A stretch of 44,861 bases of DNA from Candidatus Rokuibacteriota bacterium (GTDB lineage: Bacteria; Methylomirabilota; Methylomirabilia; Rokubacteriales; CSP1-6), in NCBI GenBank assembly GCA_003221635.1, contig QHSR01000257.1, positions 1 through 44,861 of the forward strand, read 5' to 3'. The notes under the pieces are model-generated. The model made no database searches and had not been told where the DNA came from. It saw only the letters and a list, made by a program, of their open reading frames with translations. The stretch's first letter is position 1. Every line of letters starts with the position of its first letter. Position numbers and translations under genes: made by a program. Below, in pieces: positions 1 through 44,861 of this stretch.

Positions 1-219
1 CGCTTCAAGAGCGAGCCGGTGACGATGATGATCGGCGGCGAGCGCCGGACGATCGTGATCGAGAGCGAGCCCGCCTACAACGCGCTCTACGAGATCGAGA
101 GCCCGGCGGTGCTCACCAGCGACGCATGGGCGAAGGCGGTCGAGGACGGGCGCTGGGCCGAGCACGTGCGTCCCTACACCACCAACCGCCGCCACGTGAT
201 TTACCGCCGCATCTCGTAG
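1..219 (+). CDS. C-terminal end of an uncharacterised protein (5' end outside window)
   Basis: The frame is open from base 1 and ends at a TAG at 217-219, so about 72 residues of the C-terminus are visible and the true start lies outside the window. The tail is charged and contains the stretch VRPYTTNRRHVIYRRIS. It has no membrane segment or signal. It resembles the end of small soluble proteins of the dimeric alpha/beta barrel type, but I cannot name a family with certainty. The next gene starts 20 bases downstream on the same strand, so the two may be co-transcribed. Function is unknown. Confidence 0.5.
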   Translation, partial: RFKSEPVTMMIGGERRTIVIESEPAYNALYEIESPAVLTSDAWAKAVEDGRWAEHVRPYTTNRRHVIYRRIS

Positions 220-239
220 CCGACGACCGGACACGCGGC

Positions 240-857
240 GTGAGCGAGGAGCTCCACCAGCCACGGTCGCCGTCAGGCGACGGGCTCGTGCTGACCCACG
301 GCGCCGGCGGCAACGCGAGAGCGCCCCTGCTGATGGCGCTCGGCGAGGCGTTCGCCGCCCGCGGCCTCACTGTGCTCCGCTACGACCTGCCCTTCCGTCA
401 GGCGAGCCGGACGGCGCCCCCGCGCCCGGCGGGGGCGGCGCGGGACCGCGAGGGCTTGCGCCAGGCGGTCGCGGCGATGAGGTTACGGCTGGGCGGCCGC
501 GTGTTTCTCGGCGGGCAGTCGTACGGAGGCCGCCAGGCCAGCATGCTCGCGGCGGGCGAGGCCGGGCTCGTCGACGGCCTCTTGCTGCTCTCGTATCCGC
601 TTCACCCGCCGGGGCGCCCGTCGGAGCTCCGCACGGCACATCTTCCGAAGCTCACCGCGCCCACCGTGTTCGCGCACGGCTCCCGCGACCCGTTCGGCTC
701 GCTCGAGGAGATCGAGGCGGCCCGGACCCTGATCGCGGCGCCGACCTCGCTGGTCGCCGTCACGGGCGCCGGCCACGATCTCTTTCGCGTGCCGCGGCGC
801 GCGGGCGCCGACGTCGCCGCGGAGATCGTCGCGGCGTTTCTCGGGCTCGTGGGCTAG
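240..857 (+). CDS. Small alpha/beta hydrolase, KANL3/TEX30-like
   Basis: A 205-residue cytoplasmic alpha/beta hydrolase. It shows an oxyanion-type HGAGG near residue 20, the nucleophile elbow GGQSYGG (Ser about 94), an acid candidate in HGSRDPFG, and a catalytic histidine in GAGHDL near residue 187: a complete Ser-Asp-His set. Length and the HGAGG/GGQSYGGR pair fit the KANL3/TEX30 branch, often labelled dienelactone-hydrolase-like; the substrate is not known. I chose GTG 240 because the frame upstream overlaps the preceding gene and reads as nonsense. It ends 13 bases before the convergent transporter gene. Confidence 0.8.
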   Translation: MSEELHQPRSPSGDGLVLTHGAGGNARAPLLMALGEAFAARGLTVLRYDLPFRQASRTAPPRPAGAARDREGLRQAVAAMRLRLGGRVFLGGQSYGGRQASMLAAGEAGLVDGLLLLSYPLHPPGRPSELRTAHLPKLTAPTVFAHGSRDPFGSLEEIEAARTLIAAPTSLVAVTGAGHDLFRVPRRAGADVAAEIVAAFLGLVG

Positions 858-870
858 GCGAGGAGCGGGC

Positions 871-2511
871 TCAGTCGATGCCGCGGTCGGGCATGATCGG
901 CGAATCGTCCGGAGCGGGCAAGGCCTCGACGCGGCCGGGGCGCTCGCGCGCGCGCTCGTTCTGCTCGGTGCGCACGCGATGCATGAGGGGAATCAGCGGC
1001 ACGATGCAGACGAACAGCACCGAGATCAGCCAGAAGTCGTCCGCGTAAGCCATGACCTGCGATTGCTCGACTGCGCCTCGGTACAGCATGGCAAGAGCGC
1101 GTCGACCGGCCGTGAACGAGTCCGCGCCCTGGCTCACGAAATGAGCCGTCCATTGCTTGAGCTTCGCCGTCGTGTCGGCGTCCCAGATGTCCAGATGGCT
1201 GACTAGCGTGGTCTGATGCGCCTGGCTGCGCCGGACCAGGAGCGTGGTGGCCAGCGCGACGCCGATGCTCCCCCCGATGTTGCGCACGACGTTGTAGGCG
1301 GCAGTCGCGTTGCCCAGACGCTCCAGACGGATCGTGGCGAGCGTGAGCGTCTGGAGCGGCGGGAAGATGAAGCCCCCCGCGAAGCCCTGCAGGAAGCGCG
1401 GCCACGCGAGGCTCCAGTAGTCCATGCCCAGCGTCACGCTCGCCATCATCGTCGTCGCCACGGCGTTCAGGACGCAGCCGCCGGCGAGCATGAGGCGCTG
1501 ATCGGCTCGGGCCACGAGGCGGCCCGAGATCAGGAGGGCGATCATCGTCCCAAGGCCGCCGGGCGCCAGCACGAGTCCGGCGTTCCACGCGTCCCACGCC
1601 AGGATCTTCTGCGAGTACAGCGCGACCAGCAGCACGCTCGAGTTGAGCCCCAGGCCGACCAGCGCGATGCACATGGTGCCGACCGCGAAGTTCCGGTCGT
1701 TGAACACGGTCAGGTCGAGGATCGGTTCGGCGGCCATCAGCTCGCGGATGAGGAACCCGACGATCGCGCACACCGCGACCATGAGCAGCCCCACGATGAG
1801 CCCCGAGTCGAACCAGTCCTTCTTCTCCCCGAGATCGAGCACCAGCTGCAGAAAGCCGAAGCCGAGCACCATGAGCACGAGCCCCTCCATGTCGATCCCG
1901 CTCGGCTTCTTGACGAAGGGGTTGTCGAACAGGAACACGCTGACCATCAGGAAGCCGACGAGACCGATGGGAAGGTTGATGTAGAAGATCCACCGCCAGG
2001 ACCAGTTGTCGGCGATCCAGCCGCCCAGGGTCGGACCCAGGATCGGCGCCAGCATGATGCCCGTCCCCCAGACGGCCATGGCCGTGCCCCGCATCCGAAG
2101 AGGGAAGATCTCCCACATGATCGCCTGCGCCATCGGGATGACCGGCCCGCCGCCGAGCCCCTGGAGGATCCGCATGGCCACGAGGAATTCCAGGTTCGGC
2201 GCGATCCCCGAGAGGAATGAGCTGACGGTGAAGAGCACCGTGCAGATCAGGAAGAACCGACGGCGGCCGAAGCGGGCCGAGAGCCAGCCGGTCGCCGGAA
2301 TGACGATCGCGTTGGCGGCGAGAAAGGACGTGATGACCCAGGACATCTCCTCGATGCCGGCCGACAGCGAGCCCTGCATGTGGGGGAGAGCGACATTGGT
2401 CACGCTGGTGTCCAGGACCTGCATGACCGTGACCATCATCACGGAGAGCGTGATGGCCCACCGGCGGGCGGGAGAGATCTGCCAGTCGGTTACCGGCTCG
2501 ACGGCGCTCAC
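871..2511 (-). CDS. DHA2-family multidrug efflux MFS transporter (EmrB/QacA type)
   Basis: A 546-residue inner-membrane transporter with the length and hydrophobic pattern of the 14-helix DHA2 group of the major facilitator superfamily. Family motifs visible are LDTSVTNVALPHMQG in helix 1, the motif-A-like GWLSARFGRRRFF loop, and the motif-C region GIMLAPILGPTLGGW in helix 5. Such pumps expel hydrophobic drugs by proton antiport, usually with an EmrA-type adaptor and an outer-membrane channel; neither is encoded nearby, so it may act alone or with a distant adaptor. The start is GTG at 2509-2511. The cytoplasmic tail is proline- and charge-rich. It is divergent from the copD-like gene across about 58 bases, and no regulator gene flanks it. 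The substrate cannot be read from sequence. Confidence 0.9.
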   Translation of the reverse strand: MSAVEPVTDWQISPARRWAITLSVMMVTVMQVLDTSVTNVALPHMQGSLSAGIEEMSWVITSFLAANAIVIPATGWLSARFGRRRFFLICTVLFTVSSFLSGIAPNLEFLVAMRILQGLGGGPVIPMAQAIMWEIFPLRMRGTAMAVWGTGIMLAPILGPTLGGWIADNWSWRWIFYINLPIGLVGFLMVSVFLFDNPFVKKPSGIDMEGLVLMVLGFGFLQLVLDLGEKKDWFDSGLIVGLLMVAVCAIVGFLIRELMAAEPILDLTVFNDRNFAVGTMCIALVGLGLNSSVLLVALYSQKILAWDAWNAGLVLAPGGLGTMIALLISGRLVARADQRLMLAGGCVLNAVATTMMASVTLGMDYWSLAWPRFLQGFAGGFIFPPLQTLTLATIRLERLGNATAAYNVVRNIGGSIGVALATTLLVRRSQAHQTTLVSHLDIWDADTTAKLKQWTAHFVSQGADSFTAGRRALAMLYRGAVEQSQVMAYADDFWLISVLFVCIVPLIPLMHRVRTEQNERARERPGRVEALPAPDDSPIMPDRGID

Positions 2512-2569
2512 ATCCCCACACTACGTCATAACGGGCGCGCCCGGCCAGACCGACGGGCCGGCGACGCTC

Positions 2570-4166
2570 ATGCTACTGTGGCGTGCCGTGATCCCGCTCA
2601 TCCTGCTGTGGCTGCGCGCAGCCGGGCTCGTCGGCCAGGGCGTCGCCCTCGGAAGTGCCGTGTTTTCGCTCGTGGTGCTGCGGCGCGAGCCCGAGCGAAG
2701 CCCTGCCGGCGCCTTCGATCGGGCCCTCGCGCTCACCGGAGCCGGCGCGCTCGTCGCCGTGCTCGCGCAAATCGGCGTGCTCGCCGCGCTGGCGGCGGCG
2801 CTGACCAACGACGACGCGAGCTGGCCAACCGCCGCCTTGCTCGGCTCGCATCGCGGCCGGACTTGCCACACTGTTCGCCGCGCTCACTCTTCGGCGCTCG
2901 GCCGCCTCCCGGGTCCGTCGCGCGCTGCTCCTCGGCACGGCCACCTCGCTCTGCTTCACCGGGGCCCTGGCCAGCCACGCGATGGGCCGCCTCGACGGGC
3001 AGGCGTGGCTTCTGACCGTCACCGCGCTTCATCAGGCGGCCGTTGGCATCTGGATGGGCGGGCTGGTGTGCGCCACGATGCTCGTGCTGCGCGCGGACGC
3101 CTCCCATGGCAACGCCTGGCTCCGCCCGTTCTCGGTGGTGGCCGCGGCGGCGGTCGGAGGCATCGCCGTCACCGGCGTCGCCCTCTCGCTGGCCTACGTT
3201 GCCACACCCGGCGCAGCCATCGGTACCTCGTACGGGGCGATGGTCCTCGCGAAGATTGTCCTCTTCGCGGCGCTGCTCGTGATGGCCGTCCTGAATCACC
3301 GCGCGCTCCACGGCCGCCTCGCTCTGGGCCCGTGGAGCGGCCGGGGATCCACGGGTGACGGGGGCTCGCTCCTGTTGCGCCGGCGCCTGGAGGTGGAGGC
3401 TGGCCTCGCGGTGGTGACGGTGCTGCTCGCGGCATCGATCGGCTCGGCGCCACCAGCCGTCGACGTTGGGGGACAGCGCGCCACGCCGGAGGAGATCCGT
3501 GCCGTGTTCACGCCCCACTGGCCGCGGCTGACGAGCCCGACTCTGGCCGAGCTGGCGGCCGCCTCGGATCTCGCCAATCCGAACTCGCCGCGCACCGCCG
3601 AGATCACCGCGTGGTCCGAGTTCGGACACAACGTCGCGGGCCTCTTCGTGCTCGCCATGGGCCTGCTCGCGACGCTCGAGCGGACCGGGCGGGCACCATG
3701 GGCTCGGCACTGGCCCCTCCTCATCACGGTGCTGGCGGGCTTCGTCGCCTACAGCGTGGATCCGGAGGGCTGGCAGACCGGCGCGGTCGGGTTCTGGGAG
3801 CATCTCCTGAGCCCGGAAGTCGTCCAGCACCGGATCCTGCTCGTCCTCACCGCCCTCTTCGGCTTCGCGGAATGGCGGGTGCGCAACGGTCATCACCCGG
3901 ATTCGCCGTGGCGTTACGTCTTCCCCATCGTCGCCATCTGGAGCGGCGTGCTGCTCCTGGCGCACGTCCACGAGGTGAGCGACAGCAAGACGGCATTCTT
4001 CATGGAGCTCTCGCACCTCCCGCTAGGTCTCGTGAGCCTGCTAGCGGGCTGGTCACGCTGGCTCGAGCTCCGGCTACCCCCTGCCGGGAGTGGCGGGCCC
4101 GGCAGAATCTGGGGCCCGGCGCTGGCCGTCTTCGGGCTGTTGCTCATCCTCTACCGGGAGGGATGA
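2570..4166 (+). pseudogene. CopD-like copper resistance membrane protein, frameshifted
   Basis: Two adjacent frames together encode one polytopic membrane protein of about 530 residues. The first frame starts at ATG 2570 and is convincing through WPTAALLGS near 2850. The second is convincing from ARIAAGLATLFAAL onward, continuing through ASHAMGRLDGQAWLL and TALHQAAVGIWMGGL to a stop at 4166. The HQ..VGIW.GG motif and histidine-containing helices match the CopD domain (PF05425), linked to copper uptake across the inner membrane. The C-terminal half adds further helices with conserved histidines (HNVAGLF, LAHVHEV). The break near 2835-2850 is either a single-base error or a short deletion; if real, the protein is lost. 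No copC or copper regulator is adjacent. Confidence 0.75.
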
Positions 4167-4219
4167 CCGACAGGCGCATGCGCGTTGCTCGCTCGGGATC
4201 GAGTGATCCGTCGGGTCCG

Positions 4220-4771
4220 TCAGCCCAGGTCGCGTACCATCCGGAACTCGGCAATGGAGGGAGAGTGGGCAAGCGGCTTGCTCTCACCAGTGCGGCGGAA
4301 TCCGCACTTGTTGTACAGCGCGATGGCCGGACTGTTGGTGGCCGTGACCCAGAGACCAAGGCCAATCGCTCGGCGTTCTCGTGACCAGGCGACCACCGCG
4401 TCGACAAGGGCGGCGCCGACACCGCACCCGCGCGATGACGGAGCGACGAACATCCCGACGAGCACCGGCCGGGGATCGCCGGGGTGGTCGGGGTCATTTG
4501 CAAGACCAGTCGCGAGTCCGATCCACTCGCCGTCTCGCTCGGCAATGAACGTTACGCGGTCAGCTCCGGAGGCTCCGTGCGCTGACCGCTCATGCCACAC
4601 CTGTTCAGGGAACATCTCCTCGCGAGCCAGCGTCGAGCCAAAGGCCATCGGCGCGTCCGCCAGGGCGGACAGGCGGAGGGCTCGCAATTTCATTCCTTCA
4701 TCCGGGCGAATCCGCCGAACCTCTGGGCTCACCGATCGCTTTCGCTCCGCGATGGGCACGGTCCACGGCAC
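4220..4771 (-). CDS. GNAT-family N-acetyltransferase
   Basis: A 183-residue GCN5-related acetyltransferase. The N-terminus IRPDEGMKLRALRLSALAD is typical of the fold; the acetyl-CoA loop motif A is seen as MFVAPSSRGCGVGAALVDA (Q/RxxGxG/A type), and motif B ends in ATNSPAIALYNKCGFRRTG. Members acetylate small molecules or protein N-termini with acetyl-CoA; the substrate here is unknown. The first ~15 residues lie ahead of the usual fold start, so translation could begin slightly later. It converges with the copD-like gene and is followed upstream by remnants, so it marks the edge of the well-packed left segment. Confidence 0.85.
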   Translation of the reverse strand: MPWTVPIAERKRSVSPEVRRIRPDEGMKLRALRLSALADAPMAFGSTLAREEMFPEQVWHERSAHGASGADRVTFIAERDGEWIGLATGLANDPDHPGDPRPVLVGMFVAPSSRGCGVGAALVDAVVAWSRERRAIGLGLWVTATNSPAIALYNKCGFRRTGESKPLAHSPSIAEFRMVRDLG

Positions 4772-4795
4772 ACGGCAATCCTACTGAAGGCGTAA

Positions 4796-5083
4796 TACAG
4801 AGCGGCAGATCATCGGATTCCTGGCGTCGAGCTTGTTGGCCGTAGATCCCCGGGCGCGAAGGTGGTCCAGCGGTTGAAGACCGATGCGGGGACGCGGGGG
4901 ATCCCGGTCGTCGCCGTGACCTCGGGGCCGGCTGACGATGCGAACGAGCTCAGCCGGGCTGGATGCATCGCCTTCATTCCGAAACCTTTCGAGGCAGCGT
5001 CGTTTCTTCGCCTCGTCGGGGGCATCCTGAACGTAACGGTTGGAAGAGATCGGCGCCGCAGCGATCCGCGGGCCGGAAGCTGA
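4796..5083 (+). pseudogene. Response-regulator receiver domain, C-terminal fragment
   Basis: The frame is open from 4796 and ends at 5083; a GTG at 4862 could start a 73-residue piece. Only the second half of a CheY-like receiver is present: VVQRLKTDAGTRGIPVVAV, then a threonine/serine after beta-4, and the conserved lysine-proline in IPKPF. The phosphoacceptor aspartate and the N-terminal acidic pair are absent because the upstream half is missing. The tail after VGGILN is basic and unstructured. It cannot be phosphorylated as it stands, so I treat it as a remnant of a stand-alone receiver protein. Confidence 0.7.
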
Positions 5084-5281
5084 TCACTCACGGCCAGAAG
5101 CCTCCAGCGCCCGCGTGATCACAGCACTGCACGCCCCCATCTCGCGAAACTCAGGCGGGACATGGGGCTTCGTGCTACGTTTTGCGTGCCTGCACCCTGG
5201 CCTCACGGGTTGACGCCCCCGGGCGTCGAGACTCCAGTGAATCTGGCGATGTTCTGCTGCCGGTGCCCGAGAGGCAATGCA

Positions 5282-5542
5282 ATGAAGATCACGATGCGGC
5301 CCGAGCTTCTCCGCGTCCTCATCCATAGCAAGCTCCAGGATGGTCGCCTGCCGCATGACAGCATCACAAAAGTCTGGAGTAGTCCAAGCGCAGGGGAAAC
5401 GTGCGACGGCTGCGATTTGATCCTTGCCAAGGAAGACTTGCTGATGGCGGGGACTACCCTGACGCGTGGCAGGATGTCCCTGCACTTCCACGTAGTCTGT
5501 TTCCGGGTCTGGGATGACCAGAGGCGCGCGCCGCAGTCGTAG
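5282..5542 (+). CDS. Small CxxC / HxxxC putative zinc-binding protein, unknown function
   Basis: An 86-residue soluble protein starting at ATG 5282; the frame is open further upstream but that part looks non-coding. It begins MKITMRPELLRVLIHSKL and carries GETCDGCD near the middle and HFHVVCFRVW near the end, a C-x2-C ... H-x3-C pattern that would suit one zinc ion. Short proteins of this layout are, in my recollection, common in related soil genomes without an assigned role. No operon partner is evident; the neighbours are a receiver remnant upstream and a minus-strand coiled-coil gene downstream. Confidence 0.65.
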   Translation: MKITMRPELLRVLIHSKLQDGRLPHDSITKVWSSPSAGETCDGCDLILAKEDLLMAGTTLTRGRMSLHFHVVCFRVWDDQRRAPQS

Positions 5543-5640
5543 CCTCCACGGGCGAGTGCGCTCGGGCGGGGCCGATCATTTCCCGTCTCCGGAGCGCTGC
5601 GATCTCCGCGAGAATCTCATCGACGCTCTGACGGTCTTCG

Positions 5641-5865
5641 TTACTTCCGTCCCTGACTGATCACTTCCTCTAGGCGCTGCCGGCGGTCGCGCTCTGCGGC
5701 CAACTCCTCTTTCAGCTTCCGGAGCTCGTCCGCCTGCTGGGCTTGACGCGTTTTCATCGCGTCCGCCTCGTCGGTCGCGCGTTGTGCACGCTCGCCCCAC
5801 CTGAGATAGCCGGCTCCGAGGCCGATCAGGAGCGCCACGATTGAGGCGATGATGGCGATTCTCAT
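5641..5865 (-). CDS. Small membrane-anchored coiled-coil protein
   Basis: A 74-residue protein with one N-terminal membrane helix (MRIAIIASIVALLIGLGAGY) followed by a charged helix, residues about 28-74, with heptad-like spacing (QQADELRKLKEEL) that should form a coiled coil facing the cytoplasm or periplasm. The start is well supported: AGGAGG (complement of 5874-5879) lies 8 bases ahead of the ATG at 5863-5865. The function is unknown; similar short proteins occur in phage-like and accessory islands. Confidence 0.7.
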   Translation of the reverse strand: MRIAIIASIVALLIGLGAGYLRWGERAQRATDEADAMKTRQAQQADELRKLKEELAAERDRRQRLEEVISQGRK

Positions 5866-6104
5866 CCTCGGGACCTCCTTACGCCAGCAACTCCGTCGCC
5901 GGCACGAACGCGCAGCTCGTCGTCGCGGTGTGCCGCACCTCCGGCCCCCACCGGCGGCGCCAAATCCGCCGGCACCGCGCCGCGTAGACGGTCTGTCGCC
6001 CTTGACGAGGATATGGTTGCGGCAGACTGGGACACGGGGAGCCTACCAGAAGGCCGTCCCGACAGGCGACGCGCCGGCGCCTCCCGGCTATGATGGGGAG
6101 CGCC

Positions 6105-6266
6105 ATGCGCTGGGACGAGTCCCCGAGACTTCTGATGATCGCGAGTGTGGCCTCTGCCGTCCTCGGCGCGGCATTCGTCCTGGCCGCCATTCGGGATCAC
6201 GCGGGCTACAACGTCGGCGCGGCCCTCTTGGCCTTGCTCGGCGCGCTCTTCGCCTATCGCGCTTAG
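6105..6266 (+). CDS. Tiny two-helix membrane protein, possibly the N-terminal half of an interrupted gene
   Basis: A 53-residue protein below usual ORF cut-offs. ATG 6105 follows GGGAG at 6095-6099 with 5-base spacing. Two hydrophobic segments are visible, LLMIASVASAVLGAAFVLAA and VGAALLALLGALFAYRA, joined by a short polar loop. It stops at TAG 6264-6266. The next reading frame (6270-6641) continues in exactly the same frame, two codons after the stop, and encodes a soluble domain that in similar proteins, as I recall, follows a membrane anchor. The pair therefore looks like one gene split by an amber codon. Confidence 0.6.
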   Translation: MRWDESPRLLMIASVASAVLGAAFVLAAIRDHAGYNVGAALLALLGALFAYRA

Positions 6267-6269
6267 GAA

Positions 6270-6641
6270 TTGTCGACTCATCGCCGGCTGGACGCAACCC
6301 AGCACGCGCAACTGGTCCTCCGCCTGATTGAACTTCCACCACCGGCCGACCTCCGCATTGTCGCCGCGCCAGACGGCGAGGCCGTGACGTTTGCCAGGCA
6401 ACTGCGCGAGGTCTTTCTCGAGGCGGGATGGCCCGCCCATGGGGTCTACCGCGCCGCCGACGGAAATGCCGGTAGCACCGGCCTCTTTCTCGCGGTGCAA
6501 GACGGCGAGGACTCGCCGGGCGAGGCGTTGCGCCTGCTGGTGGCGCTCAGTGAGTTCGGCTTGCATGCCGTGAAGTCGACCAAGCGTTCGCTGCCCGACC
6601 GGGCGCTGGAGTTGCTCGTGGGCCGACGCCCGACGCCCTGA
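6270..6641 (+). CDS. Small soluble domain protein, in frame after an amber stop; unknown function
   Basis: A 123-residue frame whose only nearby start is TTG 6270, placed one codon after the TAG that ends the membrane segment at 6105-6266. It encodes an alpha/beta domain: an N-terminal helix (DATQHAQLVLRLIE), a strand with PADLRIVAAPDGE, the helix FARQLREVFLEAGW, and a late GLHAVKSTKRSLPDRALELL ending in LLVGRRP. No ribosome site is correctly spaced for the TTG. Either it is expressed by readthrough or reinitiation, or it is the dead half of a disrupted membrane-anchored protein. No catalytic motif is seen. Confidence 0.5.
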   Translation: MSTHRRLDATQHAQLVLRLIELPPPADLRIVAAPDGEAVTFARQLREVFLEAGWPAHGVYRAADGNAGSTGLFLAVQDGEDSPGEALRLLVALSEFGLHAVKSTKRSLPDRALELLVGRRPTP

Positions 6642-6679
6642 GGAGACATCCCCGGGAAAGCGGGCCGGGGCGAGGCCGA

Positions 6680-6994
6680 TCATGCTTCCCTGAGCGGCTC
6701 GATCTCGACGATCAGCTCGCCACAACGATCATGGGTAAGCACGACCCGCTTGCCGGGCTGATCACGCATGGTCTCGGCGACGCGGTTCGTTCTCAGCATG
6801 TGAACGACGGTGTGCTCCTTCCAGTCGTCCAGGATGGGTCGGGCGATTTCGATCTGGCGCTCGACATCCCCCTCGATCACGGGGAACACGGGTGCGACGG
6901 CGGTTGCATCACTCCGGGGTGGGAGCACCTGGGCGGTTGGGAATGCGGCCTCAAGGTATTGGATGATCTCCTGGTGCTGATGCTCTTGGTGGCG
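6680..6994 (-). pseudogene. C-terminal remnant of a small unknown protein
   Basis: The minus frame ending at TGA 6680 encodes a plausible domain of about 95 residues: EIIQYLEAAFPTAQV, then FPVIEGDVERQIEIARPILDD, then RVVLTHDRCGELIVEIE. It resembles short domain proteins of unknown function that I recall from similar islands. No ATG, GTG or TTG lies near the start of the domain, and upstream the frame becomes arginine/histidine-rich nonsense antisense to a membrane ORF. I interpret it as a gene whose 5' end was lost at a junction near 6960-6995. Confidence 0.45.
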
Positions 6995-7261
6995 GGGTTG
7001 ATCGCGGCCGTCATGCCGGCGCGTCTCCTGCCATGGGCCTTCGGGCTCGTCGTCGCGGCGGCCCTGCTCACCCTCGAGGCGAACGCGTTCCGCGTGGCCG
7101 GCATCGCGATCGGGCTTCAACACCTGGGCACCGTGTCACCCGAAGCGAAAGACTGGGTCCATGTGGGGACGCTGGGGCTTGCCATCGCGCAGCTGGCGGG
7201 GCTGGGACGACTAATCGCGAGGTTCACCGTCAAGCAGGCGCCGGCACCGCTTACGCTCTAG
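6959..7261 (+). CDS. Small multi-helix membrane protein, unknown
   Basis: About 100 residues with three hydrophobic stretches: LLVLMLLVAGLIAAVMPA, WAFGLVVAAALLTLEANAF and VHVGTLGLAIAQLAGLGRLI. The start is uncertain: TTG 6959, GTG 6974 or ATG 6980 are all in frame, and none has a well-spaced ribosome site. The upstream part of the frame is antisense to the remnant at 6680-6994, so the 5' end may be at a rearrangement junction. No family is recognised. It lies 85 bases from the tRNA. Confidence 0.45.
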   Translation: MDDLLVLMLLVAGLIAAVMPARLLPWAFGLVVAAALLTLEANAFRVAGIAIGLQHLGTVSPEAKDWVHVGTLGLAIAQLAGLGRLIARFTVKQAPAPLTL

Positions 7262-7345
7262 TTGGACGCCTCGACATCCGGGATGCGTGAGGGTGCCGCC
7301 CTCCGCATAGATCATCTTCTGGCTCTCAATCCCGCCGAATTTCAG

Positions 7346-7421
7346 TGGTGGGCGGAACAGGGATCGAACCTGTGACCTCGGCCTTGTAAGGGCCGCGCTC
7401 TCCCGGCTGAGCTATCCGCCC
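7346..7421 (-). tRNA. tRNA-Val, anticodon UAC, CCA encoded
   Basis: On the minus strand the cloverleaf is complete. The acceptor stem GGGCGGA (7415-7421) pairs with TCCGCCC (7350-7356). The D arm begins GCTC, the anticodon stem is CGGCC/GGCCG with loop CTTACAA (anticodon TAC), and the T arm is ACAGG-TTCGATC-CCTGT. A discriminator A and an encoded CCA occupy 7346-7349. The anticodon reads valine GUA codons. The 5' acceptor strand overlaps the last codons of a truncated integrase gene (stop at 7412), which points to use of this tRNA locus by an integrative element. Confidence 0.95.
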
Positions 7422-8065
7422 CCGCCAAGTCTATCAGGGATTTGCGCTACGGGATTCCCGGGCGCGGGGTCCGACGCTACCGAGAACGCTACCGAGTCCA
7501 TCTTCCGGGCCGCCTCCGCCAGGTCCGCCGCGCTCACGATGTTGTAGCGGTCAAAGACCGACCGGGTCTTGTGGCCCGTCACCTTCATGGCCACGTGCTC
7601 GCTCACGCCCGCGGCCACCATGTTGCGCACGGCGGTTCGCCTCAGGTCGTGGCGGTACATCCCCGGGACGCCGGCCGCTGTGCACGCGGTCGCCCAGGCT
7701 TTCCTGAAGGCGCATCGGCGGGCGCCCCGGCGCTTCGGCGTCCCGGCGAAGTGCGGGAACACGTAGGGGATGATGCGCTTCAGCTCGCGCTGCAGCTCGT
7801 CCACCCGCCCGAGCTGCTCGGCGAGCAGGCGCCGGACCTCGGGCGTGAGGTAGACCATGCGCCCCTCGCCATTCTTCGTGGTGCCGGGATCGAGCCGCAG
7901 CGTGCCGGCGTCGAAATCGACGTGCCGGCGCTCCAGGGCGAGCACCTCGCTCTGCATGCGCCACCCGTAGGTGTAGGCGATCGACACCCCCACCTGCAGA
8001 TCCTCCGGCAGGTGCCGCCGGACGGCGGCGAGTTGCGGTTTCGCTCGAGCGTCAGCGCGGGCTCG
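7412..8065 (-). pseudogene. Tyrosine recombinase (phage integrase), C-terminal catalytic part only
   Basis: A GTG at 7993 would give 193 residues; the frame is open back to 8065 and adds AVRRHLPEDLQ, which belongs to the protein. Catalytic-domain signatures of the tyrosine recombinases are visible: the first arginine in YTYGWRMQSEVLALE, the box-II HDLRRT, GHKTRSVF with its histidine, and the nucleophile tyrosine in FDRYNIV. The N-terminal core-binding domain (roughly 150 residues in typical integrases) is missing; an in-frame TGA at 8066-8068, the stop of the neighbouring lipoprotein gene, closes the frame upstream. The 3' end overlaps tRNA-Val by 10 bases. Without its DNA-binding domain it is probably inactive. 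Confidence 0.85.
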
Positions 8066-8437
8066 TCATCGCCGCGGGCAATGCTGCGGCCGCGATGCCG
8101 TCGGTCCCGCGCAGACGGGGTCGCCCATCGAGCGTTGGAGGTCTGGGCCACGCTTGCTGAGGGGAGCCGGCGGCGAGAAGAATTCGTCCTCGTCTTCGGG
8201 ACCTCGGAACTGACGGTAGGTTGGATAGTGTGTCTGGACGCGCTCCCAGCCATGAGCCCGCATGCAACGGCGATAGATCCGCTCGGACACCTCGTACTTG
8301 CCCTTCGACTCCTCAATGCATTGGCCGCTGTCGGTCCCGAACTCGGTGGCGCCACGATCTGCCGCCTGCCAGTAGTGCATGCCGCAGCCCGTGAGGAAGC
8401 CCAGAAGCAGCGCCAGCGCGATTGATCTCCAGTTCAT
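8066..8437 (-). CDS. Small lipoprotein with a C ... CMRAHGW motif
   Basis: A 123-residue predicted lipoprotein. The signal peptide MNWRSIALALLLGFLTGC ends in the lipobox LTGC. The mature part has one cysteine (SGQCIEESKG) and then YRRCMRAHGWERVQ, suggesting a disulfide-stapled helical pair in the periplasm. The start is supported by GAGGAGGGG in the leader just upstream of ATG 8435-8437. The last ~35 residues (after FRGPEDEDEF) are proline- and arginine-rich and may be read-through into a junction, because the integrase remnant follows in the same frame. A second protein with the same CMRAHGW signature lies at 9504-9743. Function unknown. Confidence 0.7.
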   Translation of the reverse strand: MNWRSIALALLLGFLTGCGMHYWQAADRGATEFGTDSGQCIEESKGKYEVSERIYRRCMRAHGWERVQTHYPTYRQFRGPEDEDEFFSPPAPLSKRGPDLQRSMGDPVCAGPTASRPQHCPRR

Positions 8438-8449
8438 CGTCGCCCCTCC

Positions 8450-8644
8450 TCACGTCGGGTCCTCTAGCCTCCGCTCGAACGCCTCGATCGCCTGCCGGGC
8501 GGCCAGGGCGAGGACGCGCAGCGCCTCGTCCCGATGCTGACGGCGCGCCTGCTGCTGCCGGCGGTGGCGAGCGGCCCGACACCGAGGCGAGCAGAACCTC
8601 TGCGATCCCCGGAGGGGGCGCTCGCGGCAGGCCGGACACGGCAT
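8450..8644 (-). CDS. Tiny zinc-ribbon-like protein
   Basis: A 64-residue protein starting at ATG 8642-8644, chosen because the longer frame upstream is arginine-rich nonsense. It opens with MPCPACRERPLRGSQRFCSP and continues RCRAARHRRQQQ, i.e. C-x2-C ... C-x3-C, a one-zinc ribbon, followed by a basic helix and an acidic tail. Proteins of this design are common in phage and mobile islands and may bind nucleic acid. It sits 12 bases upstream of the lipoprotein gene at 8437, so the two are likely co-transcribed. Confidence 0.6.
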   Translation of the reverse strand: MPCPACRERPLRGSQRFCSPRCRAARHRRQQQARRQHRDEALRVLALAARQAIEAFERRLEDPT

Positions 8645-8846
8645 GGTCGCACCCCCGGAATCAGCTCGTAGCGTAGGGGGGCATAGTACGCGCCTTCGGC
8701 GTAAGCAGCTCATCTGGGCGATCCGGCGTTCTTCCAACAGGGGGCTCTGACAGCACGCAGTTTCCGGCATACACCCCCAGCTCCAGACGCGCTAGGCACA
8801 CTTTAGGTGTGTTGTTGACAAGTGATCCTTCGTGTTTTAGGCGCCT
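8645..8846. other. Intergenic stretch with a small hairpin and a -35-like hexamer
   Basis: No gene is evident. CACAC-TTTAG-GTGTG (8797-8811) is a short perfect inverted repeat, followed by TTGACA at 8815-8820 on the plus strand. No convincing -10 hexamer follows at 16-18 bases, so I do not call a promoter. On the minus strand the hairpin lies about 36 bases past the stop of the 8847-9347 gene and could act in termination, though no T-tract follows. Confidence 0.3.
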
Positions 8847-9347
8847 CTATCGCCGCATGAGAACGCGCTCGACTGCTATGCGTTCCCAATGGACTTGCTT
8901 TCCGCTCGAGTCATAGAAATACGCGGTGAAGCTCAGCTTATCTCCAAATGAAGAGGTGCGTCGGGGATCGAGCGTGACCAGGAACTCGCAGCGCAGCTCG
9001 CTCGTGCTGAGCGCGGTGATCTCAGTTCTATCGATATGGATCGTCCGTACACTGTCGGGATAGGGCGTCAACCCTACCGGGACAAGGTCAACCCGTTCAA
9101 GGCGACCACCCTTGAATCCGGTATTCCTGAACTTCGGCTTTATCACGATGTGCACGTCGAGCACGCCGTCTTCACCCTTTCGACGGAGTTCCACGATTGG
9201 CGCCGATCGTGGGTCCTCGACGTGTCTGAGATTCGCCTCGATCGGGAGCCAGCTACCGATGCCCTGAACAGCCGCAGCCGTGACCACGGCAAGAACGATC
9301 CCCGACGCAACCGTCAAGCGTGTTCCAAGCAGCGTCCGCACGCGCAT
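8847..9347 (-). CDS. Membrane-anchored or secreted protein of unknown function
   Basis: A 166-residue protein with an N-terminal hydrophobic segment (LTVASGIVLAVVTAAAVQGI) acting as signal or anchor, then a beta-rich extracytoplasmic domain (FRNTGFKGGRLERVDLVPV, SELRCEFLVTLDPR, KLSFTAYFYDSSGKQVHWER). The alternating pattern suggests an immunoglobulin-like beta sandwich, but I do not recognise a family. ATG 9345-9347 is preceded by a purine-rich GGGAGGGAG, a good ribosome site. Base use is less GC-rich than the core genes, consistent with the accessory character of the zone. Confidence 0.65.
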   Translation of the reverse strand: MRVRTLLGTRLTVASGIVLAVVTAAAVQGIGSWLPIEANLRHVEDPRSAPIVELRRKGEDGVLDVHIVIKPKFRNTGFKGGRLERVDLVPVGLTPYPDSVRTIHIDRTEITALSTSELRCEFLVTLDPRRTSSFGDKLSFTAYFYDSSGKQVHWERIAVERVLMRR

Positions 9348-9397
9348 TCACTCCCTCCCGGCGAGTCGGCTCTCGTGCCGCGCCCCAGATCCGGATC

Positions 9398-9493
9398 TCA
9401 TCCGGCTGGCCGGCCCTCTGAACGCGAACGTGCGCGGGGCAGGTGCCCGTTGGCCTTTCGGGCGCGCTTCTTCTCGGGTCGTGGCTTAGCCAT
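9398..9493 (-). CDS. Possible 31-residue basic peptide
   Basis: A short frame from ATG 9491-9493 encodes a highly basic peptide (MAKPRPEKKRARKANGHLP...). Nothing else occupies this gap between two minus-strand genes. There is no clear ribosome site and no known family; the composition could equally arise from GC-rich non-coding DNA. Listed only as a weak candidate. Confidence 0.2.
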   Translation of the reverse strand: MAKPRPEKKRARKANGHLPRARSRSEGRPAG

Positions 9494-9503
9494 CGGAACT
9501 CGT

Positions 9504-9743
9504 CTACCACTCTCCGCGCAGATGCCAGCCGTGCGCGCGCATGCACGACTCAAAGTTTCTTTGAGAAGAAACCTGGGGACCAGGGCTGCCCACATAATCT
9601 CGGATGGCCGTGCGGGGATTCGTTTCGACCTGCTTCAGGCAGGTTTCGATGTCCGCCCGAAGCTCGGGTGAGACCCGCTGCGAGGGGGCGCAGGCGGTGA
9701 AGAACAGAGCCACGAGAACCGCGCTGCGCGTCTTCACGGCCAT
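9504..9743 (-). CDS. Small lipoprotein, second copy of the CMRAHGW family
   Basis: A 79-residue predicted lipoprotein. The signal MAVKTRSAVLVALFFTAC ends in a lipobox-like FTAC. The mature chain has a first cysteine in DIETCLKQVE and a C-terminal FESCMRAHGWHLRGEW. The start at ATG 9741-9743 is fixed by AGGAGGT (complement of 9751-9757). It shares C ... CMRAHGW with the lipoprotein at 8066-8437, but the rest of the two proteins differs, so they are distant paralogues or members of one widespread family. Role unknown. Confidence 0.65.
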   Translation of the reverse strand: MAVKTRSAVLVALFFTACAPSQRVSPELRADIETCLKQVETNPRTAIRDYVGSPGPQVSSQRNFESCMRAHGWHLRGEW

Positions 9744-9782
9744 GCTCGGCACCTCCTAGGCTGAAGAGGGCCGGCAGGGAGT

Positions 9783-9947
9783 TTAGCAGTCATGCGGGCT
9801 CGCCCCCCGCCCCATGTTGCGCAGCACGAGGGCATCCGGTTGGGACACAAGCTCGGTCACGAATACGAAGGGCTGGACATGCAGGGCGTTCTGGCTGGTC
9901 ATCTCCTTGCGCATGCGCTGGGTTTCGACGCTATACCAGGCGATCAC
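9783..9947 (-). CDS. Possible 54-residue ORF in the gap downstream of aor
   Basis: The 236-base gap 9744-9979 holds one short minus frame from GTG 9945-9947 to 9783, encoding a chain with the plausible stretch LHVQPFVFVTELVSQPDALV. It starts about 33 bases after the aor stop. There is no good ribosome site and no known family. I see no other signal in the gap. Confidence 0.25.
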   Translation of the reverse strand: MIAWYSVETQRMRKEMTSQNALHVQPFVFVTELVSQPDALVLRNMGRGASPHDC

Positions 9948-9979
9948 GCCACCGGGGCTGAGATCGGGGCCGCGCTCTT

Positions 9980-11803
9980 TCAGGCGCGGAGCCCGAGCGC
10001 AGCCAGGCGCCCGGCGGTCGGTACACCCTCGGCGTCCCAGCCGCGCAGCGCGTAGTACTCGTCGAGCATCGCGCTGAGCTCCGCCGGCGGGCAGTGCATG
10101 CCGGCCGAGGGCCCGTCGGGAATCGGCTCGTGCATCACCTTCCACGGCAGCACGTCCTGGGCGCGGCGCACGCCCTCGCGCACGTTGAACAGGCGCTCCA
10201 GGTTGATGATGCGCTCGCCCACGCGCTCGAGGTCTTCGACCGTCACGTCCCAGCCGGTGACCGCGCGGACCATCGTCGCGTACGGTTCGCCGATGAAGAG
10301 GCCGAAGCCGCGCTCGGAGGTGAAGCGGCACAGGACGAGCGAGTCGCCGAGCGCCGTGAAATTCTGGCTCCGCACCGCGAACGCGGGCTTGTCAGGCGTG
10401 CTTCGCCGGTCGAAGCCCTGCGCATACTGGGGCGTGGGGCGCGTGTCGTGGTGGCTCCCGCCGCGGGTCGCGGTCGCGTAGCCGATCGAGAGCCCCTTGA
10501 GCGCGCGCGCGGAGTGGGCCGGCAGCTCCAGGCCTTTGACCGCGTAGACGAGCTTCGTCGCCTCGGGATGGACCGACGCGGCGAGTCGCCACGCGCCCTC
10601 GGCCAGACGCGCCCCGAAGCCCTCGCGGCGGGCGGTCATCTCGACGAGCCGGAGCATGCCGCGCCAGTCGCCCCAGCCGAAGGGCACGCCGACCTCGTTC
10701 TTGTCGAGCCAGCCTCGCTCGAGCGCTTCCGCGACGAAGGCCAGCGTGACGCCGAGCGAGATCGTGTCCATCCCGAGCCGGTCACAGAGGTCGTTGGCGA
10801 GGATGAGCGCTTCGGGGTTCGAGATGCCGAGCATCGGGCCGAGCGCGAAGATCGTCTCGTACTCGGGCATCTTCGCCTTCGTGCCGGCGAACTCGCCGGA
10901 GGCGATCGCGTATTGCTTGCCACAGGCGACCGGGCACTTGAGGCAGGTCGTGTCGCGGTCGTGGTAGTAGAGCTTCATCGCCTCGCCGCCGACGGCCCGC
11001 GCCTCCGCGAACGTCTCCTGGCGCAGGTTGTACGCGCCGAGACCGCCGAGGGCGTTGATCGGGCCCACGAGGAACGGCGTGCCGAAGGTCGTGAGCGCTC
11101 TGGTTCCGGTCTTGAGCGGCTCGCGCGTCTCCTCGATGAGCGCCTTGAGCGCCGCCGCGTCGGCGACCTCCGTCTTGCGCGCGCCCTTCACCACGACGGC
11201 CTTGAGGTTCTTCGAGCCCAGCACGGCGCCGATACCGCCGCGCCCCGACACGCCCTCGCGGTTCTTCCAGTAGTGGGCCATCGCCGCGAAGCGCACGCGG
11301 TGCTCGCCCGCCGGGCCGATCGCGATCGCGTCGGCGTCGGCGCCCTCGGCGGCGGCCAGCGCGTTCACGGCGTCGCGCGTCGTCGTGCCCCAGAGCTCGG
11401 GCGCCGGCTTCACCTCGGCGCCGGCCTCGGTCACCGACAGGTAGGACGGCGCCGCCGCGCAACCGGTGATCAAGACGGCGTCGAAGCCCGTGCGCTTGAG
11501 CGTGGCGGGGAAGCGCCCTCCGAAGGTCGAGTCGAAGAAGAGGCCGGTCAGCGGCGACTTGCTGGCGACGCAGGCGCGGCTGTTGCCCGGCACGGTCGTG
11601 TCGGTGATGGGCCCCACGCTGAAGACGACGGCGTTGGCGGGCGCGAACGGGTCGGTCTGTGGCGGGACGCGATCGTAGAGCAGGCGGGCGGCGAAGCCGT
11701 TCCCGCCCAGCAGCCGCCGGGCCGTGCCCTCGTCGAGCGCCTGGACGCGCGACGTCCCCGTTGTCAGATCGACGAGCAGGACGCGACCCCCGTAGCCCTT
11801 CAA
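9980..11803 (-). CDS. aor: Aldehyde:ferredoxin oxidoreductase family protein (tungsten/molybdenum bis-pterin enzyme)
   Basis: A 607-residue cytoplasmic oxidoreductase of normal AOR length. The N-terminal domain has LLGGNGFAARLLYDRVPP, GNSRACVASKSPLTGLFFDS and GRGGIGAVLGSKNLKA, typical pterin-binding regions. The [4Fe-4S] ligands are visible as C287, C290 and C294 in CLKCPVACGK, with a fourth at C492 in DSLVLCRF. The family oxidises aldehydes (or runs the reverse reaction on carboxylates) with ferredoxin, using a tungsten or molybdenum bis-pterin cofactor; the substrate cannot be fixed here. Its TTG start (11801-11803) overlaps the TGA of the upstream TPR gene as TTGA, implying translational coupling. 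No ferredoxin or cofactor gene is adjacent. Confidence 0.9.
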   Translation of the reverse strand: MKGYGGRVLLVDLTTGTSRVQALDEGTARRLLGGNGFAARLLYDRVPPQTDPFAPANAVVFSVGPITDTTVPGNSRACVASKSPLTGLFFDSTFGGRFPATLKRTGFDAVLITGCAAAPSYLSVTEAGAEVKPAPELWGTTTRDAVNALAAAEGADADAIAIGPAGEHRVRFAAMAHYWKNREGVSGRGGIGAVLGSKNLKAVVVKGARKTEVADAAALKALIEETREPLKTGTRALTTFGTPFLVGPINALGGLGAYNLRQETFAEARAVGGEAMKLYYHDRDTTCLKCPVACGKQYAIASGEFAGTKAKMPEYETIFALGPMLGISNPEALILANDLCDRLGMDTISLGVTLAFVAEALERGWLDKNEVGVPFGWGDWRGMLRLVEMTARREGFGARLAEGAWRLAASVHPEATKLVYAVKGLELPAHSARALKGLSIGYATATRGGSHHDTRPTPQYAQGFDRRSTPDKPAFAVRSQNFTALGDSLVLCRFTSERGFGLFIGEPYATMVRAVTGWDVTVEDLERVGERIINLERLFNVREGVRRAQDVLPWKVMHEPIPDGPSAGMHCPPAELSAMLDEYYALRGWDAEGVPTAGRLAALGLRA

Positions 11804-14781
11804 CGACCGATGTCTTTCAGTCCCTTGCGAGCCGCCTCGGCCAGCTCGGCGGGGAGGCCCGTCTGCGCCAGCAGCTTCCGGTACACGACTTCCGCCGCGT
11901 TGATCTGCTTGAGCGCCGCGAAGCTCGCACCGGCGCCGAGCAGGCCGCGACGGCCGGCCGGCGAGTCTGGCAGGACGTACGCCGCCGTCATGAAGTACTC
12001 GGCGGCGGCGAGGTTGTCGCCCTCGCCCTGGTAGGCCTCGCCGATCGCGCCGGCGGCGGCGGCAACCACGGCCTTGTCGTCGGTCCGCACCAGCCGCTCC
12101 AGCACGCCGCGCGCCTCGGTCCAGCGCTTTTCCTGCGCGAGCAGCCGCGCGTAGCCGAACGCCGCCTCGGGCCGAAGGTTGGCGGCGCCACCGTCCTTCA
12201 GGCCGCGTGTGTAGGCGTCGAGCGCGCCGGCGCGGTCACCGCTCGCCTCGCGGGCCCTGGCCAGCGCGAGCCAGGCGCGCGGCGCGCGCGGATCGTTCGG
12301 CGAGGTCGCCACGAATTGCTCGAGCGCCGGGCGAGCCGCCTCGGGCCGGCCCGTCTCCACCTGTGCCTCGGCCAGGGTGATCCGGGCGGACTCCATAAAC
12401 GGACTCGTCGGGTAGCGCTTCTCCATCAGCGTGTACGCCTCGCTCACGACGGGCCACGCCCCCACCGCCGCGGCGCCCGCGCCGACGCGCTCCAACGCGT
12501 CGTCCCCCGCCTCGTCGGACGGGAACCCCTCGGCGAGCCGCTTGGCCGTCGAGAGCGCGCCCGGCCAATCCTTCTCGTCGACCGCGATCCCGGTCAGGAC
12601 GTAGAGGAGCCGGGGCGCCGCGCGACCCTTCGGCGCGAGCCCGAGTGCCGCGAGCGCCGGCTGCTTGAAGTCCTTCACTCCGCCCCGCTGGAAGGCGACC
12701 ACCGCCAGCCCATATGCGGCGACGGCCGCGACCTCCGCCGTGCCGCCGTCGCGGGCCTCGGTGAGCCTGCTCGTCGCGGGCTCCAGCTGCCCCTGCGCGA
12801 GCGCGGCGGCGCCGAGGCCGAGCGCGGCGAGGGGGCCGACCCCCTCGCGCTGCGCCTGCGTGAACGCGCTGGCCGCCTCGCCCGGACGCCCGGCGGCGAG
12901 CAGGGTCGCGCCGAGCGCGGACTGGGCCCGACCGAGGAGGGGCGCGAACGGCGCGCGCCGGATCCAGTCGCGGAGCGCGGGCTGCGCGGCGCCCACGTCC
13001 CCGGTGCGAACCATGAGGATTGCGCGATTGAGTCGAGCGAACTCCGTCCGCGGCGCTCGGGGGAAGGTCGAGATGACGCGCTCGAGGAGCTGTCGCGCCT
13101 CCTCGCGGTCGGCGTCGCGCCGGAGCGCCAGCTCCGAGGCGAGCTCGAGCGCGTCGGGCGCGCGCGGATCGCCGGGGAGCGCCTGCGCGAATTCGAGGAA
13201 CTCGCGGCGCGCGTCCTCGAGCCGGTCGTGACGCAGTAGCGCCCACGCGAGCCCGAGCCGCGCGGCGGGCGCCTGGGCGTGAGTCGGAAAGTCGACGAGG
13301 ACACGGCGGAAGGCGGCCGCGGCCGTCACGTGCTCGCCCGCGTGGTACGCGGCCTCGCCCTGCAGCAACAGCCCGGCGACGCGCGCGTCGGGTGTGGTCG
13401 CGGCCGAGATGACGCCGGGCAGATCGCGAGCGGCCTGGGCGAACTCGCGCAGCTCGAAGTTCGTCTGGGCCAGCCGGTATGCCGCGTACCAGCCCGTCGC
13501 GCTCGTGGGGTCCATCCTCTGCGCCAGCTCGTACTGTGTGCGCGCCTCATCCCGGTTCCCGCCGAGCCGGTGTGCCTCGCCCTTCAACAGAAGGGCATGC
13601 GCGCGCATGCCGTTCGTGAGGGTCGCGCCCAGCAACTCCTGGACGAGGGTCAGCACCTCCGCCGGCTTTTTCGCGTCGAGCTGAACGCGCGCGAGGCGGA
13701 TCTGGAGTGGCACGACCAGCGGCGAGCGGCGCGTCTCCAGCCCGCGGAGCATGTTCTTGGAGGCATCGGGGTCGGAGGAGAGCAGCGCGAGCGCGAGCCC
13801 GGCCTCGACCCACTGGCGCTCCGAGCCTCCGCTTTTCGGCGACGCCAGGTAGGCGCGGAAGGCGGTCGCGCTATCGGCAGAGCGATCGGCCACCAGACTC
13901 CACCAGCCGAGCCGCGCCCAACCCGCCTCCAGCAGCGGGTGCGGACCTCCCCGGACGAAGAGGGTGAGCTCGCGAACCGATCGCTCGTACTGGCCGGCGC
14001 GCCCGAGCGCCTCGCCGAGCCAGAACGGCACGTCGCGCGCGAGCGGGGCCGGCGCGCCGCGAGATGCGAGCGCGGTCCATACCGCCACCGCCTCGTCGTG
14101 CCGACCGAGCGCGTAGTTGGCGAGGCCGAGGCCGTGCCGAGCCCAGGCCTCCAGCACGAGCGGCGTCGCCGTCTGGAACTGGGCGAAGGTGTCGCGCGCG
14201 CGGGCCATCTGGTTGAGCCGGAGCGCGGTCCAGCCGCTCGAATGCAGGCTCCAGACCGCGAACTCCGAGGTCCTCGGCCCACCGGCGACCTGGCGGAAGA
14301 GCGTGTCGGCCTGCTGGAATCGGTCGAGCCGATAGTAGGTCTCGGCGAGCCAGTACCGCGCTTCCGTCACGAAGTCACGGTCCGACCCTCGGCGCACCGC
14401 GGCCTCGAGGTCGTGAACCGCGTCGTCGTACTCGCCCTTGGCGTAGTGCGCGAGGCCGCACTCGAGCGCCTGCGACACGATACCGAACGCGGCCCCGACG
14501 CACGCGAGGGTGCCCGGCGGACCGATGGGAGCAGTCGGCTTGCTGGCCGCAGGCGCCACGATGGGTGCCAGCGGCATCGCCGGGAGGTCCGATGGTGAAG
14601 GCGGCATCGGCGGGTCGGCCGCCGCCACGGGCGGCTTCTCGATCGGCGCCTCGGCGAAGGGCACGAGCGCCGTCAGATCCGGCGGCGGCGGAGCCAGCGG
14701 CATCACGGTCGCCGCCGGCGCCGGGCCCGGCAGAGCCACGAGCGCGGCGAGCAGGACGAGCGCGAGCCGACGCGGCGTCAC
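11800..14781 (-). CDS. Large secreted tetratricopeptide-repeat protein
   Basis: A 993-residue protein with a Sec signal (MTPRRLALVLLAALVALPGP), a proline-rich linker of about 80 residues, then TPR-type helical repeats to the C-terminus (for example YAKGEYDDAVHDLEAAV, YLLAEAQVE-like pairs, ALGRHDEAVAVWTAL, LAYEAYHAGEHVTAAAAF-like units). TPR solenoids scaffold protein complexes; in the periplasm such proteins often relate to outer-membrane assembly or envelope machines. No catalytic domain is seen. It starts at GTG 14779-14781, overlapping the stop of the upstream TPR gene as GTGA, and its own stop overlaps the aor start, so all three genes form one tightly coupled operon. Why an oxidoreductase is coupled to envelope TPR proteins is unclear. 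Confidence 0.8.
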   Translation of the reverse strand: MTPRRLALVLLAALVALPGPAPAATVMPLAPPPPDLTALVPFAEAPIEKPPVAAADPPMPPSPSDLPAMPLAPIVAPAASKPTAPIGPPGTLACVGAAFGIVSQALECGLAHYAKGEYDDAVHDLEAAVRRGSDRDFVTEARYWLAETYYRLDRFQQADTLFRQVAGGPRTSEFAVWSLHSSGWTALRLNQMARARDTFAQFQTATPLVLEAWARHGLGLANYALGRHDEAVAVWTALASRGAPAPLARDVPFWLGEALGRAGQYERSVRELTLFVRGGPHPLLEAGWARLGWWSLVADRSADSATAFRAYLASPKSGGSERQWVEAGLALALLSSDPDASKNMLRGLETRRSPLVVPLQIRLARVQLDAKKPAEVLTLVQELLGATLTNGMRAHALLLKGEAHRLGGNRDEARTQYELAQRMDPTSATGWYAAYRLAQTNFELREFAQAARDLPGVISAATTPDARVAGLLLQGEAAYHAGEHVTAAAAFRRVLVDFPTHAQAPAARLGLAWALLRHDRLEDARREFLEFAQALPGDPRAPDALELASELALRRDADREEARQLLERVISTFPRAPRTEFARLNRAILMVRTGDVGAAQPALRDWIRRAPFAPLLGRAQSALGATLLAAGRPGEAASAFTQAQREGVGPLAALGLGAAALAQGQLEPATSRLTEARDGGTAEVAAVAAYGLAVVAFQRGGVKDFKQPALAALGLAPKGRAAPRLLYVLTGIAVDEKDWPGALSTAKRLAEGFPSDEAGDDALERVGAGAAAVGAWPVVSEAYTLMEKRYPTSPFMESARITLAEAQVETGRPEAARPALEQFVATSPNDPRAPRAWLALARAREASGDRAGALDAYTRGLKDGGAANLRPEAAFGYARLLAQEKRWTEARGVLERLVRTDDKAVVAAAAGAIGEAYQGEGDNLAAAEYFMTAAYVLPDSPAGRRGLLGAGASFAALKQINAAEVVYRKLLAQTGLPAELAEAARKGLKDIGR

Positions 14782-16151
14782 GAGCGCTTCTCGGCGTTCG
14801 TGGACGATTTGCTGGACCGCGCCTTGACCGCCGCCGCCCGGTCGCGCGCCCAGTCCCGCAGTGTCGCGTCGGGGCTCTTGCTGGCGACGGACTCGTACGC
14901 GGCGAGGGCGGCGCTCAGCTCGCCGAGCTGCTCGCGCGCGAGGCCGAGGCCCGCGAGCGCGCGATAGCGATCGCCTGCTTCGAGATGCTTCACGGCGCCG
15001 ACGGCCTCGAACGACTTCACCGCGTCCCGAAAGCGGCTGAGCTTCAGCTCCGACTCGCCCTCCAGCAGGAGCGCCTCGGCGCGGACCGCATCATCGGTGC
15101 TCGCAGTGGCCGCCTTGGCCTGAACCGCGGCATCCTGCCAGCTCTTCCGCTTGAACGCCGCTCGCGAGAGCTCGAGGGCGGCCTGATGGGCCAGCGGATG
15201 GTGGGGGAACTCCTTGCGGAGTCGCCGCCACGCGGTCTCCTGGTTCTGTGGCTGCCCGATCCGACCCGCGATCGAGCCGGCATCGTAGAGTGCCTCGGGG
15301 GTCGGTGGTGACTGCTGTATCAGCTGCGTGTAGGCGCTCTGCTGCTGGGTCTTGGTCCCGTGCTTGGCGAGCGTCGCGGTGATCGCCTGACGCGCGGCCG
15401 GCGCCTGCGGGTGCGACGGATACGCCGCGACGAACGCTTTGAGGTCGTCGACACCCGCCTCCCGGTCGCCCGTGGCCAGGCGCGTCGAGCCGAGCAGGTA
15501 CTGCGCATCGGGAACCAGCCGGTGCTTCGGGTACTTCGTCGCGAAGCCCGAGAGCACGGGCAGAGCGTCGGCATAGCGCTTGAGGTCGAAGAGCGCTTGC
15601 GCGAGATAGAAGGCGGCGGACGGCGCCTGCGGGTGCTCGGGCCAGGTCGTGATGAGGTCGCGGAACGCCTTGACCGCGGCCTCCGGCCGGCGCAGCTCGA
15701 GCTCGCACAGGGCGAGACCGTAGGCAGCGTCGGGCGCAAGCGGCGACGCCGCATCCCGTCGCATCACCTCGTCATAGCCAGCGCGCGCCTCGGCAAAGCG
15801 CTTGACGCGGTAGAGCGCCTCGGCTTCCCAGAAGCGTCCCTCGAGCCGCTGAGCGGGCGGCGCCATCGCACGAAATCGACGGAAGGCGTCGAGCGCCTGG
15901 TCCGCGTCGCCCAGCGCGAGCCGCGCTCGCCCCACCAGTAGCGTGGCCGACGGCCGCCGCGAGTCGCTCGGGTATTCGGCGATGAAGCGCTCCAGGACGC
16001 GGCGCGCGAGCGCGTGGAGCCCGTCCGCGGAGGCCTGCTCGCCGACGAGCCAGAGCCGCTCGGCTTCGTCGAGCGCGAGCGCGGGCGGCGCGGGGAGGAC
16101 GACCACGAGGAGCGACGCCAACGCCAAGACGGAAAGCAGCGTGCGCGTCAT
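14778..16151 (-). CDS. Secreted TPR protein, YbgF/CpoB-like repeats
   Basis: A 457-residue exported protein. I start it at ATG 16149-16151 because this gives a clean signal peptide (MTRTLLSVLALASLLVVVLP, cleaved after ALA). The mature part consists of TPR units of the outer-membrane-lipoprotein/YbgF type, such as ARRVLERFIAEYPSDSRRPS, AAFYLAQALFDLKRYADAL and FATKYPKHRLVPDAQYLLG. These resemble the repeats of CpoB and BamD, which connect envelope machines. It is the first gene of the TPR-TPR-aor operon, divergent from the HAD phosphatase across 41 bases that must hold both promoters. The function beyond scaffolding is unknown. Confidence 0.8.
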   Translation of the reverse strand: MTRTLLSVLALASLLVVVLPAPPALALDEAERLWLVGEQASADGLHALARRVLERFIAEYPSDSRRPSATLLVGRARLALGDADQALDAFRRFRAMAPPAQRLEGRFWEAEALYRVKRFAEARAGYDEVMRRDAASPLAPDAAYGLALCELELRRPEAAVKAFRDLITTWPEHPQAPSAAFYLAQALFDLKRYADALPVLSGFATKYPKHRLVPDAQYLLGSTRLATGDREAGVDDLKAFVAAYPSHPQAPAARQAITATLAKHGTKTQQQSAYTQLIQQSPPTPEALYDAGSIAGRIGQPQNQETAWRRLRKEFPHHPLAHQAALELSRAAFKRKSWQDAAVQAKAATASTDDAVRAEALLLEGESELKLSRFRDAVKSFEAVGAVKHLEAGDRYRALAGLGLAREQLGELSAALAAYESVASKSPDATLRDWARDRAAAVKARSSKSSTNAEKRS

Positions 16152-16192
16152 GATGACGATCCATGGTAGCACGCTTGTGATACGGTCTGAGC

Positions 16193-16846
16193 GTGACTCT
16201 GTGCGTGTTCGACCTCGATCACACCCTCATCCAGACGCCCCTCGATCTGGCGGCCATGGCGATCGACATGCGGGCGCTCATCGAAGCGGCAAACGGCCCC
16301 CTCCCGCCCCGGCACGAGCGCTATCGCGTGGGTGAGCTCATCGCGTTCTGCCGGGCGCAGGCGCCGGCGCTCGAGGCCGCTGCCTGGGGCCTGGCCCTCG
16401 ACCACGAGCGGCGCGCGATGGAGGTGGCCACGCTGGAGTCAGGTGCGCTCGCGGCGCTCGCGGGAGCGCGCCGCGCCGGGTTCGCGACGGCGCTCTGGAC
16501 GAACAACGCTCGCGCGCTCACCGTGCCCGCGCTCGAGCGCCTCGGCCTGGCCGACAACCTCGACCTGGTCGTCACTCGCGACGACATGCGCGCGCTCAAG
16601 CCGGACCCTGACGGGTGGCGCGTGATCTCGGGCCACTTCAAAGATCGCCTCGCCGGAGGCGCCGCGGTGGTCGTCGGTGACTCATGGGTCGACGGTGTGG
16701 CCGCGGCTGCGGCGGGCGTGCCGTTCATCGCCTACCGCGCGCGCCAGGCAGATCTCGACCGCTGGCGGGTGAAGCCGATCGCGCACCTCGCGGACCTGGC
16801 GCTCCTACCCGCCTGGCTCGAGGTCCGAGGCAACGGGCGGCCCTAG
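16193..16846 (+). CDS. HAD-superfamily hydrolase, phosphoglycolate-phosphatase-like
   Basis: A 217-residue phosphatase with all four HAD motifs: nucleophile motif [10 protein letters not shown] at residues 5-14, motif II WTNN, motif III lysine in LKPDPDGW, and motif IV GDSWVD. A helical cap (residues about 17-85) places it in the subfamily I phosphoglycolate-phosphatase-like group, which hydrolyses small phosphate esters; the substrate is unknown. The start is GTG 16193. It ends one base before the GTG of rarA, so the two are co-transcribed. Confidence 0.85.
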
Positions 16847-16847
16847 C

Positions 16848-18182
16848 GTGGAGCTCTTCGGAGAGCCCGAGCGAGCCGCGGCCGCCCCGAGGACGCCAGC
16901 GCCGCTGGCCGACCGGGTGCGACCGCGCTCGCTCGACGAGATCGTGGGGCAGGAGCATCTGCTGGGGTCCGGCCGGGTCCTTCGGACCGCGATCGAGACG
17001 GGCGAGCTGCACTCGATGATCCTCTGGGGCCCTCCCGGCTCCGGCAAGACGACCCTCGCGTCATTGATGGCGCGCGTGACGGGGGCCCGCTTCGTCGCCT
17101 TTTCGGCGGTCCTGTCGGGCGTCAAGGAAATCCGCGAGGTGATCGGCGAGGCGGAGCGCGAGCGCGGCCGCCGCGGGATGCGCACCATCCTCTTCGTCGA
17201 CGAGATCCACCGGTTCAACCGCGCCCAGCAAGATGCCTTCCTGCCCCACGTCGAGAAGGGCACGATCGTCCTCGTCGGCGCCACGACCGAGAACCCTTCC
17301 TTCGAGGTGAATTCCGCGCTGCTCTCGCGCTGCCGGGTCTATGTTCTCCGCGGACTCGAGGAGGACGATTTGCTCGCGATCATGCAGCGGGCGCTCGCGG
17401 ACAGCGAGCGCGGCCTCGCCCCGCTCCACCCCGAGGTGACCGCCGAGGCGCTCCGCTCGATCGCCGGCATCGCGAACGGCGACGCGCGGGTCGCGCTGAA
17501 CGTGCTCGAGCTGGCCGTGCTGCAGGCGCCGGCTGCGGGCGGCCGACGGCGCGTCACCGAGGACTCGATCCGCGAGGCGGCGCAGCGGCGGACGCTCCTC
17601 TACGACAAGTCCGGCGAGGAGCACTACAACCTGATCTCGGCGCTCCACAAGTCGCTGCGCGACTCGGATCCCGACGCGGCGCTCTACTGGCTCACGCGCA
17701 TGCTGGAAGCCGGCGAGGATCGGCTCTACATCGCCCGCCGGTTGGTGCGCTTCGCCTCCGAGGACGTCGGCAACGCCGACCCCGGGGCGCTCTCGCTCAC
17801 GCTCGCGGCGAAGGAAGCATACGATTTCCTCGGGGATCCCGAAGGTGAGCTGGCCCTGGCGCAGGCGACGCTCTACCTGGCGCTCGCGCCGAAGTCCAAC
17901 GCCGTGTACGTCGCGTACAACGAGGCGAAGGAGGACGTGAGCCAGCGGCCGGCGGAGCCGGTGCCGCTCCACATCCGCAACGCTCCGACACGCCTCATGA
18001 AAGACCTGGGCTACGGCGCAGGATATCAGTATGCCCACGACGCCCCCGGCGCGCGCGTCGATCAGGACGACCTGCCCGAGTCGCTCCGCGGGCGCCAGTA
18101 CTATCGCCCGACGGACCGTGGGCTCGAGGCGGAGCTGGGGCGGCGGCTCGCCGAGTGGCGACGCTGGCGCTCGGAGCGGTAA
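16848..18182 (+). CDS. rarA: Replication-associated recombination protein RarA (MgsA, AAA+ ATPase)
   Basis: A 444-residue AAA+ ATPase of normal family length. It opens with the RarA hallmark [20 protein letters not shown], then Walker A GPPGSGKT (residues 61-68), the Walker B region [20 protein letters not shown], sensor I in [12 protein letters not shown], and the arginine finger region SALLSRCRV. The C-terminal tetramerisation part has [25 protein letters not shown] and [17 protein letters not shown]. RarA acts at stalled replication forks and interacts with SSB and clamp-loader components. It starts at GTG 16848 directly after the HAD gene; the membrane protein gene follows after 17 bases. 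Confidence 0.95.
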
Positions 18183-18199
18183 CGGCCTAGGGTATAGCC

Positions 18200-18640
18200 G
18201 TGTGGCCGCTCAACCTGCTCAAGAAGCGCCACTGGATCGTTCTGGCGATCTGTGTTCTGTTCCTCGCGTCGTACACTGGCTTCGTCAGTTGGGCCAAGGT
18301 CGCTCAGGCGCTCGAGCACCTCGCGGATCAGCCGGCGGTGCGTCAGCGGTTCGCGACCCCTATCGGTCGGGGCGAGGCGATCGTCACGTCGTTCATGTTC
18401 GTTCTGCTGACGCCGCTGGCGCTGGCCGCCGCCGGCGGGGTCATCGCGTTCATCGGAGCGATCGCGGCCGGCATCCTCCGCACGATCCTGCCGCTTCGTG
18501 ACCTGCGGGACTGGGTCTTCATCACCGCGGCGTACGTCGCAATAGCCATCGCGGTATGGTTCCTGCGCGGCTTCTGGACCGGCCCGGCGTGGGAGTTCCT
18601 GGGCCTCATCGCCAAGGCGATCCTCATCGCGACTCAGTAG
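18200..18640 (+). CDS. Four-helix inner-membrane protein, unknown
   Basis: A 146-residue protein from GTG 18200. Hydrophobic helices are seen at HWIVLAICVLFLASYTGFV, a long central pair around SFMFVLLTPLALAAAGGVIA and FIGAIAAGILRTILPL, and FITAAYVAIAIAVWFLRGF. There are no conserved charged pairs or enzymatic motifs. It lies 17 bases after rarA and 49 before ddl, so it is probably in the same transcript. I do not recognise a family. Confidence 0.7.
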   Translation: MWPLNLLKKRHWIVLAICVLFLASYTGFVSWAKVAQALEHLADQPAVRQRFATPIGRGEAIVTSFMFVLLTPLALAAAGGVIAFIGAIAAGILRTILPLRDLRDWVFITAAYVAIAIAVWFLRGFWTGPAWEFLGLIAKAILIATQ

Positions 18641-18689
18641 GCGGCCGGCCGGACTCGATCGGGCGGGCCGCGCGTCACGTGCTGCTAGA

Positions 18690-19826
18690 ATGACTCGTAT
18701 GCGTCGCCTGCGCGTGGGCGTCGTCTTCGGCGGCCGCTCCGGGGAGCACGAGGTGTCGCTCGCCTCCGCGGCGTCGGTGATCGCCGCGCTCGAAGAACGC
18801 GGTCACACCGTCGTGCCGATCGGCATCGCCCGTAACGGGCGCTGGGTCGTCGGCGGCGATCCCCTCCGGGCACTCGCGGCCGAGGCGCGCGTCGCGCTGC
18901 CGTCGAACGACGCCGACGGGGCCGTGAAGAAGGCGCTCGCGAACCGCGCCGATGCCACCGAGAGCGCCTCCGTCGAGAGCCTCGCGCGCACCGAGCCCGC
19001 CGGCAGCCTCCCGCCCGAGCTGCGCCAGGGACTCGACGTGGTCGTGATCATGCTGCACGGTCCGTACGGCGAGGACGGCACGATCCAGGGTCTCTTCGAG
19101 CTCGCCGACGTTCCGTACGTCGGCGCCGGCGTCCTCGCCTCGGCCGTCGGGATGGACAAGGTCACGATGAAGGCCGTGTTCCAGGCTCACAGCCTGCCCA
19201 TCGTCGAGCACGTCGTGGTCACCCGCCACGAGTGGCGCAGCGCGCCCGACCGCTTTGCGGCGCGGGTCGCCGCGACCGTCGGTTTCCCCTGCTTCGTCAA
19301 GCCCTCGAACCTCGGCTCGAGCGTCGGCATCAGCAAAGCGAGCGAAGCGGGAGCGCTGGCCGCCGCGGTGGATCTCGCCGCCCGCTACGATCGCAAGATC
19401 CTCGTCGAGCGCGCTGTCCGAGGGCGTGAGATCGAGGTGAGCGTGCTTGGCAACGACGAGCCGATCGCCTCCTTGCCCGGCGAGATCGGGTACGACGCCG
19501 AGTGGTACGACTATTCGACCAAGTACCTGGAGGGCCAGTCACGACTCACGGTGCCAGCGCCGGTGTCACCCGAGATCACTCGGCGGATCCGCGAGCTGGC
19601 GATCGCGGCCTTTCGCGCCGTCGACTGTTCGGGCATGGCCCGGGTCGACTTCTTTCTCGAGGGCGACCAGGTGCTGGTCAACGAGATCAACACGATCCCC
19701 GGCTTCACCGCGACGAGCGCCTACGCCAAGATGTGGGCGGCCTCCGGGCTCGGCTACACCGCGCTGATCGACCGTTTGATCGAGCTCGCCCTCGAGCGCC
19801 ATCACGCCAAGGGAGGAATCGGGTGA
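18690..19826 (+). CDS. ddl: D-alanine--D-alanine ligase
   Basis: A 378-residue ATP-grasp ligase that joins two D-alanines for the peptidoglycan stem peptide. Visible motifs: GVVFGGRSGEHEVSLASA at the N-terminus, VIMLHGPYGEDGTIQGLFEL, VGMDKVTMKAVF, the ATP-grasp core CFVKPSNLGSSVGISK, EIEVSVLGND, and the metal/phosphate site ARVDFFLEGDQVLVNEINT followed by IPGFTATSAY. This is the complete set of family signatures, and the length is normal. ATG 18690 or ATG 18699 could start it. It is followed by murG after 31 bases: two muropeptide genes away from any visible dcw cluster. Confidence 0.95.
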   Translation: MTRMRRLRVGVVFGGRSGEHEVSLASAASVIAALEERGHTVVPIGIARNGRWVVGGDPLRALAAEARVALPSNDADGAVKKALANRADATESASVESLARTEPAGSLPPELRQGLDVVVIMLHGPYGEDGTIQGLFELADVPYVGAGVLASAVGMDKVTMKAVFQAHSLPIVEHVVVTRHEWRSAPDRFAARVAATVGFPCFVKPSNLGSSVGISKASEAGALAAAVDLAARYDRKILVERAVRGREIEVSVLGNDEPIASLPGEIGYDAEWYDYSTKYLEGQSRLTVPAPVSPEITRRIRELAIAAFRAVDCSGMARVDFFLEGDQVLVNEINTIPGFTATSAYAKMWAASGLGYTALIDRLIELALERHHAKGGIG

Positions 19827-19857
19827 GCGAGGCCCCGCCTGACAGGGGACTCACGGG

Positions 19858-21024
19858 TTGACCCCCCGAACGTCGAGCGCCGGAGGCCCTGCGGAGGCGC
19901 TCCGACGGCTAACTCCAGTAGACATCGTAATCGCGGGCGGCGGGACGGGCGGCCATACGAGCCCGGGCCTGGCCGTCGCGGCCCTCCTGCGTGAGCGCTC
20001 GAGGACGTGCGCCTGGATCGGCTCTCGGTCCGGCATCGAGGCCCAGCAGGTGCCCCGGAGCGGAATCCCGTACGTCGCCATCTCCACCGGCAAGCTCAGG
20101 CGCTACTGGGCGTGGCAGAACGTGGCGGACCTCCTCGTGAACGTCCCGGTGGGCACGCTGAGCGTCCTCCGCATCCTGCGAACCCTCCGGCCCCGCGTCG
20201 TATTCGGCACGGGCGGCTTTGTCGCGCTTCCCGTGGTGTTCGCCGCGGCGCTCCTGCGACTGCCGGTCGTCCTCCACGAGCAGACGGCGGTGCCCGGGCT
20301 CGCGAACCGGATCGGGGCCCGTTTCGCGCGCCGAATCGCGGTCACGTTCCCCGACCGGGCGGGCCGTTTTCCCGCAGCCCGAGTGGTCGTGACGGGCAAT
20401 CCCCTCCGGCCCGAGCTTCGCGCGGGCTCGAGGTCGAGCGCCATCGCCCGTTTCCAGCTGGACCCCGCAGTCCCCCTCGTGTACGTCACCGGGGGAGCCC
20501 AGGGCGCTCATCGGATCAATCGGGTCGTCGGGGAGGCGTTGGCGCCGCTCGCCGAGCAGGCGCAGCTTATCCATCAGTGCGGCGACAACCCGGTAACGGG
20601 TGATCGTCAGTGGCTGGAGGACCGGCGCGCCGCACTGCCGGCAGCTCTGGCGCGCCGCTACACGGTCATGCCCTACATCGGCGTCGAGCTCGCCGGCATC
20701 TATGCCGCGGCGGCGCTCGTGGTGGCCCGGGCTGGGGCCGGGACGGTGAACGAGTGCTGCCAGCTCGGGATGCCCGCGCTGTACGTTCCGCTGCCCGGTA
20801 CCCGGGGCGACGAGCAAACGGAGAACGCGCGCATCGTCGAGCGCCTGGGTGGCGCGGTCGTGCTCCCCCAGTCGATGCTCACGACGGAACGGTTGGTTCG
20901 CGAGGTTCGCGCTCTCCTCGCCGACCCCGCGGGGCTGAAGCAGATGGGCGAGCACGCGCGCACTCTCGCCGTGCCCGACGCCGCGGAGCGAATCGTCGCT
21001 CTGCTCTCGGAGTATTGCCGATGA
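19858..21024 (+). CDS. murG: UDP-N-acetylglucosamine transferase MurG
   Basis: A 388-residue GT-B glycosyltransferase that adds GlcNAc to lipid I on the inner face of the cytoplasmic membrane, giving lipid II. Seen: the N-terminal glycine-rich loop IVIAGGGTGGHTSPGLAVAA, the second loop GTGGFVALPVVFAA, VVLHEQTAVPGLANR, VTGNPLRPEL, the third loop YVTGGAQGAHRINR, and the UDP-GlcNAc region RAGAGTVNECCQLGMPALYV. No ATG or GTG precedes the first strand at a suitable distance, so TTG 19858 is the best start, leaving a 20-residue basic leader. It sits with ddl but without murA-F or ftsW. Confidence 0.9.
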   Translation: MTPRTSSAGGPAEALRRLTPVDIVIAGGGTGGHTSPGLAVAALLRERSRTCAWIGSRSGIEAQQVPRSGIPYVAISTGKLRRYWAWQNVADLLVNVPVGTLSVLRILRTLRPRVVFGTGGFVALPVVFAAALLRLPVVLHEQTAVPGLANRIGARFARRIAVTFPDRAGRFPAARVVVTGNPLRPELRAGSRSSAIARFQLDPAVPLVYVTGGAQGAHRINRVVGEALAPLAEQAQLIHQCGDNPVTGDRQWLEDRRAALPAALARRYTVMPYIGVELAGIYAAAALVVARAGAGTVNECCQLGMPALYVPLPGTRGDEQTENARIVERLGGAVVLPQSMLTTERLVREVRALLADPAGLKQMGEHARTLAVPDAAERIVALLSEYCR

Positions 21025-21046
21025 CCGGCCGCGCGCTCGGGTCCGC

Positions 21047-21730
21047 TCAGCGGGCGGGCGCCCGGCCACGGAGATCCGGGCGCAGCGGGCAATCGTGGCA
21101 GTGCGGCAGGGTGCGGCAATGCGACTTGCCGACGGCCACGAGCAGCGCGTGAAACTCGTTGAACAGGCCGGGATCGGACGGCAAATGGGCCTCGAGCCAC
21201 GCGCGGGCCTCTTCATAGCCCGCCGCAGGGCCAATGAGGCGGTGGCGAGCGAGAACGCGGCGTGCGTAAGCATCGGCGACGAACACTGGCCGGCCCACGG
21301 CATAGAGAAGAATTGCATCGGCCGTCTCCGGGCCGAGTCCGGGGATCTCGAGCAGGCTCCGGCGCAGCGGACCGAGCGGCGCCGTCCGCATCAGATCGAA
21401 TCTCTCGCCCAGGCGCTCCAGGAGCCAGCGCGTCAGCGCCTTGAGGCGGCGAGCCTTCACCCGGTGTGTGCCCGCCGGTCGGATCACGCGCGCCAGCTCG
21501 GAGACCTGGAGGGCAGCTACGCGAGCAGGCGTCAGCAGCCGGCGGGAGCGCAGCGCCTCGATGGCCCGGGCGGCATTGACCCACGCGGTGTGTTGGGTGA
21601 GCACCGCACCGACGGCGACCTCGTAGGGTGTGCGGCCGGGCCACCAGCGCTGGTGGCCGAAGCGCCCGAGCAGCGCCCCGTACAGGCGCAGGAGCCGCCC
21701 CTTGACGCGATCCCGCGGCGGCCCGGGCAT
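21047..21730 (-). CDS. Endonuclease III-related DNA glycosylase (HhH-GPD)
   Basis: A 227-residue protein of the endonuclease III superfamily. Seen: PYEVAVGAVLTQHTAWVNA, the helix-hairpin-helix LEIPGLGPETADAILLYA, the catalytic aspartate in VFVADAYARRVL (D153), and cysteines C205, C211 and C214 in CRTLPHCHDCPL that would hold an iron-sulfur cluster. The lysine that gives classical Nth its lyase activity is E135 here (GLGPETAD), as in the endonuclease-III-like subgroup, so a monofunctional glycosylase is more likely. I start it at ATG 21728-21730, since the longer frame overlaps the divergent gene. The substrate is unknown; a role in base excision repair is inferred from the family. Confidence 0.85.
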   Translation of the reverse strand: MPGPPRDRVKGRLLRLYGALLGRFGHQRWWPGRTPYEVAVGAVLTQHTAWVNAARAIEALRSRRLLTPARVAALQVSELARVIRPAGTHRVKARRLKALTRWLLERLGERFDLMRTAPLGPLRRSLLEIPGLGPETADAILLYAVGRPVFVADAYARRVLARHRLIGPAAGYEEARAWLEAHLPSDPGLFNEFHALLVAVGKSHCRTLPHCHDCPLRPDLRGRAPAR

Positions 21731-21767
21731 TGGACGCCGGCCCGGCAGCGCTTGCCGCGCTGAGCCG

Positions 21768-22718
21768 ATGCTCGGGCTCATCGTCCTCCTCCAGACCCTG
21801 GTCCTCGCCGTGAGCGGCCCTCCCACCTCACCGGAATACCTTCCCATCCGGGTTGCCGAGGCCGAGGGCTACTTCACGCTCGAGGGGCTGGCCGTCACGC
21901 TCAAGACGACCCGGGCCGAATCGGGAGCCGCCGAGGCGTTGGCCCAGGGCCAGGCCGATCTCGCGGCGACGACACTCGAGGCGATGCTGCGCTTCGGCCT
22001 CCGGACGCCGAGCCAGGCGCCCAGGCTCGTCTTCGGGCTCACGGCGGCGCCGCCTGTCGCTCTGCTCGTCGGGGCGTCCCACGCGGGCACCGTCCGATCC
22101 ATCGACGACCTGAACGCGCTCCGGGTCGGGGTCACGACGCCGGGCGCCCCAGAGCATGCCTGGTTCGGCTGGCTCCTGGCGCGAGCGGGCATGAGCGTCG
22201 CCCAGGTGAGCGTGACCAGCCTCGGCGCACGGGGTCTCGTCGCCGCCATCGACTCCGGCGAGATTCACGTCGCGCTCCTTCCCGAGCCGATGGCCACCCA
22301 GCTTCTGAGTCAGGGGCGTGCCAAGTTGCTCGCTGATTTTCGAACCCCGCGCGCCGTGGCCGAGACGCTGGGCGCGAGTACCGTGAATGCGGCGGTCTTC
22401 GCCCGGGCCGACCGGCGCCCCCAGGACCGCGACTTGTTCGCCATGACGCGGGCTCTCAGAAAAGCCGAGCAGCTCATCCGGACCGGCGAGGCCCGCGAGG
22501 TCGCCGCCAAGCTCCCGACACAGGTGGTGGGCGAGTTCGAGGACTTCGCGGCCCGGCTTGCGGCTTCGCGGCCGCTCTATCTGCCCGACGGCCTTGTCTC
22601 GGCCGACCAGGTGCAACAGACGATCGCGATCATCCGAGCGCACACGCCCCTGCCCCAGTCCGTTCGGATCCCCCGCCCCGAGGAGATGCTTCAGATCAAG
22701 GCCCCGACCGCTCGCTGA
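21768..22718 (+). CDS. ABC-type substrate-binding protein, NMT1/THI5-like (NitT/TauT class)
   Basis: A 316-residue periplasmic binding protein. Start ATG 21768 gives a short signal (MLGLIVLLQTLVLAVSG), and the frame further upstream is antisense to the glycosylase gene. The family signature is GPPTSPEYLPIRVAEAEGYF, followed by LAQGQADLAATTLEAMLRFG and DDLNALRVGVTTPGAPEHAW. Proteins of this class capture aliphatic sulfonates, nitrate, pyrimidine precursors or aromatic acids for ABC importers. No permease or ATPase is adjacent, so the ligand is open and partners must lie elsewhere. Its end overlaps the convergent maf gene by 23 bases. Confidence 0.85.
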   Translation: MLGLIVLLQTLVLAVSGPPTSPEYLPIRVAEAEGYFTLEGLAVTLKTTRAESGAAEALAQGQADLAATTLEAMLRFGLRTPSQAPRLVFGLTAAPPVALLVGASHAGTVRSIDDLNALRVGVTTPGAPEHAWFGWLLARAGMSVAQVSVTSLGARGLVAAIDSGEIHVALLPEPMATQLLSQGRAKLLADFRTPRAVAETLGASTVNAAVFARADRRPQDRDLFAMTRALRKAEQLIRTGEAREVAAKLPTQVVGEFEDFAARLAASRPLYLPDGLVSADQVQQTIAIIRAHTPLPQSVRIPRPEEMLQIKAPTAR

Positions 22719-23277
22719 CGACGCCGAACCCCTCCAGAAGCCGGCGCGTCGTCTCCACGGGCAGTCCAACGACGTTGGTGTACGAGCCGACGACGCCGTC
22801 GACCAGGGCGCCTTCAAGATCCTGAATGGCGTAGGCTCCGGCCTTGTCGAACGGCGCGCCCGATGCCACGTACGTCTCGATGGTCCCGTCCGAGTACGAG
22901 GCCATCAGCACGCGGGTCACGACCGTCGCGGAAGCGGCGCGGCCGGTCTCTCCGTCCACGATCGCGATGCCCGTCATGACCTCGTGCTGTCGGCCCCGCA
23001 GGCGGACGAGCATGGCACGGGCTTCCTCGCCGCTGGACGGCTTGCCGAGTGCCATGCCGTCAATGACGACGACCGTGTCCGCCGCCAGGACGACCGCCGC
23101 GCCGGCCTGGCGGGCGACCGCCCGCGCCTTTCGAAGCGCCAGCCCGGCGACGGCCTCGGGCGTGGGCCCGCCCTCCAGCGTCTCCTCAATCTCACTCGGA
23201 ATCACCTCGAACTCAGCCCGTATCCCACGCAGAAGCTCCCGCCGTCGCGGGGATCGAGACGCCAGGATCAACCTCAT
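22696..23277 (-). CDS. maf: Maf nucleoside-triphosphate pyrophosphatase
   Basis: A 193-residue pyrophosphatase acting on non-canonical or modified nucleotides (house-cleaning, linked to septum control). Signatures: LILASRSPRRRELL at the N-terminus, VLAADTVVVIDGMALGKP (catalytic region), and LRGRQHEVMTGIAI, with the closing AYAIQDLEGALVDGVVGSY and NVVGLPVETT. Full length. The start ATG 23275-23277 lies only 4 bases from the palindrome 23282-23436, so the ribosome site, if any, is inside that hairpin arm; no good Shine-Dalgarno is seen. The hairpin may therefore tune maf translation. Confidence 0.92.
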   Translation of the reverse strand: MRLILASRSPRRRELLRGIRAEFEVIPSEIEETLEGGPTPEAVAGLALRKARAVARQAGAAVVLAADTVVVIDGMALGKPSSGEEARAMLVRLRGRQHEVMTGIAIVDGETGRAASATVVTRVLMASYSDGTIETYVASGAPFDKAGAYAIQDLEGALVDGVVGSYTNVVGLPVETTRRLLEGFGVVSERSGP

Positions 23278-23281
23278 GGCT

Positions 23282-23436
23282 CTAGTCGGCTCGCCGGGGG
23301 AAGGGCGTGGGGGTGCCAGCCGGGATCCGTGTAGTCAGCGTTGTGCTCGCGCAGGGCTCATGATTCGGAAGCCCCGGATCGTAGCAGTCGGATCCCGGCT
23401 GGCACCCCCACGCCCTTCCCGCGGCGAGCCGACTAG
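23282..23436. repeat. Long-stem palindrome, copy 1 (48-bp arms, 59-nt loop)
   Basis: Left arm 23282-23329 and right arm 23389-23436 are reverse complements over 48 bp with one mismatch. The loop 23330-23388 is 59 nt and is bounded by TGTAGTCAGCG and CGTAGCAGT. A second element at 28814-28963 has the same loop length and the same loop borders but a diverged, still paired stem. The right arm contains the TAG stop of the DUF4321 remnant (23433-23435 on the minus strand), and the left arm ends 4 bases before the maf start. No T-tract follows either arm. Inside the loop GGGCT/AGCCC can form a 5-bp inner stem. Confidence 0.92.
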
Positions 23437-23645
23437 AGACGGCGAAGAGTGACCGTGGCGAGAACGATCCCCACGACGCCACCCAGATTGACCTTGAGAC
23501 TCAGCCCGAAGGTCATGGCCAGGAATCGCAGGTCCACAGTCGCGGGCGGCGAGAGGCCGATCGTCGGCCCCCGGGTAATGAAGTCCTGAGCGCGGCCGGC
23601 CGGGAGGAGGCTGCCGAGAATCTGAGGACGGCCTTCAGGAGAAGA
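23433..23645 (-). pseudogene. DUF4321-like membrane protein, 5' truncated
   Basis: The minus frame is open from 23645 to a TAG at 23433-23435 and reads LGSLLPAGRAQDFITRGPTI, then PATVDLRFLAMTFGLSLKVN, then LGGVVGIVLATVTLRRL. The pattern (DL.F...FG..L.LNL...G) fits the DUF4321 family of roughly 80-90-residue membrane proteins of unknown role. The first membrane helix is missing and no ATG, GTG or TTG exists ahead of the domain, because the frame runs straight into the 3' end of speE in another frame. It is either a gene that lost its 5' end in a deletion next to speE or one using a non-standard start. Confidence 0.6.
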
Positions 23646-24555
23646 TCAGAGGGTTCGCGTCGGTGACGATACGGGTCTGTTTCGCGATTGCCTTGCGGAT
23701 GAACTTCGGGAGGCTGAAGGCGTGCTGGTGCGTCACCCCGTCCCAGTACTCGAGTGAGCCCTTGATCCGCTCGGCGATGAGCTTGTCCACCGCCGGCGCT
23801 CCTTGACGGGCCGGATCGACCTTCTTCGACGCGACGATGAATCCCCAGGGGGTGCCGAAGCAGGAGATGAAGCTCTGATAGGCGGCGACCATCGGGAAGA
23901 CCTCGCGGAGGGTGCGATGGATCGACGTGAAGAACCCGAGCTCTCCGAGCTTCGTCATGCCCGCCTGCATCGACATCGTCCCGCCGGGCGTGAGTCGATC
24001 GCGCACGAGGCTGTAGAACTCCTGGGTGAAGAGCATGCACGCCGGGCCTTCCTCGAGCGGCTCGACGAGGTCGACCGTGATGAAATCGAAGCGGTCCTTA
24101 CTCTTTTCCAGGTACGCCCGCGCGTCCTCGTGCCTGACTTCGCTCCGAGGATCGTCGAACGCGCCCCGGTGCATCTCGGGGAGGTGAACCTTGCAGAGCT
24201 CGACCACCTCGCCGTCGATGTCCACCATGACGGCACGCGTGATAGAGGGATATCTCAGGATCTCCCGGAGCGTCGCGCCCTCCCCTCCGCCGATCACCAG
24301 GGCGCTCCGGGGAGGTCCCTCCGTCGTCAGCATCCCCGGGTGAACCAGGGCCTCGTGGTAGATGAACTCGTCACCCTGGCTGGACTGGATCCGACCGTCG
24401 AGCACCAGCGTCTTGCCGTAGGCAGCCGTCTGGAGGATCTCGACGTGCTGGAACTTGGTCTGGGCCTCCACGATGGTCCGGGCGATGGCGTGCATATGCC
24501 CTTCGAACGTGGTCGTGGTCTCGAAGAACCACTTATAGGACTGCGAATTGATCAA
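23635..24555 (-). CDS. speE: Spermidine-synthase-type polyamine aminopropyltransferase
   Basis: A 306-residue enzyme transferring the aminopropyl group of decarboxylated S-adenosylmethionine to putrescine or a related diamine. Seen: LVLDGRIQSSQGDEFIYHEA, the nucleotide loop VIGGGEGATLREILRY, the acidic residue in MVDIDGEVVELCK, and DARAYLEKSKDRFDFITVDL followed by VEP at the active site. The usual DxTDP-type gate is DLVEP here, so amine specificity could differ from standard SpeE. TTG 24553-24555 overlaps the TGA of speD as TTGA, which makes the two coupled. Together with speD and the damaged agmatinase gene nearby it forms a polyamine locus. Confidence 0.92.
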   Translation of the reverse strand: MINSQSYKWFFETTTTFEGHMHAIARTIVEAQTKFQHVEILQTAAYGKTLVLDGRIQSSQGDEFIYHEALVHPGMLTTEGPPRSALVIGGGEGATLREILRYPSITRAVMVDIDGEVVELCKVHLPEMHRGAFDDPRSEVRHEDARAYLEKSKDRFDFITVDLVEPLEEGPACMLFTQEFYSLVRDRLTPGGTMSMQAGMTKLGELGFFTSIHRTLREVFPMVAAYQSFISCFGTPWGFIVASKKVDPARQGAPAVDKLIAERIKGSLEYWDGVTHQHAFSLPKFIRKAIAKQTRIVTDANPLIFS

Positions 24556-24947
24556 CTGACGGAGACCGGGTTCCTATTGCTGATCGGCACCGCCGAGTTG
24601 AGGAACATGCCCCGCTGCATCTCGACGATCGAGGTGCGCTCCGCCGCGAACTGCTCGACCAGGTAGTTGGCGGCGACCTCCGGCTGGAGGGTTTCGCCGC
24701 AGGAAAAGATGTCCACCGCTGCGTACCGATATTCCGGCCAGGTGTGGATCGCGAGGTGCGATTCAGCGATGACGACAACTCCGCTGATTCCGAACGGGTT
24801 GAACTCGTGGAAGACGACGTCGACGATGGTGGCTTGGGCCCGCTTCGCTGCTTCGACCAGAGCCCCCTTGACGGCCTCGAGGCTGTTGATGGCGTCGGGA
24901 TCGCAATCGAACATCTCGAGCAGCAGGTGTCGTCCCAGAGCGTTCAA
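24552..24947 (-). CDS. speD: S-adenosylmethionine decarboxylase proenzyme
   Basis: A 131-residue class 1B AdoMet decarboxylase. It self-cleaves to generate a pyruvoyl cofactor; the expected Glu-Ser pair is E62-S63 in VVIAESHLAIHTWPE, with H68 and C83 (DIFSCG) as further active-site residues. With the TTG start at 24945-24947 these fall at the numbers I recall for the Thermotoga enzyme, which supports this start. An AGGGGG lies about 10 bases upstream. A longer frame from ATG 25007 adds an arginine-rich leader and would start inside a hairpin loop, so I reject it. Decarboxylated AdoMet feeds the adjacent SpeE. Confidence 0.93.
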   Translation of the reverse strand: MNALGRHLLLEMFDCDPDAINSLEAVKGALVEAAKRAQATIVDVVFHEFNPFGISGVVVIAESHLAIHTWPEYRYAAVDIFSCGETLQPEVAANYLVEQFAAERTSIVEMQRGMFLNSAVPISNRNPVSVS

Positions 24948-25138
24948 TCGTGTGGTCCCCCTTTCTCCGATCCGTTCATCTACCGCACCTCTCCTGCGAC
25001 GCTTCATTAAGCGTCGCGATTACAAGCGTCGCGATTACGTTCGAAAAAATTTCGCTTCTCACACGAAACTTGTTTCACTGTAGGGTCCGTTTTTACTCAT
25101 TGCAAGAAAAAACGTCTTTCCGTCGACCCGAAGCCCAA
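24948..25138 (-). promoter_or_regulatory. Structured, AT-rich leader/promoter region of speD
   Basis: This gene-free stretch upstream of speD is much richer in A and T than its surroundings. It holds, from speD outward: a perfect 9-bp hairpin GCGACGCTT-CATT-AAGCGTCGC (24996-25017); a tandem direct repeat of AAGCGTCGCGATTAC (25009-25023 and 25024-25038); palindrome CGAAAAAATTTCG (25042-25054); and palindrome GAAACTTGTTTC (25065-25076). The density of symmetric sites suggests operators and possibly an RNA switch for the polyamine genes. No exact promoter hexamers are assigned. Confidence 0.6.
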
Positions 25139-25214
25139 AGATGGCGGCGCGGGCCAACTCCCGGGGCGCGCCAGCCCTCGCTCCGCGAGCCCTCGCCCAC
25201 GCCTCCCCACAGTC

Positions 25215-25368
25215 GGAGGTGAGGGCGTTCGACGCCCGCGCCGACGCTTCAGAGGGCTCCAGAGTGGGAGCTGAGGCCGTTCAACGGCCGCGCCGACGCT
25301 TCAGCGGCTCCAGAGCGGGAGGTGAGGCGGCCCGACAGCCGAGCCGAAGCTTCAGCGTCCGGAGGCGC
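25215..25368. repeat. Three tandem ~51-bp units, each with a covarying GC hairpin
   Basis: Units begin at 25215, 25267 and 25318 (spacing 52 and 51). Each reads roughly GGAGSTGAGG, hairpin, SCCGMGCCGAMGCTTCAG, then GCTCCAGAG. The hairpins are GGGCG-TTCGA-CGCCC (25223-25237), GGCCG-TTCAA-CGGCC (25275-25289) and GGCGG-CCCGA-CAGCC (25326-25340, one mismatch). Stems differ but keep pairing. CTCC...GGAG pairs across unit borders. The third unit runs into TCCGGAGGCGCT instead of the usual tail. The array lies between the divergent speD and agmatinase genes, ending about 57 bases before the latter's ATG. Confidence 0.85.
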
Positions 25369-25424
25369 TCGGCCCACTTTCCGCTTGCAATCGATCAGCG
25401 AGCCGCTAGAGTGACGGAGGATTC

Positions 25425-26199
25425 ATGCGCGCGGTTTCTCCGAGCTTCATCGGCTGTAACCTCGCCTTCGCCGATGCCCGCATCGTCGTCTACGGCATCC
25501 CCTTCGAGGGACGGGTGAACCTCCGCAAGGGCGCCGACGCCGGTCCGCTCGACGTCCGGCTCGGCTCAGAATCGATCGAGACCTATTCGCCGGCCCTCAC
25601 CCGTGACCTGGAAGATCTGGCCATGGCCGACATCGGGGACTGCGAGCTGCCCGACGGCGCGCCGCCCCGGGAGCAGCTCGACGCGGCGCGGGAGCAGATC
25701 GCCGCCTGGTGGCGTCCCGGGTTGATCCCATTCATGCTGGGCGGCGACCACACGGCGACCGTGCCGGTGATCGAGGTCCTGGCGCCGGCGTTCCCCGACC
25801 TCCGCATCCTCCACCTGGACGCCCATCCGGACTTGCGCGAAGAGTTCCTCGGCGAGCGCTACAACTACGCCTCGGCGATGGCCCGCGTGATGGACGTCGT
25901 TCCTGCGGAGCGCGTCTACCAGATCGGCATGCGTACCGGCGCGCGCGAGGAGTACCACCGGCGGCGGCCGCACTTCTTTCCCATGTATCCCATGCTGACC
26001 GGGCATCCGGTGGACGTCGTGCGCCGCCTCCTGCCGGAGGGAGCTGGTCGAGATCGTCAGGATGCTGGAAGGCTGCCGGGTCATCGGCGGAGACCTCGTC
26101 GAGGTCGCTCACGCCTGGGATCCCTCCGGCCGTACCGGCATCGCGGCCTCCTGGGTGATCCGCGAGGCGCTTCTGGCGTGGTGGGGAGAGCTCCGCTGA
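25425..26199 (+). pseudogene. Agmatinase/ureohydrolase-family gene with internal deletion and frameshift
   Basis: Start ATG 25425 has GGAGG just upstream. The N-terminal two thirds are convincing: IVVYGIPFEGRVNLRKGADA, the metal-binding FMLGGDHTATVP and ILHLDAHPDLREEF, and ERVYQIGMRTGAREEYHRR. Near 26037-26043 the frame shifts; the C-terminal segment ELVEIVRMLEGCRVIGGDLV...AASWVIREALL continues in another frame to TGA 26197-26199. Between them about 30 residues normally hold the DxDxxDP metal ligands and the TGTPEPGG region, and these are missing. Members hydrolyse agmatine to putrescine and urea, or related guanidines. As read, the enzyme would be dead; assembly error is possible. Confidence 0.8.
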
Positions 26200-26984
26200 G
26201 GCTTCGCGAAAAAAGCCGCATCCGGGAGTACAGCGCGCCGCGCCTCTACGAGATCGCGTTCGACCTCAACCGCAAGGGCGAGGTCGACTTCCTCGTCCAC
26301 TGCTTCAGGCGGTTTTCGCGACGACCCGTCCGCCGGGTCGTCGACATCGCCTGCGGCACCGGGCCACACCTGATGCGCCTCGCCGATCGCGGCTACGCGA
26401 TGTCGGGGCTCGACCTGTCCCTGCGGAACATCGAGTTCCTGGGAGAGCGACTCGCCGCCAGGGGCCATCGGGGTGAGCTCGTCGTCGGCGACATGACGAA
26501 CTTCCGCCTGACGCGCCCGGTCGACGCGGCGATCTGCATGCAGGACTCGCAGGGACACCTCCTGACGAACGATCAGCTCCTGGCCCACCTGAAGACAGTG
26601 GCGAGAGTCCTCAAGCGGGGCGGGCTCTACGTCTTCGACCGCTACGTGGCCTCCTCGTGGACGGATCCTGCGCGGCGGTGGTCGTGGTCCAGGCGGCGCG
26701 GACGACTGATCGTGCGCGCCTCGTTCTCGGCCCTGAACGACGTCGATCCGGTGAGCCAGGTCTTTCGCGAGCGCATGACCCTCGAGGCGGTCGAGAACGG
26801 CACGCGACGGCTTTACCGCCAGACCCACCTGTCGCGCATGGTGTTCCCGCAGGAGCTCAGGGCCCTGGTCGAGCTGGCCGGCGGCTTCGAGTTCGTCCAG
26901 TGGTTCTTCGGCTTCAAGCCCCAGCAGGTCCTCGAGCGCACCCGGCACCCCATCATCATGGTCGTCGTCCTGCGCAAGAAGTAG
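26181..26984 (+). CDS. Class I SAM-dependent methyltransferase
   Basis: A methyltransferase of about 267 residues from GTG 26181 (GTG 26178 is also possible); the start overlaps the end of the agmatinase frame. Motif I is VVDIACGTGPHLMRLADRGY, followed by the acidic residue in MSGLDLSLRNIEFL, motif DMTNFRLTRPVDAAICM and the post-motif KTVARVLKRGGLYVFDRYV. A C-terminal part (YRQTHLSRMVFPQELRALVE) is typical of small-molecule methyltransferases with a SAM_MT_25-type core. The acceptor is unknown; its position beside polyamine genes makes an amine a guess only. It appears intact, unlike its neighbours on both sides. Confidence 0.85.
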   Translation: MGRAPLRLREKSRIREYSAPRLYEIAFDLNRKGEVDFLVHCFRRFSRRPVRRVVDIACGTGPHLMRLADRGYAMSGLDLSLRNIEFLGERLAARGHRGELVVGDMTNFRLTRPVDAAICMQDSQGHLLTNDQLLAHLKTVARVLKRGGLYVFDRYVASSWTDPARRWSWSRRRGRLIVRASFSALNDVDPVSQVFRERMTLEAVENGTRRLYRQTHLSRMVFPQELRALVELAGGFEFVQWFFGFKPQQVLERTRHPIIMVVVLRKK

Positions 26985-26994
26985 GACCCCGGGG

Positions 26995-27236
26995 GTGAAG
27001 GCGCCGGGCGCGGCCGAAGTCGGCCGCCGCGTCTACATCCGCGCGCCCACGGCCCGCGACCGCGACGACTTCCTGGCTCTGATGCGCTCGAGCCGGGGGG
27101 CGTTTCAGAGCGCCTACCTGGGCTTCTACGCGGGCGCACCCTTCATGGGGAAGGATGCATGAGCGAAAGGCTCCGGCGAGCCGGCTTCCGGCGCGAAGAG
27201 TTCTCTACGCGCACCATCGAGGACGTCCGGCAGTGA
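26995..27236 (+). pseudogene. GNAT acetyltransferase remnant (two fragments)
   Basis: A frame from GTG 26995 to TGA 27160-27162 reads VGRRVYIRAPTARDRDDFLA, then GAFQSAYLGFYAGAPFMGK. These are the start and the acetyl-CoA-site strand of RimJ-type acetyltransferases, but the roughly 45 residues normally between them are gone. A second frame, ATG 27159-27236, reads RLRRAGFRREEF, the usual C-terminal VRRAGF motif, again without the helix that should precede it. The order of pieces matches one ancestral gene with at least two internal deletions. It is not functional as read. Confidence 0.65.
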
Positions 27237-28361
27237 GGCGTGGCCAGGCGGCGCTTCGGCTCAAGCGTGGACGCGAGACGGCGCGGACCCATCCCTGGAT
27301 CTTCAAGGGTGACGTAGCCGACGTCAGCGAGGTTGAGCCCGGCTCGGCCGTCACGGTCATCGACTCGGCTGGCCGTTTCGTCGGACGCGGCCTCTACAAC
27401 CCTCGCCCCGCCCTCTGCTGCCGAGTCCTCACCTGGGCCGACGAGCCGCTCGACGCCGCCTTCTTCCGGCGCCGCCTCGAGCGCGCCGTTGCCCTGCGCG
27501 CGCGCGACCGCGCCCAGGGGCCGCCGGCGCTCTGCCGCCTCGTCTGGAGCGAGGCCGACGGGCTGCCCGGACTGGTGGTCGACCGCTATGGGCCCGTCCT
27601 CGTGACTCAATGTCTCACCCTGGGAATGGCACGCCTGCGGCCGACGATCATCGCGGCTCTGGCCGATATGTTCGGTGACGGGCTCGTCTTCGACATGGAC
27701 GAGGAAGCTTCCGCGCGGCTCGAGGGGTTCTCGGCGGCCCTCGGGTGGGCCCGTCGCTCCGGGCCCCGGAGCGTTCGGGTGAACGAAGGCGGTGTGACCT
27801 TCGAGGTGACAATCGGCGTCGGCCACAAGACGGGTCTCTACCTCGACCAGCGCGAGAACCGCGCTCGGGTCGGCGCTCTGGCCAGGGGCCGGGACGTCCT
27901 GGACGCCTTCAGCTACACCGCCGGCTTCGCCTGCCATGCGCTCCATGGCGGCGCCCGGCGGGCCGTCTGCATCGAGTACGGCGCAGGCGGAGATCCGCGC
28001 GTCGAATGCCTTCGACGAGCTTCGAGGGCTCGAGCGCGCCGGGGCGCGCTTCGGGGTGATCGTCCTCGATCCGCCGTCCTTCGCCCGTAGCCGGTCGGCG
28101 CTCGACGCGGCGGTGCGCGGCTACAAGGAGATCAACCTGCGCGCCCTGCGGCTGCTCGAGCGCGGCGGGACCCTGCTCACCTTCTCGTGCTCGCACCACC
28201 TGTCCGAGGCGCTCTTCGAGGAGATCTGCCGAGACGCCGCCGCCGACGCCGGAGTCCAGCTGCGCATCGTCGATCGGCTCAGCCAGTCGAGCGACCACCC
28301 CGTGCTGCTGACCGTTCCGGAGACCCGCTACTTGAAAGGGCTGCAGCTCGAGGCGATCTGA
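27233..28361 (+). pseudogene. rlmI: RlmI-like 23S rRNA (cytosine-C5) methyltransferase with internal deletion
   Basis: GTG 27233 starts an N-terminal PUA-type domain (RLKRGRETARTHPWIFKGDV) followed by the EEHEA-like region and the methyltransferase core: VWSEADGLPGLVVDRYG, VGHKTGLYLDQRENR, DVLDAFSYTAGFACHALHGG. At about 27975-27995 the frame breaks after AVCIE; the rest continues in another frame as ASNAFDELRGLERAGARFGV, VLDPPSFARSRSALDAA, GYKEINLRALRLL, TFSCSHHLS to TGA 28359-28361. About 25-30 residues around the SAM-binding acidic loop are missing. RlmI methylates C1962 of 23S rRNA. As read the enzyme is broken; an assembly collapse is the alternative. Confidence 0.8.
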
Positions 28362-28412
28362 GCTCGCTCGGCCTCGGAGCACTCCTGGTGCTCTGGCCTC
28401 CCGCCGCAGCCG

Positions 28413-28667
28413 CTATGGCCGCGGGCGACCGCCGGGTAGACCCGTCGCGGGCGGAGTCTCCGACGGTGGTTTGGCTCGACAATCGATGGCGACGGTCACG
28501 GAAGTGGTGGTCGAGTCGGTCGTCGAAGCCGTCACGGATGGGTCGCACGACGGCGCGAGGCCGAATCGGCTCCGGAGGTCGCCGGGCGCGAGCTGCTGCA
28601 CTTCGATGAACTCGGCCAAGCTCATCGAGAGAGTCACGGCGAGCACGCACAGACGCAGTCGCGTCAC
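28413..28667 (-). CDS. Possible small exported protein
   Basis: From GTG 28665-28667 the frame gives 84 residues with a signal-like start (RLRLCVLAVTLSMSLAEF), then VQQLAPGDLRSRFGLAPSCD and a serine/threonine-rich, then proline-rich tail. The tail looks like read-through, so the gene may be truncated. There is no clear family and only weak ribosome-site support. The 451-base gap 28362-28812 otherwise holds CCTGAA-TTTTCG-TTCAGG (28713-28730), a small hairpin set among further CTGAA repeats, upstream of this frame; it could be an operator. Confidence 0.3.
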   Translation of the reverse strand: MTRLRLCVLAVTLSMSLAEFIEVQQLAPGDLRSRFGLAPSCDPSVTASTTDSTTTSVTVAIDCRAKPPSETPPATGLPGGRPRP

Positions 28668-28813
28668 GTCACCAGATGTACCGGATCGCGCCTGAAGATT
28701 TGCTGAACCGCACCTGAATTTTCGTTCAGGTTGTGTACGCTGGCTCACCGGGCTCGCCCCCGGAGCAAGACCCGATGCGCCGACTGAGCATGTGCCGAGA
28801 CCGGCGGGAGCGG

Positions 28814-28963
28814 ACGCGGTCAGGGCGGGGCAGGGTGGCGGTGCCCCCAGCTCGACCCGTGTAGTCAGCGGTGCATCGCCTCAGACTGAGGGGTTCCATC
28901 GCAACCGGTCGCAGCAGTCGGGTCGCGCTGGGGGCACCGCCACCCTGCCCGCCCTGACCGCGT
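28814..28963. repeat. Long-stem palindrome, copy 2 (44/45-bp arms, 59-nt loop)
   Basis: Left arm 28814-28858 and right arm 28920-28963 pair over their full length with one mismatch and one single-base bulge; 28859/28919 adds one more pair. The loop 28860-28918 is exactly 59 nt, beginning TGTAGTCAGCGGTG and ending TCGCAGCAGT, matching copy 1 at 23282-23436. Stem blocks GGG.AGGG, GGTGCC, AGC and CCG are shared with copy 1, while other pairs are changed on both sides. The outer base of the right arm is the last base of the TGA stop of the MBL gene (28963-28965), so the element forms the immediate 3' end of that gene. Confidence 0.92.
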
Positions 28964-30000
28964 CACCAGCGACGCGTTTCGCCGTGCTTGAGGATCCAGA
29001 TGCGGTCGAGGTCGAGCCGCAGGCGGCGCGCCTCGGCGGCGAGTCGCTGCGGCGGCTCCTCGAGCGGTTCCTCGGCGAGATCGAACGTCCCCCAGTGGAT
29101 CGGGACCAAGCGCTGCCCGCGGACGTCGGCGAAGGCTCGGAGCGCCTCCTCGGGCGTCGTGTGGCTGGCCTGCATGATGGACGCGGGCACGTAGGCGCCG
29201 ATCGGCACCGCCGCGAGGTCGAACGGGCCCAGCCGCGCTCCGATCTCCTTGAACCCGCCGAAGTAGGCCGTGTCCCCTGCGAAGTAAAGACGCTTGGCCC
29301 GGCCCGCGACGACCCAGCCGCTCCAGAGGCGACGGTTCCGATCCCAGAGGGTGCGGCCGGAGAAGTGGTGGGCCGGGACGCAGGTGAAGGTCAGCCCGCT
29401 CAGCTCGCGTTTGTCCCACCAGTCGAGCTCGTCGACGTCGGTGATGCCGATGTCGGCGAACCATTGTTTGAGCCCGAGCGGGACGAAGAACCGGGTGCGG
29501 TGCTCGGCGGCGAGCTGCTTGACCGTCGCCTCGTTCAGGTGATCGTAGTGGTCATGCGAGATCACGACCGCGTGGATCGGAGGTAGATCCTCGAACTTGA
29601 TTCCGGGGGCCGACACCCGACGCGGCCCCCCAAACGATACCGGGCTCGCTCTGTTCGACCACTGGGGGTCGGTCAGAATGTTGACGCCATCCAGCTGGAT
29701 CAGCAGGGTCGCATGACCGACCCAGGTCACGGTCACGGCACCGCGATTGTCATGGATCGTCCCGAGGTCGCTCGCCACCTGGGGAAATTTCGCGGTTCGC
29801 GGCATGAAGGTGCTGGCCCAGATGCGCGAGACGAAGAACGTGAACCGAGTCCAGGCGCCGGCGGTCATGTGCGACGGATTCACGTTCGCGAACCCGCGCT
29901 CGCGGTGATGAGCCGGGGCGCCCGGCACCGGGCCTCCGACGCCGGCGCAGCCGGTCACCAGGATGGCCAGCAGGAGCGCGGGGGCCCGCCAGGACGTCAG
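28963..30000 (-). CDS. MBL-fold hydrolase, NAPE-PLD/UlaG-like, predicted lipoprotein
   Basis: A metallo-beta-lactamase-fold protein of about 345 residues. Metal site: SHDHYDHLNE (HxHxDH type), a histidine in PAHHFSGRTLWDRN, the aspartate in YFAGDTAYFGG and a late histidine in VPIHWGTFDL. TWVGHATLLIQLDGVNILTD is the typical N-terminal strand of the NAPE-hydrolysing phospholipase D/UlaG branch, suggesting a phosphodiester substrate. The N-terminus SWRAPALLLAILVTGCAG is a lipoprotein signal. The start is not a standard codon: the HK stop reads CTGA, and CTG 29998-30000 gives the signal; no ATG, GTG or TTG precedes it closely. It is the last gene of the long minus-strand block. Confidence 0.85.
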   Translation of the reverse strand: MTSWRAPALLLAILVTGCAGVGGPVPGAPAHHRERGFANVNPSHMTAGAWTRFTFFVSRIWASTFMPRTAKFPQVASDLGTIHDNRGAVTVTWVGHATLLIQLDGVNILTDPQWSNRASPVSFGGPRRVSAPGIKFEDLPPIHAVVISHDHYDHLNEATVKQLAAEHRTRFFVPLGLKQWFADIGITDVDELDWWDKRELSGLTFTCVPAHHFSGRTLWDRNRRLWSGWVVAGRAKRLYFAGDTAYFGGFKEIGARLGPFDLAAVPIGAYVPASIMQASHTTPEEALRAFADVRGQRLVPIHWGTFDLAEEPLEEPPQRLAAEARRLRLDLDRIWILKHGETRRW

Positions 30001-31325
30001 GCGGCGGGCTCCCCGAGCGGCAGCTCGACGATGAACGACGCCCCCCCGTCGACGCAGTTCTCGGCCCGGAGCGCGCCCCCCAGCTCGGTGACGATGCCGT
30101 ACGAGACGGACAGCCCGAGGCCGCTCCCCTCCCCGGGTGGCTTCGTCGTGAAGAAGGGGTCGAAGATCCTGGGCAGCGCTTCGGGCGAGATCCCCGGGCC
30201 CGAATCGCGCACCTCGACGTAGGCGTGGCGATCGGACGGCCAGACCCGCACGGTCAGCACGCGATTCGCCGGGTGCTTGGCCATCGCCTGGTGCGCGTTC
30301 TGGACGAGGTTGAGCAGCACTTGCTGGAGCTGGTTCTCGTCGGCCCACACGAACGGGCACGCGGCGAAGTCGGTGATCACCCGGATGTTGTCCTGCTGGA
30401 GCTGGTAGCCCTTCAGCTCGAGCACCCGCCGCGCCTGGTCCGCGACCGAGCACGGGCGCCGTTCGGGCGTGTAGTGACGGGCGAACAACAACAAGTTCTG
30501 GACGATGCGCGCCGCGCGCCCCGCTTCCTCGGCGACGATCCCGAGGCGGTCGCGCACGTGCGAGGTCGTCTCGGGGTGCGTCAGGAGGAGGTGCGTCTGG
30601 CCGAGGATCGTCGTCAGCGGGTTGTTGATCTCGTGCGCCACTCCCGAGGCAAGCTCGCCGACGGCGGAGAGCTTCTCGGCGTGGATGAGCTGCGTCTCGG
30701 CGCGGATGCGCTGGGCGTGGGCGCGCTTGATCTCGTCGCGCTCGCGAAGCAGCTCGGAGTAGAGCCGCGCGTTGTCGAGCGCCACGCCGATCTGATCGGC
30801 GGCCGCCTCGAGGAGGGCGATCTCCTGCGTGTCGAATTGATCGAGGGTCTTGCGGCCGAGCGAGAGGGTGCCGAGGACCCGTCCCCGGCTGTGGATCGGC
30901 ACGCACACGAACCCCTGGATCTGCTCGCGCCGGACCGCGGCTCGGGCGCTCGGCAGGACGTTCGGGTCCTCGTAGTTCTTGTCGATCCGGACCGTCTTGC
31001 CCGTGACGGCCACGTGGCCGATGAGCCCTTCGCCCAGGGGCAGTTTCCGGTTCACCTCCCGCAGGCGCGCGGACATGCCGCGCTCGCCCCGGAGCTCGAG
31101 CGTCCTGCCGTCCTGAGAGAGGAGATGGAGGCTCGAAATCTCGTGACCGGTGACGCCCGTGAGCGCGTCGACCGCGGTCCGTAGCACCTCGTCGACGTCG
31201 AGCGTGCGGCTCACGGCCTCCGCGACGGTGTGGAGGATCTTGAGATGCGGCTCGACGTCTGACCGGCGGGGCGCCCGGCGCCGCCGGTCAGCTCGGGACG
31301 GGGAGCGCCCGGCGCGCCGCTTCAA
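29997..31325 (-). CDS. GAF-domain sensor histidine kinase
   Basis: A 442-residue soluble kinase with no membrane helix. A GAF domain spans about residues 28-190 (ILHTVAEAVSRTLDVDEVLR; FVCVPIHSRGRVLGTLSLG), then a coiled coil, the HisKA phospho-accepting box GELASGVAHEINNPLTTILG (H231), the N-box DENQLQQVLLNLVQNAHQAM, the G1 box DSGPGIS and the G2 region GEGSGLGLSVSYGI. The GAF domain probably senses a small molecule or redox state in the cytoplasm. I choose TTG 31323-31325, preceded by GGAG at 7 bases, because the longer frame is antisense-like. It overlaps the 3' end of the response regulator by 38 bases, so they are partners. Confidence 0.9.
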   Translation of the reverse strand: MKRRAGRSPSRADRRRRAPRRSDVEPHLKILHTVAEAVSRTLDVDEVLRTAVDALTGVTGHEISSLHLLSQDGRTLELRGERGMSARLREVNRKLPLGEGLIGHVAVTGKTVRIDKNYEDPNVLPSARAAVRREQIQGFVCVPIHSRGRVLGTLSLGRKTLDQFDTQEIALLEAAADQIGVALDNARLYSELLRERDEIKRAHAQRIRAETQLIHAEKLSAVGELASGVAHEINNPLTTILGQTHLLLTHPETTSHVRDRLGIVAEEAGRAARIVQNLLLFARHYTPERRPCSVADQARRVLELKGYQLQQDNIRVITDFAACPFVWADENQLQQVLLNLVQNAHQAMAKHPANRVLTVRVWPSDRHAYVEVRDSGPGISPEALPRIFDPFFTTKPPGEGSGLGLSVSYGIVTELGGALRAENCVDGGASFIVELPLGEPAA

Positions 31326-31968
31326 TCGCGGACTCCACGAGCGCCCGGTCTGCGGCCGGGAGATCACCGAACTCGGCGGCGAGGTCGAGAAGCATCGCGA
31401 TTTCAGTGAGGTGCTCGCCGGCGACCGCGCCCCGGCCAGCCGCTGCGTCACGCGCGGCGGCGAGGGCCGCGGTCTCCAGCCGCTCGCCGGTGGACGTCCG
31501 CGCCGTCTGGCCCATGGCGCGCGCGACACGGAACACGGTACGGGTCAAGCGCTTCCATGGGTCGTCGCCAGGGACCGAGCCGCCGGCGGCCTTCTCGGCG
31601 GCGCGCGCGAGGCCGGCGGCCACGGCGCGATCGAGATAGTCGAAGTCGAAGGGCTTGGCGACGTAGTCGAAGGCGCCGAGCTTGAGCGTCTCCTTCGCGA
31701 GACCGACGTCCTCGTTCGCGGTCACCATGATGACGGGGACACTCTTGGTCAGCTCGCGGATTCGTTGGAGAACCTGGACGCCGTCGAGCCCGGGCATGCG
31801 GACGTCCAGGAGAACGAGGTCGGCGCGGCCGCCGCGAACCGCGATCAGCGCTTCGACGCCGCTCGTCGCTGCCTCGACGGCATACCCCTCAGTGCTGAAG
31901 TACTCGGTGAGCACCTCGCGCACGGGGGCCTCGTCATCGACGACCAGGATACGCCCAAGGTCCATCAC
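31288..31968 (-). CDS. Response regulator with receiver domain and non-DNA-binding helical tail
   Basis: A 226-residue regulator. The receiver (residues about 5-122) has the acidic pair in ILVVDDEAPVRE, the phospho-acceptor in LVLLDVRMPGLDG, the threonine in VIMVTANED and the lysine in YVAKPFDFDYL. The remaining ~100 residues are alanine-rich helices (GERLETAALAAARDAAAGRG) without a helix-turn-helix, GGDEF or AAA+ motif, so the output is not transcription by a standard route. It is the partner of the overlapping histidine kinase. It sits 33 bases after alaS and is probably transcribed with it. ATG 31966-31968 or the next ATG starts it. Confidence 0.9.
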   Translation of the reverse strand: MMDLGRILVVDDEAPVREVLTEYFSTEGYAVEAATSGVEALIAVRGGRADLVLLDVRMPGLDGVQVLQRIRELTKSVPVIMVTANEDVGLAKETLKLGAFDYVAKPFDFDYLDRAVAAGLARAAEKAAGGSVPGDDPWKRLTRTVFRVARAMGQTARTSTGERLETAALAAARDAAAGRGAVAGEHLTEIAMLLDLAAEFGDLPAADRALVESAIEAARRALPVPS

Positions 31969-32001
31969 CCGGTATTTTACCCTAGGCCGGGCCCCCGGCC
32001 C

Positions 32002-34692
32002 TCACCCTGCAGCACGCGCCACGAACGCGTAGACGAGCTCTAAAGCCGCGTCAAGACGGGCCGGATCCTTTCCCCCGGCCTGGGCCAGATCGGGACGGCC
32101 ACCGCCCCCTCCGCCGACCGCCTTGGCCACCTCCTGGACGAGCCGGCCCGCCTGGAAGCGTGCAGTGAGGTCCTTCGTCACCGCGGCGATCAGGTTCACC
32201 TTCCCGTCGACGACGCTCCCCACGCAGACGACCCCGGAGCCGAGCCGGTTGCGCAGGGTATCCGCGACCGAGCGGAGTCCGTCGGGATCCAGCCCGTCGA
32301 TCCGGCCGGCGATCACGGCGACCCCGTTGACCTGGCGCGCCGCCTTGACCAGGTCCTCGGCGCGCGAGCGCGCGAGCCGCGCCTCGAGCTCCGCCAGCTG
32401 CTTCTCGAGCGCGCGCTGCTCCTCGAGGAGCTTCTGGAGCCGCTTGGGGACGTCCAGGGGCCCGATCTTCAAGAGCTCCGCCGCTTCGCGAAGCGCCGCC
32501 TCCTTTTTCGCGATGCTCTCGAGCGCGGCGGGCCCCGCGACGGCTTCGACCCGGCGCACGCCGGAGGCGACCGCGCCCTCGGCGGCAACCTTGAGGATGC
32601 CGAGCTCCCCGGTCTGGTCCAGATGAGTCCCGCCGCATAGCTCGGTCGAGAAGTCACCGATCTTGATGACACGCACCCGGTTGCCGTACTTCTCCCCGAA
32701 CAAGGCCATGGCGCCCATGCGGAGCGCCTCGTCCAGGTCCATCTCCATACGGGCGACCGGAACGTTGGCCTGGACCTGCTCGTTCACGAGCTCCTCGATC
32801 TGCTCGACCTCGCGGTCTTTCAGCGACGCCCCATGAGAAAAGTCGAAGCGCAGGTGATCCGGCGCCACGAGCGAGCCGGCCTGCGTCACGTGCGTTCCGA
32901 GCACGCGGCGGAGCCCCGCGTGGAGCAGGTGCGTGCCCGTGTGATGCCGCCGCAGGCCCTGCCGGCGGGGCGTCTCGACGGTCACGGCGACGTCCTCGTT
33001 TTCGTGGAAGCCGCCGCTCACGACTTTGACTCGGTGCACGATCAGCTTGGAGCCGCGGTAGTACGTGTCGACAAGCTGCCCGCGGCCGCTTCGGCCGACG
33101 AGCGTGCCCGTGTCGCCCACCTGGCCGCCCGACTCGGCATAGGCCGGCGTGCGGTCGAGAATCATCTCGACCTCGGCGCCCTCACCCGCCTCTGTGAGCC
33201 GCCGCTGTCCGCCCTCGCCTGCATCGACGATCGCCAGGATCCGCGCCGGTGACGACAACGAGTTGTACCCGACGAACTCGGTCGGCGGAAGATTCAAGAG
33301 CGCGGGCTCCTCACCGGTCGGGCCCAACTCGCTCCCTCCAGGGCGCAATACAAATGATCCGCCGGCGCGCGCGCGCGTCCGCTGCGCTTCCATCTCGGCG
33401 TCGGCGGCCGCGCGCGTCGCCTCCGTCACCCGCCAGCCGGCGTCCTGGAAGACCTCCTCGGCGAGGTCCATCGGGAAGCCGTAGGTATCGTAGAGCGTGA
33501 ACAGAAAGCGGCCGTCCACCACCCGCCGCGTATCGCTCGCGTGCTCGGCGAGATAGTCCCTGATCCTGAGCGTCCCGGTGTCGAGCGTCTCGGCGAAGCG
33601 CTCCTCCTCGCCGCGGACCGCGTCCTGGGCGCGCGCGCGCTCGGTGACCAGCTCCGGGTACGCGTCGCCCATCAGCGACGCGACCCACTCGACGGTCTTC
33701 CAGAGAAACGGGTCGGTGAGCCCGAGCATCCGGCCGTGCCGCATGGCCCGGCGCATGATGCGCCGCAGGACGTAGCCGCGCCACTCGTTCGAGGGCATCA
33801 CGCCGTCGGCGATCAGGAACGTGGTCGCCCGCGCGTGATCCGCGATGACCCGCATCGACACGTCGTCGGATTCGCGGGCGCGGTAGGGGCGCCGGGCGAG
33901 CGCCGCAATCCGCTCGATCAGCGGCGCCAGCAGATCGGTGTCGTAGTTCGACTCCTTGCCCTGCACGACGGCGGCGATGCGCTCGAGCCCCATGCCGGTG
34001 TCGATCGAGGGGCGGGGCAACGGCGTGAGCGTGCCGCGCGCGTCGCGGTTGAACTGCATGAAGACGAGGTTCCAGACCTCGAGCCAGCGGTCGCACTCGC
34101 ACGCGGGCCCGAGACACGGCCGCCCGGCGGCGACCTCGGCGCAGGCGATGTGGTCGCCCTGGTGGAAGTGGACCTCGGAGCACGGGCCGCACGGCCCCGT
34201 GTCCCCCATCGCCCAGAAGTTATCCTTCTCGTCCAGGCGCAGGACACGATCGTCGCCGAAGCCGGCCACGCGCTTCCAGAGAGCGAACGCGTCGTCGTCG
34301 TCGGTGTACACTGTCGCGATGAGCCGGCGACGGTCGAGCCCGAGGTCCCGCGTGAGGAATTCCCAGGCGAACGCGATCGCGTCCGGCTTGAAGTAATCGC
34401 CGAACGAGAAGTTGCCGAGCATCTCGAACAAGGTGTGGTGCCGCGCCGTGCGGCCGACGTTCTCGAGGTCGTTGTGCTTTCCGCCGGCGCGGACGCACTT
34501 CTGGCTCGACGTCGCGCGGACGTAGTCGCGTCGCTCCTCGCCGAGGAAGACGGACTTGAACGGGACCATGCCTGCGCTCGTGAAGAGGAGTGTCGGGTCG
34601 TCGCCGGGCACGAGGGACGACGAGCGCACCCGCGTGTGCCCGTTGCGCTCGAAGTACTGCAGAAACTTCTCGCGTAGCTCGGCGCCCCTCAT
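32002..34692 (-). CDS. alaS: Alanyl-tRNA synthetase
   Basis: An 896-residue class II synthetase of full length charging tRNA-Ala. Catalytic core: LREKFLQYFERNGHTRVRSS, SAGMVPFKSVFLG, the RTARHHTLFEMLGNFSFG motif, DTGPCGPCSEVHF, WNLVFMQFNRD and SIDTGMGLERIAAVVQ. Editing domain: HHTGTHLLHAGLRRVLG with LCGGTHLDQTGELG (HxxxH ... CxxxH zinc site). The C-terminal C-Ala/DHHA1 domain has GGGGGGRPDLAQAGGKDP. ATG 34690-34692 matches the family start; the frame upstream belongs to recX sequence in another frame. An insert with four cysteines (HIACAEVAAGRPCLGPACEC) lies in the catalytic half. It follows recX by 28 bases. Confidence 0.97.
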   Translation of the reverse strand: MRGAELREKFLQYFERNGHTRVRSSSLVPGDDPTLLFTSAGMVPFKSVFLGEERRDYVRATSSQKCVRAGGKHNDLENVGRTARHHTLFEMLGNFSFGDYFKPDAIAFAWEFLTRDLGLDRRRLIATVYTDDDDAFALWKRVAGFGDDRVLRLDEKDNFWAMGDTGPCGPCSEVHFHQGDHIACAEVAAGRPCLGPACECDRWLEVWNLVFMQFNRDARGTLTPLPRPSIDTGMGLERIAAVVQGKESNYDTDLLAPLIERIAALARRPYRARESDDVSMRVIADHARATTFLIADGVMPSNEWRGYVLRRIMRRAMRHGRMLGLTDPFLWKTVEWVASLMGDAYPELVTERARAQDAVRGEEERFAETLDTGTLRIRDYLAEHASDTRRVVDGRFLFTLYDTYGFPMDLAEEVFQDAGWRVTEATRAAADAEMEAQRTRARAGGSFVLRPGGSELGPTGEEPALLNLPPTEFVGYNSLSSPARILAIVDAGEGGQRRLTEAGEGAEVEMILDRTPAYAESGGQVGDTGTLVGRSGRGQLVDTYYRGSKLIVHRVKVVSGGFHENEDVAVTVETPRRQGLRRHHTGTHLLHAGLRRVLGTHVTQAGSLVAPDHLRFDFSHGASLKDREVEQIEELVNEQVQANVPVARMEMDLDEALRMGAMALFGEKYGNRVRVIKIGDFSTELCGGTHLDQTGELGILKVAAEGAVASGVRRVEAVAGPAALESIAKKEAALREAAELLKIGPLDVPKRLQKLLEEQRALEKQLAELEARLARSRAEDLVKAARQVNGVAVIAGRIDGLDPDGLRSVADTLRNRLGSGVVCVGSVVDGKVNLIAAVTKDLTARFQAGRLVQEVAKAVGGGGGGRPDLAQAGGKDPARLDAALELVYAFVARAAG

Positions 34693-34720
34693 GGGTTCAC
34701 CGAATTGTACCACCCGCGAC

Positions 34721-35215
34721 TCAGGCCTCGGGGGGGAGGCCGACGCTCTCGCGGACGACGCGCGCCACGATCGCCGCGGAGTACCCGCGACGCAGGAGAT
34801 GGTCGCGCAGCCGCGCGGCGGCCCGCGCGCGGTCCGCCCGCCGGAGCGCCGGCAGGCGCCGGCGGGCGACGGCGCGCGCCCGCTCGACCTCGTCGTCGCC
34901 GCCCGCGGCGAGCGCCGCGTCGACCAGCGGCGTGGCCACGCCCCGCGCCCGCAGCTCCGCACGCAGGCGCGCGGGGCCGTAGCCGCGCGTCGAGCGGGTG
35001 GCGACCCAGTGGTGGGCGAAGGCGGCGTCGTCGAGATAGCCCCGGGCGATGAGGTCGGCGACGACCTCGGCGGCGACCGGGGCCGGCGCGCCGCGCCGGC
35101 ACAGGCGCGCCGACAGCTCGCGCGTGGTCCAGGCGCGCCGGGAGAGGAGATCGGCGGCGACGAGCCGCGCGGCCCGCGCGTCGAGAGCTCGGCGCGGCCC
35201 GCGCGTCCCCGTTAC
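34721..35215 (-). CDS. recX: Regulatory protein RecX, start codon appears as GTA
   Basis: The minus frame from 35215 to TGA 34721-34723 encodes 164 residues with three-helix RecX repeats: RLVAADLLSRRAWTTRELSA, ARGYLDDAAFAHHWVATRST, RGYGPARLRAELRARGVATP and LRDHLLRRGYSAAIVARVV. RecX binds RecA filaments and limits their growth, and its place in the recA-alaS block fits. No ATG, GTG or TTG exists ahead of the domain; a conventional call would only find the 72-residue end from GTG 34939. The natural start is GTA 35213-35215, overlapping the TAA stop of pilT as GTAA. A single G-to-A change in an ancestral GTGA would explain this. Confidence 0.85.
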   Translation of the reverse strand, partial: VTGTRGPRRALDARAARLVAADLLSRRAWTTRELSARLCRRGAPAPVAAEVVADLIARGYLDDAAFAHHWVATRSTRGYGPARLRAELRARGVATPLVDAALAAGGDDEVERARAVARRRLPALRRADRARAAARLRDHLLRRGYSAAIVARVVRESVGLPPEA

Positions 35216-36372
35216 GATCTCTTGAAGAAGGAGCTACCGGTGGGAGAGAGGGGGCCCCGCTCCTCCCGCCTCTGCTCGAACGACTGCTCGCCCGTCGAGA
35301 AGATACCCCGGACCTTGAGGTCGAAGTCGTCGGCGTTGGTCGCCGCTTCCCGCGCGGTCTCGTACGAAATGATGCCCTCACGATAGAGCTTCAGCAGGCA
35401 CTGGTCGAAGGTCTGCATGCCGTACTGCGATTGGCCCTGGGCGATGAACGCGGCGATCTCCGGCGTCCGCTTGGGCTCCCGGATGCAGTCCTTGATGGCG
35501 CCGGTGCCGACGAGCACTTCCACGGCCGGAATACGCCCCTCGCCGCCGATCTTCGGGATGAGCCGCTGGGAGATGACGCCGACGATGACGGCGGCCAGCT
35601 GGTCACGGATCTGCTGCTCCTGATGCGGCGGGAAGGTGCCGATGATCCGGTTGACGGTCTCGCTGGAGTTCAGCGTGTGGAGCGTCGAGAAGACCAGGTG
35701 GCCCGTCTCCGCGGCGTGGAGCGCGACCGACATCGTCTCCGGATCGCGCATTTCGCCCACGAGGATCACGTCCGGGTCCTCGCGCAGGGCCGCGCGCAGC
35801 GCAGTGGCGAAGCTCGACGAGTCATGGCCGATCTCGCGCTGGCTGACCACGCAGCCGATGTCGTCGTGGGTGAACTCGATCGGATCCTCGATCGTGATGA
35901 TGTGATCGTTCCGCGTGCGATTGATGTAGTCGATCATCGCCGCGAGCGTCGTCGACTTGCCCGAGCCCGTGATGCCGGTGACCAGGATCAGGCCGCGGCG
36001 CTCCATGGAGAGCTGCTCCAGCACCTCCGGTAGCCCGAGCTCCTCGAACTTCGGCTTCTTCGACGGGATCGAGCGCAAGACCGCCCGCACGGCGCCGAGC
36101 GCCAGGAACATGTTGACGCGGAACCGCCCGAAGTTCGGCACGGCGTACGCCGAGTCGACCTCCCGGCCGTCCTTGAGTTGGGTGTACATGCGCTCGGTGA
36201 GACACCGGCGGGCGATCGCGTCCATGTCCTCGGCGGTGATCACGCCGAGATCTCCCTGGGGCACCAGGCGCCCGTGAATCCGGAGCACCACCGGCGAGTT
36301 CGCCTTCAGGTGGAGGTCCGAGGCGCCGCGCTCGACGCCGGTGACCAGGAGTTTGTCGAATTCCATCGCCAT
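35212..36372 (-). CDS. pilT: Type IV pilus retraction ATPase PilT
   Basis: A 386-residue hexameric ATPase of the secretion-ATPase family that powers pilus retraction at the inner membrane. Seen: KLLVTGVERGASDLHLKANS at the N-terminus, Walker A GITGSGKST (residues 133-141), the Asp box IITIEDPIEFTHDD, the Walker B region ALREDPDVILVGEMRDPET, the His box AETGHLVFSTLHTLNSSETV, and the C-terminal VLVGTGAIKDCIREPKRTPE with its IRE element. No other pilus gene is in the window. It is inserted between recA (10 bases upstream) and recX (overlapping), an uncommon place for pilT. Its TAA stop overlaps the recX frame. Confidence 0.95.
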   Translation of the reverse strand: MAMEFDKLLVTGVERGASDLHLKANSPVVLRIHGRLVPQGDLGVITAEDMDAIARRCLTERMYTQLKDGREVDSAYAVPNFGRFRVNMFLALGAVRAVLRSIPSKKPKFEELGLPEVLEQLSMERRGLILVTGITGSGKSTTLAAMIDYINRTRNDHIITIEDPIEFTHDDIGCVVSQREIGHDSSSFATALRAALREDPDVILVGEMRDPETMSVALHAAETGHLVFSTLHTLNSSETVNRIIGTFPPHQEQQIRDQLAAVIVGVISQRLIPKIGGEGRIPAVEVLVGTGAIKDCIREPKRTPEIAAFIAQGQSQYGMQTFDQCLLKLYREGIISYETAREAATNADDFDLKVRGIFSTGEQSFEQRREERGPLSPTGSSFFKRS

Positions 36373-36381
36373 GAGGGGCTC

Positions 36382-38466
<2,085 letters not shown>

Positions 38467-38516
38467 GCGCCTCTCCTTGAACCATCCTCGCACGCTCGCT
38501 GCACGTTGCGTTACCG

Positions 38517-38542
38517 CTTTCGGTCATTCCTTTCGGTCATTC
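38517..38542. promoter_or_regulatory. Tandem 13-bp direct repeat in the recA upstream region
   Basis: CTTTCGGTCATTC occurs twice in immediate succession (38517-38529 and 38530-38542), 50-75 bases upstream of the recA ATG on the minus strand. It lies in the only sizeable gap (113 bases) of this part of the block, where the recA promoter is expected. It does not match the E. coli or Bacillus LexA box as I know them, but it could be a lineage-specific SOS operator. A run of G and C follows at 38545-38562. Confidence 0.5.
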
Positions 38543-38579
38543 TAGGGGGGCCCCGGCGGGGGCGTCAATGTCCGGACAT

Positions 38580-39167
38580 TCAGACACCGCGGCCGACATC
38601 GCCGCGGAGGCTCACGGTGGCCAATTCGGTGTATCGGGCACCCCGTGCTAACAGCTCGCTACGCATGAGCGAGACGCCCGCGACGTGGAGCCGGCCGAAC
38701 TCCTGCGCCGCGGCGCTCCAGAGATCCTGGGTGAGCGCCGGGTTGCGCCCGGGTTGACGTACCCGGCCGAGCGTGATGTGCGGGGAGAAGGGGCGCTCGT
38801 CGCGGGCGAAGCCGAGCGCCGCGAGGGCCCCGTCCACGCGGACGGCGAGGTCGACCATCGCGCCCGCGCCCCCTGTCACCCCGGCCCACACGACCCGCGG
38901 ACGCGTCGCCGACGGGAAGGCGCCGAGCCCGGCGAAATTGGCGTCAAACGGGCTCACGTCGGCGGCCGTCCCGGTGAGCGCGCCGACGATGGAGCCGATC
39001 CGGCCATCGGCGACCGCACCGAGGAACTTCACCGTGAGGTGAAGATTCCCGGGAACGACCCAGGCGACGTCGCGCCCCACGGGTCGCAGCCGCTCGATCG
39101 CCGTCCCGAGCTCGCTTCGGATGGCGTCGTCGAGCAGGATCGCGACGAACGCTCGGATATCGCTTAT
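38580..39167 (-). CDS. thpR: RNA 2',3'-cyclic phosphodiesterase (2'-5' RNA ligase family), start reads ATA
   Basis: A 195-residue member of the 2H phosphoesterase family. The two catalytic HxT motifs are visible as NLHLTVKFLG and PHITLGRVRQ; RAFVAILLDDAIRSELGTAI is the typical N-terminus. The enzyme opens 2',3'-cyclic phosphates on RNA. There is no ATG, GTG or TTG ahead of the first strand. The best start by homology is ATA 39165-39167, giving (M)SDIRAFVAI; it overlaps the TAA stop of the upstream gene as ATAA. An ancestral ATGA overlap altered by one G-to-A change is the simplest reading. thpR between cinA and recA is a gene order I recall from several phyla. Confidence 0.85.
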   Translation of the reverse strand: MSDIRAFVAILLDDAIRSELGTAIERLRPVGRDVAWVVPGNLHLTVKFLGAVADGRIGSIVGALTGTAADVSPFDANFAGLGAFPSATRPRVVWAGVTGGAGAMVDLAVRVDGALAALGFARDERPFSPHITLGRVRQPGRNPALTQDLWSAAAQEFGRLHVAGVSLMRSELLARGARYTELATVSLRGDVGRGV

Positions 39168-39946
39168 ATGGCGCCCAGCAGCTGCAGCAGGTTCCGGAGG
39201 CCCTGGCGCCGCTCGGGATCGATCTCGGCGGCGAGTGCGGCACGCAGATCCCCTATCGCCCCTGGGCGGTCGCCCTTGAGCTCCCGGTCGAGACCGCGGG
39301 CCGCCAGCGCCCGCGAATCGAGCGGAGCCCGTGCCCCGAGGCTCGATGCTGACGCGGGCGCTGAGGCGGGCGGGGCGGTCTCGGGGCCCGGGCCGGCGGC
39401 GGGCCCCGCTGCCGGGGATGACGTCACCGCCGGGGGCCGCGTGACGGGCGGCGCGCTGTCGACGGCGGCGAGCATCCGCGACTTCTGTCGCGGATCCGGC
39501 TCGAGGGCGATCGCGCGGAGCCAGTCGGCGCGGGCCTGGTCGGTATCGCCGGTGAGCCACCACGCGCTCCCGCGCGCGAAGAGGGCTTCGGCGTGTCGCG
39601 GGTTCACCGAGAGGGCCGTGGTGAAATCGGCGACCGCGTCCCGATAGTCGCGCTTCTCGGTCAGCGCCAGGCCTCGGTTGAAGGGAACCTCGCCGTCGCG
39701 CGACCCCAGCGCGATCGCCTTCGTGTAGTCCTCGATCGCGCCGTCCAGGTCGCCCAGTCGCGCCCGGACGAGGCCACGGTTGGCGTACGCGGGAGCCGAG
39801 TCCGGCGAGCGACGGATCGCCTCGTCGAACGCCTCCTTCGCCGCGAGGTCCTGGCCGCGCTGAGACAGCGCGAAGCCACGGTCGAACGGGGTGACGGTCG
39901 AGCACGCCACGGCCACCAGGGTCAGCACGAGAATCCACGCTCTCAC
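39164..39946 (-). CDS. TPR-repeat lipoprotein
   Basis: A 260-residue predicted lipoprotein: signal RAWILVLTLVAVACST with lipobox AVAC. Four to five TPR units follow (QRGQDLAAKEAFDEAIRRSP, ANRGLVRARLGDLDGAIEDY, NRGLALTEKRDYRDAVADF, FARGSAWWLTGDTDQARADW), then a proline/alanine-rich linker of about 60 residues and a last repeat (DRELKGDRPGAIGDLRAALA). It is probably an outer-membrane-attached scaffold; the partner is unknown. GTG 39944-39946 overlaps the cinA stop as GTGA, so the two are coupled. Its own TAA overlaps the thpR frame. Confidence 0.85.
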   Translation of the reverse strand: MRAWILVLTLVAVACSTVTPFDRGFALSQRGQDLAAKEAFDEAIRRSPDSAPAYANRGLVRARLGDLDGAIEDYTKAIALGSRDGEVPFNRGLALTEKRDYRDAVADFTTALSVNPRHAEALFARGSAWWLTGDTDQARADWLRAIALEPDPRQKSRMLAAVDSAPPVTRPPAVTSSPAAGPAAGPGPETAPPASAPASASSLGARAPLDSRALAARGLDRELKGDRPGAIGDLRAALAAEIDPERRQGLRNLLQLLGAI

Positions 39947-41166
39947 GGCTGTCCCTTCAGGGATCGTCGGAGCATGTCGAGCGCCGCCTGGGTCGACTGC
40001 CACTTCACCGCGGCCCGGTCGCCGGCGAACTGAAAGCGCCGCGCGAGGGCCTCACCGCCGACGGCCAGACCCACGAAGACGGTGCCGACGGGCTTCGCGG
40101 GGGTGCCCCCGTCGGGACCGGCGATTCCCGTGATGGCGAGCCCGCACGGCGCGCCCGCGCGCGTGGCGACCCCGCGCGCCATCGCCTCGGCACACGGCGC
40201 GCTGACGGCCCCGTGCGCCCTCAGGACCCCTTCGGGGACGCCGAGAAGCTCCTCCTTCGCTCGGTTCGAGTACACGAGAACGCCGCGCTCGAAGTACGCC
40301 GACGAGCCCGGAATGTTGGTCAGGCGATGCCCCAGGAGCCCTCCCGTGCATGACTCCGCCACGGCCAGCGTCAGCCTCCGCTCGAGCAGCATGCGACCGA
40401 CGACCAGCTCCAGGGTGTCGCCGTCGCGGCCATAACAGTCTTCGCCGAGGATGGCGACGATCGCCGCGTCGGCCTTCGCGAGGCTTCGTGCGATCTCGGC
40501 CGGCGTCGAGCCGCGTGCCCGCAGTCTCACCCACACCTCGCCGTCCGCGGGTATGGTGGAGACAGTCACCTCGCCTTCCCGGCCCAGCCAGTCGACGAGC
40601 CGCTCCTCGACGTCGGCCGGGCTCAGCCCGGCCGTCCGGAGTGTCCGAACGAGCGCGGCTCCGCGCCCGCTCGCCCACGCGCGCGCGAAAGGCGCCAGGT
40701 GCTGCTCGATCATCGCCTGGACCCCGGCATCGCGCGCGAGCACCGCGAAGGCGCGCGGGCCGCTCTCGAGAACCCACCCGGCTTCGACGTCGGCCGTGAC
40801 CCACACCGTCGAGCCCTGTGGAAGGAGGGCCAGGCGTTCCGCCCGTCGCGGCAGCGGCCGGTCGAGCCGCCGATAACGCTCCTGGAGCGCGGCGAGGACA
40901 CGCTCGTTGAGCACCAGCCGCGCGCCAGTCACGCGCGCGAGAACGCGGCGGACGATATCGCCGGCGGAGCCGCCGCCGCCCGCGAGCACGACGGTCAACG
41001 CCTCGTCGCTCCCGAGCGCCCGCTCCAGCGCGGCCTCGTCGTCCTCGATGAAGACACGACTCGCGACGGGGAGACCGGCGGCGGCGAGGGCGGCGGCGAC
41101 GGCCGCATCGTCCGCACCGGCGGACGGCATCCCGCCGACCGTCACGATGTGGGCGCTCGCCGTCAT
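39943..41166 (-). CDS. cinA: CinA-family protein (degenerate CinA domain plus PncC NMN amidohydrolase domain)
   Basis: A 407-residue two-domain protein. Residues about 1-170 correspond to the COG1058/MoCF-like domain but lack the usual IGDELLxG start (here HIVTVGGMPSAGADDAAVA), so its pyrophosphatase activity is doubtful. Residues about 245-405 form a good PncC domain: AVAESCTGGLLGHRLTNIPG, ERGVLVYSNRAKEELLGV and GIAGPDGGTPAKPVGTVFVG, the nicotinamide-nucleotide amidase signatures used in NAD salvage. Its ATG overlaps the pgpA stop as ATGA. cinA upstream of recA is a conserved arrangement. Confidence 0.92.
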   Translation of the reverse strand: MTASAHIVTVGGMPSAGADDAAVAAALAAAGLPVASRVFIEDDEAALERALGSDEALTVVLAGGGGSAGDIVRRVLARVTGARLVLNERVLAALQERYRRLDRPLPRRAERLALLPQGSTVWVTADVEAGWVLESGPRAFAVLARDAGVQAMIEQHLAPFARAWASGRGAALVRTLRTAGLSPADVEERLVDWLGREGEVTVSTIPADGEVWVRLRARGSTPAEIARSLAKADAAIVAILGEDCYGRDGDTLELVVGRMLLERRLTLAVAESCTGGLLGHRLTNIPGSSAYFERGVLVYSNRAKEELLGVPEGVLRAHGAVSAPCAEAMARGVATRAGAPCGLAITGIAGPDGGTPAKPVGTVFVGLAVGGEALARRFQFAGDRAAVKWQSTQAALDMLRRSLKGQP

Positions 41167-41624
41167 GGCCAGGCGAGGGTGGCGCGGCCGATCGCGATCA
41201 CGGCGAGAGCGTACAACCCTGCGATCAGATCATCCACCATGATACCGACGCCGCCCGCGACCCGCTGACTTGGGCCCGCCGGGAACGGCTTGGTGATGTC
41301 GAAAATCCTGAACAGGACAAAGCCCACGGACAGCACCGCCACCGTCGGCGGAAACGGCAGGACCGCGAGCGTCATCCCCGCCACCTCGTCGATGACGATC
41401 GCGCCCGGATCCTTGGCGCCGAGCAGGCGCTCGGCGCGCTGCGCCGCCCAGGTCCCGGCGAGCACGACGGCGACGAGGACCAGCAGCCGACCCGCGCGCG
41501 AGAGAGGAACGACCCACACGACGATCGCCGCGAGGAGGCTGGCGACCGTCCCCGGAGCCAGTGGCGCATAGCCGACGCCGCCGCCGGTCGCGACGACGAG
41601 CGCGAGACGGTCTAGCGCGGCGAC
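41163..41624 (-). CDS. pgpA: Phosphatidylglycerophosphatase A, start codon unclear
   Basis: About 153 residues with several membrane helices. The PgpA core is visible: GVGYAPLAPGTVASLLAAIV, DPGAIVIDEVAGMTLAVLPF and FVLFRIFDITKPFPAGPSQR, then VAGGVGIMVDDLIAGLYALA. The enzyme removes phosphate from phosphatidylglycerol phosphate at the inner membrane. GTG 41519 lies inside the protein, after the conserved APGT motif, so it is not the start. Upstream to 41629 (rimO stop) there is no ATG, GTG or TTG in frame; the first candidate by position is GTC 41622-41624. The start is therefore unresolved. Confidence 0.85.
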   Translation of the reverse strand, partial: VAALDRLALVVATGGGVGYAPLAPGTVASLLAAIVVWVVPLSRAGRLLVLVAVVLAGTWAAQRAERLLGAKDPGAIVIDEVAGMTLAVLPFPPTVAVLSVGFVLFRIFDITKPFPAGPSQRVAGGVGIMVDDLIAGLYALAVIAIGRATLAWP

Positions 41625-41628
41625 CCGG

Positions 41629-42942
41629 CTAGGCGCGCTCGCCGACGAGCTCGTATCCCTCGACCTCGACGATGCGAACGCGCGCGAAGCCCGGCGTGAA
41701 GCTCGGGTCGCGGAGGTACACGACCCCGTCGATCTCGGGTGCCTGGCCAGCGGTCCTCCCCTCCCACGCGAACGCGGGATCCTCGCTGGGGCCGTCCACC
41801 AGGACGTCCGTCACCGCACCGGCAAGCGCGGCGCCGCGCTCCCAGGCGAGTCGGTCCTGATATTCCTGCACGATGGCCGCGCGTTCCGCCGCCACCTCGG
41901 GCGCGACCTGGTCGGGATACGCGGGCGACGGCGTCCCCTCTTCGGCCGAGTACGTGAAGACGCCGAGGCGGTCGAAGCGGACCTCGTCAAGAAACTCAAG
42001 GAGATTTTGGAACGCGGCCTCCGATTCGCCAGGAAAGCCGACCAGCACGGTCGTGCGGACGGTGAGGTTCGGGATCGCCGCGCGGAAGGCACGCACGATC
42101 TCTCGAATCCGCGTGGCCGTCACGGCGCGTCGCATGGCCCTCAGCACCCCGTCGTCGCCGTGCTGCACGGGCATGTCGAGGTACGGGACGACCCGCGCGC
42201 GCGCCCATCGCTCGATGAGCCGGTCGTTGACGTGCGCGGGATGCAGGTACATCGGGCGGATCCACGGCATCCGCGTCTCGCCGAGCGCCAGCAGGAGCTC
42301 GGCGATGTCCCCGTTGCCCGGGAGATCGCGGCCGTAGGCGAGCGTGTCCTGCGAGACCAGGATCGCTTCCTGCACGCCGCGCGCCGCCAGCCCTTCGACC
42401 TCCTTCACCACGTCGGCGAGCGGCCGGCTCCGGTGACGGCCGCGGAACTGGGGAATCGCGCAGAAGGTGCAGCCCATGTCGCACCCCTCCGCGATCTTCA
42501 CGTAGGCGTAGGGGACGCGGCCCGTCAGGAGGCGCGGCGTCGTCGCGTCGTAGAGGTAGCCCGGCGGCGCCGAGGTCGCCCAGTCGTGCCGGCCGGCCGC
42601 CTGACGGACCAGCTCGACGATCCGGGAGAGGTTCGCGGTGCCGAGGATCCCGTCGATCTCGGGCATCTCCTTGAGGATGTCCCCGCCATAGCGCTGCGTG
42701 AGGCAGCCGGTGACGATGAGCGCCCGGCACGAGCCGCGCTCCTTCAGCTTCGCGAGCTCGAGGATCGTCTCGATCGACTCCTCGCGCGCCCGGTCGATGA
42801 AGGCGCACGTGTTGACGATGACGCACTCCGCGTCCTCGGGCTGCTCGGCGAGCGGAAACCCGGCCTCGGTCAGCATGCCGAGCATCAGCTCGGAGTCGAC
42901 CTGGTTCTTCGGGCAGCCGAGGGTCGTCAGGTGGATCTTCAT
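41629..42942 (-). CDS. rimO: Ribosomal protein S12 methylthiotransferase RimO
   Basis: A 437-residue radical-SAM methylthiotransferase that adds SCH3 to an aspartate of S12. The N-terminal MTTase domain has TTLGCPKNQVDSELML, IVNTCAFIDRAREESI and LIVTGCLTQRYG (three cluster cysteines). The radical-SAM site is AEGCDMGCTFCAIPQFRGRH (C-x3-C-x2-C), and the C-terminal TRAM domain ends in FARVRIVEVEGYELVGE. The PKNQVDSE signature separates RimO from MiaB/MtaB. ATG 42940-42942 is preferred over the adjacent upstream ATG. It follows yajQ after 40 bases and precedes pgpA. Confidence 0.95.
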   Translation of the reverse strand: MKIHLTTLGCPKNQVDSELMLGMLTEAGFPLAEQPEDAECVIVNTCAFIDRAREESIETILELAKLKERGSCRALIVTGCLTQRYGGDILKEMPEIDGILGTANLSRIVELVRQAAGRHDWATSAPPGYLYDATTPRLLTGRVPYAYVKIAEGCDMGCTFCAIPQFRGRHRSRPLADVVKEVEGLAARGVQEAILVSQDTLAYGRDLPGNGDIAELLLALGETRMPWIRPMYLHPAHVNDRLIERWARARVVPYLDMPVQHGDDGVLRAMRRAVTATRIREIVRAFRAAIPNLTVRTTVLVGFPGESEAAFQNLLEFLDEVRFDRLGVFTYSAEEGTPSPAYPDQVAPEVAAERAAIVQEYQDRLAWERGAALAGAVTDVLVDGPSEDPAFAWEGRTAGQAPEIDGVVYLRDPSFTPGFARVRIVEVEGYELVGERA

Positions 42943-42982
42943 CATTTGCTGGAGGCCCAGTATACCGTGCCGGCCCGCCGCG

Positions 42983-43480
42983 CTACACGCTGCGGTAGTT
43001 CGTGAACTGCAGGGCGATGCCGAGGTCCTTGTCTCGCAGCAGCGCGATGATCTTTTGAAGGTCATCCCGGTTCTTGCCGGCCACCCGGACCTGATCCTCC
43101 TGGATCGACGCCTGGACCCGGATCTTGGTGTCCTTGATCAGGCGCACGATCTCGCGGGCGCGCTCGATCGGGATCCCCTGCTGCAGTGAGATCTTCTGCC
43201 GGAGCGCCCCGCCCGAGGCTTGCTCGACGTCGCCGTAGGTGAGCGCCTTGAGCGGCACGCCCCGCTTGTGCAGGCGCGACTGCAAGATGTCGACGAGCGC
43301 CTTGACCTTCATGTCGTCCGGCGCCAGCACCGTGATGTCGGTCTTCTCCAGCGTGATCTCACACTTCGAGCCCTTGAGGTCGTAGCGCGTCGAGACCTCC
43401 CGCCGCGCCTGGTCGAGCGCGTTGGTGACTTCCTGCATGTCGATCTTGCACGCGATGTCGAAGGAGTTCTCGGCGGCCAT
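42983..43480 (-). CDS. yajQ: YajQ-family nucleotide/c-di-GMP-binding protein
   Basis: A 165-residue cytoplasmic protein matching the YajQ family over its full length: [79 protein letters not shown] and [20 protein letters not shown]. The fold is two tandem ferredoxin-like domains. Some members bind cyclic di-GMP and act in regulation of virulence and RNA metabolism; whether this one does is not visible from sequence. It lies 12 bases after lolA in the same direction. Confidence 0.95.
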
Positions 43481-43492
43481 CGTCGTCTGCGC

Positions 43493-44143
43493 CTACCGGA
43501 GGGGCACGATCGCGACGCCCTTCGGCGCCACGAAGGTGAACGTCCGCTCCGGCAGCCCGCTGTTCACCACCATCTTCGTGAACTTCATCGTCACGGTGTT
43601 GTCGAACTGATCGTGCACGATGGCCTTCCGGGCCTCCCAGCCACGAGGCTCCAGCGAGAGGATCAGGCGGCTGAGCGTCGGCAGCGGCTGCTTCGGCGTG
43701 AGATCGAGCACCCAGTTGCCCTCGGCGTCCTTCGGCTGCGCCGGGTTCAGGAAGCGCACGGTGAACTCGGCGCGCAGGCGACCGAGCCCGGCCAGAAAGC
43801 TCCCGGCGGGGCCGGCCAGCGCCGCCGGCGCGTCGCCCACGTTGGCCTGGTTCAGCGTCGGCGTGTACACCCAGAGCTTCTTGCCGTCCGAGACGATCTC
43901 CTGCGCCGTCGGCTCGGTGTACTCCCAGCGGAGCTTGCCACCCTTCTTGAGATAGACGGTGCCCTTGGCCGGGATGGTCTGGTTGAGGCTCTTGTTGAAG
44001 GACGACTGGCTGAACTCGGCGCGCAGGTCCGTGATGCGGCCGTACGCGGTCTCGACGTCCCGGACGACCTCGTCCAGCGACTGTGCCTGCGCCGGCCCGG
44101 CGACAGCGAGAATCAGCGCGAGCGCGGCGCCGACTTTGATCAT
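43493..44143 (-). CDS. lolA: Outer-membrane lipoprotein carrier protein LolA
   Basis: A 216-residue periplasmic chaperone that carries lipoproteins from LolCDE to the outer membrane. The signal is MIKVGAALALILAVAGPAQA; the mature part has DVETAYGRITDLRAEFSQSS, GTVYLKKGGKLRWEYTEPTA and IVSDGKKLWVYTPTLNQANV, the typical LolA strand pattern, and ends in TFTFVAPKGVAIVPL. It is the first gene of the long minus block and is divergent from the HAD-like gene across 28 bases. Its presence supports a diderm envelope and suits the several lipoproteins in this window. Confidence 0.92.
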   Translation of the reverse strand: MIKVGAALALILAVAGPAQAQSLDEVVRDVETAYGRITDLRAEFSQSSFNKSLNQTIPAKGTVYLKKGGKLRWEYTEPTAQEIVSDGKKLWVYTPTLNQANVGDAPAALAGPAGSFLAGLGRLRAEFTVRFLNPAQPKDAEGNWVLDLTPKQPLPTLSRLILSLEPRGWEARKAIVHDQFDNTVTMKFTKMVVNSGLPERTFTFVAPKGVAIVPLR

Positions 44144-44171
44144 GCCCCCACTCTACACTAGAGTCACAGCC

Positions 44172-44861
44172 GTGCCCGAGCGCGTCCCCGCGATTCTCGC
44201 CCTCGACTTCGACGGCGTCCTCTGCGACGGCATGCGCGAGTATTTCACCGCGGCCTGGCGCGCCTGGCGGAGGCTCCGGCCCTCGATCGCGCTGGACCCG
44301 CCGTCCGGCCTCTTCGAACGCTTCGCCCGCGTGCGACCGGTGGTCGAGAGCGGCTGGGAGATGCCCTTGGTCATCATGGCGCTGCTGGCGGGCGCATCCG
44401 AGAGCGAGCTGCTCGAGCGCTGGCGGCCGGCGCCGCTGCTGGCCGAGCTCGGGCTCGCGCGCGAGGCGGTCGCGGCCGCGGTCGATCAGGTTCGCGACGA
44501 GTGGATCGCCAGCGACGAAGCCGACTGGCTCGATCACCATCAGTTCTATCCCGGTATCGTCGAGAAGATATGGGCTCGAGCTGGGCGACGGCAACGTCTA
44601 CGGCAAAGAGACGCAGCGGCCCAAGCCGACGATCCTCCGTGAGCTTGCCGGCGCCGGTCCGACGCCCGGCGCGCTCTGGTTCGTCGAGGACCGGCTGGAG
44701 GCGCTGGCGGCGGTGAAGCGCGTCCCGGAGCTCGACGGCGTCGCGCTCTTCCTGGCCGCGTGGGGCTATAACACGGTCCCTGACCGAGAAGCGGCGCGCC
44801 GTGACGACCGCGTCACGCTCCTCACGCTCGCGCAGTTCGTCGGCGACTTCTCCGGCTGGAG
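44172..44861 (+). pseudogene. HAD-like hydrolase gene with internal deletion; 3' end outside window
   Basis: GTG 44172 starts a frame with the HAD nucleophile motif ILALDFDGVLCDGMREYFTA and a helical cap (FERFARVRPVVESGWEMPLV; DHHQFYPGIVEKI). At about 44566-44575 the frame breaks; from LELGDGNVYGKETQRPKPTI it continues in another frame with motif IV in WFVEDRLEALAAVKRV and runs off the window in the GYNT...LLTLAQFVGDF region. About 30 residues including motif II (the T/S-T/N strand) are missing at the junction. Related proteins, as I recall, are full-length HAD phosphatases of unknown substrate. Real lesion or assembly collapse cannot be separated here. Confidence 0.7.

Follow-up and report, generated by a model that had tools for sequence, protein, structure and literature searches.

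How a complete recX gene is translated when no ATG, GTG or TTG codon precedes its conserved domain is the question raised by the window analyzed here, a stretch of 44,861 nucleotides (contig QHSR01000257.1) from a Candidatus Rokuibacteriota genome of 5.17 Mb in 335 contigs, whose relatives are labelled Candidatus Rokubacteria, a group of soil bacteria. On the minus strand of the window the genes follow each other in the order recA, pilT, recX and alaS. The initial annotation had taken as natural start of recX a GTA codon overlapping the pilT stop. The elements of the locus are the following:

36382 to 38466, minus strand: recA, which contains an intein and opens an apparent recA-pilT-recX run (open reading frame and comparison with relatives)
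35212 to 36372, minus strand: pilT, an open reading frame with an ATG and a T2SSE domain (PF00437), whose stop overlaps the proposed recX start
35234 to 35236, minus strand: TAG in the recX frame, 5' of the gene, which rules out, for this frame, any start on its 5' side
35216 to 35218, minus strand: ATC, the proposed recX start codon (32 genomes from 13 genera have ATC, ATA or ATT here)
35212 to 35215, minus strand: GTAA, read directly from the sequence as the pilT stop TAA plus GTA, the second recX codon if ATC is the start
34721 to 35218, minus strand: coding sequence of recX, 165 aa if translated from the proposed AUC (Pfam domains and codon-position differences)

The protein encoded in this frame is complete. 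In particular, the three tandem three-helix domains of RecX (PF21982, PF02631 and PF21981) all score above the Pfam cut-offs, and the protein counts 154 residues from the conserved Leu-Asp. The frame reads CGG TAG CTC CTT CTT CAA GAG ATC GTA ACG GGG ACG, with the TAG five codons upstream of the start region, while pilT ends in TCG TAA; GTA occupies positions 35215 to 35213, the pilT stop TAA positions 35214 to 35212, and 34721 is the last position of the recX stop. No ATG, GTG or TTG occurs in the window's recX frame between the TAG and the RecX domain, and the first canonical in-frame start lies 82 codons past the Leu-Asp, about half-way through the protein, which is too late to make RecX. 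The initial annotation is therefore confirmed by the Pfam domains, the in-frame TAG and the reading frame as regards a complete RecX lacking a canonical start, and its coordinates for the GTAA overlap and for the end of recX hold as well. Furthermore, the differences among recX sequences within genus g1 amount to 0.11, 0.10 and 0.31 at the first, second and third codon positions, respectively, so that the frame is under purifying selection. That RecX binds and restrains RecA is taken by us from its family membership, while the genomic link between recX and recA is observed. The intein of the window's recA is inserted after the residues KIGVMFG and ends in VVHN.

A search for RecX was positive in 97 of 148 genomes, and the junction with the upstream gene was read in 52 genomes. 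An AUH codon (AUC, AUA or AUU) stands beside the upstream stop in 32 of these 52, all of them Rokubacteria and distributed over 13 genera (ATC in 25, ATA in 6 and ATT in 1), and most of the 32 have no canonical start before the RecX domain. In a single genome of 70% GC, a short stretch devoid of canonical starts would be unremarkable; what is remarkable is that this is conserved over 13 genera together with an AUH codon. The gene preceding recX in these genomes is either pilT or recA, depending on the genome; pilT lies between recA and recX in many relatives, not in all.

Where pilT precedes recX, the junctions of genus g1 mostly read CAA GAG ATC, followed by a codon that overlaps the pilT stop and is GTA, CTG or CTA. 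Genera g4 and g14 present ATC GTA with a TAG stop, genus g23 presents ATC CTG or ATC CTA, and in genera g5 and g12 an ATA overlaps the TAA or TAG. Genus g6 has a longer RecX N terminus, with an ATA located 27 codons before the Leu-Asp that nevertheless overlaps the pilT stop; it follows that the recX start tracks the upstream stop and not the domain. The AUH codon is also there where recA lies directly upstream of recX and no overlap with pilT exists (genera g2, g16 and g18 and genome G017): the codons read TAG CCC ATC GCC in g2, GCC ATC CGA or GCC ATT CGA in g16, and GTC ATC GTA or GAA ATC GTA in g18. Several of these recA-adjacent genes carry an in-frame stop a few codons 5' of the AUH codon, which is consequently the only one left as a start.

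Genera g3, g7, g9, g15, g19 and g21, as well as order-level relatives, present a GTG, ATG or TTG near the same stop instead. On the RecX tree, 29 AUH members fall into one group together with three canonical members (G015, G037 and G048), and the three AUH members of g23 are placed elsewhere. The distinction between AUH and canonical starts requires 4 changes on this tree, compared to 16.3 for shuffled labels, which indicates that the AUH state at recX is old and has been maintained. Some genomes depart from the general pattern: in G004 the main position is occupied by ACA, with ATC following two codons later; G002 contains a pair of ATAs; in G009 a GTG immediately ahead of the Leu-Asp could serve as a start; and G027 has neither an AUH nor a canonical codon.

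A second gene of the window, thpR, shows a similar junction:

38580 to 39167, minus strand: thpR (LigT/2'-5' RNA ligase family), from a proposed AUA start, 195 aa (PF02834, PF13563)
39165 to 39167, minus strand: ATA, the proposed thpR start, overlapping the TAA of a TPR gene as ATAA (rarity of ATA and its conservation)

ATA makes up 0.04% of the coding codons, and in the start column of 28 family members it occurs 22 times, alongside GTG in 4, ATG in 1 and ATC in 1; in the other subclade, as well as in other families, thpR has ATG or GTG. An exchange of ATA with ordinary starts at one column is the behavior expected of a start codon, and thpR is in this respect a stronger and sharper case than recX. 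No further AUA-start family stood out among the gene calls. The initial annotation had attributed an ATAA at thpR to the same event as at recX: the ATAA is indeed present, at positions 39167 to 39164 of the minus strand, and it is the mutational event that falls away, with ATA itself being the conserved start codon.

The event proposed there was a recent G-to-A change, by which a true GTG start within GTGA would have become GTA and the stop TGA would have become TAA; a sequencing or assembly error, or recurrent edits, would give the same result. GTAA is one base away from GTGA. However, comparison of the orthologous pilT/recX junctions contradicts such an origin, as ATC is conserved and GTA is not, the same arrangement recurs in many separately assembled species, and no relative of the AUH clade has a GTG at the overlap position or reads GTGA there; ATA is likewise kept at thpR in 22 of 28 relatives. 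Errors or edits are thus excluded for practical purposes, and a point mutation has a negligible probability in our judgment. We would also give almost no credit to the view that recX is a decaying gene: the lack of a canonical start would be in line with decay, but the domains are complete, the length is conserved, internal stops are absent and the substitutions are biased toward the third position. A programmed frameshift at the end of pilT, producing a PilT-RecX fusion in which recX would need no start, is only slightly more credible and still very improbable. The recX frame is open far upstream in several relatives; against this, the recA-adjacent relatives have in-frame stops and still the AUH codon, the window offers just nine codons between the in-frame TAG and the pilT stop, and inspection of CTTCTTCAAGAG revealed no convincing slippery heptamer.

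It is less easy to distinguish between two neighboring codons as the start. GTA lies exactly at the position of a 4-base overlap, where the overlapping members have GTA, CTG, CTA or ATA, and it might be accepted because the terminating ribosome is already parked there. We consider this improbable, since the codon overlapping the pilT stop varies (GTA, CTG, CTA and others), whereas ATC almost always precedes it, and the AUH codon persists where there is no pilT overlap (GCC ATC CGA, CCC ATC GCC); moreover, GTA is not known to act as an initiator codon. In the overlaps, the A of ATC falls at a third position of pilT, and A represents only 3.6% of the third-position bases in these genomes. A conserved PilT C terminus could be a partial source of the conservation of ATC, and within genus g1 the choice between ATC and the following GTA, CTG or CTA rests on the comparison among relatives. 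On these grounds, the start of recX in the window is most likely ATC at positions 35218 to 35216, one codon before GTA. The codon that the initial annotation had named does not stand.

Taken together, we consider it likely that in this lineage of Rokubacteria recX is translated from AUC, or from AUA or AUU in some members, by reinitiation at the preceding stop, and that the weak AUH start results in a low level of RecX. Ribosomes that finish pilT, or recA where it is adjacent, would remain on the mRNA and would restart at the neighboring AUH codon with the initiator tRNA, so that RecX would begin with fMet, without the need for a Shine-Dalgarno sequence. Initiation there would be inefficient, AUH being the type of start against which IF3 discriminates, and RecX would be made in small proportion to the product of the upstream gene and at a low level relative to RecA. 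In this way, coupling an inefficient start to the end of recA or pilT would produce, at the level of translation, a RecX:RecA ratio similar to the one found in E. coli.

The sequence context agrees with this scheme. Anti-Shine-Dalgarno pairing upstream of recX has a mean energy of -2.0 kcal/mol, compared to -4.9 kcal/mol for genes with a single ATG and -3.5 kcal/mol for random coding positions; by this measure the recX AUH codons show no Shine-Dalgarno match and pair even more weakly than random coding positions. Relative to the first base of the upstream stop, the position of the AUH codon ranges from 4 nt on the 5' side to about 21 nt on the 3' side. The lack of a Shine-Dalgarno sequence and the position on or near a stop fit termination-reinitiation. 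As regards the machinery, an altered initiator tRNA was set aside as a cause in view of the standard anticodon arm, GGG-CTCATAA-CCC, of genome G000; a search for the identical arm was negative in some relatives. An altered IF3 was also set aside, as the aligned IF3 sequences of the AUH and canonical clades present no obvious difference. As neither the initiator-tRNA arm nor IF3 appears unusual in this clade, no change in the machinery is needed.

Genes around recX, called with a dicodon model, were compared as 76 ortholog groups. In 6 of these, most members are without a canonical start: recX, thpR, a gene with a metallo-beta-lactamase fold, glnE, a secreted-protein gene and pgpA. The third of these also lies in the window:

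28963 to 30000, minus strand: metallo-beta-lactamase-fold gene (PF12706), with a proposed CUG start in a CTGA over the TGA of a histidine kinase gene

This start is CTG in most relatives and GTG at the same place in three. The suggestion of the initial annotation that translation can resume at overlaps of this kind in the absence of a regular start codon is thus supported by the 32 genomes with AUH at recX, by thpR and by a third gene. Outside the window, glnE has an apparent CTG start overlapping the upstream TGA in genus g1 and in G011 (L090 to L091; G004:C29, about 19.7 to 23.0 kb), and the secreted-protein gene has an apparent ATC start in four genomes (L108; G002:C9, about 51.0 to 52.7 kb). 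For pgpA, which follows rimO in the window (41163 to about 41633, minus strand), neither ATG, GTG or TTG nor an AUH codon was present near the onset in eight genomes; the onset reads GCG CCT AGC at the rimO stop, and G031, L069 and L076 have a GTG at or near the position of GCG.

Genes without a canonical start numbered 43 of 597 grouped genes, compared to 4 of 268 in an outgroup pair of 69% GC and 0 of 97 in relatives from the class with about 58% GC, these counts being non-independent as they include orthologs. A strict test by ortholog group gave 4 of 135, compared to 1 of 134 in the control, and did not clearly separate the two; a looser test gave matches in both sets, those of the control mostly having an ATG slightly further in. 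These comparisons suggest a general relaxation of start choice across the clade. It is possible to hypothesize, although we hold it doubtful, that reinitiation in Rokubacteria is broadly permissive, with AUC, AUA, CUG and perhaps other codons accepted after termination, that several percent of operon genes are missed or truncated as a result, and that recX and thpR belong, along with other genes, to one set responding to IF3.

Low yields and discrimination by IF3 are characteristic of AUH starts (PMC9410913), whose output in Staphylococcus aureus was measured at about 10 to 30% of that of AUG (PMC13009471). Conserved AUH starts have been described for infC and pcnB in Escherichia coli (AUU) and for infC in S. 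aureus (AUA) (PMC9410913, PMC13009471), and the likeness to recX concerns the start codon only. In that type the start reduces initiation and IF3 discriminates against it, whereas for recX we infer the effect of IF3; the known infC sites have a Shine-Dalgarno sequence, extended in S. aureus, whereas the recX start lacks one and is located at the upstream stop. The infC gene of Rokubacteria (L177 to L206, L227 to L239 and L246) also uses AUC, as does recX: it mostly has ATC and in a few cases ATA or CTG, behind a Shine-Dalgarno-like GGAG. Gene-specific, conserved non-canonical starts like that of recX have also been identified by initiation profiling in S. aureus, namely the AUU/AUA starts of cvfC1 and ccpN (PMC13009471), which are different genes from another phylum with extended Shine-Dalgarno sequences, while recX here is tightly coupled to its neighbor. 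Termination-reinitiation at ATGA and TGATG overlaps, where, as here, the second start lies on or right next to the stop of the first gene, is established for ordinary start codons (PMC6728339), whereas the junctions of Rokubacteria have AUC, AUA or CUG. In mycobacteria, recX has the same orientation as the gene before it and overlaps it, as in our case, but that gene is recA itself and the overlap measures 32 to 35 bp (PMC3062782); in Rokubacteria, pilT usually lies between the two and the start is AUH. In E. coli, RecX inhibits RecA and is far less abundant, the transcription of recX being held below that of recA (PMC6662834). In Rokubacteria, it is probably the weak start that keeps RecX scarce, and the recX case appears to extend the known class of starts represented by infC and pcnB.

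Very few bacterial genes are known to have a conserved AUH start. In the present case, recX, the gene for a RecA regulator, and thpR each appear to have one throughout an entire clade, both at stop-start junctions. Gene finders apparently see no recX start because the gene begins at AUC or AUA, and gene callers limited to ATG, GTG and TTG miss or truncate real genes in Rokubacteria. Moreover, the recX start points to a simple means of keeping neighboring proteins at a low ratio, and it suggests a link between the level of initiation factors and the control of recombination.
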